This document shows, in pieces, positions 1 through 50,276 of a stretch of 50,276 bases of DNA (the first letter of the stretch is position 1; every line of letters starts with the position of its first letter). A program made the translations under genes and the position numbers. The stretch comes from Halomicronema sp. CCY15110 (lineage in GTDB: Bacteria > Cyanobacteriota > Cyanobacteriia > Phormidesmidales > Phormidesmidaceae). A model generated the notes under the pieces. It was not told the DNA's origin. It did no database searches and was given only the letters and a program-made list of their open reading frames with translations. The DNA lies in assembly GCF_016888165.1 (NCBI RefSeq), contig NZ_JACSWC010000182.1, forward strand, positions 1-50,276. The letters run 5' to 3'.

Positions 1-65
1 TCGATGACCCCATGTTTTCTGGCAGCATCCTACTACAACATGACTTGTGTGTACTTAGTAGCCTT

Positions 66-150
66 GGCAAGGAGAGGAACCGGAAGGGGAGGAACCGGAG
101 TTTAGATAAACCTCTCCTTGCGAAGGAGAGGTGCCGCAGGCGGTGAGGTT
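66..150 (+). repeat. Dispersed hairpin repeat, copy A
   Basis: About 85 bases made of AGGAGAGG/CCTCTCCTT modules, including a short hairpin (CCTCTCCTT-GCG-AAGGAGAGG) and the tail GGTGCCGCAGGCGGTGAGGT. A second copy lies in the opposite orientation at 41381-41457. No gene is seen in 1-303 apart from this repeat. It is probably a dispersed non-coding repeat; function is unknown. Confidence 0.7.
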
Positions 151-303
151 GGCCTAACTGTGCAACTGCCCCGATCGCCGCCGGAGAAGGTGGCAAGGCC
201 GCGATCGCCCCACCTCTGAGCGCTCAGAACCCAAGTGTCTCATGGGAAGATACGGATGCAGATTCATCCTGACCACCGAGAAACCGGGGTTCTTGCCAAG
301 CGT

Positions 304-1101
304 ATGTGTCGTCTTTTGGGCTATGTGGGGCCAGCGATCGCCCTCGACTCGCTCTTACTTCAGCCGCCCCACTCCCTCATGGTGCAGTCTTATGCGCCGA
401 AAGAATTAGAAGTGGCCTTGTTGAATGCCGACGGCTTTGGCTTGGGGTGGTATGACGCGGCCCAAGTTCGGGAACCGTTTACCTATCGCAACGTGCTGCC
501 GATGTGGAACGACCCCAATGTCGAGCCGTTGTGTCGCTACATCACGACAGGTTGCGCGCTCGCCTACGTGCGCAGTGCCACCCCCGGTCAGGGAGTGGAT
601 ATCAGCAACTGCCAGCCGTTTCAGTCCGGCAATTTGCTGTTTACCCACAATGGCTACATCAAGAATTTTCGGGAAACGCTGTATCGACCCATGCGGCAAT
701 TGATGAGCGATCGCGTTTACGCCGCGATTCAGGGCAACACCGACTCAGAGCATATTTGGGGGCTGGTACTCACGGCGCTGTCAGCCCCCTCCCCGCCGTC
801 CCTCGTTTCGGCTTTAGGGATTGCCCTGGGTCAGCTGTTAGCGCTCGCCCAAAAATATGACACCCCCGTTGCCGCCAATGTGTTGATCAGCGATGGGCAA
901 ACCCTGATCGGTTCACGGGTGGCGTCCCATGGGCGCGCCCCTTCTTTATACTGGCTGAGTAACAATTTGCAACTTCCTAACGCTGTCACGGTGGCCTCAG
1001 AGCCATTGTTTGCAGCCCCTTGGGAACGCTTAAAAGAGCATTCGTTGTTTACTTTCAACGCCAATCGTGATCTCCAGTACCACCCCATTAGCGGCATCTA
1101 A
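304..1101 (+). CDS. egtC: Ergothioneine biosynthesis amidohydrolase EgtC (class II glutamine amidotransferase fold)
   Basis: EgtC removes the gamma-glutamyl group from gamma-glutamyl-hercynylcysteine sulfoxide in the cytoplasmic ergothioneine pathway. The product is an Ntn-hydrolase of about 265 residues. It begins Met-Cys-Arg-Leu-Leu-Gly-Tyr, and Cys2 would be the nucleophile exposed after Met removal. The GFGLGWYD segment near residue 45, FTHNGYI near 115 and the later TDSEHIW are typical of the family. An in-frame GTG lies 69 bases upstream, but only the ATG at 304 places the catalytic Cys at position 2. The next gene, egtB, starts within or just after its 3' end and egtD follows, so this is a compact egtCBD unit. 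An unrelated class II amidotransferase is possible in isolation, but the context makes EgtC the clear choice. Confidence 0.9.
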   Translation: MCRLLGYVGPAIALDSLLLQPPHSLMVQSYAPKELEVALLNADGFGLGWYDAAQVREPFTYRNVLPMWNDPNVEPLCRYITTGCALAYVRSATPGQGVDISNCQPFQSGNLLFTHNGYIKNFRETLYRPMRQLMSDRVYAAIQGNTDSEHIWGLVLTALSAPSPPSLVSALGIALGQLLALAQKYDTPVAANVLISDGQTLIGSRVASHGRAPSLYWLSNNLQLPNAVTVASEPLFAAPWERLKEHSLFTFNANRDLQYHPISGI

Positions 1102-1102
1102 T

Positions 1103-2353
1103 GTGTCGCGCACCGAGCAACGCCAACAACTGCGGGCCGACCTGCGGGCCTGCCGTGAAAGTACGTTGCGGTTGGCGCAAGATTTGACCGCCCGAGAATG
1201 GCGACGGCAAGCGCATTCTGACTTTAGTCCCATCGGCTGGCACTTTGGTCACATCGCCTTTACCGAGTCGCTGTGGCTGCTGGAACGGTTGCAGCGATCG
1301 CCCTGTCCCTATCCGCAATATCAAAAATTGTTTGCCGCTGACGGGTTGCCCAAGGCCGAGCGGGAAAATCTGCCCGATTTGCCGACCATTCTGGCCTACA
1401 TGGCCGACATTCGCGATCGCACCTTGACCTTTTTAGATCGGGTGCCCTTGGGGCATCAACTGCGGCTCTGGCGCTGGCTCTTGCAGCACGAAAGCCAACA
1501 TGCCGAAACCGCCACCTATCTGTTAACCCTACATCGCTGGCCGCACACCCAGGCGCAGGTGCCCGCCGAGGTGTTTCCGTCAGCGCCCCTGCCGGTTTGG
1601 GAAGAGGCCTCGACCGACAGCATGGTGTTTGTGCCCGGTGGCGAATTGACCATGGGGAACGACACCGTGGAGTCGCTGGATAATGAGCGATCGCCCCACG
1701 CCGTTGAGGTGGAGGATTTTTGGATTGATCGCACCCCCGTCACCGTCGAGGAGTACGCCAAATTTATCGCCGCTGGCGGCTATCACAACAGCCAATGGTG
1801 GCAGCCCGAAGGCTGGATCTGGCGGCATCGCTTTGAGATTACCCAGCCCCTCTATTGGCAAACTGCCCAGCCCCAAACGCCGGTCTGTGGGGTGAGCTGG
1901 TATGAGGCCGACGCTTACGCCTGTTTTGTGGGCAAGCGCCTCCCCACCGAAGCGCAATGGGAACGGGCGGCGCGCTGGCACCCAGGCCAGCAAAGGCAGC
2001 AGTCCTGGCCTTGGGGCGAGGAGACGTTGAGCGATCGCCACGGCAACTTTGGCGGGCGTCATGGCGGCGTGACGCCGGTCGGTCAGTTTGCGGCAGGGCG
2101 TAGCGCCATCGGCTGTGATGATCTGCTGGGCAACGTGTGGGAATGGACGAGCAGTTGGTTTGATGCCTATCCGGAGTTTGAAGCGTTTCCCTATCGGGAA
2201 TATTCGCAGGCGTATTTTGACCGCGCCCATCGCGTTTTGCGCGGCGGCAGTTGGGCCACGCGCCCCTGGGTGCTGCGCTCCACCTTTCGCAATTGGTATC
2301 ACCCCAACGTTCAGCAGGTCTTTGCCGGCTTTCGCTGCGCCGTAAATACCTAG
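1103..2353 (+). CDS. egtB: Hercynine oxygenase EgtB (sulfoxide synthase)
   Basis: A non-haem iron enzyme joining hercynine to a thiol donor with O2 to give a sulfoxide. An N-terminal DinB-like domain carries the iron-binding histidines: WHFGH (H47, H51) and the H-x3-H-x-E motif HESQHAE (H129, H133). A C-terminal formylglycine-generating-enzyme-like domain starts near FVPGGELTMG and contains GNVWEW, RVLRGGSW and AGFRC near the end. The start is ambiguous. GTG at 1103 follows the egtC stop by one base and puts the protein about eight residues ahead of the conserved LRADL helix. GTG at 1067 would add 12 residues and overlap egtC by 35 bases. No clear ribosome site supports either, so translational coupling to egtC is likely. 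Length fits the family. Confidence 0.92.
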   Translation: MSRTEQRQQLRADLRACRESTLRLAQDLTAREWRRQAHSDFSPIGWHFGHIAFTESLWLLERLQRSPCPYPQYQKLFAADGLPKAERENLPDLPTILAYMADIRDRTLTFLDRVPLGHQLRLWRWLLQHESQHAETATYLLTLHRWPHTQAQVPAEVFPSAPLPVWEEASTDSMVFVPGGELTMGNDTVESLDNERSPHAVEVEDFWIDRTPVTVEEYAKFIAAGGYHNSQWWQPEGWIWRHRFEITQPLYWQTAQPQTPVCGVSWYEADAYACFVGKRLPTEAQWERAARWHPGQQRQQSWPWGEETLSDRHGNFGGRHGGVTPVGQFAAGRSAIGCDDLLGNVWEWTSSWFDAYPEFEAFPYREYSQAYFDRAHRVLRGGSWATRPWVLRSTFRNWYHPNVQQVFAGFRCAVNT

Positions 2354-2421
2354 TGCATTCGTATCCGGCAATGTCAGAATACGGTGGGGCATGCTTCGCC
2401 CCTGCTGAATTTTGAAACTTT

Positions 2422-3501
2422 ATGCCAGTTCCCTTTCCTTCCCTCCATCCGACCCCCGCTCACACTGACGCCGATGCCGCCGCCTCTGCGGACTCAGTCA
2501 TTCAGGGCGATCGCCTGACCCTCGAAAACCGGATGGACTCCGCTAATCATGCTGCCGCCGCCGCCGGTCAAGACGTGATTACGGGCCTCACCCAACCCCA
2601 TAAGGCGTTACCGCCGAAGTATTTTTACGATGCCCACGGGTCAGAACTCTTTGAGCAAATTACCGAACTGCCGGAATATTATCTAACTCGCACCGAGCGG
2701 CAAATTTTAGCCACCGATGCCGGAGCGATCGCTGATATCGTGGGGCCGTGCGACCTGATTGAACTGGGCAGCGGCAGCGCCAGCAAAACCCGGTTGCTGT
2801 TCAACGCTTATCAGCAGCGGGGCTTGCCGTTGCGGTACGTGCCGGTGGATGTCAGCGGCACCATGCTCGAAACCAGCGCCCAGGCCCTGCTCACCGAGTA
2901 CGACCAGCTCACGGTGCATGGCCTCGTCAGCACCTATGACCAAGCGCTGCAAAACCTGCCCCCAACGGACTATCCCCGGCGGCTCATCGCGTTCATTGGC
3001 AGCACCTTGGGCAATTTGGCTCCAGCGCCCGAGCAGCGCTTTTTTCAACAGGTCAGCCAAGCGCTAGCCAGCGGCGACTACTTCTTACTCGGGGTGGATT
3101 TGCACAAAGATACCGCCACCCTAGAGGCCGCCTACAACGACCAGCAGGGCATTAGTGCCGCGTTTAACCTGAATATGCTGAAACACCTTAACTGGCGGTT
3201 TGACGGCAACTTTGACCTCACCCAATTTCGCCATGTGGCGTTCTATAACGAGGGCGATCGCCAGGTCGAAATGTATATCGAAAGCCTGACGGCCCAAACC
3301 ATCACCCTGCAAGCCCTGAACCTCACCGTCGAGTTTGCCCAGGGTGAGCGACTGTTTAGTGAGATTTCCCGTAAATTTGACACCGAAGTGCTGACGCAAG
3401 AGCTGTTGGCCTTTGACCTGGCCGTCCGCCATATTTTCACCGACGATCAGCGACAATTTGCCCTGCTGCTGTGTCAAAAACAGTCGTCAGATGCGCCCTA
3501 A
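2422..3501 (+). CDS. egtD: L-histidine N-alpha-methyltransferase EgtD
   Basis: Trimethylates histidine to hercynine using SAM, the first committed step of ergothioneine synthesis. The family block beginning ALPPKYFYDAHGSELFEQI lies near residues 60-80. The SAM-binding ELGSGSASKT follows at about 114, and the fold continues through GSTLGNL and the HLNWRFDGNFD region. At 359 residues it is longer than the usual ~320 because of an Ala/Asp-rich N-terminal extension. An internal ATG at codon 38 would give a typical length, so the true start is uncertain. It is 68 bases downstream of egtB on the same strand and almost certainly co-transcribed with it. Confidence 0.93.
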   Translation: MPVPFPSLHPTPAHTDADAAASADSVIQGDRLTLENRMDSANHAAAAAGQDVITGLTQPHKALPPKYFYDAHGSELFEQITELPEYYLTRTERQILATDAGAIADIVGPCDLIELGSGSASKTRLLFNAYQQRGLPLRYVPVDVSGTMLETSAQALLTEYDQLTVHGLVSTYDQALQNLPPTDYPRRLIAFIGSTLGNLAPAPEQRFFQQVSQALASGDYFLLGVDLHKDTATLEAAYNDQQGISAAFNLNMLKHLNWRFDGNFDLTQFRHVAFYNEGDRQVEMYIESLTAQTITLQALNLTVEFAQGERLFSEISRKFDTEVLTQELLAFDLAVRHIFTDDQRQFALLLCQKQSSDAP

Positions 3502-3552
3502 GCGCCAACCGGATGAAGTTGAAGCCGAGTGCCCGCTGGGACTCGATGGGGT

Positions 3553-5037
3553 ATGAACAAGCAGAGCACTACGCCATTACTGACGGCTTTGGCCTCAGCG
3601 GCGAGGCGAGAGCATGCCGCCTTTTATGCCCCTGGTCACAAGCGGGGGCAGGGCGCATCCTTGGCACTGCAAGACCTGGTGGGGTGGGGCCTGCAAGCTG
3701 ACCTACCCGAACTGCCCGAACTGGATAATCTGTTTGCCCCCACCGGGCCGATCGCCGCAGCGCAAGCACTCGCCGCCCAGGCCTTCGGAGCCGACGCCAC
3801 CCACTTTTTGGCTAACGGCTCAACTTGTGGCCTTCAGGCGGCGTTGCTAGCGGTTAGTGGTCCCGGTGATCAAGTCCTCATTCCCCGCAATGCTCACCAG
3901 TCGGTGTTTGCCGGGCTGGTCTTGGCGGGGGCGATGCCGCTCTATCTCGCCCCGTGGCATGACGATCTCTGGGACTTGGCCTTTGGCGTCACCGCCGCGC
4001 ACATTGAGCACGCCCTCCAGACTTATCCCGCAATTCACACCGTGGTGGTGGTTTCACCCAGCTATCACGGGGTGTGTGCCGATCTCGCCGCGATCGCTCG
4101 CGGCGTCCACCAACACGGTGCCATCTTGATCGTGGACGAGGCCCACGGGGCTCATTTGGGCTGGCATCCTGACTTGCCCCAGGGCGCGATCGCGGCGGGA
4201 GCCGACCTCGTTATCCAATCCACCCACAAGACCCTGGGCGCAATGACGCAAGCGGCCATGCTGCATGTGCAAGGATCGCGAGTGAACCGCGATCGCCTGC
4301 GCCAAGCCCTACAACTCACCCAGTCCACCAGTCCCAATTACCTGCTGTTGGCCTCGCTGGATGCCGCCCGTCAGCAACTCGCGACCGCTGGACCAGACCT
4401 GCTGGCGCAAACGCTGGCGATCGCCCAACAGGTTCGCTCAGATCTCCAGCACCTGAAGGATTTCACCGTCCTGTCCCCCGCGCATTTATCCTCTGCTCCG
4501 TCCCCCTTTCAGCTTGATCCCACCCGGCTGGTGGTCGATGTTGCCCGACTAGGCATCACCGGCTTCGCCGCCGATGAGTTTTTGCATGAGCAGCAGCACG
4601 TTACGGCTGAACTCCCGACCCTGAGACAGTTGGCGTTCATCCTCAGCTTGGGCAATCGGCCCCCGGATGGCGATCGCCTCGCCGCCGCTTTTGCCGCCCT
4701 GGTAGAACAAGCCGCAGCATGGCGATCAAGTCATGACTGCCCCCCTGGGGTCAGCGATTGCCGACCCGCGCCAGCCCCGCTTTCTCAGCCCCCACTGACG
4801 CCCCGTGAAGCCTTTTTTGCCACCGCGATCGCCGTCCCTATACAGCAAGCCGTCGGGCAGGTCGCCGCCGATGCCCTCTGTCCCTATCCCCCCGGTATTC
4901 CCCTGGTGCTGGCGGGAGAGCGGATTACCGCCGCCGCGATCGCGGCCCTCCAGCAAATTCATCAGGCGGGCGGGGTGATCACCGGCAACCCAGACCAAAC
5001 TTGGCAGACCGTGCGAGTCATCCAATCCGCGTCATGA
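3553..5037 (+). CDS. PLP-dependent Orn/Lys/Arg decarboxylase family protein
   Basis: A fold-type I PLP enzyme of 494 residues. Visible hallmarks are the N-terminal YAPGHKRGQG, the DEAHGAHLGWH segment contacting PLP, and QSTHKTLGAMTQ with the Schiff-base lysine near residue 226. The C-terminal part carries the YPPGIPLVLAGE motif typical of the decarboxylase family. The protein lacks the N-terminal wing domain of the large inducible enterobacterial decarboxylases, matching the short cyanobacterial and Gram-positive type. Substrate cannot be read from sequence; arginine or lysine are the usual candidates. ATG 3553 (MNKQSTTP) is preferred over an upstream GTG at 3529. It starts 51 bases after egtD, so co-transcription with the ergothioneine genes is plausible, but it is not an EgtE-type lyase. 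Confidence 0.8.
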   Translation: MNKQSTTPLLTALASAARREHAAFYAPGHKRGQGASLALQDLVGWGLQADLPELPELDNLFAPTGPIAAAQALAAQAFGADATHFLANGSTCGLQAALLAVSGPGDQVLIPRNAHQSVFAGLVLAGAMPLYLAPWHDDLWDLAFGVTAAHIEHALQTYPAIHTVVVVSPSYHGVCADLAAIARGVHQHGAILIVDEAHGAHLGWHPDLPQGAIAAGADLVIQSTHKTLGAMTQAAMLHVQGSRVNRDRLRQALQLTQSTSPNYLLLASLDAARQQLATAGPDLLAQTLAIAQQVRSDLQHLKDFTVLSPAHLSSAPSPFQLDPTRLVVDVARLGITGFAADEFLHEQQHVTAELPTLRQLAFILSLGNRPPDGDRLAAAFAALVEQAAAWRSSHDCPPGVSDCRPAPAPLSQPPLTPREAFFATAIAVPIQQAVGQVAADALCPYPPGIPLVLAGERITAAAIAALQQIHQAGGVITGNPDQTWQTVRVIQSAS

Positions 5038-5370
5038 AACCCTCATGCCTTAAAAATACCAAAAGCCCTGTGCTAAAAGGGTTTCACCTTTCAAGTTTGA
5101 ACTTCGCCCGTTAAATTTTGCTATGTCAAACACAATCCCCTCTAACGCTGGGGCTTCCGCCCACGACGAGAGCCCCGACTGAGGTGTCCGCTGGTCCATG
5201 GGGTCAAAAATCATGAGCGCCTTCATAAAGAAGTGTAAACATTTCAGCCCTGAAATGCCGCAAAAATCTCTCAAAGCCGTTACACAGACTACGAATTCCT
5301 TTCCTGAGAAGACTGAACTCTGTACACTATCAATGTTGAGCAGTCATCCATCCCAGTTTTTATAAACACT
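5038..5370. other. Intergenic region upstream of apcD
   Basis: No convincing gene. A 74-codon minus-strand frame here has no family resemblance or ribosome site. A possible -10 element TACACT lies at 5323-5328, about 45 bases before apcD, without a convincing -35 element. The region probably holds the apcD promoter. Confidence 0.4.
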
Positions 5371-5856
5371 ATGTCTGTAGTAAGCCAAGTCATTTTGAAC
5401 GCCGATGATGAGCTGCGCTATCCCACCGTTGGCGAGCTCAAAAACATTGAAACTTACCTCTCGACGGGTGAGCGTCGCATGCAAATCGCTCAGACGCTGT
5501 CTGAGAACGAAAAAAAGATTGTGGATAAGGCCAGCAAAGAACTGTGGGTTCTTCGCCCCGACTACATCGCCCCCGGTGGTAACGCCTTTGGCCAAAAGCA
5601 GCGAGCTCTTTGTTTGCGCGATTATGGTTGGTACTTGCGCTTGATTACTTACGGCATCATCGCGGGCGACAAAGACCCCATCGAGCGGATTGGTTTAGTC
5701 GGTGTACGAGAAATGTACAACGCGCTGGATGTGCCCGTTCCCGGCATGGCTGACGCCATTCGCTGTCTCAAAGACGCCTCTCTCGGCCTGTTGTCGGCAG
5801 AGGAAGCCAGCGAAGCTGAGCCTTATTTTGACTACATCATTCAAGCCATGTCATAG
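5371..5856 (+). CDS. apcD: Allophycocyanin alpha-B subunit ApcD (phycobilisome terminal emitter)
   Basis: A 161-residue phycobiliprotein of the phycobilisome core. The chromophore cysteine is Cys81 in the motif [15 protein letters not shown]. The N-terminus [19 protein letters not shown], the segment [10 protein letters not shown], and PVPGMADAI distinguish ApcD from the ordinary alpha subunit ApcA. ApcD carries one phycocyanobilin and red-shifted emission; it is a minor core component that passes energy towards the photosystems, especially photosystem I. The gene stands alone here, as apcD commonly does, rather than beside apcA/apcB. A strong hairpin terminator follows at 5900-5950. Confidence 0.95.
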
Positions 5857-5899
5857 GGGTAACTACCCGCCCTATTTGTGAATGGCAATTTTGACGCAT

Positions 5900-5950
5900 A
5901 CCACTGGCAACACCTGGCCCGACTAGCGGGTGGAGCCAGTGGTTTTTATT
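5900..5950 (+). terminator. Rho-independent terminator of apcD
   Basis: A long stem pairs ACCACTGGC..CACC with GGTGG..GCCAGTGGT, with a short loop, and is followed at once by TTTTTATT. It begins 44 bases after the apcD stop. Confidence 0.85.
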
Positions 5951-6090
5951 CGGCAAGGCCACCGCTTAATGGGCACACCCATCATACCGAGCATCGCTGC
6001 GGGCTGACATCCGCTCAGGATGGCACCCTATTCACCGACCCATCCCTCCACCGCCTGATGATTGGACAACGCCACAGTAGTGTCAGCAGG

Positions 6091-6330
6091 TCAGCTCCAG
6101 TCATATTCCAGGGTCGCATCCCCTAGCATTGCTTTCATGGTCGAGCGAATAGTCTGGAGCTCTTCGGGCGTCACCTGATGATCAGCGTGAATGAGGGCTC
6201 GAATGGCTTGGGTTTCGGTCTCAGAAACTTTGCCATCAGCTAGGGCCGACTCTACCAAATGCCGCAGCTTTTCGAGGTGGGCCTGCTCCTCGGCGGATAG
6301 TTCATGTTGACCAGAGCGTTCAATTTCCAT
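6091..6330 (-). CDS. Small conserved hypothetical protein, acidic and helical
   Basis: A 79-residue protein starting MEIERSGQHELSAEEQ. The ATG at 6330 is preceded by AGGAG at good spacing, which selects it over a longer in-frame start at 6378. The sequence is charged and predicted helical, with no Cys. The segment ALADGKVSETETQAIRALI loosely resembles TerB or EF-hand-like helical repeats, where acidic loops bind metal, but no full motif is present. No signal peptide or membrane segment. Function is not recognised. It sits between apcD (opposite strand) and a VOC protein on the same strand. Confidence 0.65.
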   Translation of the reverse strand: MEIERSGQHELSAEEQAHLEKLRHLVESALADGKVSETETQAIRALIHADHQVTPEELQTIRSTMKAMLGDATLEYDWS

Positions 6331-6453
6331 GATGTGATTCTCCTGCGTGGGGATTGTGCTGGGGCTGCAACGCTTCACCCATGGGTGCCGTCACGATAGC
6401 GCTGGCTGACGATGCAACTCTTTGAGGGTGACGACATCCGCCGTTCTAATGGT

Positions 6454-6915
6454 TTAGGTCGGGTCGCAGCGAATTTCCAACAAAAAGCCATCTGGATCAT
6501 AAAAGTAAATGCCCCGTCCCGTTGGGCGACTCACCGGCCCATGGTCAATCTGCACGTTGCTGACTTTCAGCGCCGCCACCGCTGAGTCAAACTGCTCGGG
6601 AGCGATGTCAAACGCCAGGTGATTGGCGCGGGTAAATTGCTGGGTGGGGTCAGGATGCGGCGGCGCTAAGTCCGGTTCCCCAAACAAATCAAGAATGGTG
6701 CCATCGGGGGTGCGAAAGTTGGCTACTTTGCCCTCAGCCACTAAATCCTTCAGCGTTTCGGGCACCTCTGCCCCCTGCAATTCATGCAGCCCCAACACTT
6801 GCCCGTAAAACTGTCGCGATGCCGCCATATCCTGCACATTTAGCGCATAGTGGTGAACCCGGCGCAATGCGCCAGTGGGAATCGCGGGGGGAGAGGCGAT
6901 CGCAGAATCAGTCAT
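6454..6915 (-). CDS. VOC superfamily (glyoxalase/dioxygenase-like) protein
   Basis: A single-chain vicinal-oxygen-chelate fold of 153 residues with two beta-alpha-beta-beta-beta modules. The first starts at VHHYALNVQDMAASRQFYGQVLGL and the second at ANHLAFDIAPEQFDSAV. Potential metal ligands are His in VHHYAL, His in NHLAFD and Glu in FLLEIRC near the C-terminus. GRGIYFYDPDGFLLEIR is a classic ending for this family. Chemistry and substrate cannot be assigned. ATG 6915 is used; the preceding TTG codon is less likely. A weak 78-codon frame upstream overlaps this start as TGATG but is not called. Confidence 0.8.
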   Translation of the reverse strand: MTDSAIASPPAIPTGALRRVHHYALNVQDMAASRQFYGQVLGLHELQGAEVPETLKDLVAEGKVANFRTPDGTILDLFGEPDLAPPHPDPTQQFTRANHLAFDIAPEQFDSAVAALKVSNVQIDHGPVSRPTGRGIYFYDPDGFLLEIRCDPT

Positions 6916-7326
6916 CAATTCAGACAGAACGCAATTGCTAGTACCCTATCGCATCTTGCCAAGAAAACAGTGTGCCCCCTCTCGTCCTTGGCTAGCAATT
7001 GCGATCGCGTCTTGTTGGCTATTAGTTCTAGTAATGCAAGGGCATTAGGGCCTTGAGGCAGCAGTTCCCCCAAGGCTTCACGCGAGCTGGTGACTTGAAT
7101 GTCGAGTTTACATTTGTCAACAAAAAAAGCGACAACCTTGAGGGAAATCATAAGGGATCAGGCTGTTTGAAATAGGCATGATTTTATAGGGGCAATGGCA
7201 CTGGGTTGAGATTCATACCCTTCAATCAGTGCTATCGGTGTCTTGCACTGGTTGTCAGCTCTCGCCCCCTAACCAAGGACAAGGAACATGACTTGTCGGC
7301 AAAGTTAGCGAATGGCGAGAGGCTAG

Positions 7327-8430
<1,104 letters not shown>

Positions 8431-8492
8431 GCGATCGCCCTTAACTGTTCCAGTCTCGGTGTCGAACCATCGATATCCAGTCCACTCCGCTT

Positions 8493-8530
8493 ACACCGTT
8501 TCAGTCGTTAATAGGGCTGAAACGGTGTTT
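8493..8530 (+). terminator. Hairpin terminator after gap1
   Basis: Perfect 12-bp stem ACACCGTTTCAG / CTGAAACGGTGT with a 12-base loop, followed by TTGTGT. It begins 63 bases after the gap1 stop. The U-tract is modest. Confidence 0.7.
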
Positions 8531-8582
8531 GTGTGAAACCGATCGCCCAACTAGTAAATCTGTCATCGATTTGGCGATGGGG

Positions 8583-8744
8583 CTACTCTGAGGCTAAGCA
8601 GGCAATCAGCGTGCCGAGCAGACCGAACATCACGAAGAAGAACAATAACATCCCCATATTTTCGGGAAACTCGGCATTGCGGCTATTTTGTAAACTGTCG
8701 AGCGGGACGTATGCCAGTTCCGTCGATGCCTGTTGAGTCGTCAT
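8583..8744 (-). CDS. Small single-span membrane protein, 53 residues
   Basis: A short frame: polar N-terminus MTTQQASTELAYVPL, then NAEFPENMG, one hydrophobic helix (MLLFFFVMFGLLGTLIACL) and a short SE tail. GAAGG lies at ribosome-site distance before the ATG at 8744. The layout (short soluble segment, one helix at the C-terminus) resembles the low-molecular-mass subunits of photosynthetic or NDH complexes, but it matches none that I can name. It lies convergent with gap1 and downstream of msrA on the same strand, separated by the msrA terminator. Confidence 0.55.
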   Translation of the reverse strand: MTTQQASTELAYVPLDSLQNSRNAEFPENMGMLLFFFVMFGLLGTLIACLASE

Positions 8745-8855
8745 GCGCCTTCATATTCTGGGTATGCAGCTTGTCTCATCCTAGCAAGCAGCCCAGATCA
8801 GCCGGATTGATGGCCATTCCAGGTAAGGCAGCGATCGCTGCGACTAAAACTATGG

Positions 8856-8889
8856 AGTGCCCGGGAATGCGATCGCATTCCCGGGCACT
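8856..8889 (-). terminator. Perfect 34-base palindrome downstream of msrA
   Basis: AGTGCCCGGGAATGC-GATC-GCATTCCCGGGCACT is a perfect inverted repeat centred on a HIP1-like GCGATCGC. On the minus strand it follows the msrA stop by 32 bases and is succeeded by ATAGTTTTAG, a weak U-tract. It probably acts as the msrA terminator. Confidence 0.6.
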
Positions 8890-8921
8890 GAGTTTAGGAC
8901 TGAGCTATTGAGAGCGTGGTG

Positions 8922-9575
8922 TTAAACGCTCAGACCCGTTGGGCAAGCAACTCCGGTGCCACCCATGCCACAGTACCCGCCGGGATTCTTCGCCAGGTAT
9001 TGCTGGTGATAATCTTCTGCGTAGTAGAACTCAGGCGCGGCCAAGATTTCGGTCGTAATTTTGTCGTAGCCTTCTTGCTTCAGGCGCTGCTGGTAGGCAT
9101 CACGAGACGCCTCAGCCAATTTGCTCTGCTCATCGGAATAGGTGTAAATCCCCGAGCGATATTGGGTGCCAGTATCATTGCCCTGACGCATCCCCTGGGT
9201 GGGATTGTGATTTTCCCAAAAGATTTTGAGAATGCCCTCATAGCTGATGACGCTGGGATCGTATACCACCAGCACCACTTCGTTATGCCCCGTTCTGCCA
9301 GAGCACACTTCGCGATAAGTCGGGTTCGGGGTATGGCCTGCCGCATAACCCACAGCAGTGGTGTATACGCCATCAGTTTCCCAAAACTTGCGTTCAGCGC
9401 CCCAAAAGCAGCCCATGCCAAACACAGCAGTTTCCATGCCAGCAGGGAAGGGGGGCTTCAGAGGATTGCCGTTGACATAGTGCTGGTCGGGCACCGGCAT
9501 CGATTCGCTGCGACCCGGCAGCGCTTCATCAGGGCTAGGAAGTTCAAGCTTTTTGCCAAAGCCAAATAACACCAT
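8922..9575 (-). CDS. msrA: Peptide methionine sulfoxide reductase MsrA
   Basis: Reduces the S-epimer of methionine sulfoxide in proteins, using thioredoxin. The catalytic motif [11 protein letters not shown] places the nucleophilic Cys near residue 56, after an N-terminal extension of about 45 residues typical of cyanobacterial and plant forms. The core continues through [44 protein letters not shown] and [10 protein letters not shown]. Resolving cysteines are offered by the C-terminal [15 protein letters not shown]. Complete at 217 residues; ATG 9575. Confidence 0.95.
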
Positions 9576-9761
9576 AAGTTTGTCTCAAAGATTCATGTAA
9601 GCGTTCTGTTTCACTATAAAACACGCTTTTTGTCGCCACCCGCAGAAATGGCTGAGAAACCGGGGGGAAAACCGTAAAGTGACTGGGCTGTTAGTACAAC
9701 CCAGCCACAACAGTCGAGCCCTTTAGGGTTTAATCCCTGTCACGAGGAACGGGCTCTTCTC

Positions 9762-11465
9762 TTAGCCCACGGTTTCTTTTAGCGGGGCTGGGGTCGGCAT
9801 CGTCGCTTGCTGGTGCTGGACGATCGCTAACCCTTTTTCTAGGGCTTGCAGGCGATCGCTTAACCAGTGGTCATCCGGCACGAGCGACCCAATGCCCAAC
9901 TTTTCGAGTCGTCCTTGCACTTTACCCGTAGCGCCAACGATCATCACCTCACGGTGATCTTCCACCGCTTCTTTCACCGCATTTTCCAAAGCCAGGGAAG
10001 AGGTAACCCCCAATACGGGCACTTCACTCAAATCAAGGATCAGCACATCATAGGTGCCACTGGCATCGTGCTCTCGCGAAATAGCCTTGGCGACGCCAAA
10101 AATCATCGGTCCACTCAAGTGAAAGAGCAAGATGCGGCCATTGGCCTGATCGAGGATGGCCTTTTCCTCAGAAGAAAGGACAATTTGATCATCGGCATCC
10201 GTGATGGTTTTCACCGACTCGGTCTGCAACTCTTCGAGGCGGGCAATGGTGAGAATATTGGCAATAAATACACCCACGGCCACGGCGACCATCAGGTCCA
10301 CAAACACCGTCAACACGACGACACTGTAGACAATGCCAGCGGCCTTCCAAGAGATTTTGTGGACGCGCTTAAGGAAGCCCCAATCGATAATGTCGATGCC
10401 GACCTTGAGGACGATGCCCGCGAGGACGGCGAGGGGAATGCCTGAGGTCAGCGGCGCGGCCCACAGCACCACTACTAATAAAATCAAGGCGCGGCTGATG
10501 CCGGAGAGCGCGGTGCGACCTCCCGCTTGAATGTTCACCACGGTAGCGGTGGTTGCCCCGGAACCGGCGATGCCGCCGCACAGTCCGGTCACAATATTGG
10601 CGATGCCCTGACCAATCAACTCCTTGTTGGACTTGTGCTCATGGCGGGTCAGGCTGTCAGACACCAGGCACGTCAGCAGACAGTCGATGGAACCGACCAT
10701 GCCCAACACCATCGCGTTGACAAACATCAAGCGCAAATTGCCAGGGGTAAAGGTCGGGAACTGGAAATTGGGCAAACCGGGGGTGATTTCGCCAATCGTG
10801 GAGATGGTGCGAATATCAATATTGCGCAAGAAGAGTAAAGAAACGACGGTGCCAATCACGAGCGCGACTAGCTGAGGCGGCACATATTTTTTTAGCGTAT
10901 TGGGATAGAGGAATAAAATCGCCAGGGTCAAAACGCCGAGCCCCGTTTCCCAAGGACTGAGGTTCGCAATCAGGGTGGGAAAATTGGTGATGACGCCCCA
11001 CACGCCGCCGGTCGGCGTCTCTTGCCCGAGGAATGGCGCGATCTGCATAAAAATCAGAATCACCCCAATGCCCGTCATGAAGCCGGAGATGACGTTGTAG
11101 GGCAGCATCGTGATATAACGCCCTAGCTTCAGCAGGCCAAAGGCGATTTGGAATAGGCCCGCTAGCATCACTACGGTAAATGCCATGGCCAACCCATTTT
11201 CTGGATCGCTGGCAGTGGTGGCAGCAATGACGGCGGTGACAATCACCGTCATTGGGCCAGTGGGCTCGGAGATGAGACTCGGGGTGCCCCCAAAGAGGGC
11301 GGCAAAAAAGCCCACGAGAATCGCGCCCCAGAGGCCAGCGGCGGCTCCTGCCCCTGACGCGATCCCAAAGGCCAGGGCCATGGGCAAGGCGACGACCGCA
11401 GCAGTCAGTCCGCCGAGAATATCGCCCCGCAGGTTGCGGAAATTTATGCGGTTAGTAATAGCCAT
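9762..11465 (-). CDS. bicA: Na+-dependent bicarbonate transporter BicA (SulP family)
   Basis: A low-affinity, high-flux HCO3- importer of the plasma membrane and part of the CO2-concentrating mechanism. The sequence starts MAITNRINFRNLRGDILGGL, as in known BicA proteins. It shows the SulP core (LISEPTGPMTVIVTAVIA, MGSIDCLLT-like helix, SNKELIGQGIANI, VVNIQAGGRTALSG) and ends in a STAS domain from about residue 430 (QIVLSSEEKAILDQANGR, LHLSGPMIFGVAK). About 12-14 hydrophobic helices are visible. ATG 11465 is chosen by alignment to the family. Upstream in-frame ATGs exist at 11486 and 11525; the last overlaps the usp stop as TAATG and could serve coupled translation. It is the last gene of a sulP-usp-bicA operon. 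Confidence 0.92.
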   Translation of the reverse strand: MAITNRINFRNLRGDILGGLTAAVVALPMALAFGIASGAGAAAGLWGAILVGFFAALFGGTPSLISEPTGPMTVIVTAVIAATTASDPENGLAMAFTVVMLAGLFQIAFGLLKLGRYITMLPYNVISGFMTGIGVILIFMQIAPFLGQETPTGGVWGVITNFPTLIANLSPWETGLGVLTLAILFLYPNTLKKYVPPQLVALVIGTVVSLLFLRNIDIRTISTIGEITPGLPNFQFPTFTPGNLRLMFVNAMVLGMVGSIDCLLTCLVSDSLTRHEHKSNKELIGQGIANIVTGLCGGIAGSGATTATVVNIQAGGRTALSGISRALILLVVVLWAAPLTSGIPLAVLAGIVLKVGIDIIDWGFLKRVHKISWKAAGIVYSVVVLTVFVDLMVAVAVGVFIANILTIARLEELQTESVKTITDADDQIVLSSEEKAILDQANGRILLFHLSGPMIFGVAKAISREHDASGTYDVLILDLSEVPVLGVTSSLALENAVKEAVEDHREVMIVGATGKVQGRLEKLGIGSLVPDDHWLSDRLQALEKGLAIVQHQQATMPTPAPLKETVG

Positions 11466-11524
11466 GTTTTCATCATCAGTAGTCATAACCATAGTGAGCA
11501 AATGTGCGGGAGCGATCGTCCCCA

Positions 11525-12388
11525 TTAGCGAAATAGCAATATTGGCACCGGGCTACTCTGCAACAATTGCAGCGTGGTACTCCCGATAATCAGGCGACGA
11601 ATGCGGCTATGACCGTAGGCCCCCATCAGCAACAAATGCATGTGGTGAGCTTCGATATAGTGCGCGATCGCGACTTCTGGCACCCCTGGAATGAGGTGAC
11701 AAATCGGTTGCCATCCCGCCGCTTGCGCTTGCCGGTCGGCCTCCAGTAAGTGGGCCTGGGCTGTCTCATCATCCTCCTTTTTGCCAACGGTTACAATGTG
11801 TAGCTCCAATCCTTTAAACGCTGGCGAGGCCAAGAGAAAGGTCAGCATATTGTGCGCGCTGGGACTGCCGTCATAGGCCAGCAGCAGACGCTGAATCGGT
11901 TGATAATCCCGCGTCGTAATTAAACAGGGTTTGTGACTCGCGCGGACAATCCGCTCCACCTTAGTCCCCAGATGACCCTGGGCAAACTCAGCCGCTTCGC
12001 CCCGCTTGCCGAGCATGATTAAGTCAGCCTCGGCTTCAAAGTCGTGCAAAATATCGACCAAATAACCCGTCTCGTGGATGAGCTGGAGTTGTGTCACCCC
12101 GATCGCTTGCAGCTGCTGTTCCGCATCTTGCAAGATGAGCTGCGCTTTTTGGTGGTTGAGCTTGGCTCGCTCATGTTCGAGCTCGACCAACTGATGCAGC
12201 AGTTCGCGCGAGGCTCCCAGCCCGATCGCGCCACTGTAATTGCCTGTGGAAGCCACCTTTTGACTCCGAATGTCAGACACATACAACACATTCACTTGGG
12301 CTTGGAGTCGCGGGACGAGCCAGCCAGCATATTGATAGGCGCTTTGGGCAAAGACCGATCCATCCGTACATAGCAAGATTTGTTTCAT
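11525..12388 (-). CDS. Tandem universal stress protein (UspA family)
   Basis: Two UspA domains in one chain of 287 residues. Domain 1 starts MKQILLCTDGSVFAQSAYQYAG; domain 2 starts RLLLAYDGSPSAHNML near residue 167. The second domain keeps the nucleotide-binding motif G-x2-G-x9-G-(S/T) in GAYGHSRIRRLIIGST. The first has a looser version (GKRGEAAEFAQGHLGT), suggesting that ATP binding may be confined to the C-terminal half. It lies between two SulP transporter genes, 11 bases after the upstream one, and its stop overlaps an ATG of the bicA frame. The position suggests a regulatory partner of the transporters, but that is inference. Confidence 0.88.
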   Translation of the reverse strand: MKQILLCTDGSVFAQSAYQYAGWLVPRLQAQVNVLYVSDIRSQKVASTGNYSGAIGLGASRELLHQLVELEHERAKLNHQKAQLILQDAEQQLQAIGVTQLQLIHETGYLVDILHDFEAEADLIMLGKRGEAAEFAQGHLGTKVERIVRASHKPCLITTRDYQPIQRLLLAYDGSPSAHNMLTFLLASPAFKGLELHIVTVGKKEDDETAQAHLLEADRQAQAAGWQPICHLIPGVPEVAIAHYIEAHHMHLLLMGAYGHSRIRRLIIGSTTLQLLQSSPVPILLFR

Positions 12389-12399
12389 CGACTCTAGCT

Positions 12400-13899
12400 C
12401 TAGTGGTTCGCAGAATTCTGCTGGGCCTGGGGATCGTTGTGAGTCGCCAAGCGATTGAGCAGGGACTGACTCGCTTCGTTCACGCCCAAAAGTTCGACAT
12501 CGGCCCCGTGGCGGCGAAACTTGAGCACCACCCGATCAATCGCATTCACCGCCGACTGATCCCATAGATGGGCATGGCTGAAATCGACGATCACCCGCGC
12601 CAAATCCTCCTCAAAGTCGAACGCATTGAGAAAGTCTTCAACCGAGACAAAAAAGAGTTGTCCCCCAACTTTATACGTGCGTTCATCTCCATCGTGGCTC
12701 AACACCGAATCGACAAAGACCACTTGGGCAATTTTATTGGAAAAGAACACCGTACTTAAGGCAATGCCGATGATTACCCCGATCGCCAGATTGTGGGTGT
12801 AGACCGTGATCAATACCGTGGTCACCATCACCGCCGTTTCGCTCTTGGGAACGCGGCGAATATTTTTGATCGACGCCCAGTTAAACGTCCCAATCGACAC
12901 CATAATCATTACTGCCACCAGCGCCGCCATGGGAATCTGACTCACCCAGCGCCCCAGCACCAGAATAAAAAACAGCAGCAGCACCCCAGCGGAGAACGTC
13001 GAAAGGCGTTTACGGCCACCCGACTGAATATTGATCACCGACTGACCAATCATGGCGCATCCGGCCATGCCGCCAAAGCAACCCGTAATCATGTTGGCGA
13101 TGCCTTGACCCTTGGCTTCCCGGTTTTTATCGCTGGGGGTGTCCGTCAGTTCGTCCACCAGCGAGGCCGTCAGCAGCGACTCCAGCAGGCCGACGATCGC
13201 CAGCGTGGCCGCCACCGGCAGAATAATTTGCAGCGTTTCGAAGGTCAGAGGTACCTGCGGCAGCATGAAGATCGGCGGGGTGGTTGGCAACTCGCCCATA
13301 TCTCCCACGGTCGGCACATCCAGATTCAGCGTCATGGCGGCAGCCGTGAGTACCACGATCGCCACCAGCGGCGAAGGCACCAACTGCGTCACGCGCGGCA
13401 GCAAATAAATGATCGCCAGCCCGATCGCCACCATGACATACACCAGCCAAGACCCTCCCTGCAGCTGGGGCAACTGCGCCTGAAAGATCAGAATCGCCAG
13501 GGCATTTACAAACCCCACCATCACCGCTCGCGGCACAAACTTCATGTGCTTGCCCAGCTTCAGCACGCCAAAGATGATCTGCAAAATGCCGGTAAGAATG
13601 GTGGCGGCGAAGAGGTACTGCACCCCATGGTCTTTGACCAAATACACCATCAGCAGCGCCGTCGCCCCAGTCGCCGCTGAGATCAGACCGGGTCGCCCAC
13701 CAAAAATGGCGGTCACCACCGCAATGATGAATGAGGCATAGAGCCCCACCTTGGGATCGACTCCGGCAATGATAGAAAAGGCGATCGCTTCGGGAATCAA
13801 GGCCAACGCCACCACGGTTCCGGCCAACAAGTCGCGCGGCACGTTGGAAAACCAATCGCGTCGCAGTTGGGTGGCATTGAACCAGGTGCTCGTGGTCAC
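12400..13899 (-). CDS. SulP family anion transporter with STAS domain
   Basis: An inner-membrane transporter of 499 residues. The start is GTG 13899, chosen because AAGGAGAGG lies immediately upstream at ideal distance; a longer frame to 14004 lacks such support. The SulP core shows [38 protein letters not shown] and [26 protein letters not shown] cytoplasmic STAS domain occupies about residues 400-490 ([33 protein letters not shown]). It differs clearly from BicA downstream, lacking SEPTGPMT. Substrate is uncertain: sulfate, bicarbonate or another anion. First gene of the sulP-usp-bicA operon. Confidence 0.88.
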
Positions 13900-14310
13900 A
13901 GACCTCTCCTTAGCAAAATTATCCAACGTCAGGTTAGCGGCGATCGCGCCCGACATCCAGCGGGCGATCGCGACGACGACGGACTCAACGTGACCGATGG
14001 CCACCCGTCTCTGATCAGACTCAGGCCATCACAACGCCATCAAGATTGAGCGCATGATATCAAAACGATTGAGTCAGACCACGGTAACACCACGATACCG
14101 GACACCTGGGGCATTGCCTCAACTCGCCAGCGATATTGGACGGGGCGGGGCGGGCTGAGGGCGGGCGATCGCGGGGATGATATCGCCGTACACCGCCTCC
14201 GGTACTAGCGTGATCACAAGCCCTGACTCCGGCATCGCGATCGCCAACATCTAGTCAAGTCCGGAGCTGCAAGCGGCATCGCGACAAATTTCAACCTCAA
14301 CCCCGCTAGT
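13900..14310. other. Intergenic region upstream of the sulP-usp-bicA operon
   Basis: Contains the ribosome site of the sulP gene (AAGGAGAGG, about 13902-13911), many HIP1-like GCGATCGC cores and GC-rich spacer. No gene or clear promoter could be recognised. Confidence 0.4.
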
Positions 14311-14443
14311 GATCGCCATGCGCCACAAAAGCGACCCATCATCCCCCAATTCCCAACCGGGTGACTAGCCATAAAACTGCCAATACCCCTGAACATAAAG
14401 CGTATTGACTAAGAGCAGTAGGCCCCGTCCCCAGCGCGATCGC
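14311..14443 (-). pseudogene. Duplicated 3' end of the 15230-15790 membrane protein gene
   Basis: About 133 bases closely match 15180-15308. In the minus-strand frame ending at 14365 it encodes RSRWGRGLLLLVNTLYVQGYW-type sequence and a stop, paralleling the last ~26 codons of the downstream gene. The matching continues some 54 bases past the stop. It lies 31 bases past the end of vapC. It is a remnant, not a functional gene. Confidence 0.8.
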
Positions 14444-14474
14444 CCAATGCAAAGGCTCATTCACGTCTGACCAG

Positions 14475-14861
14475 TTACCAAAGCCTTTCGCAGTCATACT
14501 GAGCAAAAGCCGGATCTTTGGATACCAGCGTTGCAGCCTCAACCCGACCCTGAGCAATGAGTAGTCGATCAAACGGGTCTTTGTGATGCCAGGGCAACTG
14601 CTCTAGCTCAATAATGTGAGCCAGGGTAATGGGAAGAATCACCACACCGTTCTGGGTTTCCTGTCGTTGAACAACATTCAGCAAAGGTTCTTGCAACTCC
14701 AGCTTGCCCAAATGCGATTTGATCTGAATTTCCCAAATGCTCACCAGGCTGAGCAAGACCTCATTGTTGGAGTCCTTCAATGCATCCAACGTACCCGCAG
14801 GAATTTGACTCGATTGACTGTCCCACCAGATAAACGTGTGGGTATCCATCAAAAGCTTCAT
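14475..14861 (-). CDS. PIN-domain toxin, VapC-like ribonuclease
   Basis: A 128-residue PIN-domain protein, usual size for VapC toxins, which are Mg2+-dependent RNases. Acidic residues expected at the active site are Asp6 in MKLLMDTHTFIWW, Glu in SIWEIQIK, and two Asp in HKDPFDRLLIAQ, with a later Asp in SKDPAFAQYD. The gene overlaps the upstream antitoxin by four bases (ATGA), a common arrangement for toxin-antitoxin pairs. It closely resembles cyanobacterial PIN proteins of this class (WHHKDPFDR). The RNA target is unknown. Confidence 0.85.
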   Translation of the reverse strand: MKLLMDTHTFIWWDSQSSQIPAGTLDALKDSNNEVLLSLVSIWEIQIKSHLGKLELQEPLLNVVQRQETQNGVVILPITLAHIIELEQLPWHHKDPFDRLLIAQGRVEAATLVSKDPAFAQYDCERLW

Positions 14862-15079
14862 CCTTCACCGAGCCAAAAGCTATCAGGCAACGGCTCATCA
14901 AAATCGTCAGCAACGCAGAATGCCCCTGGATGCAGATCTGGTTGGCGCTGTTGTGATAATTGACTGTCATGCTGAGTCGGCATTTTAGTTTCAGCCCACT
15001 GCAACAAACGAGTGGCTAGATGAAGCTGCTCTTGCCAACTCAATCGTTGAGCTTCTTGTATGAGTTCTTGTAAGGTCAT
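14858..15079 (-). CDS. Putative antitoxin partner of the PIN toxin
   Basis: A 73-residue protein that starts MTLQELIQEAQRLSWQEQLHLA. The N-terminal helix-rich segment resembles the DUF2281-type or related VapB-like antitoxins that begin with short helical dimerisation units. The C-terminal part is acidic and probably disordered (DDFDEPLPDSFWLGEG), as expected for a toxin-binding tail. ATG 15079 is used, with GGGAG upstream; the preceding TTG is less likely. It overlaps the toxin gene by four bases. Confidence 0.75.
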   Translation of the reverse strand: MTLQELIQEAQRLSWQEQLHLATRLLQWAETKMPTQHDSQLSQQRQPDLHPGAFCVADDFDEPLPDSFWLGEG

Positions 15080-15179
15080 CAAGGCTCCCTCAACCGATCA
15101 TTTCTAGGGTAGCTGAGCCGGAGAGAATATCGATGCTCGTTAAGACATCCAGGGTGAAGATTCCTTCAGTGCCACTCGC

Positions 15180-15308
15180 GATCGCCATACATCCGGCGAC
15201 CCATCAGCCCCCCACTCCCCCCGGGACGACTAGCCATAAAACTGCCAATACCCACCGACATAGACCGTGTTGACCAGGAGTAGCAGGCTCCGCCCCCAGC
15301 GCGATCGC
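15180..15308 (-). repeat. Second copy of the ~130-bp direct repeat flanking vapBC
   Basis: Matches 14311-14443 with scattered substitutions. The run shared around the stop codon (GACTAGCCATAAAACTGCCA) is identical. This copy belongs to the 3' end of the intact gene at 15230-15790. Confidence 0.8.
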
Positions 15309-15790
15309 ACCCGCCGCCACAACACGACACTCGCCACCAGCACCAGGGCGAGTTCAGCGAGCGCCCCATAATTACCATGATGGTCAGCGTCCCAATACGA
15401 CACCGGGCTGATGAAGCGGTAATCACTCAACGGCCAAAAATGCTGGTGGGCGTCCTCATGGTGCAGAGGCAAATCTTCTAAATGGTGCAACAAGGCACTG
15501 GCTGACAAGGCCACCCCGCCCGGCGATTTGGCCCAGAGAAACCAGCCGATGCCCACCAGGGCCAGGGGAATGGAGTTGCCGATCGCAAAAATACCCTGCC
15601 AAACGGGGGTGTAATACGCCTCGTTCCAAATCACCTGTTCTGGCAGGCCCATGACTTTGGCCCAGCCGTAAAAGACAAAGATGGCGGCATCGGGCAACCA
15701 ACTGCCAACAATAATCGGCCAGGTGCAGCCCTTGAGCTGACCCCGGTCTAAAATCGCTAAATTGAGAATACTGTGACTGGGAGTATTCAT
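15230..15790 (-). CDS. Conserved membrane protein, possibly YdjM-like metal-dependent hydrolase family
   Basis: A 186-residue protein with about four hydrophobic helices. It is strikingly rich in His and Asp: MNTPSHSILNLAILD, then GSWLPDAAIFVFYGW, then HHLEDLPLHHEDAHQHFWPLSD in the middle. The pattern of an early His, a GSWLPD Asp and a central H/D cluster with WPLS resembles integral-membrane putative metal hydrolases of the YdjM group. Activity is unproven. It starts only 12 bases from the divergent cysteine desulfurase gene. Its last ~26 codons are duplicated beyond vapC. Confidence 0.7.
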   Translation of the reverse strand: MNTPSHSILNLAILDRGQLKGCTWPIIVGSWLPDAAIFVFYGWAKVMGLPEQVIWNEAYYTPVWQGIFAIGNSIPLALVGIGWFLWAKSPGGVALSASALLHHLEDLPLHHEDAHQHFWPLSDYRFISPVSYWDADHHGNYGALAELALVLVASVVLWRRVRSRWGRSLLLLVNTVYVGGYWQFYG

Positions 15791-15802
15791 CTCGGTTTTG
15801 CC

Positions 15803-16987
15803 ATGGCGCGACCCTCTCGACCGGTTTATTTAGATTGCCATGCCACGACGCCCGTCGATCCGCTAGTGATGGCGGCGATGCTGCCGTTTTTTACCGAGCA
15901 TTTTGGTAATCCGGCCAGCGTCGGCCACCTTTACGGTTGGGAAGCCGAGGCCGCTGTGCAGCGATCGCGCGAAATCATCGCCGCTGGCCTGAACGCGACC
16001 CCCACCGAAATTGTCTTCACCAGCGGTGCCACGGAGGCCAATAACCTAGCTATTAAAGGCGTTGCCGAAGCGTATTTCAGCCAAGGTCGGCACATTGTCA
16101 CCGTGGCGACGGAGCATAGCGCTGTGCTGGATCCCTGTCGCTACTTAGAGGGCTTGGGCTTTGAGGTCACCTATCTGCCCGTCGGGCCGGATGGACTCAT
16201 TGATGTGGCAGAACTGGCGCGATCGCTGCGGGATGACACGATCCTCGTTTCCGTCATGGCGGCGAATAATGAAATCGGCGTGTTGCAGCCTTTGGCTGAG
16301 ATTGGGCAATGCTGTCACGACCGGGGCGTCCTGTTCCATACGGACGCGGCCCAAGCGATCGGCAAAATTGACCTGGATGTGCAAGCCCAGCACATCGATT
16401 TGCTTTCCTGCACCGCCCACAAAGTCTACGGCCCCAAAGGCATTGGGGCGCTGTATGTGCGTCAGCGCCAGCCCCGCGTCAACCTGGCGGCGCAACTGCA
16501 CGGGGGCGGTCACGAACGGGGACGGCGATCGGGCACGCTCTACACTCCACAAATTGTCGGTTTGGGCAAAGCCCTGGAGTTAGCGTGGGCCAACCAAGCG
16601 AGCGAGCAAGCCCGGTTAGGGGCCATGCGCGATCGCCTCTGGCAGGCCCTGCAAGCTTTACCAGGGGTGCAGCTAAACGGTCACCCTACCCAGCGCCTCG
16701 CCCACAATCTCAACATCAGCGTCGCCGGGGTGGATGGCCAAGCCCTGCTCTTGGGGCTGAAAAATGTCGTCGCCCTTTCCTCCGGGGCCGCTTGCAGTTC
16801 TACCAGCACCGCGCCTTCTCACGTGCTCAAAGCGATCGGTCACACCGATGCCCTCGCCTATGCCTCCCTCCGGTTTGGCCTCGGTCGCTTCAATACCCCA
16901 GCCGAAATCGACCAGGTGGCCCAAGCTTGCTGCGACACGATTACCGCCCTGCGTTCCCGAAGCAGCATTCAGCCAGCCGTAAAATAG
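15803..16987 (+). CDS. Cysteine desulfurase (IscS/NifS class)
   Basis: A PLP enzyme that takes sulfur from cysteine for Fe-S clusters and thiolation. The start MARPSRPVYLDCHATTPVDP is typical. The PLP-binding Lys207 lies in SCTAHKVYGPKG; the mobile catalytic Cys331 lies in SSGAACSSTST. ATEANNLAIKG and EHSAVLDPC, with HTDAAQAIGK, complete the class V aminotransferase signature. The long loop around the catalytic Cys is the group I (IscS/NifS) form. Length 394 residues. ATG 15803 is preferred to a GTG at 15773, which would overlap the divergent gene. No scaffold genes are adjacent. Confidence 0.9.
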   Translation: MARPSRPVYLDCHATTPVDPLVMAAMLPFFTEHFGNPASVGHLYGWEAEAAVQRSREIIAAGLNATPTEIVFTSGATEANNLAIKGVAEAYFSQGRHIVTVATEHSAVLDPCRYLEGLGFEVTYLPVGPDGLIDVAELARSLRDDTILVSVMAANNEIGVLQPLAEIGQCCHDRGVLFHTDAAQAIGKIDLDVQAQHIDLLSCTAHKVYGPKGIGALYVRQRQPRVNLAAQLHGGGHERGRRSGTLYTPQIVGLGKALELAWANQASEQARLGAMRDRLWQALQALPGVQLNGHPTQRLAHNLNISVAGVDGQALLLGLKNVVALSSGAACSSTSTAPSHVLKAIGHTDALAYASLRFGLGRFNTPAEIDQVAQACCDTITALRSRSSIQPAVK

Positions 16988-17180
16988 CGACGACCGATCG
17001 CCTTGACTGATTAAGCCGCTGTCTCATCAGTCTGGCGATCTCATTCCTGGCGACGAATAGTGATGCTTTCATCTTGAGAAATCACCTAAGCTATTCTTCG
17101 AGGTGCCCACTGGCAAAGCTTGGTTTCGCCCAGCATTTGCCAGCGGCAACACTCCAAACATCGCCTCTTTCCGTGATTTC

Positions 17181-17876
17181 ATGACCCTAAAAGACCAACT
17201 CATTCAAGAAATTGAGGGCGTCGCCGACCCCGTGCTGGGCCAAGTGCTCGATTTTTTACAGTTTCTGAAAACGAAGCAGGGCAGCACTTCCAGCCATCCA
17301 GAGGCAGGCCCCTCAGAGGTCGCGACGAAGACAGCGACCACACCTGACACCGGGGCAGCAGACTCCTTGCCTGCCATCCATGCGATTTACACCGATGGGG
17401 CTTGCTCTGGCAATCCTGGGCCGGGGGGCTGGGGCACGGTACTGTATTTCACGGACGGCTCCGTCCATGAGTTGGGAGGGCGCGCCACCCAAACGACCAA
17501 CAACCGGATGGAAATGCAGGCGGCGATCGCGGGGCTGCAAGCCCTCATCGCCATGGGGCAAACCACCCCAGTGGAACTATTCACCGACAGTGAGTACGTC
17601 AAAAAAGGCATCACTCAGTGGATTAGTGGTTGGAAACGGCGGGATTGGCAAACCTCCGCCAAAAAACCCGTTCTCAACAAAGACTTGTGGCAAGAATTAG
17701 ACGCCGTCAATCAGGCGGCCAAGCAACAAACGGGAGCCCCCATCCAGTGGACATATGTACGCGGTCATACCGGAAATGTCGGGAATGAGCGGTGTGATGA
17801 AATTGCCCGGGCTTTTTCTCAAAACCAAACCATGGCGCTACAGCGACATCCCAAAGCAGCGGATTTAGCCATTTGA
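17181..17876 (+). CDS. rnhA: Ribonuclease HI with N-terminal DUF2281-like extension
   Basis: Cleaves RNA in RNA-DNA hybrids. The catalytic carboxylates are visible: Asp72 in YTDGACSGNPGPGGWG, Glu111 in NRMEMQAA, Asp136 in LFTDSEYV and Asp206 in ERCDEIA; His in VRGHTGNVGNE is also present. Ahead of this RNase H domain (from ~68) are about 34 residues, MTLKDQLIQEIEGVADPVLG and on to FLKTKQ, followed by a Ser/Thr/Pro-rich linker. This start resembles the DUF2281 helical unit found in antitoxin-like proteins. ATG 17181 opens that domain; an upstream GTG (17103) is less likely. Length 231 residues versus ~155 for the E. coli enzyme. Confidence 0.9.
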   Translation: MTLKDQLIQEIEGVADPVLGQVLDFLQFLKTKQGSTSSHPEAGPSEVATKTATTPDTGAADSLPAIHAIYTDGACSGNPGPGGWGTVLYFTDGSVHELGGRATQTTNNRMEMQAAIAGLQALIAMGQTTPVELFTDSEYVKKGITQWISGWKRRDWQTSAKKPVLNKDLWQELDAVNQAAKQQTGAPIQWTYVRGHTGNVGNERCDEIARAFSQNQTMALQRHPKAADLAI

Positions 17877-17995
17877 TCTCCTCTCCGTGAATAATAGATA
17901 TTTGTCTTTTGTTAAGCAATAAATGATTGATGCAATTAAGCGGGCCTTTTTCAGCAAAAGGCATAAAATAGAGGCGAGTTTTCTAAAGGAACATA

Positions 17996-18277
17996 ATGGC
18001 TGATTCAGGGGTTAACGACGCCATCGAAACCACCGAGAATTTACCCCGTGAGGCGCGAGTTACACAGCTACGCAACATGATCGATACGCTGCATATTGCT
18101 GATGCGATCGCGAAAGAAGGTTACTTGATCACCAGCTCTGAGTTGGCCGACCTGATGGATGTGAACGCCAGCGCCGTTACCAGCCGGGGTGAATATTGGG
18201 CTTGGCGTAACTGGTCAGTGTCGCGGGTGCGCCGCGAAGGCAACCAAATTCTCTGGCAGCTAGAGCGGTTAGACTAA
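17996..18277 (+). CDS. Conserved hypothetical protein with HTH-like segment
   Basis: A 93-residue soluble protein. AAAGGA lies just before ATG 17996, a clear ribosome site. The central part GYLITSSELADLMDVNASAV looks like a winged or simple helix-turn-helix: helix, turn, then the would-be recognition helix. The C-terminus RREGNQILWQLERLD resembles a wing or strand. A DNA-binding role is therefore possible but unproven. It lies 119 bases after rnhA on the same strand. No family name is recognised. Confidence 0.7.
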   Translation: MADSGVNDAIETTENLPREARVTQLRNMIDTLHIADAIAKEGYLITSSELADLMDVNASAVTSRGEYWAWRNWSVSRVRREGNQILWQLERLD

Positions 18278-18344
18278 ACGTTCACAATACCTGCCCCACC
18301 AGCGCCCTGCAGCTGTCGTTGAAATGGGCGATCGCCCACAGCGT

Positions 18345-18479
18345 CTACTTGTTGGGGCGAGTTCGATACACCTGAAACGCGATTAGCCCCACTAGGCCCA
18401 AAAAGAAAATGGCGGCGGACATGTCGGCTGGGCTACCCGGCAGCGGCAAATATAAAATAACCGTATTGTGGAAAATCAT
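18345..18479 (-). CDS. Possible 44-residue single-span membrane protein
   Basis: A minus-strand frame starts MIFHNTVILYLPLPGSPAD. It contains one hydrophobic helix (MSAAIFFLGLVGLIAFQVY) and ends with a positively charged tail RTRPNK, suggesting an N-out/C-in helix. An internal Met at codon 20 would leave just the helix. No good ribosome site precedes either Met. The shape matches the many tiny membrane subunits in cyanobacteria, but none is recognised. Confidence 0.4.
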   Translation of the reverse strand: MIFHNTVILYLPLPGSPADMSAAIFFLGLVGLIAFQVYRTRPNK

Positions 18480-18623
18480 AGGGAGTGCTGGCAATTGTTT
18501 GGGCTGACCACCTGACCGTAACAAACTGTTCCGCTCAATTCACTCGCACCGCTCACTTTGCCACGGCAAATCAGCGCACTACTTTTGTTCAGATATCTCC
18601 CCTGTCGGCTTCAGCGTAAACCC

Positions 18624-19127
18624 ATGCCCTCTCAATCACCATCAGACTCAGAATTAGAGGCGGATCAGGCCATTGAGCGAGAAATTCGGCAGGGGCGGAA
18701 ATATTCCCTGGCGGATGCGATCAGTCAAGAAGGGGGCGACTTTCTCAAGGGCGAATCCCCCATTCCCAAGCTGGTGCAGGTAAAAAGCGCGATTAAACAT
18801 TTCATTAACCTGCATTTGTCCGATGCGGCGGGGGCCTTGCAAGCCACCCTGTTAACGGCGGTGCAATCGGACGATGTCATTTGTAGCCGCCATTTTGCCA
18901 CCCCGCTCCAGGCTTTGGCAGAGATGTTGCAGCCCCTACTCGCCCACGACGTCCAGCTCCGGGAATTTGTCCGGCAAGTCGATATGCGCTGGGGGCAGAT
19001 GTACGATGAACGGCCCCATTTTGAGCGGCCCGGTCACCCGCCCCATCCCGATGATGAATACACCATTGAGTCCGTGCGATCGCAGCTTCAAGCCCTGATG
19101 ACTGCCGTGCAACAGCATTCCTCGTAA
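18624..19127 (+). CDS. Conserved hypothetical protein, acidic helical
   Basis: A 167-residue soluble protein, MPSQSPSDSELEADQAIERE at the start. ATG 18624 is preferred to a start at 18558, since the conserved-looking part begins after it. The N-terminal third (GRKYSLADAISQEGGDFLKG) reads as helices with a loop; the middle is amphipathic helices; the C-terminal part is His/Pro-rich (HFERPGHPPHPDDEYT). No membrane segment, signal peptide or catalytic motif is visible. It ends 10 bases before a methyltransferase gene, so the two are probably co-transcribed. Confidence 0.65.
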   Translation: MPSQSPSDSELEADQAIEREIRQGRKYSLADAISQEGGDFLKGESPIPKLVQVKSAIKHFINLHLSDAAGALQATLLTAVQSDDVICSRHFATPLQALAEMLQPLLAHDVQLREFVRQVDMRWGQMYDERPHFERPGHPPHPDDEYTIESVRSQLQALMTAVQQHSS

Positions 19128-19137
19128 GTCTCATCCT

Positions 19138-19623
19138 ATGTCTGAGCCGTCTGCCCACCGTCCAGATATTGCCTACATTCCCACGCCTACCGATGCCGTG
19201 GACGCCATGTTGGAATTGGCCCAAGTCAGCGCTCAAGATGTGCTCTATGACTTAGGGTGTGGGGATGGTCGGCTACTCATTCGGGCGGCTACTCGCTGGG
19301 GTACGCGCGGCGTTGGCATCGACATTGACCCCACCTGCATTCAGCAAACCCGCCGAAATGCCCAAGTGGCCGGAGTGGCTCACCTGATCTCCCTGCAACA
19401 AGGCAATTTGTATGACAGTGATGTCGCCGCTGCGACGGTGGTGGCGTTATATTTGCTGCCGCACCTCAATGCCCGCCTCTGCCCGCGCCTGGTGCAACAG
19501 TTGCGTCCCGGTGCCCGCATCGTGTCGCATCAGTTCGACATGGGCGACTGGGAACCGGATGAAATCTTGCTCCTCCCCACGTCCGAAGAGGAGTCCGTGA
19601 TCTATTTATGGAAAATTCGCTAG
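19138..19623 (+). CDS. Class I SAM-dependent methyltransferase
   Basis: A compact 161-residue methyltransferase. SAM-binding motif I is DLGCGDGR at residues 38-45; the acidic end of strand 2 is GVGIDIDP, and motif III/IV is QGNLYDSDV followed by VVALYLLPHLN. The arrangement IPTPTDAVDAMLELAQV, the DLGCGDGR and the LRPGARIVSHQFDM near the end resemble small lysine methyltransferase-like proteins of the FAM173 type. The substrate is unknown. It follows a hypothetical gene by 10 bases. Confidence 0.8.
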   Translation: MSEPSAHRPDIAYIPTPTDAVDAMLELAQVSAQDVLYDLGCGDGRLLIRAATRWGTRGVGIDIDPTCIQQTRRNAQVAGVAHLISLQQGNLYDSDVAAATVVALYLLPHLNARLCPRLVQQLRPGARIVSHQFDMGDWEPDEILLLPTSEEESVIYLWKIR

Positions 19624-19826
19624 AACTTACCAGCTTCCTCGCTATCAGCTGGCGCGAGTCGCAGATAGCTCTCTGCTCCCCACGCTGTAGCACCAGAGGC
19701 TTCAGCCTCCGACTTATCGACACCTGACGGTGACTGCCATCAGTGCGATCGAGCCATCGCAGACAGGGAAACAGTTCATTTGAACTGACTTATGCTAACC
19801 TGAGGCGGATCGTCACTCGCTATTTG

Positions 19827-19938
19827 CTGCAACAAGCCGTTGCAGGTTTATGACGCCCGCTGCTATCGCGACTGTTGCAACAAGCTGTTGCAGGTTTGTG
19901 ACGCCTACCTGATGTGACTGTTGCAACAAGCTGTTGCA
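19827..19938 (+). repeat. Tandem repeats (~47 bp) each carrying a 17-bp palindrome
   Basis: Three copies of TGCAAC-N5-GTTGCA lie at 19828-19844, 19876-19892 and 19922-19938, spaced 48 and 46 bases. In the first two, the palindrome is followed by GGTTTRTGACGCC, showing true tandem repetition; the third is truncated. The last lies 18 bases before the start of the DUF1016 nuclease gene. A related palindrome (TGCAACAGGTCGTTGCA) is inside that gene at 20258-20274. The rest of the 19624-19956 gap shows no gene. Confidence 0.85.
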
Positions 19939-19956
19939 CGATTTAGCCCCACTGCT

Positions 19957-21024
19957 ATGGCTGCTCTACTGCCTTCGCAAAGCCCGGAATACGAAGCCCT
20001 GATTACGCACCTCAAAGACCGGATTCGGCAGGCGCGGGTGCAATCGGCTTTGGCCGTAAACCGTGAATTGGTGGTGCTCTATTGGCACATTGGCCGCGAA
20101 ATTTTGCAGCGCCAGGTCGAGCAAGGCTGGGGCAGTAAGGTGATCGATCGCATCGCCCAGGATCTGCGCCAGACGTTTCCAGAAATGAAAGGATTTTCGC
20201 CACGCAACCTGCACTACATGCGGGCCTTTGCCGAAACCTATACCGACGAATCAATTCTGCAACAGGTCGTTGCAAATTTGCCGTGGGGCCACAATGTGCG
20301 GCTCATGGAGGCTGTGAAAGACCCCGAAGCGCGGCTGTGGTATGCGAAACAGGCGATCGACCACGGCTGGAGCCGCAATATCTTGATGACGCAAATTGAC
20401 CAGCAGCTCTATGGTCAACAGAAAAGCAGTGCTATCACTAATTTTGAGCGCACCCTGCCGGATGTGCAGTCTGACCTGGCCAGAGAGTTGGTCAAAAATT
20501 CCTATACCTTTGATTTTCTCGCGATCGCCACCGATGCCCAAGAGCGCGATGTGCAAAAGGCGCTGGTTGATCACATTCGCGATTTTTTGCTGGAATTAGG
20601 CGTGGGCTTTGCTTTTGTCGGCAGTCAATATTATCTGCAAGTCGGGGGCGAAGACTTTTATATTGACCTGCTGTTTTACCATCTCAAACTGCGCTGCTTT
20701 GTGGTGATTGATTTGAAGATGGGCGATTTTCAGCCTGAATTTTCCGGCAAGATGAACTTCTATGTTTCCGCAGTAGACGATTTACTCCGTCATGGGGACG
20801 ATCGCCCCACTATTGGCATGATTTTGTGTCGGTCTAAAAATAAGGCGATCGCTGAATATGCCCTCCGCGATTTGCAGAAACCCATCGGCATTTCTACCCA
20901 TCGCACCGCCAAAGAACTGCCCGACCCCCTGAAGCCAGAACTGCCCTCAGTTGCACAACTCGAGCAAGAACTCAACAATGTCGATGTACTCACTGACCCG
21001 GCTCACCATCGTAATCATGTGTAA
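19957..21024 (+). CDS. DUF1016 / YhcG-type PD-(D/E)xK nuclease family protein
   Basis: A 355-residue protein with the two parts of the family. The N-terminal DUF1016 domain shows ALAVNRELVVLYWHIGREIL, GFSPRNLHYMRAFAETY and VVANLPWGHNVRLME. The C-terminal nuclease domain contains GEDFYIDLLFYHLKLRCFVV and then IDLKMGDFQPEFSGKMNFYV. Candidate metal ligands are Asp237, Asp252 and Lys254 (the D-x-K of the motif). Family members often sit near restriction or defence genes, but none is next to this one. ATG 19957 is chosen; a TTG at 19921 would start inside the third palindromic repeat. The N-terminal linker is short and no signal peptide is present. Confidence 0.88.
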   Translation: MAALLPSQSPEYEALITHLKDRIRQARVQSALAVNRELVVLYWHIGREILQRQVEQGWGSKVIDRIAQDLRQTFPEMKGFSPRNLHYMRAFAETYTDESILQQVVANLPWGHNVRLMEAVKDPEARLWYAKQAIDHGWSRNILMTQIDQQLYGQQKSSAITNFERTLPDVQSDLARELVKNSYTFDFLAIATDAQERDVQKALVDHIRDFLLELGVGFAFVGSQYYLQVGGEDFYIDLLFYHLKLRCFVVIDLKMGDFQPEFSGKMNFYVSAVDDLLRHGDDRPTIGMILCRSKNKAIAEYALRDLQKPIGISTHRTAKELPDPLKPELPSVAQLEQELNNVDVLTDPAHHRNHV

Positions 21025-21207
21025 TTGCCCAGTTCCTTTTGCTGAGTCCGGCTCTACCATTTCAGCTCATGTAAAACGGATGCAAATTGATCCTTGAAAC
21101 GGTCCTCTCATGAAATCTATTCACTCCCGATGCGGGTTAACTTTTGACTGATTTGGGCATATACAAAGAAGCATCAGTTGCATTTTGATCGACAGGAAAG
21201 TGCGCGC

Positions 21208-21356
21208 TAAGTAGCTGGGCCTACTTAAACGTGGAATCAGTCGAACCAGTCGCTGATTTCGACTCCGCTCAATCAGCGAGGTTTCCTCCCTGGCAGACAA
21301 TTGAGGGTTGAGCGGAGTCGAAACCCGTCTACGAAATAATTGTGCCTGCCCACTTA
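21208..21356. mobile_element. MITE-like element, copy 1
   Basis: About 149 bases sharing extended similarity with 50063-50202. Ends are imperfect ~13-bp inverted repeats beginning TAAGT and ending ACTTA. Inside is a perfect 16-bp inverted repeat, TTTCGACTCCGCTCAA at 21257-21272 and its complement at 21308-21323. No transposase is encoded. The right end supplies the stop codon of the minus-strand solute-binding gene (21354-21356). Confidence 0.7.
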
Positions 21357-22676
21357 TTCCGATGCGGGCCAACTGGCCTCAATTTCTGCTAATACGGTGG
21401 CCGCCTCCGCGCCCCCCACATAATCCACCATGCCCGTCCAAAACGTCCCTGTGCCCACGGCTCCCGGCATCAGGTCAGAGCCATCAAAGCGAATCACTGC
21501 AGCTTCTTTGAGCACCGCAGCTTGGTTACGGATCAGCACATCGGGGTACGCCTCCAGACCCACCTCCGTATGGGGCGAAATGTAGCCCTCATTAGCCCAG
21601 CGAGTGTGAGCTTCGACCGAGGCCAGATGCTTCATCAGGGCGGTCGCGGCGGGGGAATCGTTGAACTGGGCGTACACAATGCCGCCCACTAACACGGGCG
21701 GTGGCTCCCCGGACATCCCCGGCAGCGCAAACACGTCTACAGTTTCTTCGGGGATCAAGCCGCTGGGCAAAAAGTCGTTGATAAAGCTAGCCTGACGATG
21801 CAAATAGCAGCCAGGCGGCTCGCTAAATAACGGCGCGGGTGCATCGCCAAAGGGAATGCTGATCGCCCCGGTAGGGCCACCGCGCACCTGCGCCTCGTCG
21901 CGCACAATCTCCCCAAAAGTCTCCAGCGCCGCTTCTACTGCCGGATCGTTAAACGGAATCTCATGATTGACCCAATCGTCATATACTGCGGGGCCGGCCT
22001 GCCGCAGGAGGATTTCTTCGCCCCAGTCAGTCCCCACCCAGCCCGTGGCCGCCCCACTTTCCATCCCGAGGCACCAGGGCGTGTTGCCATCGGCAATCAT
22101 CTGCTCACTCAGCGTAGTCAACTCATCCCAACTGGTCGGCAGGCGATAACCAGCGGCAGCAAAGGCTTGGGGATTGTACCAGACCAGACTTTTGACATCG
22201 GCCCGCATCCAGACGCCGTAAACTTCACCATCGACGCTGGCGAGGTCGAGCCAATCAGCTCCGTAGGCCGAGGCTAAAGTAGCCCGGTCTTGGGGGATCA
22301 AATCCCCTCGCTGAGCAAATTCCAACATCAAACCCGGTTGGGGAAACAGCGCAATATCAGGGGTATCGCCGGCATCGACGCGGATTGCAATCAGGGTGGT
22401 GAAGGCGTCGGTGCCTTCGTAGATGACTTCGATGCCGGTAGCTTCGGTAAAGGGGGCGATCGCGGCCATCAATTTGTCTTCGCCATTGCCAGTCAGCGTT
22501 CCGAGAATGGTGACGGTTTCTCCCGCCCCGCGATCGCCCTCACCGGTTCCCTCCGATGGGTCAGAGTTACAGCTGACAAGCCCGCCACAGACCCCCAGCA
22601 CCGCTAGGCAGCGAATTGTTCGCGCCCGCCACCCCGCCACTGATAACGCCACCCGCTTCTCCCCACCTTTGCTCAC
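21354..22676 (-). CDS. ABC transporter solute-binding lipoprotein (sugar, family 1)
   Basis: A periplasmic binding lipoprotein of 440 residues. A lipobox LVSC puts the lipidated Cys near residue 36, after a positive n-region and the hydrophobic segment IRCLAVLGVCGG. The mature part shows the family 1 pattern: FTEATGIEVIYEG, AGDTPDIALFPQPG, SWDELTTLSEQMIADGNTPW and a C-terminal GGIVYAQFND region. These features resemble alpha-glucoside or glycerol-glucoside binding proteins. No permease or ATPase gene is adjacent. The start is GTG 22676 with GAGG upstream. The final codon TAA lies in the MITE end, so the natural C-terminus may have been altered. Confidence 0.82.
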   Translation of the reverse strand: MSKGGEKRVALSVAGWRARTIRCLAVLGVCGGLVSCNSDPSEGTGEGDRGAGETVTILGTLTGNGEDKLMAAIAPFTEATGIEVIYEGTDAFTTLIAIRVDAGDTPDIALFPQPGLMLEFAQRGDLIPQDRATLASAYGADWLDLASVDGEVYGVWMRADVKSLVWYNPQAFAAAGYRLPTSWDELTTLSEQMIADGNTPWCLGMESGAATGWVGTDWGEEILLRQAGPAVYDDWVNHEIPFNDPAVEAALETFGEIVRDEAQVRGGPTGAISIPFGDAPAPLFSEPPGCYLHRQASFINDFLPSGLIPEETVDVFALPGMSGEPPPVLVGGIVYAQFNDSPAATALMKHLASVEAHTRWANEGYISPHTEVGLEAYPDVLIRNQAAVLKEAAVIRFDGSDLMPGAVGTGTFWTGMVDYVGGAEAATVLAEIEASWPASE

Positions 22677-22692
22677 AATTAGACGACCTCGT

Positions 22693-22720
22693 TGACCCCA
22701 CCGAAGATGAGGCGGGGTCA
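22693..22720 (-). terminator. Hairpin between lepA and the solute-binding gene
   Basis: On the minus strand TGACCCCGCC pairs with GGTGGGGTCA (one G-T wobble) around an 8-base loop, five bases beyond the lepA stop. No U-tract follows, so termination is possible but not assured. Confidence 0.5.
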
Positions 22721-22724
22721 GCCG

Positions 22725-24530
22725 TTAGGTCAACTTCAGCACGGCCATAAACGCATCCTGGGGCACATCAACGGTACCGATCGCCTTCAGCCGCTTTTTA
22801 CCCTTAGCCTGTTTTTGCAACAGCTTTTTCTTCCGGGAGATATCGCCGCCATAGCATTTCGACAGCACATCTTTCCGCAGGGCCGGAATGCTTTCGCTGG
22901 CGACAACGCGGCTACCAATTGACGCCTGTAGGGGAATTTTGAACTGATGGCGCGGGATCAGCTCTTTGAGCTTTTCTACCAATGCCTTGCCGACGTAATA
23001 GGCTTTATCGCGATGGACAATATTAGCGAGGGGATCAGCGGGTTCACCATTGATCAGAATGTCGAGCCGCACTAAATGGTTCACCCGATAGTCAATCAGG
23101 TGATATTCCATACTGGCGTAGCCCTTCGAGCGTGACTTGAGCTGGTCAAAAAAGTCGGTCACCACTTCTGCCAGGGGCAACTCATACACCAGTGCCGTCC
23201 GCGATTGCGCGAGATACTTCATATCTTTGAATTCGCCGCGTCGACTTTGGCAGAGCTCCATCAGCGGCCCGACGTATTCTTCGGGGGTCAACATCTCGAC
23301 CCGCACGTAAGGCTCCGCAATGGACTCGCGCTCTTGGGGTGAGGGCAGCGTACTCGGGTTATCAATTTCCACGACAGAGCCGTCTAGCATCGTCACTTGA
23401 TACACCACCGAGGGGGCCGTGGTGATGAGGTCGAGGTCATATTCTCGCTCCAGGCGCTCTTGCACAATTTCCATGTGCAGCAGGCCCAGGAACCCACAGC
23501 GAAAGCCAAACCCCATGGCGCTGGAAGTTTCCGGTTCATATTGCAGCGCGGCGTCGTTTAACCGCAGCTTTTCGAGGGCGTCGCGCAAATCTTCATACTG
23601 ATCCGCATCGGTGGGAAACAAGCCACAAAACACCATGGGTTTGGCTTCCACATAGCCCGGCAGCGCTTTCTCAGCGGGCTGCTTCAGCAGGGTCATGGTG
23701 TCACCGACCCGCGCATCTTCCACCGCTTTAATCGCGGCAGAAAAGTAGCCTACTTCCCCAGCGTGCAGGGCATCTACGGGCACCTGCACGGGGGACAGCA
23801 CGCCTAGTTCATCCACTTCGTATTCTTTCTTAGACGCCATGAGTCGCACAACGTCCCCTTTTTGCAGAGTGCCATCCATCACTCGGAAGTAAACGATTAC
23901 CCCCCGATAGGAGTCGTAGTAGCTATCAAAAATCAGCGCTCGCAACGGCTCGTCTACCGTATCGGCTGGCAGCGGCACCTTTCGCACGATCGCTTCTAAA
24001 ATCTCATCGATCCCGATCCCCGCCTTCGCCGACGCGAGAATCGCCTCGCTACAGTCCAGGCCAATCACGTCTTCGATTTCCTGCTTAACGCGATCGGGCT
24101 CAGCTCCCGGCAGATCGATTTTATTAAGGACGGGAATGATTTCTAAATCGTGCTCTAGCGCCAAATACACATTTGCCAGGGTTTGCGCCTCGACCCCTTG
24201 AGAGGCATCCACCACCAACAGCGCGCCTTCGCAGGCCGCGAGCGATCGCGATACTTCATAGGAAAAATCCACGTGTCCCGGCGTGTCGATCAGGTTCAGC
24301 ACATAGGTTTCACCATCTTTGGCGGTGTAGTTCATCCGCGCCGCTTGCAGCTTGATGGTGATGCCCCGCTCTCGTTCCAGATCCATCGTGTCGAGAAACT
24401 GCTCTTTCATATCGCGATCGCTCACTGCACCCGTTTTGTGCAACAGGCGATCGGCCAAGGTCGATTTGCCGTGATCGATATGCGCAATGATGCAAAAGTT
24501 CCGAATCCGCGAGACAGGTGCGTCAGTCAT
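22725..24530 (-). CDS. lepA: Elongation factor 4 (LepA) GTPase
   Basis: A ribosome-associated GTPase of 601 residues, full length. The G1 motif AHIDHGKST, the G2 region ERERGITI, G3 DTPGH and G4 NKID are all present near the N-terminus. EF-G-like domains 2, 3 and 5 follow, then the LepA-specific C-terminal domain ending [23 protein letters not shown] 24530 is the family start ([22 protein letters not shown]). It lies upstream of, and on the same strand as, the solute-binding lipoprotein, but the hairpin between them suggests separate expression. Confidence 0.97.
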
Positions 24531-25014
24531 ACAAGGATGGCGTCCTCAAAGAAAGCAAATAGTCTGTTACCTAAGTTTAATCGGATTTACGAGTAGACGG
24601 AATTCTCTGTGGAAATTCACGATTCTGCCCAAGGGGACATACCGATCTGTCGCCGGACTTTGCGCCTCTGGTAAGGTTTTGCTGCTTTTTTCGGGGATCT
24701 TACAGGCCCGTGTCACAATTTTCACAGTCGTTGACTGTCAGTCAGATGGCACGCTCGGGCATGCTGATACCGGAGTGAGCGGCAGCCAATCGCTCGTGGT
24801 AGCAGCTATAACAAAATGGAGTTGGCGAGTGGCTGAAATATCTTCGCGATTGGACTCGCCTAGCAGGGTGCTTCGCCCGATTGTTGGCCGGTCGTTGCAG
24901 CTCATTGGCGGAGCTCAAGCACTGAGTTCCAACCTGGAGGGCAGTGTGCAGCCAGCCACCTGACACTGCCGACGCTACTCGCTTCTTGCCGTTCTGCCCC
25001 TTTCTTCAACTGCT
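24531..25014. other. Intergenic region between lepA and the histidine kinase
   Basis: 484 bases between divergent genes. Open frames here (plus 24487-24963, minus 24742-24966) have no recognisable protein features. Presumably it holds both promoters; I could not place them. Confidence 0.4.
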
Positions 25015-26754
25015 ATGCAGATTCCGTCCTCTCACACCTTGTCTCAAGCTGATGCGCAGACCGCAGCGGTGACTCTTCCGGCAGGCACATACCTCTTGCC
25101 AGAGACGTTACCACCGCTGCTCTTTGTCGTGGATGCGTCGGGTCACTTGCAAAGCTTGGAGTGGTCGGTGGCGGAAGAGTTTGGCGTGCAACCCACGAGC
25201 TGGGTGGGGCGATCGCTGGAACAATTGCTCAGCAACTTTACCGCCCTCAACATTGATTTTCAGGCTGACCCGCCAGTGACCACCGCCGATCCCTGGCAGA
25301 TGCAGTTTCCCAGCGGCCAACTGACCGGCATAGTGCAGCTATGTCCCCTATCGGTGGACTCGGGACGGAGTTGGATGGGCGCGTTTAAGGTGATTGATTG
25401 GAGCCCCACGGTCGGGATCGCCCAAGCCCCCTATCAGATGGCTGAGCGGCAGCTGACTCGGCTCACCTGGTCAATTCGTCGGACACTAGATTTAGAAACC
25501 ATTTGGCAACAGACGGTGGAAGAGTTGGCCGCGATCTTGGCCGTGGAATGGGGGATCTTCTGCGCTTACGAGGCCCCGCACCAACCGCTGCCCGTGATGG
25601 CGAGGGTGCAAACCGACGCCCCCCCGTGTCCGGTAGCCCAGGCTCTGAGCTTTCATGACTATCCCAGTTTGGCCGCTGTCCTGCGCAGTCCGCAGCCGCT
25701 GATCTTGACGGCGATTGACCAGGCGGTGGAAACTCCCGCGATCGCTGACGGCAGTTATCTCGTCGCCACCACACGACACCTGGGGGAAATCAATGGCCTG
25801 ATCATTCTCAAGGCGCCTGATGCGACGGGCTGGCAAGGGCTAGATTTGTCGCTGTTGCAGGCCGTAATGGAACAGGTCGGCACCGCGATCGCCCACGCCC
25901 ATTTATTTCGGGACGCCCAAGGCCTAGCCGACGAACTGCAAGCCGCTAACCAACGACTGCGCCAAAAGCATCACGAGCTCGAAGAAGCCCGGCATCTGGC
26001 CGAAGAAGCCTCCCGGTTAAAAAGTGAGTTTTTGGCCAATACCTCCCACGAGCTGCGCACACCGCTGAATGGCATGATCGGCTTCCTCCGCCTCATTTTG
26101 GATGGCATGGCTGATGATCCCGAAGAGCAAGACGAGTTTTTGCAAGAGGCCCATAAATCCGCCATTCACCTACTGAACTTGATTAATGACGTGCTCGATA
26201 TCGCCAAAATCGAGGCGGGCAAGATGCAGATTGATATGTCACAGGTGAAATTGAGTGAGCTGTTTGCTAATGTCGAAAACTTCACCCGCCCCCAAGCCGA
26301 GCGCAAGGGATTGCAATTTGAAATCAAGCAACCCCACACTCATGATGAAATCATCATCAACGGCAACTATCAGCGACTGCTGCAAGTCATGCTGAACCTG
26401 ATCGGCAATGCCATTAAGTTCACCCACGAAGGCGGTATCACCATCACCGCAGAGCTGAAGTCCAAAAAAGTGCAGTTCAAAGACCAAGAATGGCCCGGCC
26501 TTGTCAAGGTCAGCGTGGCCGATAGCGGCATTGGCGTCTCGCTGGAAAAACAAGACCGCCTCTTTCAAACCTTTAGTCAGGTCGATGGCGAGCGCACCCG
26601 ACAATATGGCGGCACTGGTCTAGGACTCGCCATTTCTCAACGATTGATCGAGGCCATGGGCGGCGTGGTGCAATTTATCAGCATGGGCGAAGGCCTCGGT
26701 TCCACCGTGACCTTTACGACGTTGCTGTATCAGGAGCCGGTGCTGATTGAATAA
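25015..26754 (+). CDS. Soluble GAF-domain sensor histidine kinase
   Basis: A 579-residue kinase without membrane helices. The N-terminal ~130 residues look PAS-like (LLFVVDASGHLQSLEWSVAEEFG). A GAF domain occupies about 160-300 (TLDLETIWQQTVEELAAIL). A coiled-coil linker follows, then the HisKA box SHELRTPLNG with phosphorylated His345. The ATP-binding domain shows the N box NLIGNAIKF, G1 DSGIGV, F box and G2 GGTGLGLAIS. The GAF domain lacks an obvious bilin-binding Cys. No response regulator lies beside it. Its last 41 bases overlap the convergent tyrA gene. Confidence 0.88.
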   Translation: MQIPSSHTLSQADAQTAAVTLPAGTYLLPETLPPLLFVVDASGHLQSLEWSVAEEFGVQPTSWVGRSLEQLLSNFTALNIDFQADPPVTTADPWQMQFPSGQLTGIVQLCPLSVDSGRSWMGAFKVIDWSPTVGIAQAPYQMAERQLTRLTWSIRRTLDLETIWQQTVEELAAILAVEWGIFCAYEAPHQPLPVMARVQTDAPPCPVAQALSFHDYPSLAAVLRSPQPLILTAIDQAVETPAIADGSYLVATTRHLGEINGLIILKAPDATGWQGLDLSLLQAVMEQVGTAIAHAHLFRDAQGLADELQAANQRLRQKHHELEEARHLAEEASRLKSEFLANTSHELRTPLNGMIGFLRLILDGMADDPEEQDEFLQEAHKSAIHLLNLINDVLDIAKIEAGKMQIDMSQVKLSELFANVENFTRPQAERKGLQFEIKQPHTHDEIIINGNYQRLLQVMLNLIGNAIKFTHEGGITITAELKSKKVQFKDQEWPGLVKVSVADSGIGVSLEKQDRLFQTFSQVDGERTRQYGGTGLGLAISQRLIEAMGGVVQFISMGEGLGSTVTFTTLLYQEPVLIE

Positions 26755-27583
26755 AGTCAGGGCGGGCCGCATAGTTAGTTGACAGAATCTCCGCTACGGC
26801 TTCCCACTCAGCACCTTGAATCCGTTCCGTTAACTGTTGCAAGGCGTCTTGATAAGCTTGCAGCGATCGCAGCACTTCCTCACGGTTATAGCGAGCCATC
26901 ATCAGCCCCAACTCTGGATGGCCCCCGCCCACTCGACTCGTATCGCGAAAGCCAGAGCTAGCAAACTGTTGGGCTAACTGACGAACGGCATCGTCCGGTT
27001 CGCTCAGGCAAGCTTGAATCAGGCTGCTGCTCACCATCACGGGCAAATGCGAAATCCACGCGACGGCTCGATCATGTACCGCTGGTGAGCAGCTGAAAAC
27101 CTGCGCCTGCAAACTTTCTGCTAGCTCCGTCAACAGCGCTACCGCTGGGGGAGGGGTTTGCTCCGTGGGCGTAATCACATAGGCCCGCTGGGCAAATAGG
27201 CCCGTTTCAGCCACGGCAATGCCCACTTCCGATTTGCCGGCCATGGGGTGACCACCGACAAAATTAGGCCAGTGAGCACTCAGCGTATCAACGATCGCTC
27301 CCTTCACCGAGCCCACATCCGTCAACACCGTTGTGGGTGAGAGATGGGGAATCAGCTCTAGCGCGATCGCCTCGATCAAATGAATCGGTGTACAGAGAAA
27401 GACAATGTCTGTCGCCTTCAGGGTTTGGAGTTCGGTGGAAGCATGATCGACGGCACCGCCCGCGATCGCCGCTTCACAAGTCGTAGTGCGCCGGGTGACC
27501 CCCCACACCTCATGCCCTCTTTGACGAAAGTCCAGCCCTAACGACCCCCCAATCAACCCCAAACCCACAATGCCAATTTTCAT
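26714..27583 (-). CDS. tyrA: Prephenate/arogenate dehydrogenase TyrA
   Basis: Oxidises arogenate or prephenate in tyrosine synthesis. The dinucleotide-binding GLGLIGGSLGLDF is at residues 7-19. VFLCTPIHLI, DVGSVKGAIV and GGHPMAGKSEVG follow, with the catalytic His in ISHLPVMVS and the conserved GFRDTSR. Cyanobacterial enzymes of this type use arogenate and NADP. ATG 27583 is chosen (MKIGIVGLG); a longer frame starts at 27610. 289 residues. Its 3' end overlaps the convergent histidine kinase by 41 bases. Confidence 0.92.
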   Translation of the reverse strand: MKIGIVGLGLIGGSLGLDFRQRGHEVWGVTRRTTTCEAAIAGGAVDHASTELQTLKATDIVFLCTPIHLIEAIALELIPHLSPTTVLTDVGSVKGAIVDTLSAHWPNFVGGHPMAGKSEVGIAVAETGLFAQRAYVITPTEQTPPPAVALLTELAESLQAQVFSCSPAVHDRAVAWISHLPVMVSSSLIQACLSEPDDAVRQLAQQFASSGFRDTSRVGGGHPELGLMMARYNREEVLRSLQAYQDALQQLTERIQGAEWEAVAEILSTNYAARPDFIQSAPAPDTATS

Positions 27584-28002
27584 CGCCCCTCTTCGCCCTC
27601 GTCCTGACAAAGTGCCCCTGCTAAAACACCCTATCGTAAGCCTGCCCCTAGTTTTCGCAACCGGCCTTGACCGACCAGCGCCCCCCCGCCAGGGGGTAAT
27701 CTGAGCGTCGCGATCGCCAACCCCAAACTTTCAACTCAGCGATCACAGCTGCGTCCTTTGGTAGGAAGGTGCAGACGCCAGCGTGAGTCAAGTTCATCGG
27801 CGACTTTGCCAGGTCTTGGTAAGGATCCGTAAGTTTGCGGGCAACCTGGAAGTATCACCGGGATCATCCGGATCGATTTCCCAACCTCCATCACGACGCT
27901 TGGTTTGCGACCGGCAGCGGCGATCGTCCCTAACTGACCGTCGTATACGCCCTCCAGTCGTTTGCCTGAGTCGATAGCATTCCATCCTCTGCTACCTGTC
28001 CC
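27584..28002. other. Intergenic region upstream of the pentapeptide protein
   Basis: About 420 bases. Overlapping short frames on both strands (27783-27985) look like composition shadows. No RNA gene, promoter or repeat could be recognised. Confidence 0.4.
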
Positions 28003-29538
28003 ATGAAGCCTTTACCCGCGCCCGATACTGCCGCCATCTTGTTGGACAAATACGCTCAGGGAGAGCGTGACTTCTCACACGCCAAGCTCAATGAATGCGT
28101 CTTGTCTGGCACCCGCTTACCCAACATCATTCTGCGAGCAGCCGACCTGAATGTCGCCAATCTCAGCAATGCCAATCTGAGCCAAAGCGATTTGCAAGCC
28201 GCTGTCCTCAATGTCAGTCGTCTGAGCGGTACCAATCTGAGCCAGGCCAATCTACAAGCGGCTCAAATGAATGTGGCGAACTTGATTCAAGCGATCTTAG
28301 TGGGCGCTAACTTGACCGGGGCATCGTTGATTCGCGCTGAACTATTGCGGGCCGATTTGAGCAATGCCAACCTCACTCAGGCCAACTTGCAAGAAGCCGA
28401 TTTGCGCGAAGTGCGCCTGCGCTGGAGCAACCTGACTCGGGCCAACTTGAGTCGCAGCAACTTACGGAAAAGTAGCTTGATCGGCGCTAATCTGAGCCAT
28501 ATCCAAGCCCACTCCATCAATTTAGAAGGGGCCGATTTGAACAATGCCATCATGATTGGCATGGAATGTCGGCATGGTAATCTCCGCACTGCTAATCTGA
28601 GTGGAGCCAATTTGCGGGGGGCTAATTTGCGGTGGGCCAACCTCACCGGGGCTAACCTCAAAGAAGCTGATCTGACCGATGCCAAGCTCAGCGGAGCCGA
28701 TTTGACCGGAGCCCAATTAGAAGGGGCCATTCTCGAAAATACGATTTTGGTGCATGCTGACCTGAGCCGGGCCAATCTGCGCCATGCCCGCTGTGTCGGG
28801 GCCGACCTGTCTGGAGCCACGATTACCGGCATTCAAATGCAAGGGGCGATCGTCTACGACATCCAAACCGCCGAGGTCGTTTGTGATTGGATCGATCTCA
28901 GCCCCTATGGTGACCAATCTCAGCGCCGTCACTTTAACACCGCGCAAGACGTTCATACCTTTCTCAATCAGCGTCCCGCCCAAGTCATGGTGACTATCGA
29001 CGGGGTAATGACGCTCGCCGCCCACGCCGCGCTAGCGACCGCCTTCACGCAGTTGGCAGAGGTCAGTCCCGTCTTATCGCGCCCTCCCAATATCGAGTTG
29101 ACCCACCGCCACACCCAACTCGCTTGCATTACCGATGATGAAATCGGGTTATCCGCGATCGCTTACTTGGTAACCCTCCCTTTTCTCGATGGGCTAGCTA
29201 TCCAAAAAATTCTCAACACCCTGCATCAAGAGGGCGTGTCACAACCCCTGCGCAGCTTCGCCCTGGACGAAGCCGATCGCGAATTACATCGCGTCAAATC
29301 GATGCTGCAACAGCAAGATTTATCGTCCCTCCAAGCATTAGTGGCTGATCACGACTTTTTTACCCAGCCCCTGCAAATCAAACTCGTCAATGCCCGGGGC
29401 AGTTCCCTAGAGCTATACGCCAATCCTCAGTTTGGTGTCCGTCAAACCTCGGGCACTGATGGGATTACGCCCACCGATATCGGCAAGCTCTATCAGCCCA
29501 GTCTCGAAAATTACCTGGCCTTTTTCCGGTCTAGTTAA
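28003..29538 (+). CDS. Pentapeptide-repeat protein with unassigned C-terminal domain
   Basis: 511 residues. From about residue 25 to 290 the chain is tandem A(D/N)LXX repeats (ANLSNANLSQSDLQ, ADLTDAKLSGADLTG), some fifty pentapeptides that would form a right-handed quadrilateral beta-helix. The C-terminal ~220 residues have no repeats: a His/Thr-rich block (ELTHRHTQLACITDDEIGL), helical stretches, then LVNARGSSLELYANPQFGVRQ. No signal peptide or membrane helix is seen, so a cytoplasmic location is likely. Pentapeptide proteins are abundant in cyanobacteria and mostly of unknown role. Confidence 0.9.
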   Translation: MKPLPAPDTAAILLDKYAQGERDFSHAKLNECVLSGTRLPNIILRAADLNVANLSNANLSQSDLQAAVLNVSRLSGTNLSQANLQAAQMNVANLIQAILVGANLTGASLIRAELLRADLSNANLTQANLQEADLREVRLRWSNLTRANLSRSNLRKSSLIGANLSHIQAHSINLEGADLNNAIMIGMECRHGNLRTANLSGANLRGANLRWANLTGANLKEADLTDAKLSGADLTGAQLEGAILENTILVHADLSRANLRHARCVGADLSGATITGIQMQGAIVYDIQTAEVVCDWIDLSPYGDQSQRRHFNTAQDVHTFLNQRPAQVMVTIDGVMTLAAHAALATAFTQLAEVSPVLSRPPNIELTHRHTQLACITDDEIGLSAIAYLVTLPFLDGLAIQKILNTLHQEGVSQPLRSFALDEADRELHRVKSMLQQQDLSSLQALVADHDFFTQPLQIKLVNARGSSLELYANPQFGVRQTSGTDGITPTDIGKLYQPSLENYLAFFRSS

Positions 29539-30243
29539 TAATTTTTCCTTTGTAACCCGACTGGTCCCAGACCTTACCAGGGGGCTCACCCTCATGGTGC
29601 CCGTAGTCAGCGATCGCGTAGGCCTCACGGCAAAATACATCTAGGCATCTCTACTACTATAGCCTGTCTACCACCTATCCCCCCTAGATCCGCCCCAGCT
29701 AAATCATCAAAAATTGAGTCAGCGGAAGCTGGCGAGGGCAGGTGTTAACAGTCAGCTGATCGGCGCTGATGACTACTTACTCTTCATGTACAACCGTGTG
29801 GCTGGCGATATCAAAGTCATCAAATTAGGCATCGCCGCTATTCATGAAGATAGCTTTACAAAGAAGTCGAAATCATGTCGAATAAATCCTGAGAAGGATG
29901 CTTTGTCCTTTGACGAGATTGAATTTCCCAAAAAACACCGAGTCTTTTGTTCGGCCTAGGGAGTAATCTCCTCGGGCTATAAACAGTTAAGCGTAATAAT
30001 TGTCAGTCTAAGTGTTCAAAAAACGCATCTGGCTCGTGTTAACACGGAGCCTATGTTTTTAAAAAGTCTGTATTGCAGGTGTAAAAACTGACGTCTCGCT
30101 TACGTAAGTCGGCTACATTAGTAGTTAAGCATCTTACTATCTATCAACAGGGGATCGATCTGACGATCTTTCGCCTGGCTTTCAGGGGCATCCATCTGTC
30201 ATGAATATCACCATTAATGCCTCTATGAGAGGTACATGTCACC
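29539..30243. other. 705-base intergenic region with an orphan terminator
   Basis: Lower in GC than its surroundings in parts. It holds a hairpin terminator (30031-30063) with no assured gene in front; a TTG-initiated 81-codon frame at 29714-29959 is the only candidate. A perfect palindrome CTTACGTAAG lies at 30098-30108. The GAGAGG at 30227-30232 is the ribosome site of the next gene. Confidence 0.45.
30031..30063 (+). terminator. Orphan Rho-independent terminator
   Basis: GGCTC-GTG-TTAA-CAC-GGAGCC forms a stem with one bulge and is followed by TATGTTTTTA. It is ~490 bases beyond the pentapeptide gene and 180 bases before the next gene, so it may end a short transcript or untranslated RNA. 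Confidence 0.6.
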
Positions 30244-31527
30244 GTGAACCAAAGGGTAGCCTATCCAAGTCGTTCCATCAGCCCTCAAGAGCAAACGCTC
30301 TATGGTCACCTATTGGCGTGCGCTGATTTTGCCCCACCCGAGCAAGTGCTCAGTCGGTTTCAGTCACTGTTCATTGACGGTGTCGGTTATCCAGAGCCAG
30401 GGATTGTTGCCGCTCTCGATCAGATTCTGTCAGATCGAGGCATTGAGGAGTACTTTCACTTCATCCTGAATCGCTGCTGCCATATCTTAATTAACCGTTG
30501 GCAAAGCAACTCGCAATTTCAATACGCGGTTCCCTTACTCCTTGATTTGTTCGAACTAACGCCCTGCGATAATGTGCGGGAATACTCCCGTAGCCGTCAC
30601 GTGCGGCATCTGCGGCAAGTTGTCAAAAAGTTTACTGAGACTGAGCAATATTTAACGCTCAAGCGCTTGGCGTTACTGATTGATAGCGATCCTAGCCAAA
30701 ACAATGATGCCGATCGTCCGCTCGGTAATCTAATCCAGCGATACCCTTACCTTTACGAATATTGCTTGGTCAGTGAAGATAGCCCGGAGGCACATTATAA
30801 AAATGTTCGTCGCATGCAAGCGCAGGCACAACAAAAGTTTGAGGTCAACCTTTCACACTACGTGACTTATCGGGTGCGCCAAGCGCGGATGAAAAAGCTA
30901 CATCCTGGTTCAGACACGATCGCGCGATTAAAGCCAGTGAGTAACCCGACCTTGTTGAGCGATCGCGAACTCGTCACGTCCCTAAACCAGTTTTCTGGCA
31001 AGGTTGAACATGGCCGCAGTTATCGAGATACTGCGTATAATTTTCTCGAACGAAACCAAAACATCACATTCCGTGACTTTAAGCGCGAACTGTATGACTA
31101 TCTTTGCGCTGCCGTAGAGCCTGGCTATGGTCAACGCAAATTTAATCGCTTGTTGGCTGAGCAGCTAGAGCGTACAATGCCGCAAAATGACGAGCAACCG
31201 ACCAATGATTTTTTGCTGATTCGCACCTCTAGCCAATTGTTAAACTTTTTGGTTTTAGAATCATCAGCTAAGCCTCAACATTTTGTCTTCATTGATCTTA
31301 TTAATAACCTTGGCCCCATTTTGACGACTGGCCTACTGATCAAAGTGATTTTGCTTTGTCGAAACGTCAGACCTTATTTGGAAAAGCGCTTTTCAACATT
31401 GTTCAACCATTACGAAACCAGCACCCAGAACAACGTGAAATGGCTAGTGCAAATGTTTGAGAATCTCAATGTAGCCATGAGTGTTAACTTTGGCTCTACA
31501 GACATTTCACACTTGTTGATGCCCTAA
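30244..31527 (+). CDS. Conserved hypothetical protein, 427 residues
   Basis: A soluble, mainly helical protein starting MNQRVAYPSRSISPQEQTLY. The start GTG 30244 is fixed by an in-frame stop at 30226-30228 and has GAGAGG upstream. Basic stretches are frequent, e.g. YVTYRVRQARMKKLHP and EYSRSRHVRHLRQVVKKF, suggesting contact with nucleic acid or another acidic partner. FRDFKRELYDYLCAA and the long C-terminal helices (LIKVILLCRNVRPYLEKRF) follow. No catalytic motif, signal peptide or membrane helix is evident. I do not recognise the family; the style is of proteins conserved across cyanobacteria. Confidence 0.7.
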   Translation: MNQRVAYPSRSISPQEQTLYGHLLACADFAPPEQVLSRFQSLFIDGVGYPEPGIVAALDQILSDRGIEEYFHFILNRCCHILINRWQSNSQFQYAVPLLLDLFELTPCDNVREYSRSRHVRHLRQVVKKFTETEQYLTLKRLALLIDSDPSQNNDADRPLGNLIQRYPYLYEYCLVSEDSPEAHYKNVRRMQAQAQQKFEVNLSHYVTYRVRQARMKKLHPGSDTIARLKPVSNPTLLSDRELVTSLNQFSGKVEHGRSYRDTAYNFLERNQNITFRDFKRELYDYLCAAVEPGYGQRKFNRLLAEQLERTMPQNDEQPTNDFLLIRTSSQLLNFLVLESSAKPQHFVFIDLINNLGPILTTGLLIKVILLCRNVRPYLEKRFSTLFNHYETSTQNNVKWLVQMFENLNVAMSVNFGSTDISHLLMP

Positions 31528-31821
31528 GCTGGGTGAGTGCCATTGAGTTCAAAAGGCTAGAAGCGATCGCTTAAAGTTCGCGCGGAGAGTGACCTAGGCT
31601 GGCACATTCGTCAATACTTAGAGTGAGCCCATATTCCGCCTTTGAACTGTCACATAGAGCATTTCGATCCAGCGGCTGAAATATTCATTTGGTTGATTGA
31701 TCTTCCAAGTCGTCACATTGATTTTTGCAGTTAAGAAAAGCGATACGGCTAAACCTTTAGCGAGAGCCGATATTATCGTCAATACGCCAATTCCATCCGG
31801 TTTCCGAAGATTCCTCTTGTT
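31528..31821. other. Intergenic region
   Basis: About 290 bases, no gene or repeat recognised apart from HIP1 cores. It precedes the promoter-like elements of the DUF3574 gene. Confidence 0.4.
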
Positions 31822-31849
31822 TTGACATTAACCTTCTAAATCGTATTGT
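31822..31849 (+). promoter_or_regulatory. Putative sigma-70-type promoter of the DUF3574 gene
   Basis: A consensus -35 TTGACA (31822-31827), 16-base spacer, then TATTGT (31844-31849) as -10. Transcription would start about 20 bases before the ATG at 31876. Confidence 0.45.
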
Positions 31850-31875
31850 TTATATTTAGAGCGGAGCGATCGCCC

Positions 31876-32376
31876 ATGCAATGGTTCTTAAACACAGTCA
31901 ATGTCGGGTACCGTCACAGCGTAGTCGGCTTGACTGCGCTGCTCTTTGGCATGGGCGGTGGCACAGTGCAAGCTCAAACTCCCGACCTGATTGAAAACAA
32001 CCTCTTGGCCGAATTGATTCAAGTAGATTTGTATCTGGGTCGCCAGATATCTGACGGCGATATCGTCTCTGATGCAGACTTTGAAACATTCATTGATACC
32101 GAAGTGACGCCGCGCTTTCCTAACGGCCTGACCGTCTGGAAAGCCAACGGTCGCTATCAAGACGCGAGTGGCACTGTAATTGCCGAACCGTCGAACGTGG
32201 TGCGATTAATCTTTCTGGATACGCAAGCTAACGAAACGGCGTTGATGGAAGTGATTCAGGCTTACATCGCTCAATTTGAACAAGAAACAGTGATGGTCTT
32301 GGTCGATGAAGATGTCACCGTCGAGTTTGTGCCCGCGCTTGACCCGCCCCCCGTCCCCGCGATCTTTTCTGAATGA
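31876..32376 (+). CDS. Secreted DUF3574 family protein
   Basis: A 166-residue exported protein. The N-terminal signal peptide, MQWFLNTVNVGYRHSVVGLT and on to GGTVQAQ, ends with a probable cleavage after AQA. The DUF3574 pattern is clear: QVDLYLGRQISDG, DFETFIDTEVTPRFPNGLTVW, then WKANGRYQD and AEPSNVVRLIFLD. The family has no assigned activity. It probably folds as a small alpha/beta domain in the periplasm. ATG 31876 is used in place of an in-frame TTG at 31846, since it directly opens the signal peptide. Confidence 0.8.
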   Translation: MQWFLNTVNVGYRHSVVGLTALLFGMGGGTVQAQTPDLIENNLLAELIQVDLYLGRQISDGDIVSDADFETFIDTEVTPRFPNGLTVWKANGRYQDASGTVIAEPSNVVRLIFLDTQANETALMEVIQAYIAQFEQETVMVLVDEDVTVEFVPALDPPPVPAIFSE

Positions 32377-32517
32377 GACGCCGGGCTGAGTCGTGGGAGA
32401 GCAACGGAGTAGTATGACCGAGATCGCCCTTCCACCAATCTCTCTTCATTACAATCTGTGCGTAGAAACGCCGTCGCCGTATTAGCCTATAGTTTGGCCT
32501 GTTATCCGTTGCGCGTT

Positions 32518-33567
32518 ATGACCTCATTGCTCTCTGCCCCCGATTGGAACCAGCTGGCTGATCAAGCCCTCGCCGGGGAAATCATCGGCCGGGATGCGGC
32601 GCATCAGGTGCTGGCGGCTCCTGATACGGAACTGCTGGCCCAACTCCATGCGGCCTATCGCGTGCGCCACCACTACTGGCAAAACCGAGTGCGCTTGCAC
32701 TTTTTGCTGAATGCTCAAAGTGGCCTTTGCCCCGAAGATTGCCACTACTGCTCGCAATCCAAAATTTCTACTGCCGAAATCGATAAGTATCCGCTGATGG
32801 CCAAAGACCGGGTACTAGCCGCCGCCGAACGGGCACATACCCTCAAAGCCGGGACATTTTGCATGGTGATTTCAGGGCGATCGCCCGCCGAACCCACCTT
32901 CAATCGCGTACTGGAGCTGGTGCGGGAAGTGAAAGCTCAATATCCGATGAAAATTTGCGCTTGCCTGGGCCTGCTAGATGAAGAGCAAGCCCAACGTCTC
33001 GCCGCTGCTGGGGTCGATCGCGTCAACCACAACCTCAACACCGCTGAGGCCAACCACGACAACATTTGCACCACCCACACCTTTCAAGATCGTTTGGGCA
33101 CCGTCGAAGCGGTCAAAGCAGCGGGACTGACCACCTGCTCCGGCGGCATTCTGGGCCTGGGCGAATCCGCCGATGACGTGATTGATCTGGCCCTGTCGCT
33201 GCGGGCACTTGACGTGACGAGCGTCCCCATCAACTTCCTGATCCCGATTCCCGGCACCCCCTTTGCCGATCGCGGCCAGCTGACTCCCCGCCAGTGTTTG
33301 CGGATGCTGTGCCTCTTCCGCTTCCTCTTGCCCAGCCAAGAAATTCGTATCGCCGGGGGGCGCGAGGTGCAGCTGCGATCGCTCCAACCATTCGGCCTCT
33401 ACGCCGCCAACTCCATCTTCATCGGCGACTACCTCACCACCCCCGGCCAAGCCGCCACCGCCGATTTCGAAATGATCCGCGATGCCGGTTTCGTGCTCGA
33501 AGCCCCCGACGGCTCCATCCTCCAAGGCGACCCCATCGCCGAACTGCAAGCCCTCGCGATCGCCTAA
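32518..33567 (+). CDS. bioB: Biotin synthase BioB
   Basis: A radical SAM enzyme inserting sulfur into dethiobiotin. The 4Fe-4S cysteines are C71, C75 and C78 in CPEDCHYC. Further conserved parts are [21 protein letters not shown] (2Fe-2S ligands), [22 protein letters not shown] and [11 protein letters not shown], with the IRIAGGREV arginine block. Length from ATG 32518 is 349 residues. A longer in-frame start at 32458 looks spurious. No other bio genes are in the window. Confidence 0.95.
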
Positions 33568-33607
33568 TCCCCCCCACTCCACTTTCCTCACCCACTCCAC
33601 TTTTCCT

Positions 33608-33633
33608 CCCATCCCCACTCCCCACCCCTCCCC
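33608..33633 (-). other. G-quadruplex-type motif directly before rlmD
   Basis: On the minus strand, four runs of GGGG separated by A, T and AGT, and then AT-GGG, end exactly at the rlmD start codon. The plus strand is a pyrimidine tract of about 65 bases from 33568, with no purine-rich ribosome site. Confidence 0.75.
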
Positions 33634-35004
33634 ATGACCCAATGGCAACAAGGCACCACCCTCGAACTGGACATTACTGACCTCAGCAGCGATGGCGATG
33701 GCGTTGGCCGCTGGGACAATCGCGTCATCTTTGTGCCCGACACCGTACCCGGCGATCGCATTCAGGCGCGGCTCACCTTTGTAAAACCCAAATTTGGCCG
33801 GGGACAATTATTGCAAGTGCTTGAAGCGTCGAGCGATCGCGTTCGTCCCGCCTGCATCGTGGCCGACAAATGTGGCGGCTGTCAGTGGCAGACCGTCGCC
33901 TATTCGGCACAGCTCGCGGCCAAGCAACAACAGGTGGTCGATGCTCTGGAACGCATCGGTCACTTTGCCAACGTGCCCATCAGCCCAATCATGGCCGCCG
34001 ATCATCCCCTGAGCTACCGCAACAAGGCCACCTATCCTCTCAGTGTCTCTGCTGAGGGCAAGGTCAAGGCGGGCTACTTTCGCAAGGGCTCGCACCAAAT
34101 CGTCAACCTCAACCAGTGTCCCGTACAGGACGATCGCCTCGATCCGCTCCTGGCCGAGGTCAAGCAAGATATTCAAGCCCAGGGCTGGTCAATCTATGAC
34201 GAGGAAACGCAAACGGGCGATTTACGGCATTTGGCACTGCGGGTCGGTCGGCGCACTGGGCAGATTCTCCTCACGCTGATCAGCACTACGTGGGACTTAC
34301 CCGGCATTGAAGAACAATGTGCCGAATGGAAAACCCGCTTTCCCGACCTGGCGGGGGTCTGCGTCAACCTCAATAAGAAACCGGGCAACGCCATTTGGGG
34401 AGCAGAAACCCGGTTTGTGGTGGGGGAGCCTTATTTAGAAGAACGCTTTGCCAACCTGACCTTGCACATCTATCCCAATGCCTTTTTCCAAGTGCATACC
34501 GAGCAGGCGGAACGGTTGCTGCGGGTGATTTTGGACGAGTTGCAACTGCAAGGCACGGAAACGGTGGTGGATGCCTACTGCGGCATTGGCACCTTGACGC
34601 TGCCGATCGCTCAACGGGCGCAATATTGCTTGGGGTTGGAGGTGCAGGCCGAAGCGGTGGAAATTGCGATCGAAAACGCGAAGCTGAACGGCATTGACAA
34701 TGCCCATTTCGAAGCGGGTACCGTGGACAAACTGTTGCCCGATGCGCCCCGATTTTTGCAAGACCAATCGCCCGATATTGTGGTGCTCGATCCGCCGCGC
34801 AAAGGCTGTAGCGATCGCGTACTTGGTGGACTGCTAACGTTGCGACCTCAGCGCATCGTTTATATGAGCTGCAATCCCGCCACGCTGGCCCGCGATCTCA
34901 AGCGGCTCCGCGACGAAGGGGGCTATCGGCTCCAGCGGGTGCAAGCGGCCGACTTTTTTCCGCAAACGGCCCATGTAGAGTGTGTCGCGTTTCTGGTAGC
35001 GTAA
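33634..35004 (+). CDS. rlmD: 23S rRNA (uracil-C5)-methyltransferase, RlmD/TrmA family
   Basis: Transfers methyl from SAM to C5 of a uracil in 23S rRNA (U1939 type). An N-terminal TRAM-like domain (LELDITDLSSDGDGVGR) is followed by Fe-S cysteines C74, C80, C83 and C162 in CIVADKCGGCQW and NQCPV. The methyltransferase domain shows VVDAYCGIGTLTLPIA, LDPPRKGC and the nucleophile Cys413 in SCNPATLARD, with a late Glu in HVECV. Length 456. ATG 33634 is directly after a C-run; no purine-rich ribosome site is present. It follows bioB by 66 bases. The exact target uracil is inferred from the family, so RlmD or RlmCD specificity is not certain. Confidence 0.9.
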   Translation: MTQWQQGTTLELDITDLSSDGDGVGRWDNRVIFVPDTVPGDRIQARLTFVKPKFGRGQLLQVLEASSDRVRPACIVADKCGGCQWQTVAYSAQLAAKQQQVVDALERIGHFANVPISPIMAADHPLSYRNKATYPLSVSAEGKVKAGYFRKGSHQIVNLNQCPVQDDRLDPLLAEVKQDIQAQGWSIYDEETQTGDLRHLALRVGRRTGQILLTLISTTWDLPGIEEQCAEWKTRFPDLAGVCVNLNKKPGNAIWGAETRFVVGEPYLEERFANLTLHIYPNAFFQVHTEQAERLLRVILDELQLQGTETVVDAYCGIGTLTLPIAQRAQYCLGLEVQAEAVEIAIENAKLNGIDNAHFEAGTVDKLLPDAPRFLQDQSPDIVVLDPPRKGCSDRVLGGLLTLRPQRIVYMSCNPATLARDLKRLRDEGGYRLQRVQAADFFPQTAHVECVAFLVA

Positions 35005-35029
35005 GAAGGCTTATCCTCCCCACACCGTT

Positions 35030-36103
35030 ATGAAGTTCAGCGACATCGTCCAGCGGCTTGGCTTAACTGCGGAAAATTCTAGCCTCAAAACCTTTCCAGA
35101 ATGTGATCCAGAGATTACTGCGGTGACGCCCGTACAAACGGGAACAGTCGGAACGATTGGCTACATCGAGGGTCAAAAGTTTCAAGCCTATGTGGCAACG
35201 ACCCAGGTGAGTGCGCTGATTTTGCCCGAGGATCAGGATTTGCAGACCCGGGCCAGCGATCGCGGGTTGGCTTGGGTGAGCATGGCCGAACCGCGTTGGG
35301 GCTTTGCCCAAGCGCTGGCGTTGTTTTATCAGCCCTATCGACCGCGTCCTGGCATCCATCCCACGGCAGTCATTGATCAGTCGGGACAACTGGGCAAGGA
35401 CGTGACCATTGACGCCAATGTGGTCATACATCCCGGTGTGGTCATTGGTGATGGCGTCTGTATCCACGCCAATGTGGTGATTTATCCCGAAACGGTGATT
35501 GGTGATCGCACTGTGCTGTACGCCAACTGTGTGATTCATGAACACACCCACATTGGGGCCGACTGCGTGGTGCACAGCGGTGCCGTGATTGGCTCAGAAG
35601 GCTTTGGTTTCATTTTGCAAGAAGGGCGGTGGATCAAGATTCCCCAGTCCGGGCGCACCATTTTGGAAGCCGAAGTCGAAGTGGGCTGCAACACCACCAT
35701 TGATCGGCCCTCTGTCGGTGAAACCCGCATTCAGGCCAACACCAAGCTCGATAACCTCGTACATATCGCCCACAACTGCCAGATTGGGCCGAGCTGTGTC
35801 ATGGCCGCCCAAGTCGGCCTGGCGGGGCAGGTGGAAACCCAAGACCATGTGATTTTGGGGGGGCAGGTCGGGGCCGCCAACCAAACCCACATTGGGGCCA
35901 ACGTGCAAGCGGGGGCCAAGGCTGGACTCCACGGTCACATCGCCCCAGGCAGCATCGTCATGGGCAATCCGGCGAGTCCGTACCGCACCTTTTTAAAGTC
36001 GTCAGCCATTTACAATCGCCTGCCGCAGATGCAGCGCACCCTCAAGGAGCTCCAACAGCAGGTGGCCACCCTACAGCAGCAGATTGAAGCACTTAATTCT
36101 TAA
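35030..36103 (+). CDS. lpxD: UDP-3-O-acylglucosamine N-acyltransferase LpxD, first paralogue
   Basis: Adds the N-linked acyl chain in lipid A synthesis, using acyl-ACP. N-terminal uridine-binding domain MKFSDIVQRLGLTAEN, then a left-handed beta-helix of hexapeptide repeats (IGDGVCIHANVVIYPETVIGD-type coils). The catalytic His is H248 in LVHIAHNCQIG. The C-terminal helical tail has the long coiled-coil run ending QQIEALNS. Length 357. It lies 25 bases after rlmD. A second lpxD-like gene follows after 45 bases; the two are about as similar as ancient duplicates, with matched motifs throughout. Confidence 0.88.
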   Translation: MKFSDIVQRLGLTAENSSLKTFPECDPEITAVTPVQTGTVGTIGYIEGQKFQAYVATTQVSALILPEDQDLQTRASDRGLAWVSMAEPRWGFAQALALFYQPYRPRPGIHPTAVIDQSGQLGKDVTIDANVVIHPGVVIGDGVCIHANVVIYPETVIGDRTVLYANCVIHEHTHIGADCVVHSGAVIGSEGFGFILQEGRWIKIPQSGRTILEAEVEVGCNTTIDRPSVGETRIQANTKLDNLVHIAHNCQIGPSCVMAAQVGLAGQVETQDHVILGGQVGAANQTHIGANVQAGAKAGLHGHIAPGSIVMGNPASPYRTFLKSSAIYNRLPQMQRTLKELQQQVATLQQQIEALNS

Positions 36104-36148
36104 GTTTCGGGAGGATTCGATTGTTCGCGCATCGCCAAGGACCTTGTC

Positions 36149-37192
36149 ATGAAGTTCAGTGAATTCGTTCAGCATTTAACCGCCACTTTGCCGCAGTCTC
36201 AAGTGCATTTGGCCGACGATCCTGAGCTCACGGGCCTGTCGGCGATTGAAGAGGCGGCGGCCCAGACCCTGAGCTACATCGAGGGAGAAAAATACGCTCA
36301 CCATGTGCTCACGACCCCGGCCTGTGCGTTGATTTTGCCCCGACATGAAGGGTTGCAAGCCCAGGCTTGCGATCGCAACTTAGCCTGGATTGCGGTCGAA
36401 GCCCCCCGGGTGGCCCTGGCCCTCGCGATCAGCTGCTTTTACCAGCCCGTCCGCCCCCCAGTGGGGATTCATCCCACGGCTCAGATTCACCCCACAGCGC
36501 AAGTCGGTCAGGATGTCGCCATTGCGGCCAACGTCGTTATTGGTGCCCAGACCACCCTTGGCGAGGGGGTCGCTATTCACCCCAATGTGGTGGTGTATGC
36601 CGGTGCCCAGGTGGGCGATCGCACTGTACTCCACGCCAACTGCGTGATTCATGAGCGTTCGGAAATTGGCCCCGACTGCGTGATCCATGCCGGTGCGGTG
36701 ATCGGCTCCGAGGGGTTCGGCTTTGTCCCGGTATCGGAAGGCTGGGTCAAAATGCCCCAAGCGGGCTATGTGGTACTGGCTTCAGGGGTCGAGGTGGGCT
36801 GCAACGCCACCATCGATCGCCCCGCCCTCGGCACGACTCAGGTGGGCCGCAACACCAAAATTGACAACTTGGTGCAAGTAGCTCACGGCAGCAAAATTGG
36901 CGAAAATTGCGCGATCGCCGCCCAGACGGGGATGGCGGGGGGCGTCAAAATTGGCAATCGGGTGATTCTGGCGGGGCAGGTCGGCATTGTGGATCACGTG
37001 ACCATCGGTGATGGGGCGATCGGGGCGGCCAAGGCGGGCATCCACCATCATGTGCAGCCAGGCGAAATTGTTTCCGGCAGCCCAGCGCTTCCTCATAAAG
37101 TGTTTCTCAAAGCCTCAGCGGTCTTTCGCCGTTTGCCCGAAATGCACCGCACCCTCAAGCAACTCAGTCGCGATGCGGGATTTAAGGAATAA
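36149..37192 (+). CDS. LpxD-like acyltransferase, second paralogue
   Basis: A 347-residue hexapeptide-repeat acyltransferase with the same design as the upstream gene: [37 protein letters not shown], then coils such as [20 protein letters not shown]. The catalytic His is retained (H246) but its context is VAHG rather than IAHN. The C-terminus lacks the long Gln-rich coiled coil. AAGGA lies upstream of ATG 36149. Either different chain-length preference or a role in another acylated glycan is possible; which paralogue makes lipid A is not decided by sequence. Confidence 0.85.
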
Positions 37193-37682
37193 GTCACACC
37201 AAATCTGGACTCGATCGAGTGATGGTGTTTTGCCATAAATTTAGAGGAAGTCAGCCGAGCGATAGCAGGTTAATCACGCTTTTGCCCTCCGAGCGTCAGC
37301 CAATTTTTGTGGAACATTCACAATTAAAGAAGGGGCAAGTTAACTTCCTCTTTCAGGCATTTTGCTACTGAGGGAAAGCTAACGATAGAGATTCTGTTTT
37401 TTTGTCATATGGGAATAACTATAAAGAGAAGATTAACTCATGCGTTCAAGACCTGCGTGATGCAATGGAAGTGATTTATCCGAATGGCTTCCTTTTACTG
37501 TCATAAAAGGGTGCTAATGGTGACTGAGATTTGTTTGTAAAAGAGCCAGAAGAAAACACAAGATCATCACTACCCGTTAGTGCGGTGAAAACATAATATT
37601 CAAATGCAGCGGACGCTTGAGAGCTATTGGAAAGGTTGTCGAAGTTATATACCTCGACTTTTTATGCCGTACCTACTTACCT
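37193..37682. other. Low-GC intergenic region
   Basis: Noticeably richer in A/T than the rest of the window, consistent with degenerate or acquired DNA next to the broken Uma2 gene. No open gene or repeat was recognised. Confidence 0.45.
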
Positions 37683-38028
37683 CGGTCAAATTCCTCCGTC
37701 AATGGAGACCGTACCTCAGTAATGAGTTTTGGGTAGCGCTTCACGTAGCGGTCTTCTCTATCGCCCGGATTCCAGGTAACAAAGGCATCAGGATAGTAGA
37801 AAAAGTCATCGGCATAATTGACCTTGACATTCCCCGAAAAAACTGGCGGTCGCTATTTCGTAAATGCAGATTGGTTTCCGTCAGCAAATTAATATTGCGG
37901 CGGCTGTGGTTGTCACAGCCCCCTGCCATTGCATAAACTAGGCCCTGCCGGTACTCGTGGCGAATGGCATTCTCCTGCTCCATCGCCAGATATTCTTGGG
38001 AGCTGAACTCGGCTGGAATTGCAACCAT
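37683..38028 (-). pseudogene. Frameshifted and truncated Uma2 (DUF820) endonuclease-like gene
   Basis: The start reads MVAIPAEFSSQEYLAMEQEN and on to RHEYRQGLVYAMAGG, a clear Uma2 N-terminus. The frame is lost at a TTTTTTCGGGG run (37833-37843). One base lower in the other frame the sequence resumes GNVKVNYADDFFYYPDAFV, then TEVRSPLTEEFDRG, and stops at 37683-37685. Uma2 proteins are usually about 190 residues; the C-terminal active-site part is missing. A single missing base explains the shift. Confidence 0.75.
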
Positions 38029-38143
38029 CGGTGCGATCGCCCCAGCGAGACATGACTGACTGTTCTTAATTTAGCGAACGCTGCGCGATCGCATCCCTCC
38101 TCAATAGAACCCGATCGCGCCTTCAGTGCCACCTTGCGCCGAA

Positions 38144-41100
38144 CTATGGTTTGTAAATCACCGTTGATGGCGGTGCGCCATTGTGAGCAATCTCGGCTTC
38201 CAGAGCGGCCCGTTTCAGTTTCGGCATGAACCAGCGACCAAACCGGGCATAGAGCGCCGGAATCACCAGCAAAGTCAGAGCGGTAGAGGTGAACAAACCG
38301 CCCAGCACCACGATCGCCAGCGGTTGCAGGATTTCGTTACCCGCCCCACTGGCGATCGCCAGTGGCAACATCCCGAGCGCTGAAGTCAGCGCCGTCATCA
38401 GAATGGCATTCACCCGCTCCAGAGAACCGTGGAACACCGCCTTCTTCAGGGGCAAGCCCTCAGCAAACTTGCGGTTGTAGTTGTCCACCAGCAGCAAGCC
38501 GTTGCGGACAGCGACCCCAAACAGGGTGATGAAGCCGATCAGAGAAGCCACTGACATCACCCCGCCTGTCAGCAAGATGGAGATAATGCCCCCCACCAGC
38601 GCTAGAGGAAGGTTAATCATAATTGCCACGGTCGCAGGCAGCGACTTAACGGAGAAAAACATCAGCACCGTAATGGCGATCGCCGCCAGGATGCTATACA
38701 TCAGCAGGTTGTTCGTCGCGTTTTGCTCTGATTCAAACTGGCCGCCGTACTGAATGAAGTAGCCATTGGGCAGTTGCACATTTTCCCGAATCTGGGCCTG
38801 AATGTCGCCCACGACGCTGCCTAAATCGCGATCGGCGACGTTCGCCGACACCACAATCAGGCGCGACACATCTTCTCGGTTGACCACGTTGGCTCCCATG
38901 CCGTAGCCGATATTCGCCACAGTTCCGAGTGCGACCAGATCACCCGTCGGGGTGGAAATGGGAATGGCGCTGATGGCATCCAGGCTGTTGCGGGCGGATT
39001 CCGGCAACGCCACGGTAACGTCAATCAACTGCTGATCTTCGGGCACCTGGGAGACGACGCGCCCGTTTAAGGCCGTTTCCACCACGTCGGAGATCTGGAC
39101 CATCGTCAAGCCGTAGCCTGCCGCCGCTTCCCGGTCGTACTGGATTTGCACCTGCCGAATGGGTAATTGCGGCTCCAGTTGCAAATCCACTACTCCGGCG
39201 ATCGGTTCGATGGTGTCGCGTACCTGCTCACCAATGCTCCGCAGTTCCGCCAGGTCGGGACCGAAGATTTTGATCGCGATCGCACTCCGCACCCCGGACA
39301 GCACTTCATCCATGCGGTGGGAGATGAACCCGCCGATATTGGGCGCAACCCCCGGCAGTTCTAGAAACGCCGCCCGCAGTTGCTGGACGCTGGCCTCTCG
39401 GTCTTTCAGGGCGGCGTCACTGAGTTCGATATCGACGTGGGCCATGTTCACCCCCGCCCCATCGGCATCACCAGGGGCGCGACCCGCCCGTACCTGTACC
39501 CACTCATAGAGGGGATTGTCTTTGAGGGAGTTCGCCAGAGCCTTGCCTGCGCCCAGGGTGATGTCCAGAGAAATGCCGGGGAACAGCACCATTGAGTTCA
39601 CCAGGGATTTCTCCTGAAACTCCGGCAGGAAGACGCGACCGAGGGCGGGTACCACGGCAGCCGAAGCGACCAGCGCCGCTAACGAGATCGCCAGGATGAG
39701 CTGCGGTGCCCGCATGGAAAATCCCAGCAGTGGACGGTAAATCCGTTCTGCCAGCCGTGATACAAAGGTGCCTTCCTGGGGCAAATTCTGATTCGTTAGC
39801 AGGATGGCACAGAGGGCAGGCGATAGCGTCATTGCCACTAGGGTCGAGGCCAAGATCGAGAACAGATAGGCCAACCCCATCGGCGCGAAGATGCGGCCCT
39901 CCACTCCAGTCAGGCTGAAGATGGGGGCAAACACCACGACGATAATCACCGTGGAGAAAATTACCGCCAGCCGTACCTGCACCGATGTGTCATACACCAC
40001 CTGAAAGGGGTGTTTAGGATGGCCCTGAGCCTGATTCGTGCGCAGACCGCGATAGCAATTTTCCATATCGACGATCGCGTCATCCACCACCGACCCGATC
40101 GCCACCACCAGTCCCCCCAAGGTCATGGTGTTGATGCCCAGGCCAAAGGCATTCATGAACAGCAAGCCGATCAGCAGAGACAGAGGAATGGCGCTGAGGG
40201 TGATGATGGCGGTGCGCCAGTTCATCAAAAACAGCAGCAAAATCACCGACACAATCACCACCCCCTGAAGCAGGGAGCCACTGACGTTGCGAATGGCGGC
40301 GTCAATAAAGTTGGCCTGCCGAAAGGTGCGGGTCACCTGCACATCAGGGGGAAAGGTGGATTGGAGGTCGGCAATGACAGCCTCTACCGCATTCGTCACC
40401 GTGGGCGTGTCCACTTCCGGCTGTTTATTGATCATCAACACCACCGCTGGCTGACCGTTCAGGCTAGCATCGCCCCGCTTTAAGGCGGCCCCAGTCTGCA
40501 CCATCGCCACGTCCCGCAGTAGAACTGGCTGACCGTCCTGCACCTTCACGACGGACTGCTGCAAGTCTTCGATGGACTGCATCTGACCCAGGCCGCGCAC
40601 CAGCAATTCTTGCCCACCGCCAATCAGGAAACCGCCGGGAGCACTGGCGTTGGCTCCGGTCGCCGCCGCCGTCACTTCATTAATTGAGACATTAAAATCC
40701 CGCAGCTTGGCCGGATCGATCAGCACCTGCTCCTGCCGCTCGTCGCCCCCATAAACCGTCACCTGGGACACCCCTGGCACCGAGAGAATCTGGTTCTTCA
40801 GGGTGACATCCACCAGGCGGCGCAACGCCATCAGATCGGTCTGTCCCTGCCCATCGACGGTGAAGGCGTATTGCAAGACGGTGCCCAACGGCGACACCAG
40901 GGGCGAAATTTCGGGCGGGTGGGCATTTTCGGGCAGTTGATTGGTGACCTGTTGCAATCGCTCCGTCACCGCCTGCCGCGCCTGGTAAATATCGGCGTTT
41001 TGGTCGAACACCACGCTGACCATCGACAGCCCGACTTTGGAAGACGATCGCACTGTGGTCACCCCCGGCAGGCCATTCACTGCACTTTCGATCGGCACAG

Positions 41101-41308
41101 TGATTTGGGTTTCCACTTCTTCCGGGGCTAACCCGACCGCTTCCACCTGCACATCCACTTGGGGCGGGGCGAAGGGCGGAAACACATCCAGCGGCATTTG
41201 AGTGACGCTAAAGACGCCCCAAATGGTGACAGCGATCGCCCCTGCCACGATGAACCACCGCTGAGCAATGGAATTTTTGAGAATTTGATTGAGAACTGCG
41301 TTCAGCAT
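38144..41308 (-). CDS. HME-RND efflux pump inner-membrane protein (CusA/CzcA-like)
   Basis: A 1054-residue proton-driven cation exporter, likely trimeric in the inner membrane. N-terminal helix and porter pattern NQILKNSIAQRWFIVAGAI, PLDVFPPFAPPQVDVQ. The proton-relay acids lie in GGLVVAIGSVVDDAIVDMEN of helix 4. The second half repeats the fold (NGYFIQYGGQFESE, MINLPLALVGGIISI). The HME subfamily exports Cu+, Ag+, Ni2+, Co2+ or Zn2+; the ion cannot be settled here. The adaptor-like gene lies 306 bases upstream on the same strand, with repeats between. A two-component system lies on the opposite strand. Confidence 0.92.
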   Translation of the reverse strand: MLNAVLNQILKNSIAQRWFIVAGAIAVTIWGVFSVTQMPLDVFPPFAPPQVDVQVEAVGLAPEEVETQITVPIESAVNGLPGVTTVRSSSKVGLSMVSVVFDQNADIYQARQAVTERLQQVTNQLPENAHPPEISPLVSPLGTVLQYAFTVDGQGQTDLMALRRLVDVTLKNQILSVPGVSQVTVYGGDERQEQVLIDPAKLRDFNVSINEVTAAATGANASAPGGFLIGGGQELLVRGLGQMQSIEDLQQSVVKVQDGQPVLLRDVAMVQTGAALKRGDASLNGQPAVVLMINKQPEVDTPTVTNAVEAVIADLQSTFPPDVQVTRTFRQANFIDAAIRNVSGSLLQGVVIVSVILLLFLMNWRTAIITLSAIPLSLLIGLLFMNAFGLGINTMTLGGLVVAIGSVVDDAIVDMENCYRGLRTNQAQGHPKHPFQVVYDTSVQVRLAVIFSTVIIVVVFAPIFSLTGVEGRIFAPMGLAYLFSILASTLVAMTLSPALCAILLTNQNLPQEGTFVSRLAERIYRPLLGFSMRAPQLILAISLAALVASAAVVPALGRVFLPEFQEKSLVNSMVLFPGISLDITLGAGKALANSLKDNPLYEWVQVRAGRAPGDADGAGVNMAHVDIELSDAALKDREASVQQLRAAFLELPGVAPNIGGFISHRMDEVLSGVRSAIAIKIFGPDLAELRSIGEQVRDTIEPIAGVVDLQLEPQLPIRQVQIQYDREAAAGYGLTMVQISDVVETALNGRVVSQVPEDQQLIDVTVALPESARNSLDAISAIPISTPTGDLVALGTVANIGYGMGANVVNREDVSRLIVVSANVADRDLGSVVGDIQAQIRENVQLPNGYFIQYGGQFESEQNATNNLLMYSILAAIAITVLMFFSVKSLPATVAIMINLPLALVGGIISILLTGGVMSVASLIGFITLFGVAVRNGLLLVDNYNRKFAEGLPLKKAVFHGSLERVNAILMTALTSALGMLPLAIASGAGNEILQPLAIVVLGGLFTSTALTLLVIPALYARFGRWFMPKLKRAALEAEIAHNGAPPSTVIYKP

Positions 41309-41380
41309 CTATCGGGAAGTCCTAACTGCTGGCTGAATTTCACGCATCCAGGTGTAAACGTAGAGTTGTGACATGTGGGT

Positions 41381-41457
41381 AACCTCACCGCCTGCGGCAC
41401 CTCTACTTGGCAAGGAGAGGTTTATACACACTCCGGTCTCCGGTTCTTCTCCTTGCC
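41381..41457 (-). repeat. Dispersed hairpin repeat, copy B
   Basis: Reverse complement of the repeat at 66-150 over most of its length, including CCTCACCGCCTGCGGCACCTCT. It lies between the pump gene and the adaptor gene. Confidence 0.7.
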
Positions 41458-41509
41458 TTTGGCGAAGCCTGCCCAGAGTGCTTAGGAGAGGTTTATACAC
41501 ACTCCGGTC
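41413..41509. repeat. Pair of 26-base direct repeats
   Basis: The block AGGAGAGG-TTTATACACACTCCGGTC occurs at 41413-41438 and again at 41484-41509, both in the gap between the adaptor and pump genes. Confidence 0.8.
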
Positions 41510-41543
41510 ACCTAGCCTCTCCTTAGTAAGGAGAGGCTAGGTG
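41509..41543 (+). terminator. Perfect 16-bp hairpin followed by T-run
   Basis: CACCTAGCCTCTCCTT - AGT - AAGGAGAGGCTAGGTG, then AGGTTTTT on the plus strand. Shape suits a terminator, but no plus-strand gene is in front; it may be part of the dispersed repeat family, and could also end minus-strand transcripts from the adaptor gene without a U-tract. Confidence 0.5.
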
Positions 41544-41614
41544 AGGTTTTTCCGCTCATGCCAAACTCTAGTTTTTAACCTAGACGGGGCTTAGAGGTCT
41601 TGAGAGCAGAGGCT

Positions 41615-42232
41615 CTACTTTTTGCGCGTCAAAACGACTGCCCCAACGGCCAAGCCAACGCCGCCGCCAATCACCGCCAATAGCAACCTTGGAAAGCCAC
41701 CAGAGGCTTCAGTCGTTTCAGCGGTGGCCTCAGCCACCTCGCTCGATTCCGTCTCAGTCTCCGCTGCCACAGACGCTTCAGCGGGAACTTCACTCGTCGT
41801 CGTTGCAACCGCTGCCGGTTCAGCTTCAGCCGTTTGCGTCTTGCGGGACTCGGCATAAAGCGACAGACTACCCTGAGTCACGAGTTGCTCACCCACCGAC
41901 AGCCCTTCGAGAATTTCGACCATTTCGCCAACCATAGCCCCAGCGGTGACGGGCACAGGCTCATAGAAGTTTTCATACAGCACAAAGACCAGTTGGCGAT
42001 CGCCATCCTCCACCAACGCCGACACGGGAATCATCACAGCCCCGCTACCGTCGACTTCGATGGGGCTGACTTGAATACCCAGTAGGGGGTCGGTTTCGGC
42101 ATTGACCTCAACGCGATCCACACCGCCTTCGGCCTGAAACTCATCGCCATGACCGACGTGGGCCAGGGCAGCGGGCGTACTTAGGGCAAGGCTCAACGCC
42201 AGAACGGAAGTCAATAGCGGTAAGTGCTTCAT
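41615..42232 (-). CDS. Reduced periplasmic adaptor-like protein of the RND metal pump
   Basis: 205 residues. A signal peptide (MKHLPLLTSVLALSLALSTP, AALA) is followed by HVGHGDEFQAEGG, a short metal-liking stretch. Then comes a domain resembling the C-terminal membrane-proximal part of CusB/CzcB adaptors: VMIPVSALVEDGDRQLVFVL, YEPVPVTAGAMVGEMVEIL, LSVGEQLVTQGSLSLYAES. The hairpin and lipoyl domains of full adaptors are absent. A long Ala/Glu/Thr linker and a single helix with RKK tail anchor the C-terminus. AGGAGG precedes ATG 42232. Fits an accessory of the pump; whether it alone serves as adaptor is open. Confidence 0.75.
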   Translation of the reverse strand: MKHLPLLTSVLALSLALSTPAALAHVGHGDEFQAEGGVDRVEVNAETDPLLGIQVSPIEVDGSGAVMIPVSALVEDGDRQLVFVLYENFYEPVPVTAGAMVGEMVEILEGLSVGEQLVTQGSLSLYAESRKTQTAEAEPAAVATTTSEVPAEASVAAETETESSEVAEATAETTEASGGFPRLLLAVIGGGVGLAVGAVVLTRKK

Positions 42233-42294
42233 GGGATCCTCCTCACAGGTGCAACAGCGCGCCGCAAAATCCCCAACAGGGTGCCATAAAACCG

Positions 42295-42311
42295 ATGAAA
42301 TCCAGGTGAAA
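42295..42311 (-). promoter_or_regulatory. Operator-like direct repeat upstream of the adaptor gene
   Basis: On the minus strand TTTCAC-N5-TTTCAT, the half-sites 11 bases apart, 63 bases before the adaptor start. It differs by one base from the site at 42988-43004. The N5 spacers are also close (CTGGA versus CTGGT). Confidence 0.65.
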
Positions 42312-42486
42312 TTTACGGAACCCTTCTCACGGCTAGAGCGACTGAGGGTGTGCCAAAATATGGGGGACTTTTCGGAGTATGTTTGACCACTGGGCTAGCC
42401 GCAGAGGAGGCGTTTATACAACCGAGGTTGAGGGCAGATGTCATTCAAGATGAAATGCGGCAAGTGCGAATTTGAGAACAACGATA

Positions 42487-42735
42487 ATGATCGAAGGATT
42501 TGAGTTGACGGAACATGCTCGCTATCAGATTCAAGATCGGGCTATTCAACTTGCCTGGATAGAAATAACCCTCTCCAATCCTCAAAGAATACTCCTGCTA
42601 GCGGATGTTCATGGCAACACCCACTATCTCAAGCAAATTCCTGATTTTGGGAATCGATGGCTTCGGGCCATCGTCAACCCAAACGTTACCCCGAAACGAG
42701 TCATCACAGTCTTTTTTGATCGGAGAGTGAAATGA
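42487..42735 (+). CDS. DUF4258 family protein, toxin-like
   Basis: An 82-residue protein, MIEGFELTEHARYQIQDRAI. HARYQIQDRAI is typical of DUF4258, a RelE-like fold found beside DUF2283 or other antitoxin-like genes. ATG 42487 is used; a TTG 15 bases before is not needed. The C-terminal part, RWLRAIVNPNVTPKRVITVFFD, matches the strands of that family. The stop overlaps the next start by four bases (ATGA). Toxic activity is unproven. Confidence 0.75.
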   Translation: MIEGFELTEHARYQIQDRAIQLAWIEITLSNPQRILLLADVHGNTHYLKQIPDFGNRWLRAIVNPNVTPKRVITVFFDRRVK

Positions 42736-42935
42736 AACTAGTTGTCCACAAGGAAGACGATGCGTTATATCTCCGTTTGGACGAAACACCAATTGTTGAA
42801 TCGGAAGAAGTCAGCGATGGCATCATTCTGGACTATAACGCTGAAGGCAAGGTGGTCGGCATTGAAGTGCTTTATGTCAGTCAGCGCAGTCCCAATTCCT
42901 GGCAGCAAATTTTGCTGCAAACGACGCCTGGATAG
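42732..42935 (+). CDS. DUF2283 family protein, putative antitoxin partner
   Basis: A 67-residue protein beginning MKLVVHKEDDALYLRLDETP, the DUF2283 pattern, and continuing VSDGIILDYNAEGKVVGIEVL, which is diagnostic. Overlap of four bases with the DUF4258 gene suggests translational coupling. DUF4258-DUF2283 pairs are widespread in cyanobacterial genomes and behave like toxin-antitoxin candidates by arrangement. Function is inferred. Confidence 0.8.
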   Translation: MKLVVHKEDDALYLRLDETPIVESEEVSDGIILDYNAEGKVVGIEVLYVSQRSPNSWQQILLQTTPG

Positions 42936-42987
42936 GTACAACAGGGCATTATCCCACCTCTCGTTAGCAGGCATTGACCGACTCTAG

Positions 42988-43025
42988 ATGAAAACCAGAT
43001 GAAACGGCAGCGACTCCGGTAGAAT
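42988..43025 (+). promoter_or_regulatory. Operator and -10 element of the response regulator gene
   Basis: ATGAAA-N5-ATGAAA at 42988-43004 (TTTCAT-N5-TTTCAT on the other strand) is followed 15 bases later by TAGAAT (43020-43025), a good -10. A direct repeat in place of a -35 element fits activation by an OmpR-type regulator. The start codon is at 43054. Confidence 0.65.
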
Positions 43026-43053
43026 CGGCTTCGTGGTGGATAGCTACGGTGCC

Positions 43054-43749
43054 ATGCGCGTTCTATTAGTGGAAGACGAAGAAGATTTGGGACAGGCGAT
43101 CAAGCAAGTACTGATCGGTGAAAAGTACGTGGTGGATTGGGTCACCGATGGGGCACAAGCCTGGTACTGCCTAGAAAATCAGTGGGCCGACTACACCGTG
43201 GCAATTTTTGACTGGTTGCTGCCGGAAATGTCCGGTCTGGAGCTATGCCAGCGGCTGCGATCGCGCCAAAACCCCCTCCCCGTCCTCATGCTCACCGCGT
43301 TGGGACAACCGGAAAACCGTATTGCTGGACTGGATGCCGGGGCTGACGACTATCTGGTGAAACCCTTCATCATGGAGGAACTGCTGGCCCGATTGCGCGC
43401 CTTGCAGCGGCGATCGCCCCAACTCAAACCCCAGCGGTTGACCATAGGAGCCTTTACCCTGGACGATGCCAATACTCGGCTTAAGGTTACGCTACCGGAC
43501 CAACCTGTCCAAGAGATTCCCCTTACTCTCAAGGAGTTTCAGGTGTTGGCTTACCTGATGGAGAATTGCGATCGCATCATTCCCGGTAGCAAACTGCGTT
43601 CCCAACTGTGGGACATCGACGACGAACCCGTCAGCAACGTGGTCGCTGCCCAGATGCGCCTACTGCGCCGCAAGTTTGCCCGCTACGACTGTGACTGCCC
43701 TATTGAAACTGTACCGGGACAAGGGTATCGCTTTCGGGTAACGCGATGA
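43054..43749 (+). CDS. OmpR-family response regulator (RppA/NrsR/CopR-like)
   Basis: 231 residues. Receiver domain MRVLLVEDEEDLGQAIKQVL with acidic pocket and phosphoacceptor Asp53 in FDWLLPEMSG, the switch residues in LMLTALG, and Lys in DYLVKPF. The C-terminal winged helix (from ~130) contains LTLKEFQVLAYLMENC, the recognition helix region VSNVVAAQMRLLRRKF and the wing ETVPGQGYRFRV. It overlaps the kinase gene by four bases. ATG 43054 is chosen over a GTG at 43033. The promoter carries the repeat described at 42988. By neighbours it is a metal-responsive regulator. Confidence 0.9.
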   Translation: MRVLLVEDEEDLGQAIKQVLIGEKYVVDWVTDGAQAWYCLENQWADYTVAIFDWLLPEMSGLELCQRLRSRQNPLPVLMLTALGQPENRIAGLDAGADDYLVKPFIMEELLARLRALQRRSPQLKPQRLTIGAFTLDDANTRLKVTLPDQPVQEIPLTLKEFQVLAYLMENCDRIIPGSKLRSQLWDIDDEPVSNVVAAQMRLLRRKFARYDCDCPIETVPGQGYRFRVTR

Positions 43750-45140
43750 ACAGCCAGCAGCTCTTTCGCCGCAGTCGCCTGCAATTAGCCACCTGGTATG
43801 CCCTCGTCATGGGGGGCATTTTGAGCCTGTCGGGGTTCGGTATGGCGCGGGCGCTGGTGCAGTCTAACTGGGTGGCCCTGGAACGCGAAATTGAATCCAC
43901 CGCAGGCACCCTCCACGACAGTCTGGAGCCGATCTTGCCCCCCTCCAAAGATCCGACCACTGTGTTACAGCAAATCTTTCCCGACCTCTGCATTGCCGAG
44001 CAGCCCTGTGAGCCAAGTTCCACCCTGATTCAGCGTCACACGTTGGGGATTAGCGATCGCACCACCTACTATATTCGGGTGTTTGACGATCAAGGCAACC
44101 TGCTGGCCTATTCGCCCAATCAGCCACAGCCGCTGCCTACTACCCTCAATCCCGCCCCCTGGCAAACCCTGCAAACTGAAGACGGTAGCCGCTATCAGCA
44201 GTTCACTACCATTCTGCACAGCGCGGCCCACACCCACGCTCCCAGTGATGTTCCCCATGAGCATCCTGCCTGGGGCTATCTTCAAGTCGGCCGCACCCTG
44301 GCCCCCTTTGATGCCGAACTCCAGCGGTTGCGGTGGATTCTCTTCGGTAGCTTGCCCCTGGCATTAGGATTGATTGCGATCGCGAGTTGGGGACTATCGG
44401 GTCTGGCTATGCAGCCGATCTATCAGTCCTACCAGCGCCAGCAGCAATTTACCGCTGATGTGGCCCATGAATTGCGATCTCCCCTCGCTAGCTTACTCGC
44501 CACAGTGGAAGCGATTCTCCGCCTGCCCCCAGAACAAACGGCACAAGTACCCGTGTTGCTGAATACCGTGGAACGTCAGGGGCGTCGCCTCAGCCAACTG
44601 GTGGCCGACCTGCTACTGCTCACCAGCCTGGAACAAAACACCACCGTCAAACCGACTCACCCCTGTTGCTTAAACGATATTGTGGCCGACTTAACCGAGG
44701 AATTGGCGGAGCTAGCTGCTGCAACGGATATCCATCTCAGCCACCACATTCCCGATGCTGAAATCTCTGTGATGGGGAACGAATCTCAGCTTTATCGTCT
44801 GGTGTTAAACCTGATCGCCAATGCGATTCAATACACGCCTTCGGGCGGTGCAGTCGTCGTGAGTCTGGCAGCCCACGATCGCATCGCCACCATGACTGTG
44901 AAAGATACCGGGATCGGCATTCCGATCGAGGAGCAAAGTCGCATTTTTGAGCGCTTCTATCGGGTCAACAGCGATCGCTCCCGCAAGACGGGGGGAACGG
45001 GCTTAGGGCTCGCCATTGCTCAAGCGATCACCCAGCGGCATCACGGGCAACTTGCTCTTGCAAGTGAAATTGGGCGCGGCAGTGTATTCACGCTTTCGTT
45101 GCCCTATATGCCACTTCAAAACCTCAATGCGGTAGCTTGA
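43746..45140 (+). CDS. Metal-sensing-type sensor histidine kinase (RppB/NrsS/CopS-like)
   Basis: 464 residues. Membrane helix 1 is near 14-36 (LATWYALVMGGILSLSGFG), then a periplasmic sensor of about 150 residues, then helix 2 (RWILFGSLPLALGLIAIASW). The sensor includes HSAAHTHAPSDVPHEHP and a Cys pair (DLCIAEQPCE), plausible metal ligands. The kinase core shows HisKA FTADVAHELRSPL with His241, N box NLIANAIQY, and G boxes DTGIGIP and GGTGLGLAIA. It partners the regulator upstream and probably senses the metal exported by the adjacent pump. Confidence 0.9.
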   Translation: MNSQQLFRRSRLQLATWYALVMGGILSLSGFGMARALVQSNWVALEREIESTAGTLHDSLEPILPPSKDPTTVLQQIFPDLCIAEQPCEPSSTLIQRHTLGISDRTTYYIRVFDDQGNLLAYSPNQPQPLPTTLNPAPWQTLQTEDGSRYQQFTTILHSAAHTHAPSDVPHEHPAWGYLQVGRTLAPFDAELQRLRWILFGSLPLALGLIAIASWGLSGLAMQPIYQSYQRQQQFTADVAHELRSPLASLLATVEAILRLPPEQTAQVPVLLNTVERQGRRLSQLVADLLLLTSLEQNTTVKPTHPCCLNDIVADLTEELAELAAATDIHLSHHIPDAEISVMGNESQLYRLVLNLIANAIQYTPSGGAVVVSLAAHDRIATMTVKDTGIGIPIEEQSRIFERFYRVNSDRSRKTGGTGLGLAIAQAITQRHHGQLALASEIGRGSVFTLSLPYMPLQNLNAVA

Positions 45141-45200
45141 CGCGTCATCTTTCAGTCCTCCAAAGATTGTTGGCTGGTAACGCAGAAGCCCAGAAAGGAA

Positions 45201-46337
45201 TCAGGCAATTCGTTGGCCCTGGCTGAAGACAGCGGTAAGGCGGGGGGTGACGCCATCGTGGTGAACGGTGATAAAGTCCGCTCGTTTGCCGATTTCCAGA
45301 CTGCCGCGATCGCCCGCTAAACCAATGACCTCGGCGGGATTCAGGGTGAACAACCGCGCCACTTTGGACAAGGGCTGATGCTGCTGTGCCGCTACCAAAA
45401 ACATGGCCTGCACCAAGCTTTGGGGGACGTAGTCCGAGGAAATGACATCCACCAGACCCTGATCGATCAACTCCATTGCCGACACGTTGCCAGAATGGGA
45501 CCCCTCCAAAATCAAGTTCGGGGCTCCCATTAACACTCGCAAACCATGGGCCTGAGCCGCCTGAGCCGCATCTAGCGTGGTAGGAAATTCAGCCATGCGG
45601 GCTCCTGCTGCTGCTGCCATTTGCACATGCTCCACAGTAGTGTCGTCGTGGCTAGCGAGACAAACCTGGTGCGATCGCGCTAGCTCTACCAATTTTTGGT
45701 GGTTATCGACGGCGTAGCGCTGTTGGTCGTCGCAGCGATCGCGAATGAACTGCTCCATTTCCACATCGGTGACGCCGTGCTTGCCCTGGTAATACTCTTT
45801 GTATTTGTGGAGTTGGGCGAACTGCCGCTGTCCGGGCGTGTGATCCATGAGGGAAATCAGTCGCAACCGGGGATGGGTGACATAGTTAGCCATTACCTCA
45901 TGCACTTGCTCGTAGCCCAACTCGCAACGCAGGTGCAGATAGTGATCCACCATCAGTCTGCCCGCTGTGCGCCCCTGATCGATGGCCTGAATCATCGGGT
46001 CGAACTGGGTCATGCGCAGCGATGCGGGGTTGAAGTCCCCCACCGCGATCGCATCGCAAACCGTGGTGATACCCGCCGCCGCAAGGTCGCGATCGTGATG
46101 TACCACGGCCATCTCAATCGGCCACTGCACTTGGGGACGCGGCGACAGCCGTTGCTCAAAATTATCCGTGTGCAACTCCACCAACCCTGGCAGCAGATAT
46201 TGCCCTGCACCATCCTGTCCCTGGGCAACCACCCCCGGTTGAATGTCGGCAATCCGACCATTACTCACGGTCAAGGTGCCCAGCAATTCGCGATCGCGCA
46301 GCTGCAACCAATAATTGGTGTATACCTGCTCTGCCAT
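45201..46337 (-). CDS. phnM: PhnM, alpha-D-ribose 1-methylphosphonate 5-triphosphate diphosphatase
   Basis: An amidohydrolase-superfamily enzyme that removes pyrophosphate in the C-P lyase pathway. Family marks are LPGLVELHTDNFEQ (metal-binding H and the family-specific HTDN), AVVHHDRDLAAAGITT, LISLMDHTPGQRQF, SHDDTTVEHVQMAAAAGA, MGAPNLILEGSHSGN and the C-terminal GSLEIGKRADFITV. Length 378 from ATG 46337. In-frame ATGs at 46367 and 46415 are possible starts. It closes a phnC-D-E-TSUP-phnM operon. The rest of the C-P lyase core (PhnG-L) is not in the window. Confidence 0.9.
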   Translation of the reverse strand: MAEQVYTNYWLQLRDRELLGTLTVSNGRIADIQPGVVAQGQDGAGQYLLPGLVELHTDNFEQRLSPRPQVQWPIEMAVVHHDRDLAAAGITTVCDAIAVGDFNPASLRMTQFDPMIQAIDQGRTAGRLMVDHYLHLRCELGYEQVHEVMANYVTHPRLRLISLMDHTPGQRQFAQLHKYKEYYQGKHGVTDVEMEQFIRDRCDDQQRYAVDNHQKLVELARSHQVCLASHDDTTVEHVQMAAAAGARMAEFPTTLDAAQAAQAHGLRVLMGAPNLILEGSHSGNVSAMELIDQGLVDVISSDYVPQSLVQAMFLVAAQQHQPLSKVARLFTLNPAEVIGLAGDRGSLEIGKRADFITVHHDGVTPRLTAVFSQGQRIA

Positions 46338-46432
46338 CTCAAGCGTATTCCCCGTAGCTGTTCCCATTCTCCAAGCTTCGACGGCAGTCCTGCCCCTTAG
46401 CCCCCTTGCTCCCATCACCTTCCAAACCGACC

Positions 46433-46798
46433 CTATTGTGGAGTCACCATCTTGAGGCCCAGCAAAATCATGGCGACGCCAAATACCTGTCGCAATAATT
46501 GCTCTGGCAAATCAACAGCAAATTTTGCCCCAATTAATCCGCCAAACACAAACCCGAGACAAATCAGGCTGGCGGCTCGCACATCCACATAGCCTTGTTG
46601 AAAGTAAGTCCACGCCCCGAGTAAGCCAATGGGGGGCACTAACAGAGCCAGTGTCGTGCCTTGGGCATAATGTTGCGAAAACCCAAATAAATAAACCAAC
46701 GCGGGCGTGATCAAGACGCCCCCGCCGATGCCGATGAGACCGCTAAGCGTGCCGGCGCCCAGGCCCAACAGCAGAAACAGCAACAACTCTAGACCCAT
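46433..46798 (-). CDS. TSUP/TauE-SafE family half-size membrane exporter
   Basis: A 121-residue membrane protein with about four helices. The N-terminal GAGTLSGLIGIGGGVLITPALV is the hallmark of the TSUP (DUF81) family, which exports sulfite and organosulfonates or moves related anions. Full-length members are about 250 residues with two such halves, so this is a single-repeat form that would have to dimerise. GGAGG precedes ATG 46798. It lies 23 bases after phnE and just before phnM, so it is part of the operon. Substrate is unknown. Confidence 0.8.
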   Translation of the reverse strand: MGLELLLFLLLGLGAGTLSGLIGIGGGVLITPALVYLFGFSQHYAQGTTLALLVPPIGLLGAWTYFQQGYVDVRAASLICLGFVFGGLIGAKFAVDLPEQLLRQVFGVAMILLGLKMVTPQ

Positions 46799-46821
46799 GG
46801 CTGGAGTCCTCCGGATGAGGT

Positions 46822-47649
46822 TTATATGAGGGAATTGCGAATGCGAGCGGAAATCAGATCAATGATGCTGACCGTCACGACCAGGATAATAAGAATGGCA
46901 CACACCTCTGGATAATTAAAGGCGCGGAAGTTTTGGTAAAGGGCAATACCGATGCCCCCAGCCCCCACAATGCCGAGCACGGAGGCCGATCGCACATTGG
47001 CCTCAAAGCGATACAGCGTGAACGAAGTCCACAGGGGCAGCACCTGGGGCAGCACCCCAAAAATCACCTCTTGCAGTTTACTGGCTCCCGTGGCCCGAAT
47101 CCCTTCCACCGGGCCGAGGTCGATCGCCTCGACCGCTTCGGAAAAGAGCTTGCCAAGGGTGCCCGCCGTGTGGACAAATAGCGCCAGCACCCCCGCAAAC
47201 GGCCCCAAGCCCACCGCCACAATAAATACCAGCGCAAAGACCAGCTCGTTGATGGCGCGCATAGCGTCTAGCAGTCGTCGCACCGGGAACACCACCCACA
47301 GCGGGCAAATATTATGCGACGCCAAGATGGATAAGGGAATAGCCACAATCACCGCCAGCAGTGTGCCCCACAGGCCCATGGCAATCGTTTCCAACGTGGC
47401 CTGCAAGTAGTGCCACCCGTGGGTAAAGTCGGGCGGAAAAAACTTGCCGACGAGCGCCGCCATCGCCCCTAGACCGTTGCACAACTCGATGAAACTCAAG
47501 TCGCTGAGCCGACCGGTATAAATGAGAATGGCGATCGCCCCAACGATCGCCCCAATTCGCCCCACCGTCCAACGAGATCGGGCTTGGGCGAGAGCCGCGT
47601 GAACGGCGGCAGAATGTGAGGTAGTAGGAACAATGCGGGGGACTGGCAT
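46822..47649 (-). CDS. phnE: Phosphonate-type ABC permease PhnE
   Basis: The membrane subunit of the PhnCDE importer. About six hydrophobic helices. The EAA loop contacting the ATPase is EGIRATGASKLQEVIFGVLP. The C-terminal EANVRSASVLGIVGAGGIGI and the final LISARIRNSLI are family-typical. ATG 47649 is chosen (275 residues); the frame can extend upstream to 47733. It lies between phnD and a TSUP gene on the same strand. Substrate may be phosphonate, phosphite or similar anions. Confidence 0.9.
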   Translation of the reverse strand: MPVPRIVPTTSHSAAVHAALAQARSRWTVGRIGAIVGAIAILIYTGRLSDLSFIELCNGLGAMAALVGKFFPPDFTHGWHYLQATLETIAMGLWGTLLAVIVAIPLSILASHNICPLWVVFPVRRLLDAMRAINELVFALVFIVAVGLGPFAGVLALFVHTAGTLGKLFSEAVEAIDLGPVEGIRATGASKLQEVIFGVLPQVLPLWTSFTLYRFEANVRSASVLGIVGAGGIGIALYQNFRAFNYPEVCAILIILVVTVSIIDLISARIRNSLI

Positions 47650-47729
47650 AACGATTTCACAAGAGACAACAACAACCAGCAAAGTGCCACCCGAGACTGA
47701 GCAATGGCGGCTCAGGGAGTGAGAGCAAT

Positions 47730-48788
47730 TCAATTAGTTGCTGACTTCAGGGCTTCAAGTTGTTGATCCAACGCTTCCAGTTTGGCAGTTTTCGCCGCAG
47801 TGCTCAGCGCCGTCGCGTGCTTGATTGCAGCTTTTTGCTGCGCAATATCGAGGACGCGAATGGGGTGCCAGTCAGCGTCATCAGCCGGGTCAAACCTCGC
47901 CCAGCCCAGGGCGGCCAGAGTCGCCTCATCCTCGTAGTTATAAAAGAAGGCGCGCAACTGTGCTTTTAAGCAGTCGGGTAGCGCCGCCTGGTAAGCGATC
48001 GGGTCACGGGGAATCAGGGGGGAAGTCCAGATAATCTGGATCTGCTCAAAGGCTTCGGGGTCAGAGGCTTGCAGCCGAGCCAGGGCTTCACTGTTGTTCG
48101 TTGCCACATCAACTTGGTCGTGCGCCACGGCCTGGGCCGTCGCTTCGTGGCTACCGGCAAAAATCACTTCCCGAAAAGCCATCTCCGGAATGACACCCTG
48201 TTGAGCAAACACATAATAGTTGGGCACGAGGAAGCCCGAGGTGGAGTTGGGATCATTAAACGCCAAGGTCAAATCGGCGGCATGTTGGATGACATATGCG
48301 TCACCGTTGCCAGCTTCAATATCGATCGCCGCCAGGATCGGGTTCGCTTTATGGGTAATCAGATAGGCGTGGTACCCTCGGCTGCCGTCACGGGCCACCG
48401 TCTGGACAAAGGCTTCCGCGTCAGCCCGTTTAGCGGCTTCGATATAGGCTTTGCCGCCATACCAGGCAAGTTGAATTTTGCCCGCTCCCATCGCCTCGAT
48501 CACGCCCGCATAGTCAATGGCATAAAACCCGTTGACCGGACGCCCGAGCGCGACTGATAAGTCGGCCAAAAAGGGCTCCCACAGGGTTTGCAAGTTGCTC
48601 TGAGACTCCGTCGAAATGATCCCAAAATCAATTTCTGCGAGTTCGGGCGCACAGCTCGCTGCTGCCGCCGTTTCACCATCAGCGGCTGGGTTGGTCAGGG
48701 GCGGGGGCACACAACTGGTCAGCAACGCCATGCTGACTGCGGCCAACCCCAGTCGCGCCGTGCCGTTCGCCAATCCTGAAGTGTTCAT
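47730..48788 (-). CDS. phnD: Phosphonate-type solute-binding lipoprotein PhnD
   Basis: 352 residues. A lipoprotein signal ends at LLTSC, placing the lipidated Cys near residue 26. The mature protein shows IDFGIISTESQSNLQTLWEP, the LAWYGGKAYIEAA region and the family core FNDPNSTSGFLVPNYY, which binds the phosphonate oxygens. It continues VDVATNNSEALARLQ and WTSPLIPRDPIAY. The C-terminal helix is Ala/Lys-rich. The ligand is phosphonate, phosphite or a similar anion; PhnD, PtxB and HtxB are difficult to separate by eye. Confidence 0.9.
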   Translation of the reverse strand: MNTSGLANGTARLGLAAVSMALLTSCVPPPLTNPAADGETAAAASCAPELAEIDFGIISTESQSNLQTLWEPFLADLSVALGRPVNGFYAIDYAGVIEAMGAGKIQLAWYGGKAYIEAAKRADAEAFVQTVARDGSRGYHAYLITHKANPILAAIDIEAGNGDAYVIQHAADLTLAFNDPNSTSGFLVPNYYVFAQQGVIPEMAFREVIFAGSHEATAQAVAHDQVDVATNNSEALARLQASDPEAFEQIQIIWTSPLIPRDPIAYQAALPDCLKAQLRAFFYNYEDEATLAALGWARFDPADDADWHPIRVLDIAQQKAAIKHATALSTAAKTAKLEALDQQLEALKSATN

Positions 48789-48890
48789 GGCCCCCTCTCA
48801 GCTGCAATGGCAACGTTGTCTAGACTGCGCTCCTGAGAATCCGGGCCGCCTGGGTAGCTTAGCCAACTTGGGGCGACCCCTGAGTCCCTA

Positions 48891-49685
48891 TCAAGTCCTC
48901 GGCATGTCCCGCAGCACCAACTCTGGGGCCGCAGCGCCATAAATTTCCCCTAACATTGGGAGATCAAGGGCAGCGGTCGGGCCGTCAAATTGCACCATTC
49001 CGGCGCTCAAAGCGATCGCGCGATCGCAGTAACGACGCACCACCTGTACCTGGTGCAAAGACATCATCAGGGTAATCCCTTCGTCTTGATTCAGGCCCAT
49101 GAGTAATTCCATGACTTGGCAGGCCGAGGCCGGATCGAGGGAAGCAATGGGCTCATCTGCCAGAATAATTTGCGCGCCTTGCATCAGGCAACGGGCGATC
49201 GCAACTCGCTGTTGCTGTCCCCCTGACAGCACCCCTGCCCGTTTATGCGCCTGCTCTAAAATACCGACTCGCTCTAACGCCGCGAGGGCTTGCAACTTCT
49301 CTGCCTGGGAAAAGGATTGGACGAGCGATCGCCCCCATGACACCTGAGCGAGATTGCCCACCAACACATTTTCCAGCACCGTCAGCCGATTCACCAGATT
49401 GAACTGCTGAAAAATGAACCCAATGCGTCCCCGCCGCCGTCGTGCTTGGGCCTGCAACTTGCCGTCAATCTGTAGAGGACACCCCAAAATTTCGACCACC
49501 CCCTGATCCGCCACTTGCAACCCGTTGAGATTACGCAACAGCGTTGATTTACCGGCACCAGAAGCCCCGACCAAAGCCACCCGCTCGCCATCCTGCACTT
49601 GCAAGCTGACCTCCTGAAGGGCTGGCTGCCCCTGAAAAGATTGAGACAGTCGGCTGACATTGATGATGGGGGGCGCGGCATTCAT
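48891..49685 (-). CDS. phnC: Phosphonate-type ABC ATPase PhnC
   Basis: 264 residues. Walker A GASGAGKST, Q-loop region FIFQQFNLVNRLTV, signature LSGGQQQRVAIAR, Walker B IILADEPIASLD and switch His in MSLHQVQVV are all intact. The long insert after Walker A (QARRRRGRIGFIFQQ) is usual for PhnC. First gene of phnC-D-E-TSUP-phnM; 102 bases separate it from phnD. Upstream a single CTTAACTC (49699-49706, minus) recalls a Pho-box half-site, too weak to claim Pho control. Confidence 0.93.
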   Translation of the reverse strand: MNAAPPIINVSRLSQSFQGQPALQEVSLQVQDGERVALVGASGAGKSTLLRNLNGLQVADQGVVEILGCPLQIDGKLQAQARRRRGRIGFIFQQFNLVNRLTVLENVLVGNLAQVSWGRSLVQSFSQAEKLQALAALERVGILEQAHKRAGVLSGGQQQRVAIARCLMQGAQIILADEPIASLDPASACQVMELLMGLNQDEGITLMMSLHQVQVVRRYCDRAIALSAGMVQFDGPTAALDLPMLGEIYGAAAPELVLRDMPRT

Positions 49686-50062
49686 TCTCTAGTAATTCGA
49701 GTTAAGCGTGAGACGTGATTGATAGGTCTCTCGCTGTCACCGACGCTTGATCAAGGCGGCGATGGCAAGACTGGACAGGGAGAACATAGTTGGGAGCGAG
49801 GACTCGGGACTCAAATATAGTTGAGTGCATTATATCGAGAGCGGGCTTGACCAACTTCGTACAGTCAGTCAGCGCCAGCTTTTCAGGTGACGGCTATGGC
49901 CATGCGTCATCCCATAGCGCATGGCTGGGCTTCGGAATCGCTAGAGTTACCAGCTTTCCTGGCACCTTACTGCCTGGCGCAAGGTCCACTCAGGTTAAAC
50001 CGCAATCGCTTGATCAGGCCAGAAAGTGGCGATCGCTGACCATCAGTATGGGCCATGAGCGC
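49686..50062. other. Region upstream of the phn operon
   Basis: 377 bases before the MITE copy. A 91-codon plus-strand frame (49790-50065) has no protein-like features. A single Pho-box-like octamer CTTAACTC lies at 49699-49706 on the minus strand. No promoter was firmly placed. Confidence 0.4.
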
Positions 50063-50202
50063 TAAGTCGCTGGGCCTAATTAAACGGTAACCTGCTGGCT
50101 GATTTCGACTCCGCTCCATCAGCGATATGGTTTGGTAGGTCAGTAGTTGAGGGTTGAGCGGAGTCGAAACCCGTCTGTGAAATAATTGTGCCTACCTACT
50201 TA
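50063..50202. mobile_element. MITE-like element, copy 2
   Basis: About 140 bases in the same orientation as 21208-21356. Ends TAAGTCGCTGGGC and GCCTACCTACTTA are imperfect inverted repeats. The inner TTTCGACTCCGCTC pairs with its complement. The longest shared blocks are GAGGGTTGAGCGGAGTCGAA and AAATAATTGTGCCT. Confidence 0.7.
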
Positions 50203-50238
50203 GGGATCTGCAACTAAATAAAGTACCCGTTCAATCCG

Positions 50239-50276
50239 GTTTCGACTTCGCTCAACCTACCAGTATCGAAAGTTGA
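50239..50276. repeat. Partial further copy of the same repeat family
   Basis: CCGGTTTCGACTTCGCTCAA with CCTACC following matches one arm of the MITE inner inverted repeat with one change. It is cut by the window end. Confidence 0.5.

Follow-up and report, generated by a model that had tools for sequence, protein, structure and literature searches.

A VapBC-type toxin–antitoxin pair lies between two direct repeats of a gene's 3' end in the 50,276-nt stretch of DNA analysed here, which we call the window. The source genome (G000) consists of 443 contigs. On the minus strand the order is the membrane gene (15790-15230), its 3' flank, vapB, vapC, the loose copy of the gene end (14443-14303) and the SulP permease (14004-12400). 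The ungapped repeats at 14331-14443 and 15196-15308 are 81% identical over 113 nt at a spacing of 865, and gapped alignment extends them to the limits given in Table 1. The local alignment score of the two flanks was 123, compared with at most 32 in 300 shuffles. The repeats take in the last 25 codons and the stop of the membrane gene, in frame, as well as about 60 nt of the 3' flank. In the loose copy the frame is preserved, and the stop is identical to that of the membrane gene. When the 3' flank was taken alone, 45 of 62 aligned positions matched between the two copies (shuffled maximum 41). A preliminary description of this DNA had reported a gene-end duplicate of about 130 bases beyond vapC, with the pair exactly between the copies and no integrase. 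The direct repeats were confirmed at a length of about 140 nt, not 130. The pair (14475-15082) does lie strictly inside them, and no ORF between the repeats apart from vapB and vapC is a plausible gene.

Table 1. Features around the repeats in the window, and the seven gene-end cases of the survey
Feature	Location	Strand	Description
Downstream neighbour	12400..14004	-	SulP-type permease; common to G001
Multicopy 95-aa gene remnant	14190..14245	-	about 56 nt of the 3' part
Distal repeat	14303..14443	-	loose copy: last 25 codons and stop 14365-14443, 3' flank 14303-14364
DNA between repeats	14444..15171	-	48.6% G+C, window 55.7%
vapC-like toxin gene	14475..14861	-	PIN domain, 128 aa
vapB-like antitoxin gene	14858..15082	-	74 aa, 4-nt overlap with vapC
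Proximal repeat	15172..15308	-	3' end and flank of the intact membrane gene itself
Target gene	15230..15790	-	conserved cyanobacterial membrane-like protein, 186 aa
Upstream neighbour	15773..16987	+	IscS/NifS-type cysteine desulfurase
Gene-end case	G000 (window)		membrane gene, 3' end
Gene-end case	G000 contig C372, L377 1605-1663 / 2703-2761		uracil-phosphoribosyltransferase-like (upp-like) 3' end, 59-nt copy, ParE-type pair between
Gene-end case	G004		comM-like gene
Gene-end case	G008		small multicopy 95-aa gene, 3' end
Gene-end case	G017		a gene end
Gene-end case	G003		ABC-transporter-like gene, 5' end
Gene-end case	G006		cation-ATPase-like gene, 5' end

The vapC product matched PF01850 (E 1.4e-10, 42.3 bits against a cut-off of 23.6). 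The vapB product gave a weak match to TA_VapB NF050009 (20.8 bits, cut-off 60) and no Pfam match, and the target membrane protein has no Pfam or NCBIfam name. The pair shares with VapBC type II systems a PIN-domain toxin and a small upstream antitoxin gene that overlaps the toxin gene. It differs in the weak TA_VapB match of its antitoxin, and its toxin–antitoxin activity is predicted. Homology to other vapBC loci covers 14468-15114 (G019) and 14468-15152 (G008, in two pieces). Because this homology stops at 14468 and at 15114 or 15152, the unit ends just inside both repeats. A DNA search of its own genome for further copies of the unit returned nothing except a 34-nt match, and plasmid DNA and viral contigs gave no match. 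The plasmid protein search returned vapC relatives all below 60% identity and two weak matches to the membrane protein. The genome contig scan returned one distant locus only.

The window holds three direct-repeat families of at least 60 nt, one of which is the gene-end repeat. The longest direct repeat (166 nt, 73%, at 35445 / 36558) is due to a pair of neighbouring acyltransferase-like paralogues (identified by eye) at 35030-37192. At the remnant of the 95-aa gene, 11 of the 12 best-scoring copies stop at one query position (best score 64, shuffled 37.5). No tRNA gene that could act as an attachment site was found in the window or in nine scanned loci. HIP1 octamers point to cyanobacteria. 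The octamer GCGATCGC occurs at 14436, 15178 and 15301, and it was dropped as an insertion border because its density is 1.8 per kb.

Relatives of the locus and survey of flanking repeats

The membrane gene was matched in 35 of the 59 genomes searched. In G000 itself there are two matches, the gene and the loose end. Collinearity with the closest relative, G001, extends over about 7.6-23 kb at ~80-85% identity and is broken at 14173-15213 and at smaller gaps. G001 has one gene end, without a second copy. The interval corresponding to vapBC holds unrelated UPF0175 antitoxin-like and DUF3368 toxin-like genes there, with orientation unchanged (L002 590-1329); the toxin-like protein matches the PADLOC candidate PDC-S70. 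The nearest vapC of G001 (77% identical) lies on a different contig without flanking repeats. Since the pairs of G000 and G001 are different, the sequences indicate that this interval took up distinct toxin–antitoxin pairs in two sister species. At the other 28 membrane-gene loci read, no toxin–antitoxin pair was recognised by eye in the DNA that follows the gene. The preliminary description had looked to relatives for an empty site. G001 has the single gene end, but its interval is occupied by a different pair. As refuting observations it had named the duplicate without vapBC and vapBC without duplicates. The former was not seen among the genomes examined; the latter holds for 59 of the 66 vapC loci tested and is thus common, as would be expected if the second copy has disappeared after most insertions or if these mostly follow a different route.

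A vapBC of the same lineage sits at another gene in G008. Its vapB is 88% identical to that of the window, and its vapC is internally shortened. The G008 pair lies between the 3' end of the 95-aa gene and a loose copy of that end (131 nt, 86% identical). The gene is multicopy (12 matches in G008), which weakens this case: the loose copy (83% protein identity) is no closer to the resident gene than other G008 copies are (90% and 85%).

The best direct repeat within 1 kb on each side of the toxin gene was then scored at a single fixed threshold. Tight flanking direct repeats were found at 14 of 160 testable toxin–antitoxin loci of this cyanobacterial family and at 11 of 976 control centres (Fisher P = 8e-7), where the 14 include the window, that is, one match by ascertainment. 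By class, the matches were 7/66 for vapC, 2/28 for DUF3368 and 1/27 for ParE, with 1/20 and 3/19 in the second batches. The controls gave 0/28 at acetyltransferase loci, 0/28 at membrane-gene loci and 11/920 at random centres, which were 800 bp apart and overlap. The enrichment was present in the first batches (P = 2e-5) and in the second batch (4/39, P = 0.002). Loci with too little flank were left out (10 of 170 toxin–antitoxin loci and 3 of 979 controls).

In an unblinded, post hoc reading by eye, 7 of the 14 survey matches duplicate the 3' or 5' end of a protein gene (Table 1), and the same unblinded reading found a gene-end copy around another gene in 0 of the 11 control matches. The names comM, uracil phosphoribosyltransferase, ABC transporter, ATPase and Uma2 were assigned by eye from sequence features. 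The other seven matches were not counted as gene-end cases. The repeats of L054 belong to a multicopy cluster, L058 is a three-copy repeat, L118 is a Uma2-like multicopy 5' end, L138 is an antitoxin-like remnant, and the repeats of L351, L369 and L378 did not resolve to a gene end. Among the control matches, four lie inside one ORF (L212, L229, L237 and one in L226), four lie in neighbouring similar genes (L225, L244 and two in L230), two adjoin a repeat-rich transposase-like gene (L226), and one, of 75 nt, surrounds an unnamed ORF (L220). The comM gene of G004 matched itself, the 37-codon loose end and, far more weakly, one other gene. The comM-like gene of G005 is split, with its two parts about 62 kb from each other on the same contig (G005:C1:4737512-4738387 and 4675471-4675938; L252, L253), as the insertion of a large element might leave it.

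Divergence and kinship of the gene-end copies

If a loose gene end arose in place, changes are to be expected at all of its codon positions. Proportions of synonymous and nonsynonymous differences (pS/pN) were counted by the Nei-Gojobori method. The window copies gave 0.43/0.08 over 78 nt of coding sequence, compared with 0.38/0.08 for the orthologues of G000 and G001. The values were 0.23/0.02 for the comM copies, 0.39/0.06 for G008, 0.40/0.09 for G003, 0.23/0.09 for G006, 0.44/0.22 for G017 and 0.27/0.11 for the upp-like gene; overall the divergence is mostly synonymous. The model of neutral decay had a neutral and a selected branch. Jointly, the seven cases departed from it, with P of 0.0016, 0.0003 and 0.00005 at a selected-branch omega of 0, 0.1 and 0.2, respectively. 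The synonymous excess of the window alone had a P of 0.02-0.04, and neutral decay was not rejected for G003, G006, G017 or the upp-like case taken singly. A simulation that placed every change on the loose copy, a model that is too strict, lowered the P of the window to 0.0007. The loose copy of G003 carries a 20-nt gap and a stop. Judged by these counts, the gene-end copies do not appear to be simply decayed duplicates, as their differences are synonymous beyond the expectation of neutral decay. The preliminary description had also proposed to date the event by the identity of the copies. Such a date would mislead, because the divergence between the copies probably predates their meeting.

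The kinship of the copies differed among the cases. For G006, over an alignment of 285 nt, the resident copy grouped with G059 in 993 and 988 of 1000 replicates, when compared with G034 or G019, and the loose copy fell outside this group. In the window, the resident copy grouped with G001 in 72-82% of 2000 replicates. The comM copies are sisters (93% identity, whereas no orthologue is above 87%), and most of the derived bases lie in the loose one, as in-place duplication would give. The far copy thus appears to be foreign, with good support, in G006; for the window this support is weak, and for comM there is none. In the upp-like case, the base of all four relatives is found in the loose copy at 2 of the 8 differing sites and in the resident gene at 3 others. 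Sites 15 and 19 are those where the loose copy agrees with all relatives (all four at one of them) and the resident gene differs. This mixed pattern thus reflects older states together with later decay in the loose copy.

The 3' flank gave a further comparison. Against G001, the flank of the gene matched at 38 of 60 positions (shuffled maximum 40) and that of the loose copy at 39 of 62 (shuffled maximum 39), so that the flank is detectably common only to the gene and the loose copy. This common flank favours the gene and the loose copy as closest kin. The flank of G001 may have been replaced by the insertion in G001 itself.

Origin of the repeat-flanked pair

We consider the integrase-free integration of foreign DNA bearing the pair and a homologous gene end to be the best reading, and about as probable as not. 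DNA of a related cyanobacterium would have carried a VapBC pair beside its own membrane-gene 3' end, and this incoming DNA would have recombined with the resident gene at the homologous gene end. If the DNA was a circle, a single crossover would give an intact gene, the cargo and a second gene end. The resident gene would remain intact, the pair would come next, and the donor gene end would be left beyond the pair as a loose fragment. The same would hold for further genes, whether at the 3' or the 5' end, and for other toxin–antitoxin families. A repeat-flanked insert could be lost by recombination between the repeats, and the addiction module would be retained, as its loss would leave the toxin unopposed. 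Such a cost of losing the cargo would explain the gathering of these repeats around toxin–antitoxin pairs and, as PMC3874152 reports, around restriction-modification systems. The data show the repeats, what they hold of the gene end, their recurrence and enrichment and the overall synonymous divergence, and in part a foreign source of the far copy; the circle, the single crossover, the identity of the donor and the retention through addiction we infer. A single crossover usually gives hybrid copies, of which the window shows no evident example, and no donor, circle or clean empty site was seen among the genomes examined; both count against this reading.

Of the two ideas in the preliminary description, integration with a gene end recreated or kept was the better. 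The unit edges lie just inside the repeats, G001 has a single gene end and a different pair, and the vapBC of G008 also lies between copies of a gene 3' end. The other idea, a tandem gene duplication partly overwritten by vapBC, agrees with the direct orientation of the repeats and is otherwise hardly credible. The two copies should have started identical and the loose one should have decayed, whereas the differences between them are mostly synonymous; moreover, no other gene remnant was recognised between the repeats, and the edges of the vapBC unit lie at the repeats. The 3' ends of genes are classic attachment sites, so a site-specific element, such as an integron-like cassette or an integrase island, might have used the gene ends in that manner. 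We regard this as very improbable: no integrase gene lies between the repeats, the repeats come from different genes with no common site noticed by eye, and two of the cases are 5' ends.

True long target duplication is a more serious competitor, although we think it unlikely. Here an event of some kind would have inserted vapBC and copied a target of about 140 bp, and the loose copy would then have decayed. The sister relation of the comM copies, with most derived changes in the loose one, the 20-nt gap and stop of G003 and the 3' flank common to both window copies all fit such an event, and PMC3874152 reports a matching anatomy for restriction-modification systems, with target duplications of the order of 100 bp. 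It conflicts with the synonymous excess across the seven cases, the G006 tree, the bases of other species in the upp-like fragment and, weakly, the grouping of the window gene with G001. Two separate events are less probable still. In that account the pair was already present, and a foreign gene end was joined later by homology-facilitated illegitimate recombination or allele replacement. The unrelated pair in G001 suggests that the interval is prone to exchange, and the remnant at 14190-14245 would be further accessory debris there. Against this, tight bracketing of the pair is also seen at other genes and involves several toxin families, and no donor tract is shown in sulP by identity to G001.

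Inserts with long, variable target duplications, of the order of 100 bp, are described for restriction-modification systems in PMC3874152. Long target duplication is credited to Nobusato 2000 and Furuta 2010 in PMC3874152, PMC1643837 and PMC3031569. The window shares with such inserts an addiction module without integrase or IS and direct repeats of about 100 bp of target. It differs in its VapBC-type cargo, in the gene ends as targets in the clear cases and in copies that look like diverged homologues. The module is flanked by target repeats of about 100 bp, and its cargo is not a restriction-modification system. An E. coli study found the locus partly duplicated in 56 of 60 clones after the entry of plasmid DNA with a lacZ end; the duplications were 109-950 bp in the 14 sequenced and were ascribed to a single crossover of circles (PMC3240628). 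That system likewise has an insert flanked by partial duplication of a homologous gene; it was a laboratory construct of lacZ and a drug marker, in contrast to the diverged homology and addiction-module cargo of the window. The anatomy of the window belongs with long-target-duplication insertion; it is set apart by what it carries, by the gene ends as targets and by a second copy that is diverged and mostly keeps the frame. We found no report of gene-end copies around toxin–antitoxin pairs in the openly accessible literature.

The question addressed here is how small toxin–antitoxin pairs move from chromosome to chromosome without an attached mobile element. We tentatively propose that they may spread without a transposition enzyme by way of homologous gene ends, with the insert locked in by the addiction effect. 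If this is true, diverged gene ends beside such pairs would be a readable record of donor and route, and the same logic would account for the long target duplications of restriction-modification systems. If gene-end copies mark homology-driven entry, entries could be found and donors traced, and the stabilisation of unstable, repeat-flanked inserts by addiction would be directly testable.

The 95-aa gene, whose remnant lies beside the distal repeat, is absent from Pfam and NCBIfam. The gene (L070 5033-5320) has up to 43 matches per genome in this cyanobacterial family. It was denser near toxin–antitoxin loci, with 12 matches in 451 kb compared with 2 in 996 kb of control (first-batch loci only).
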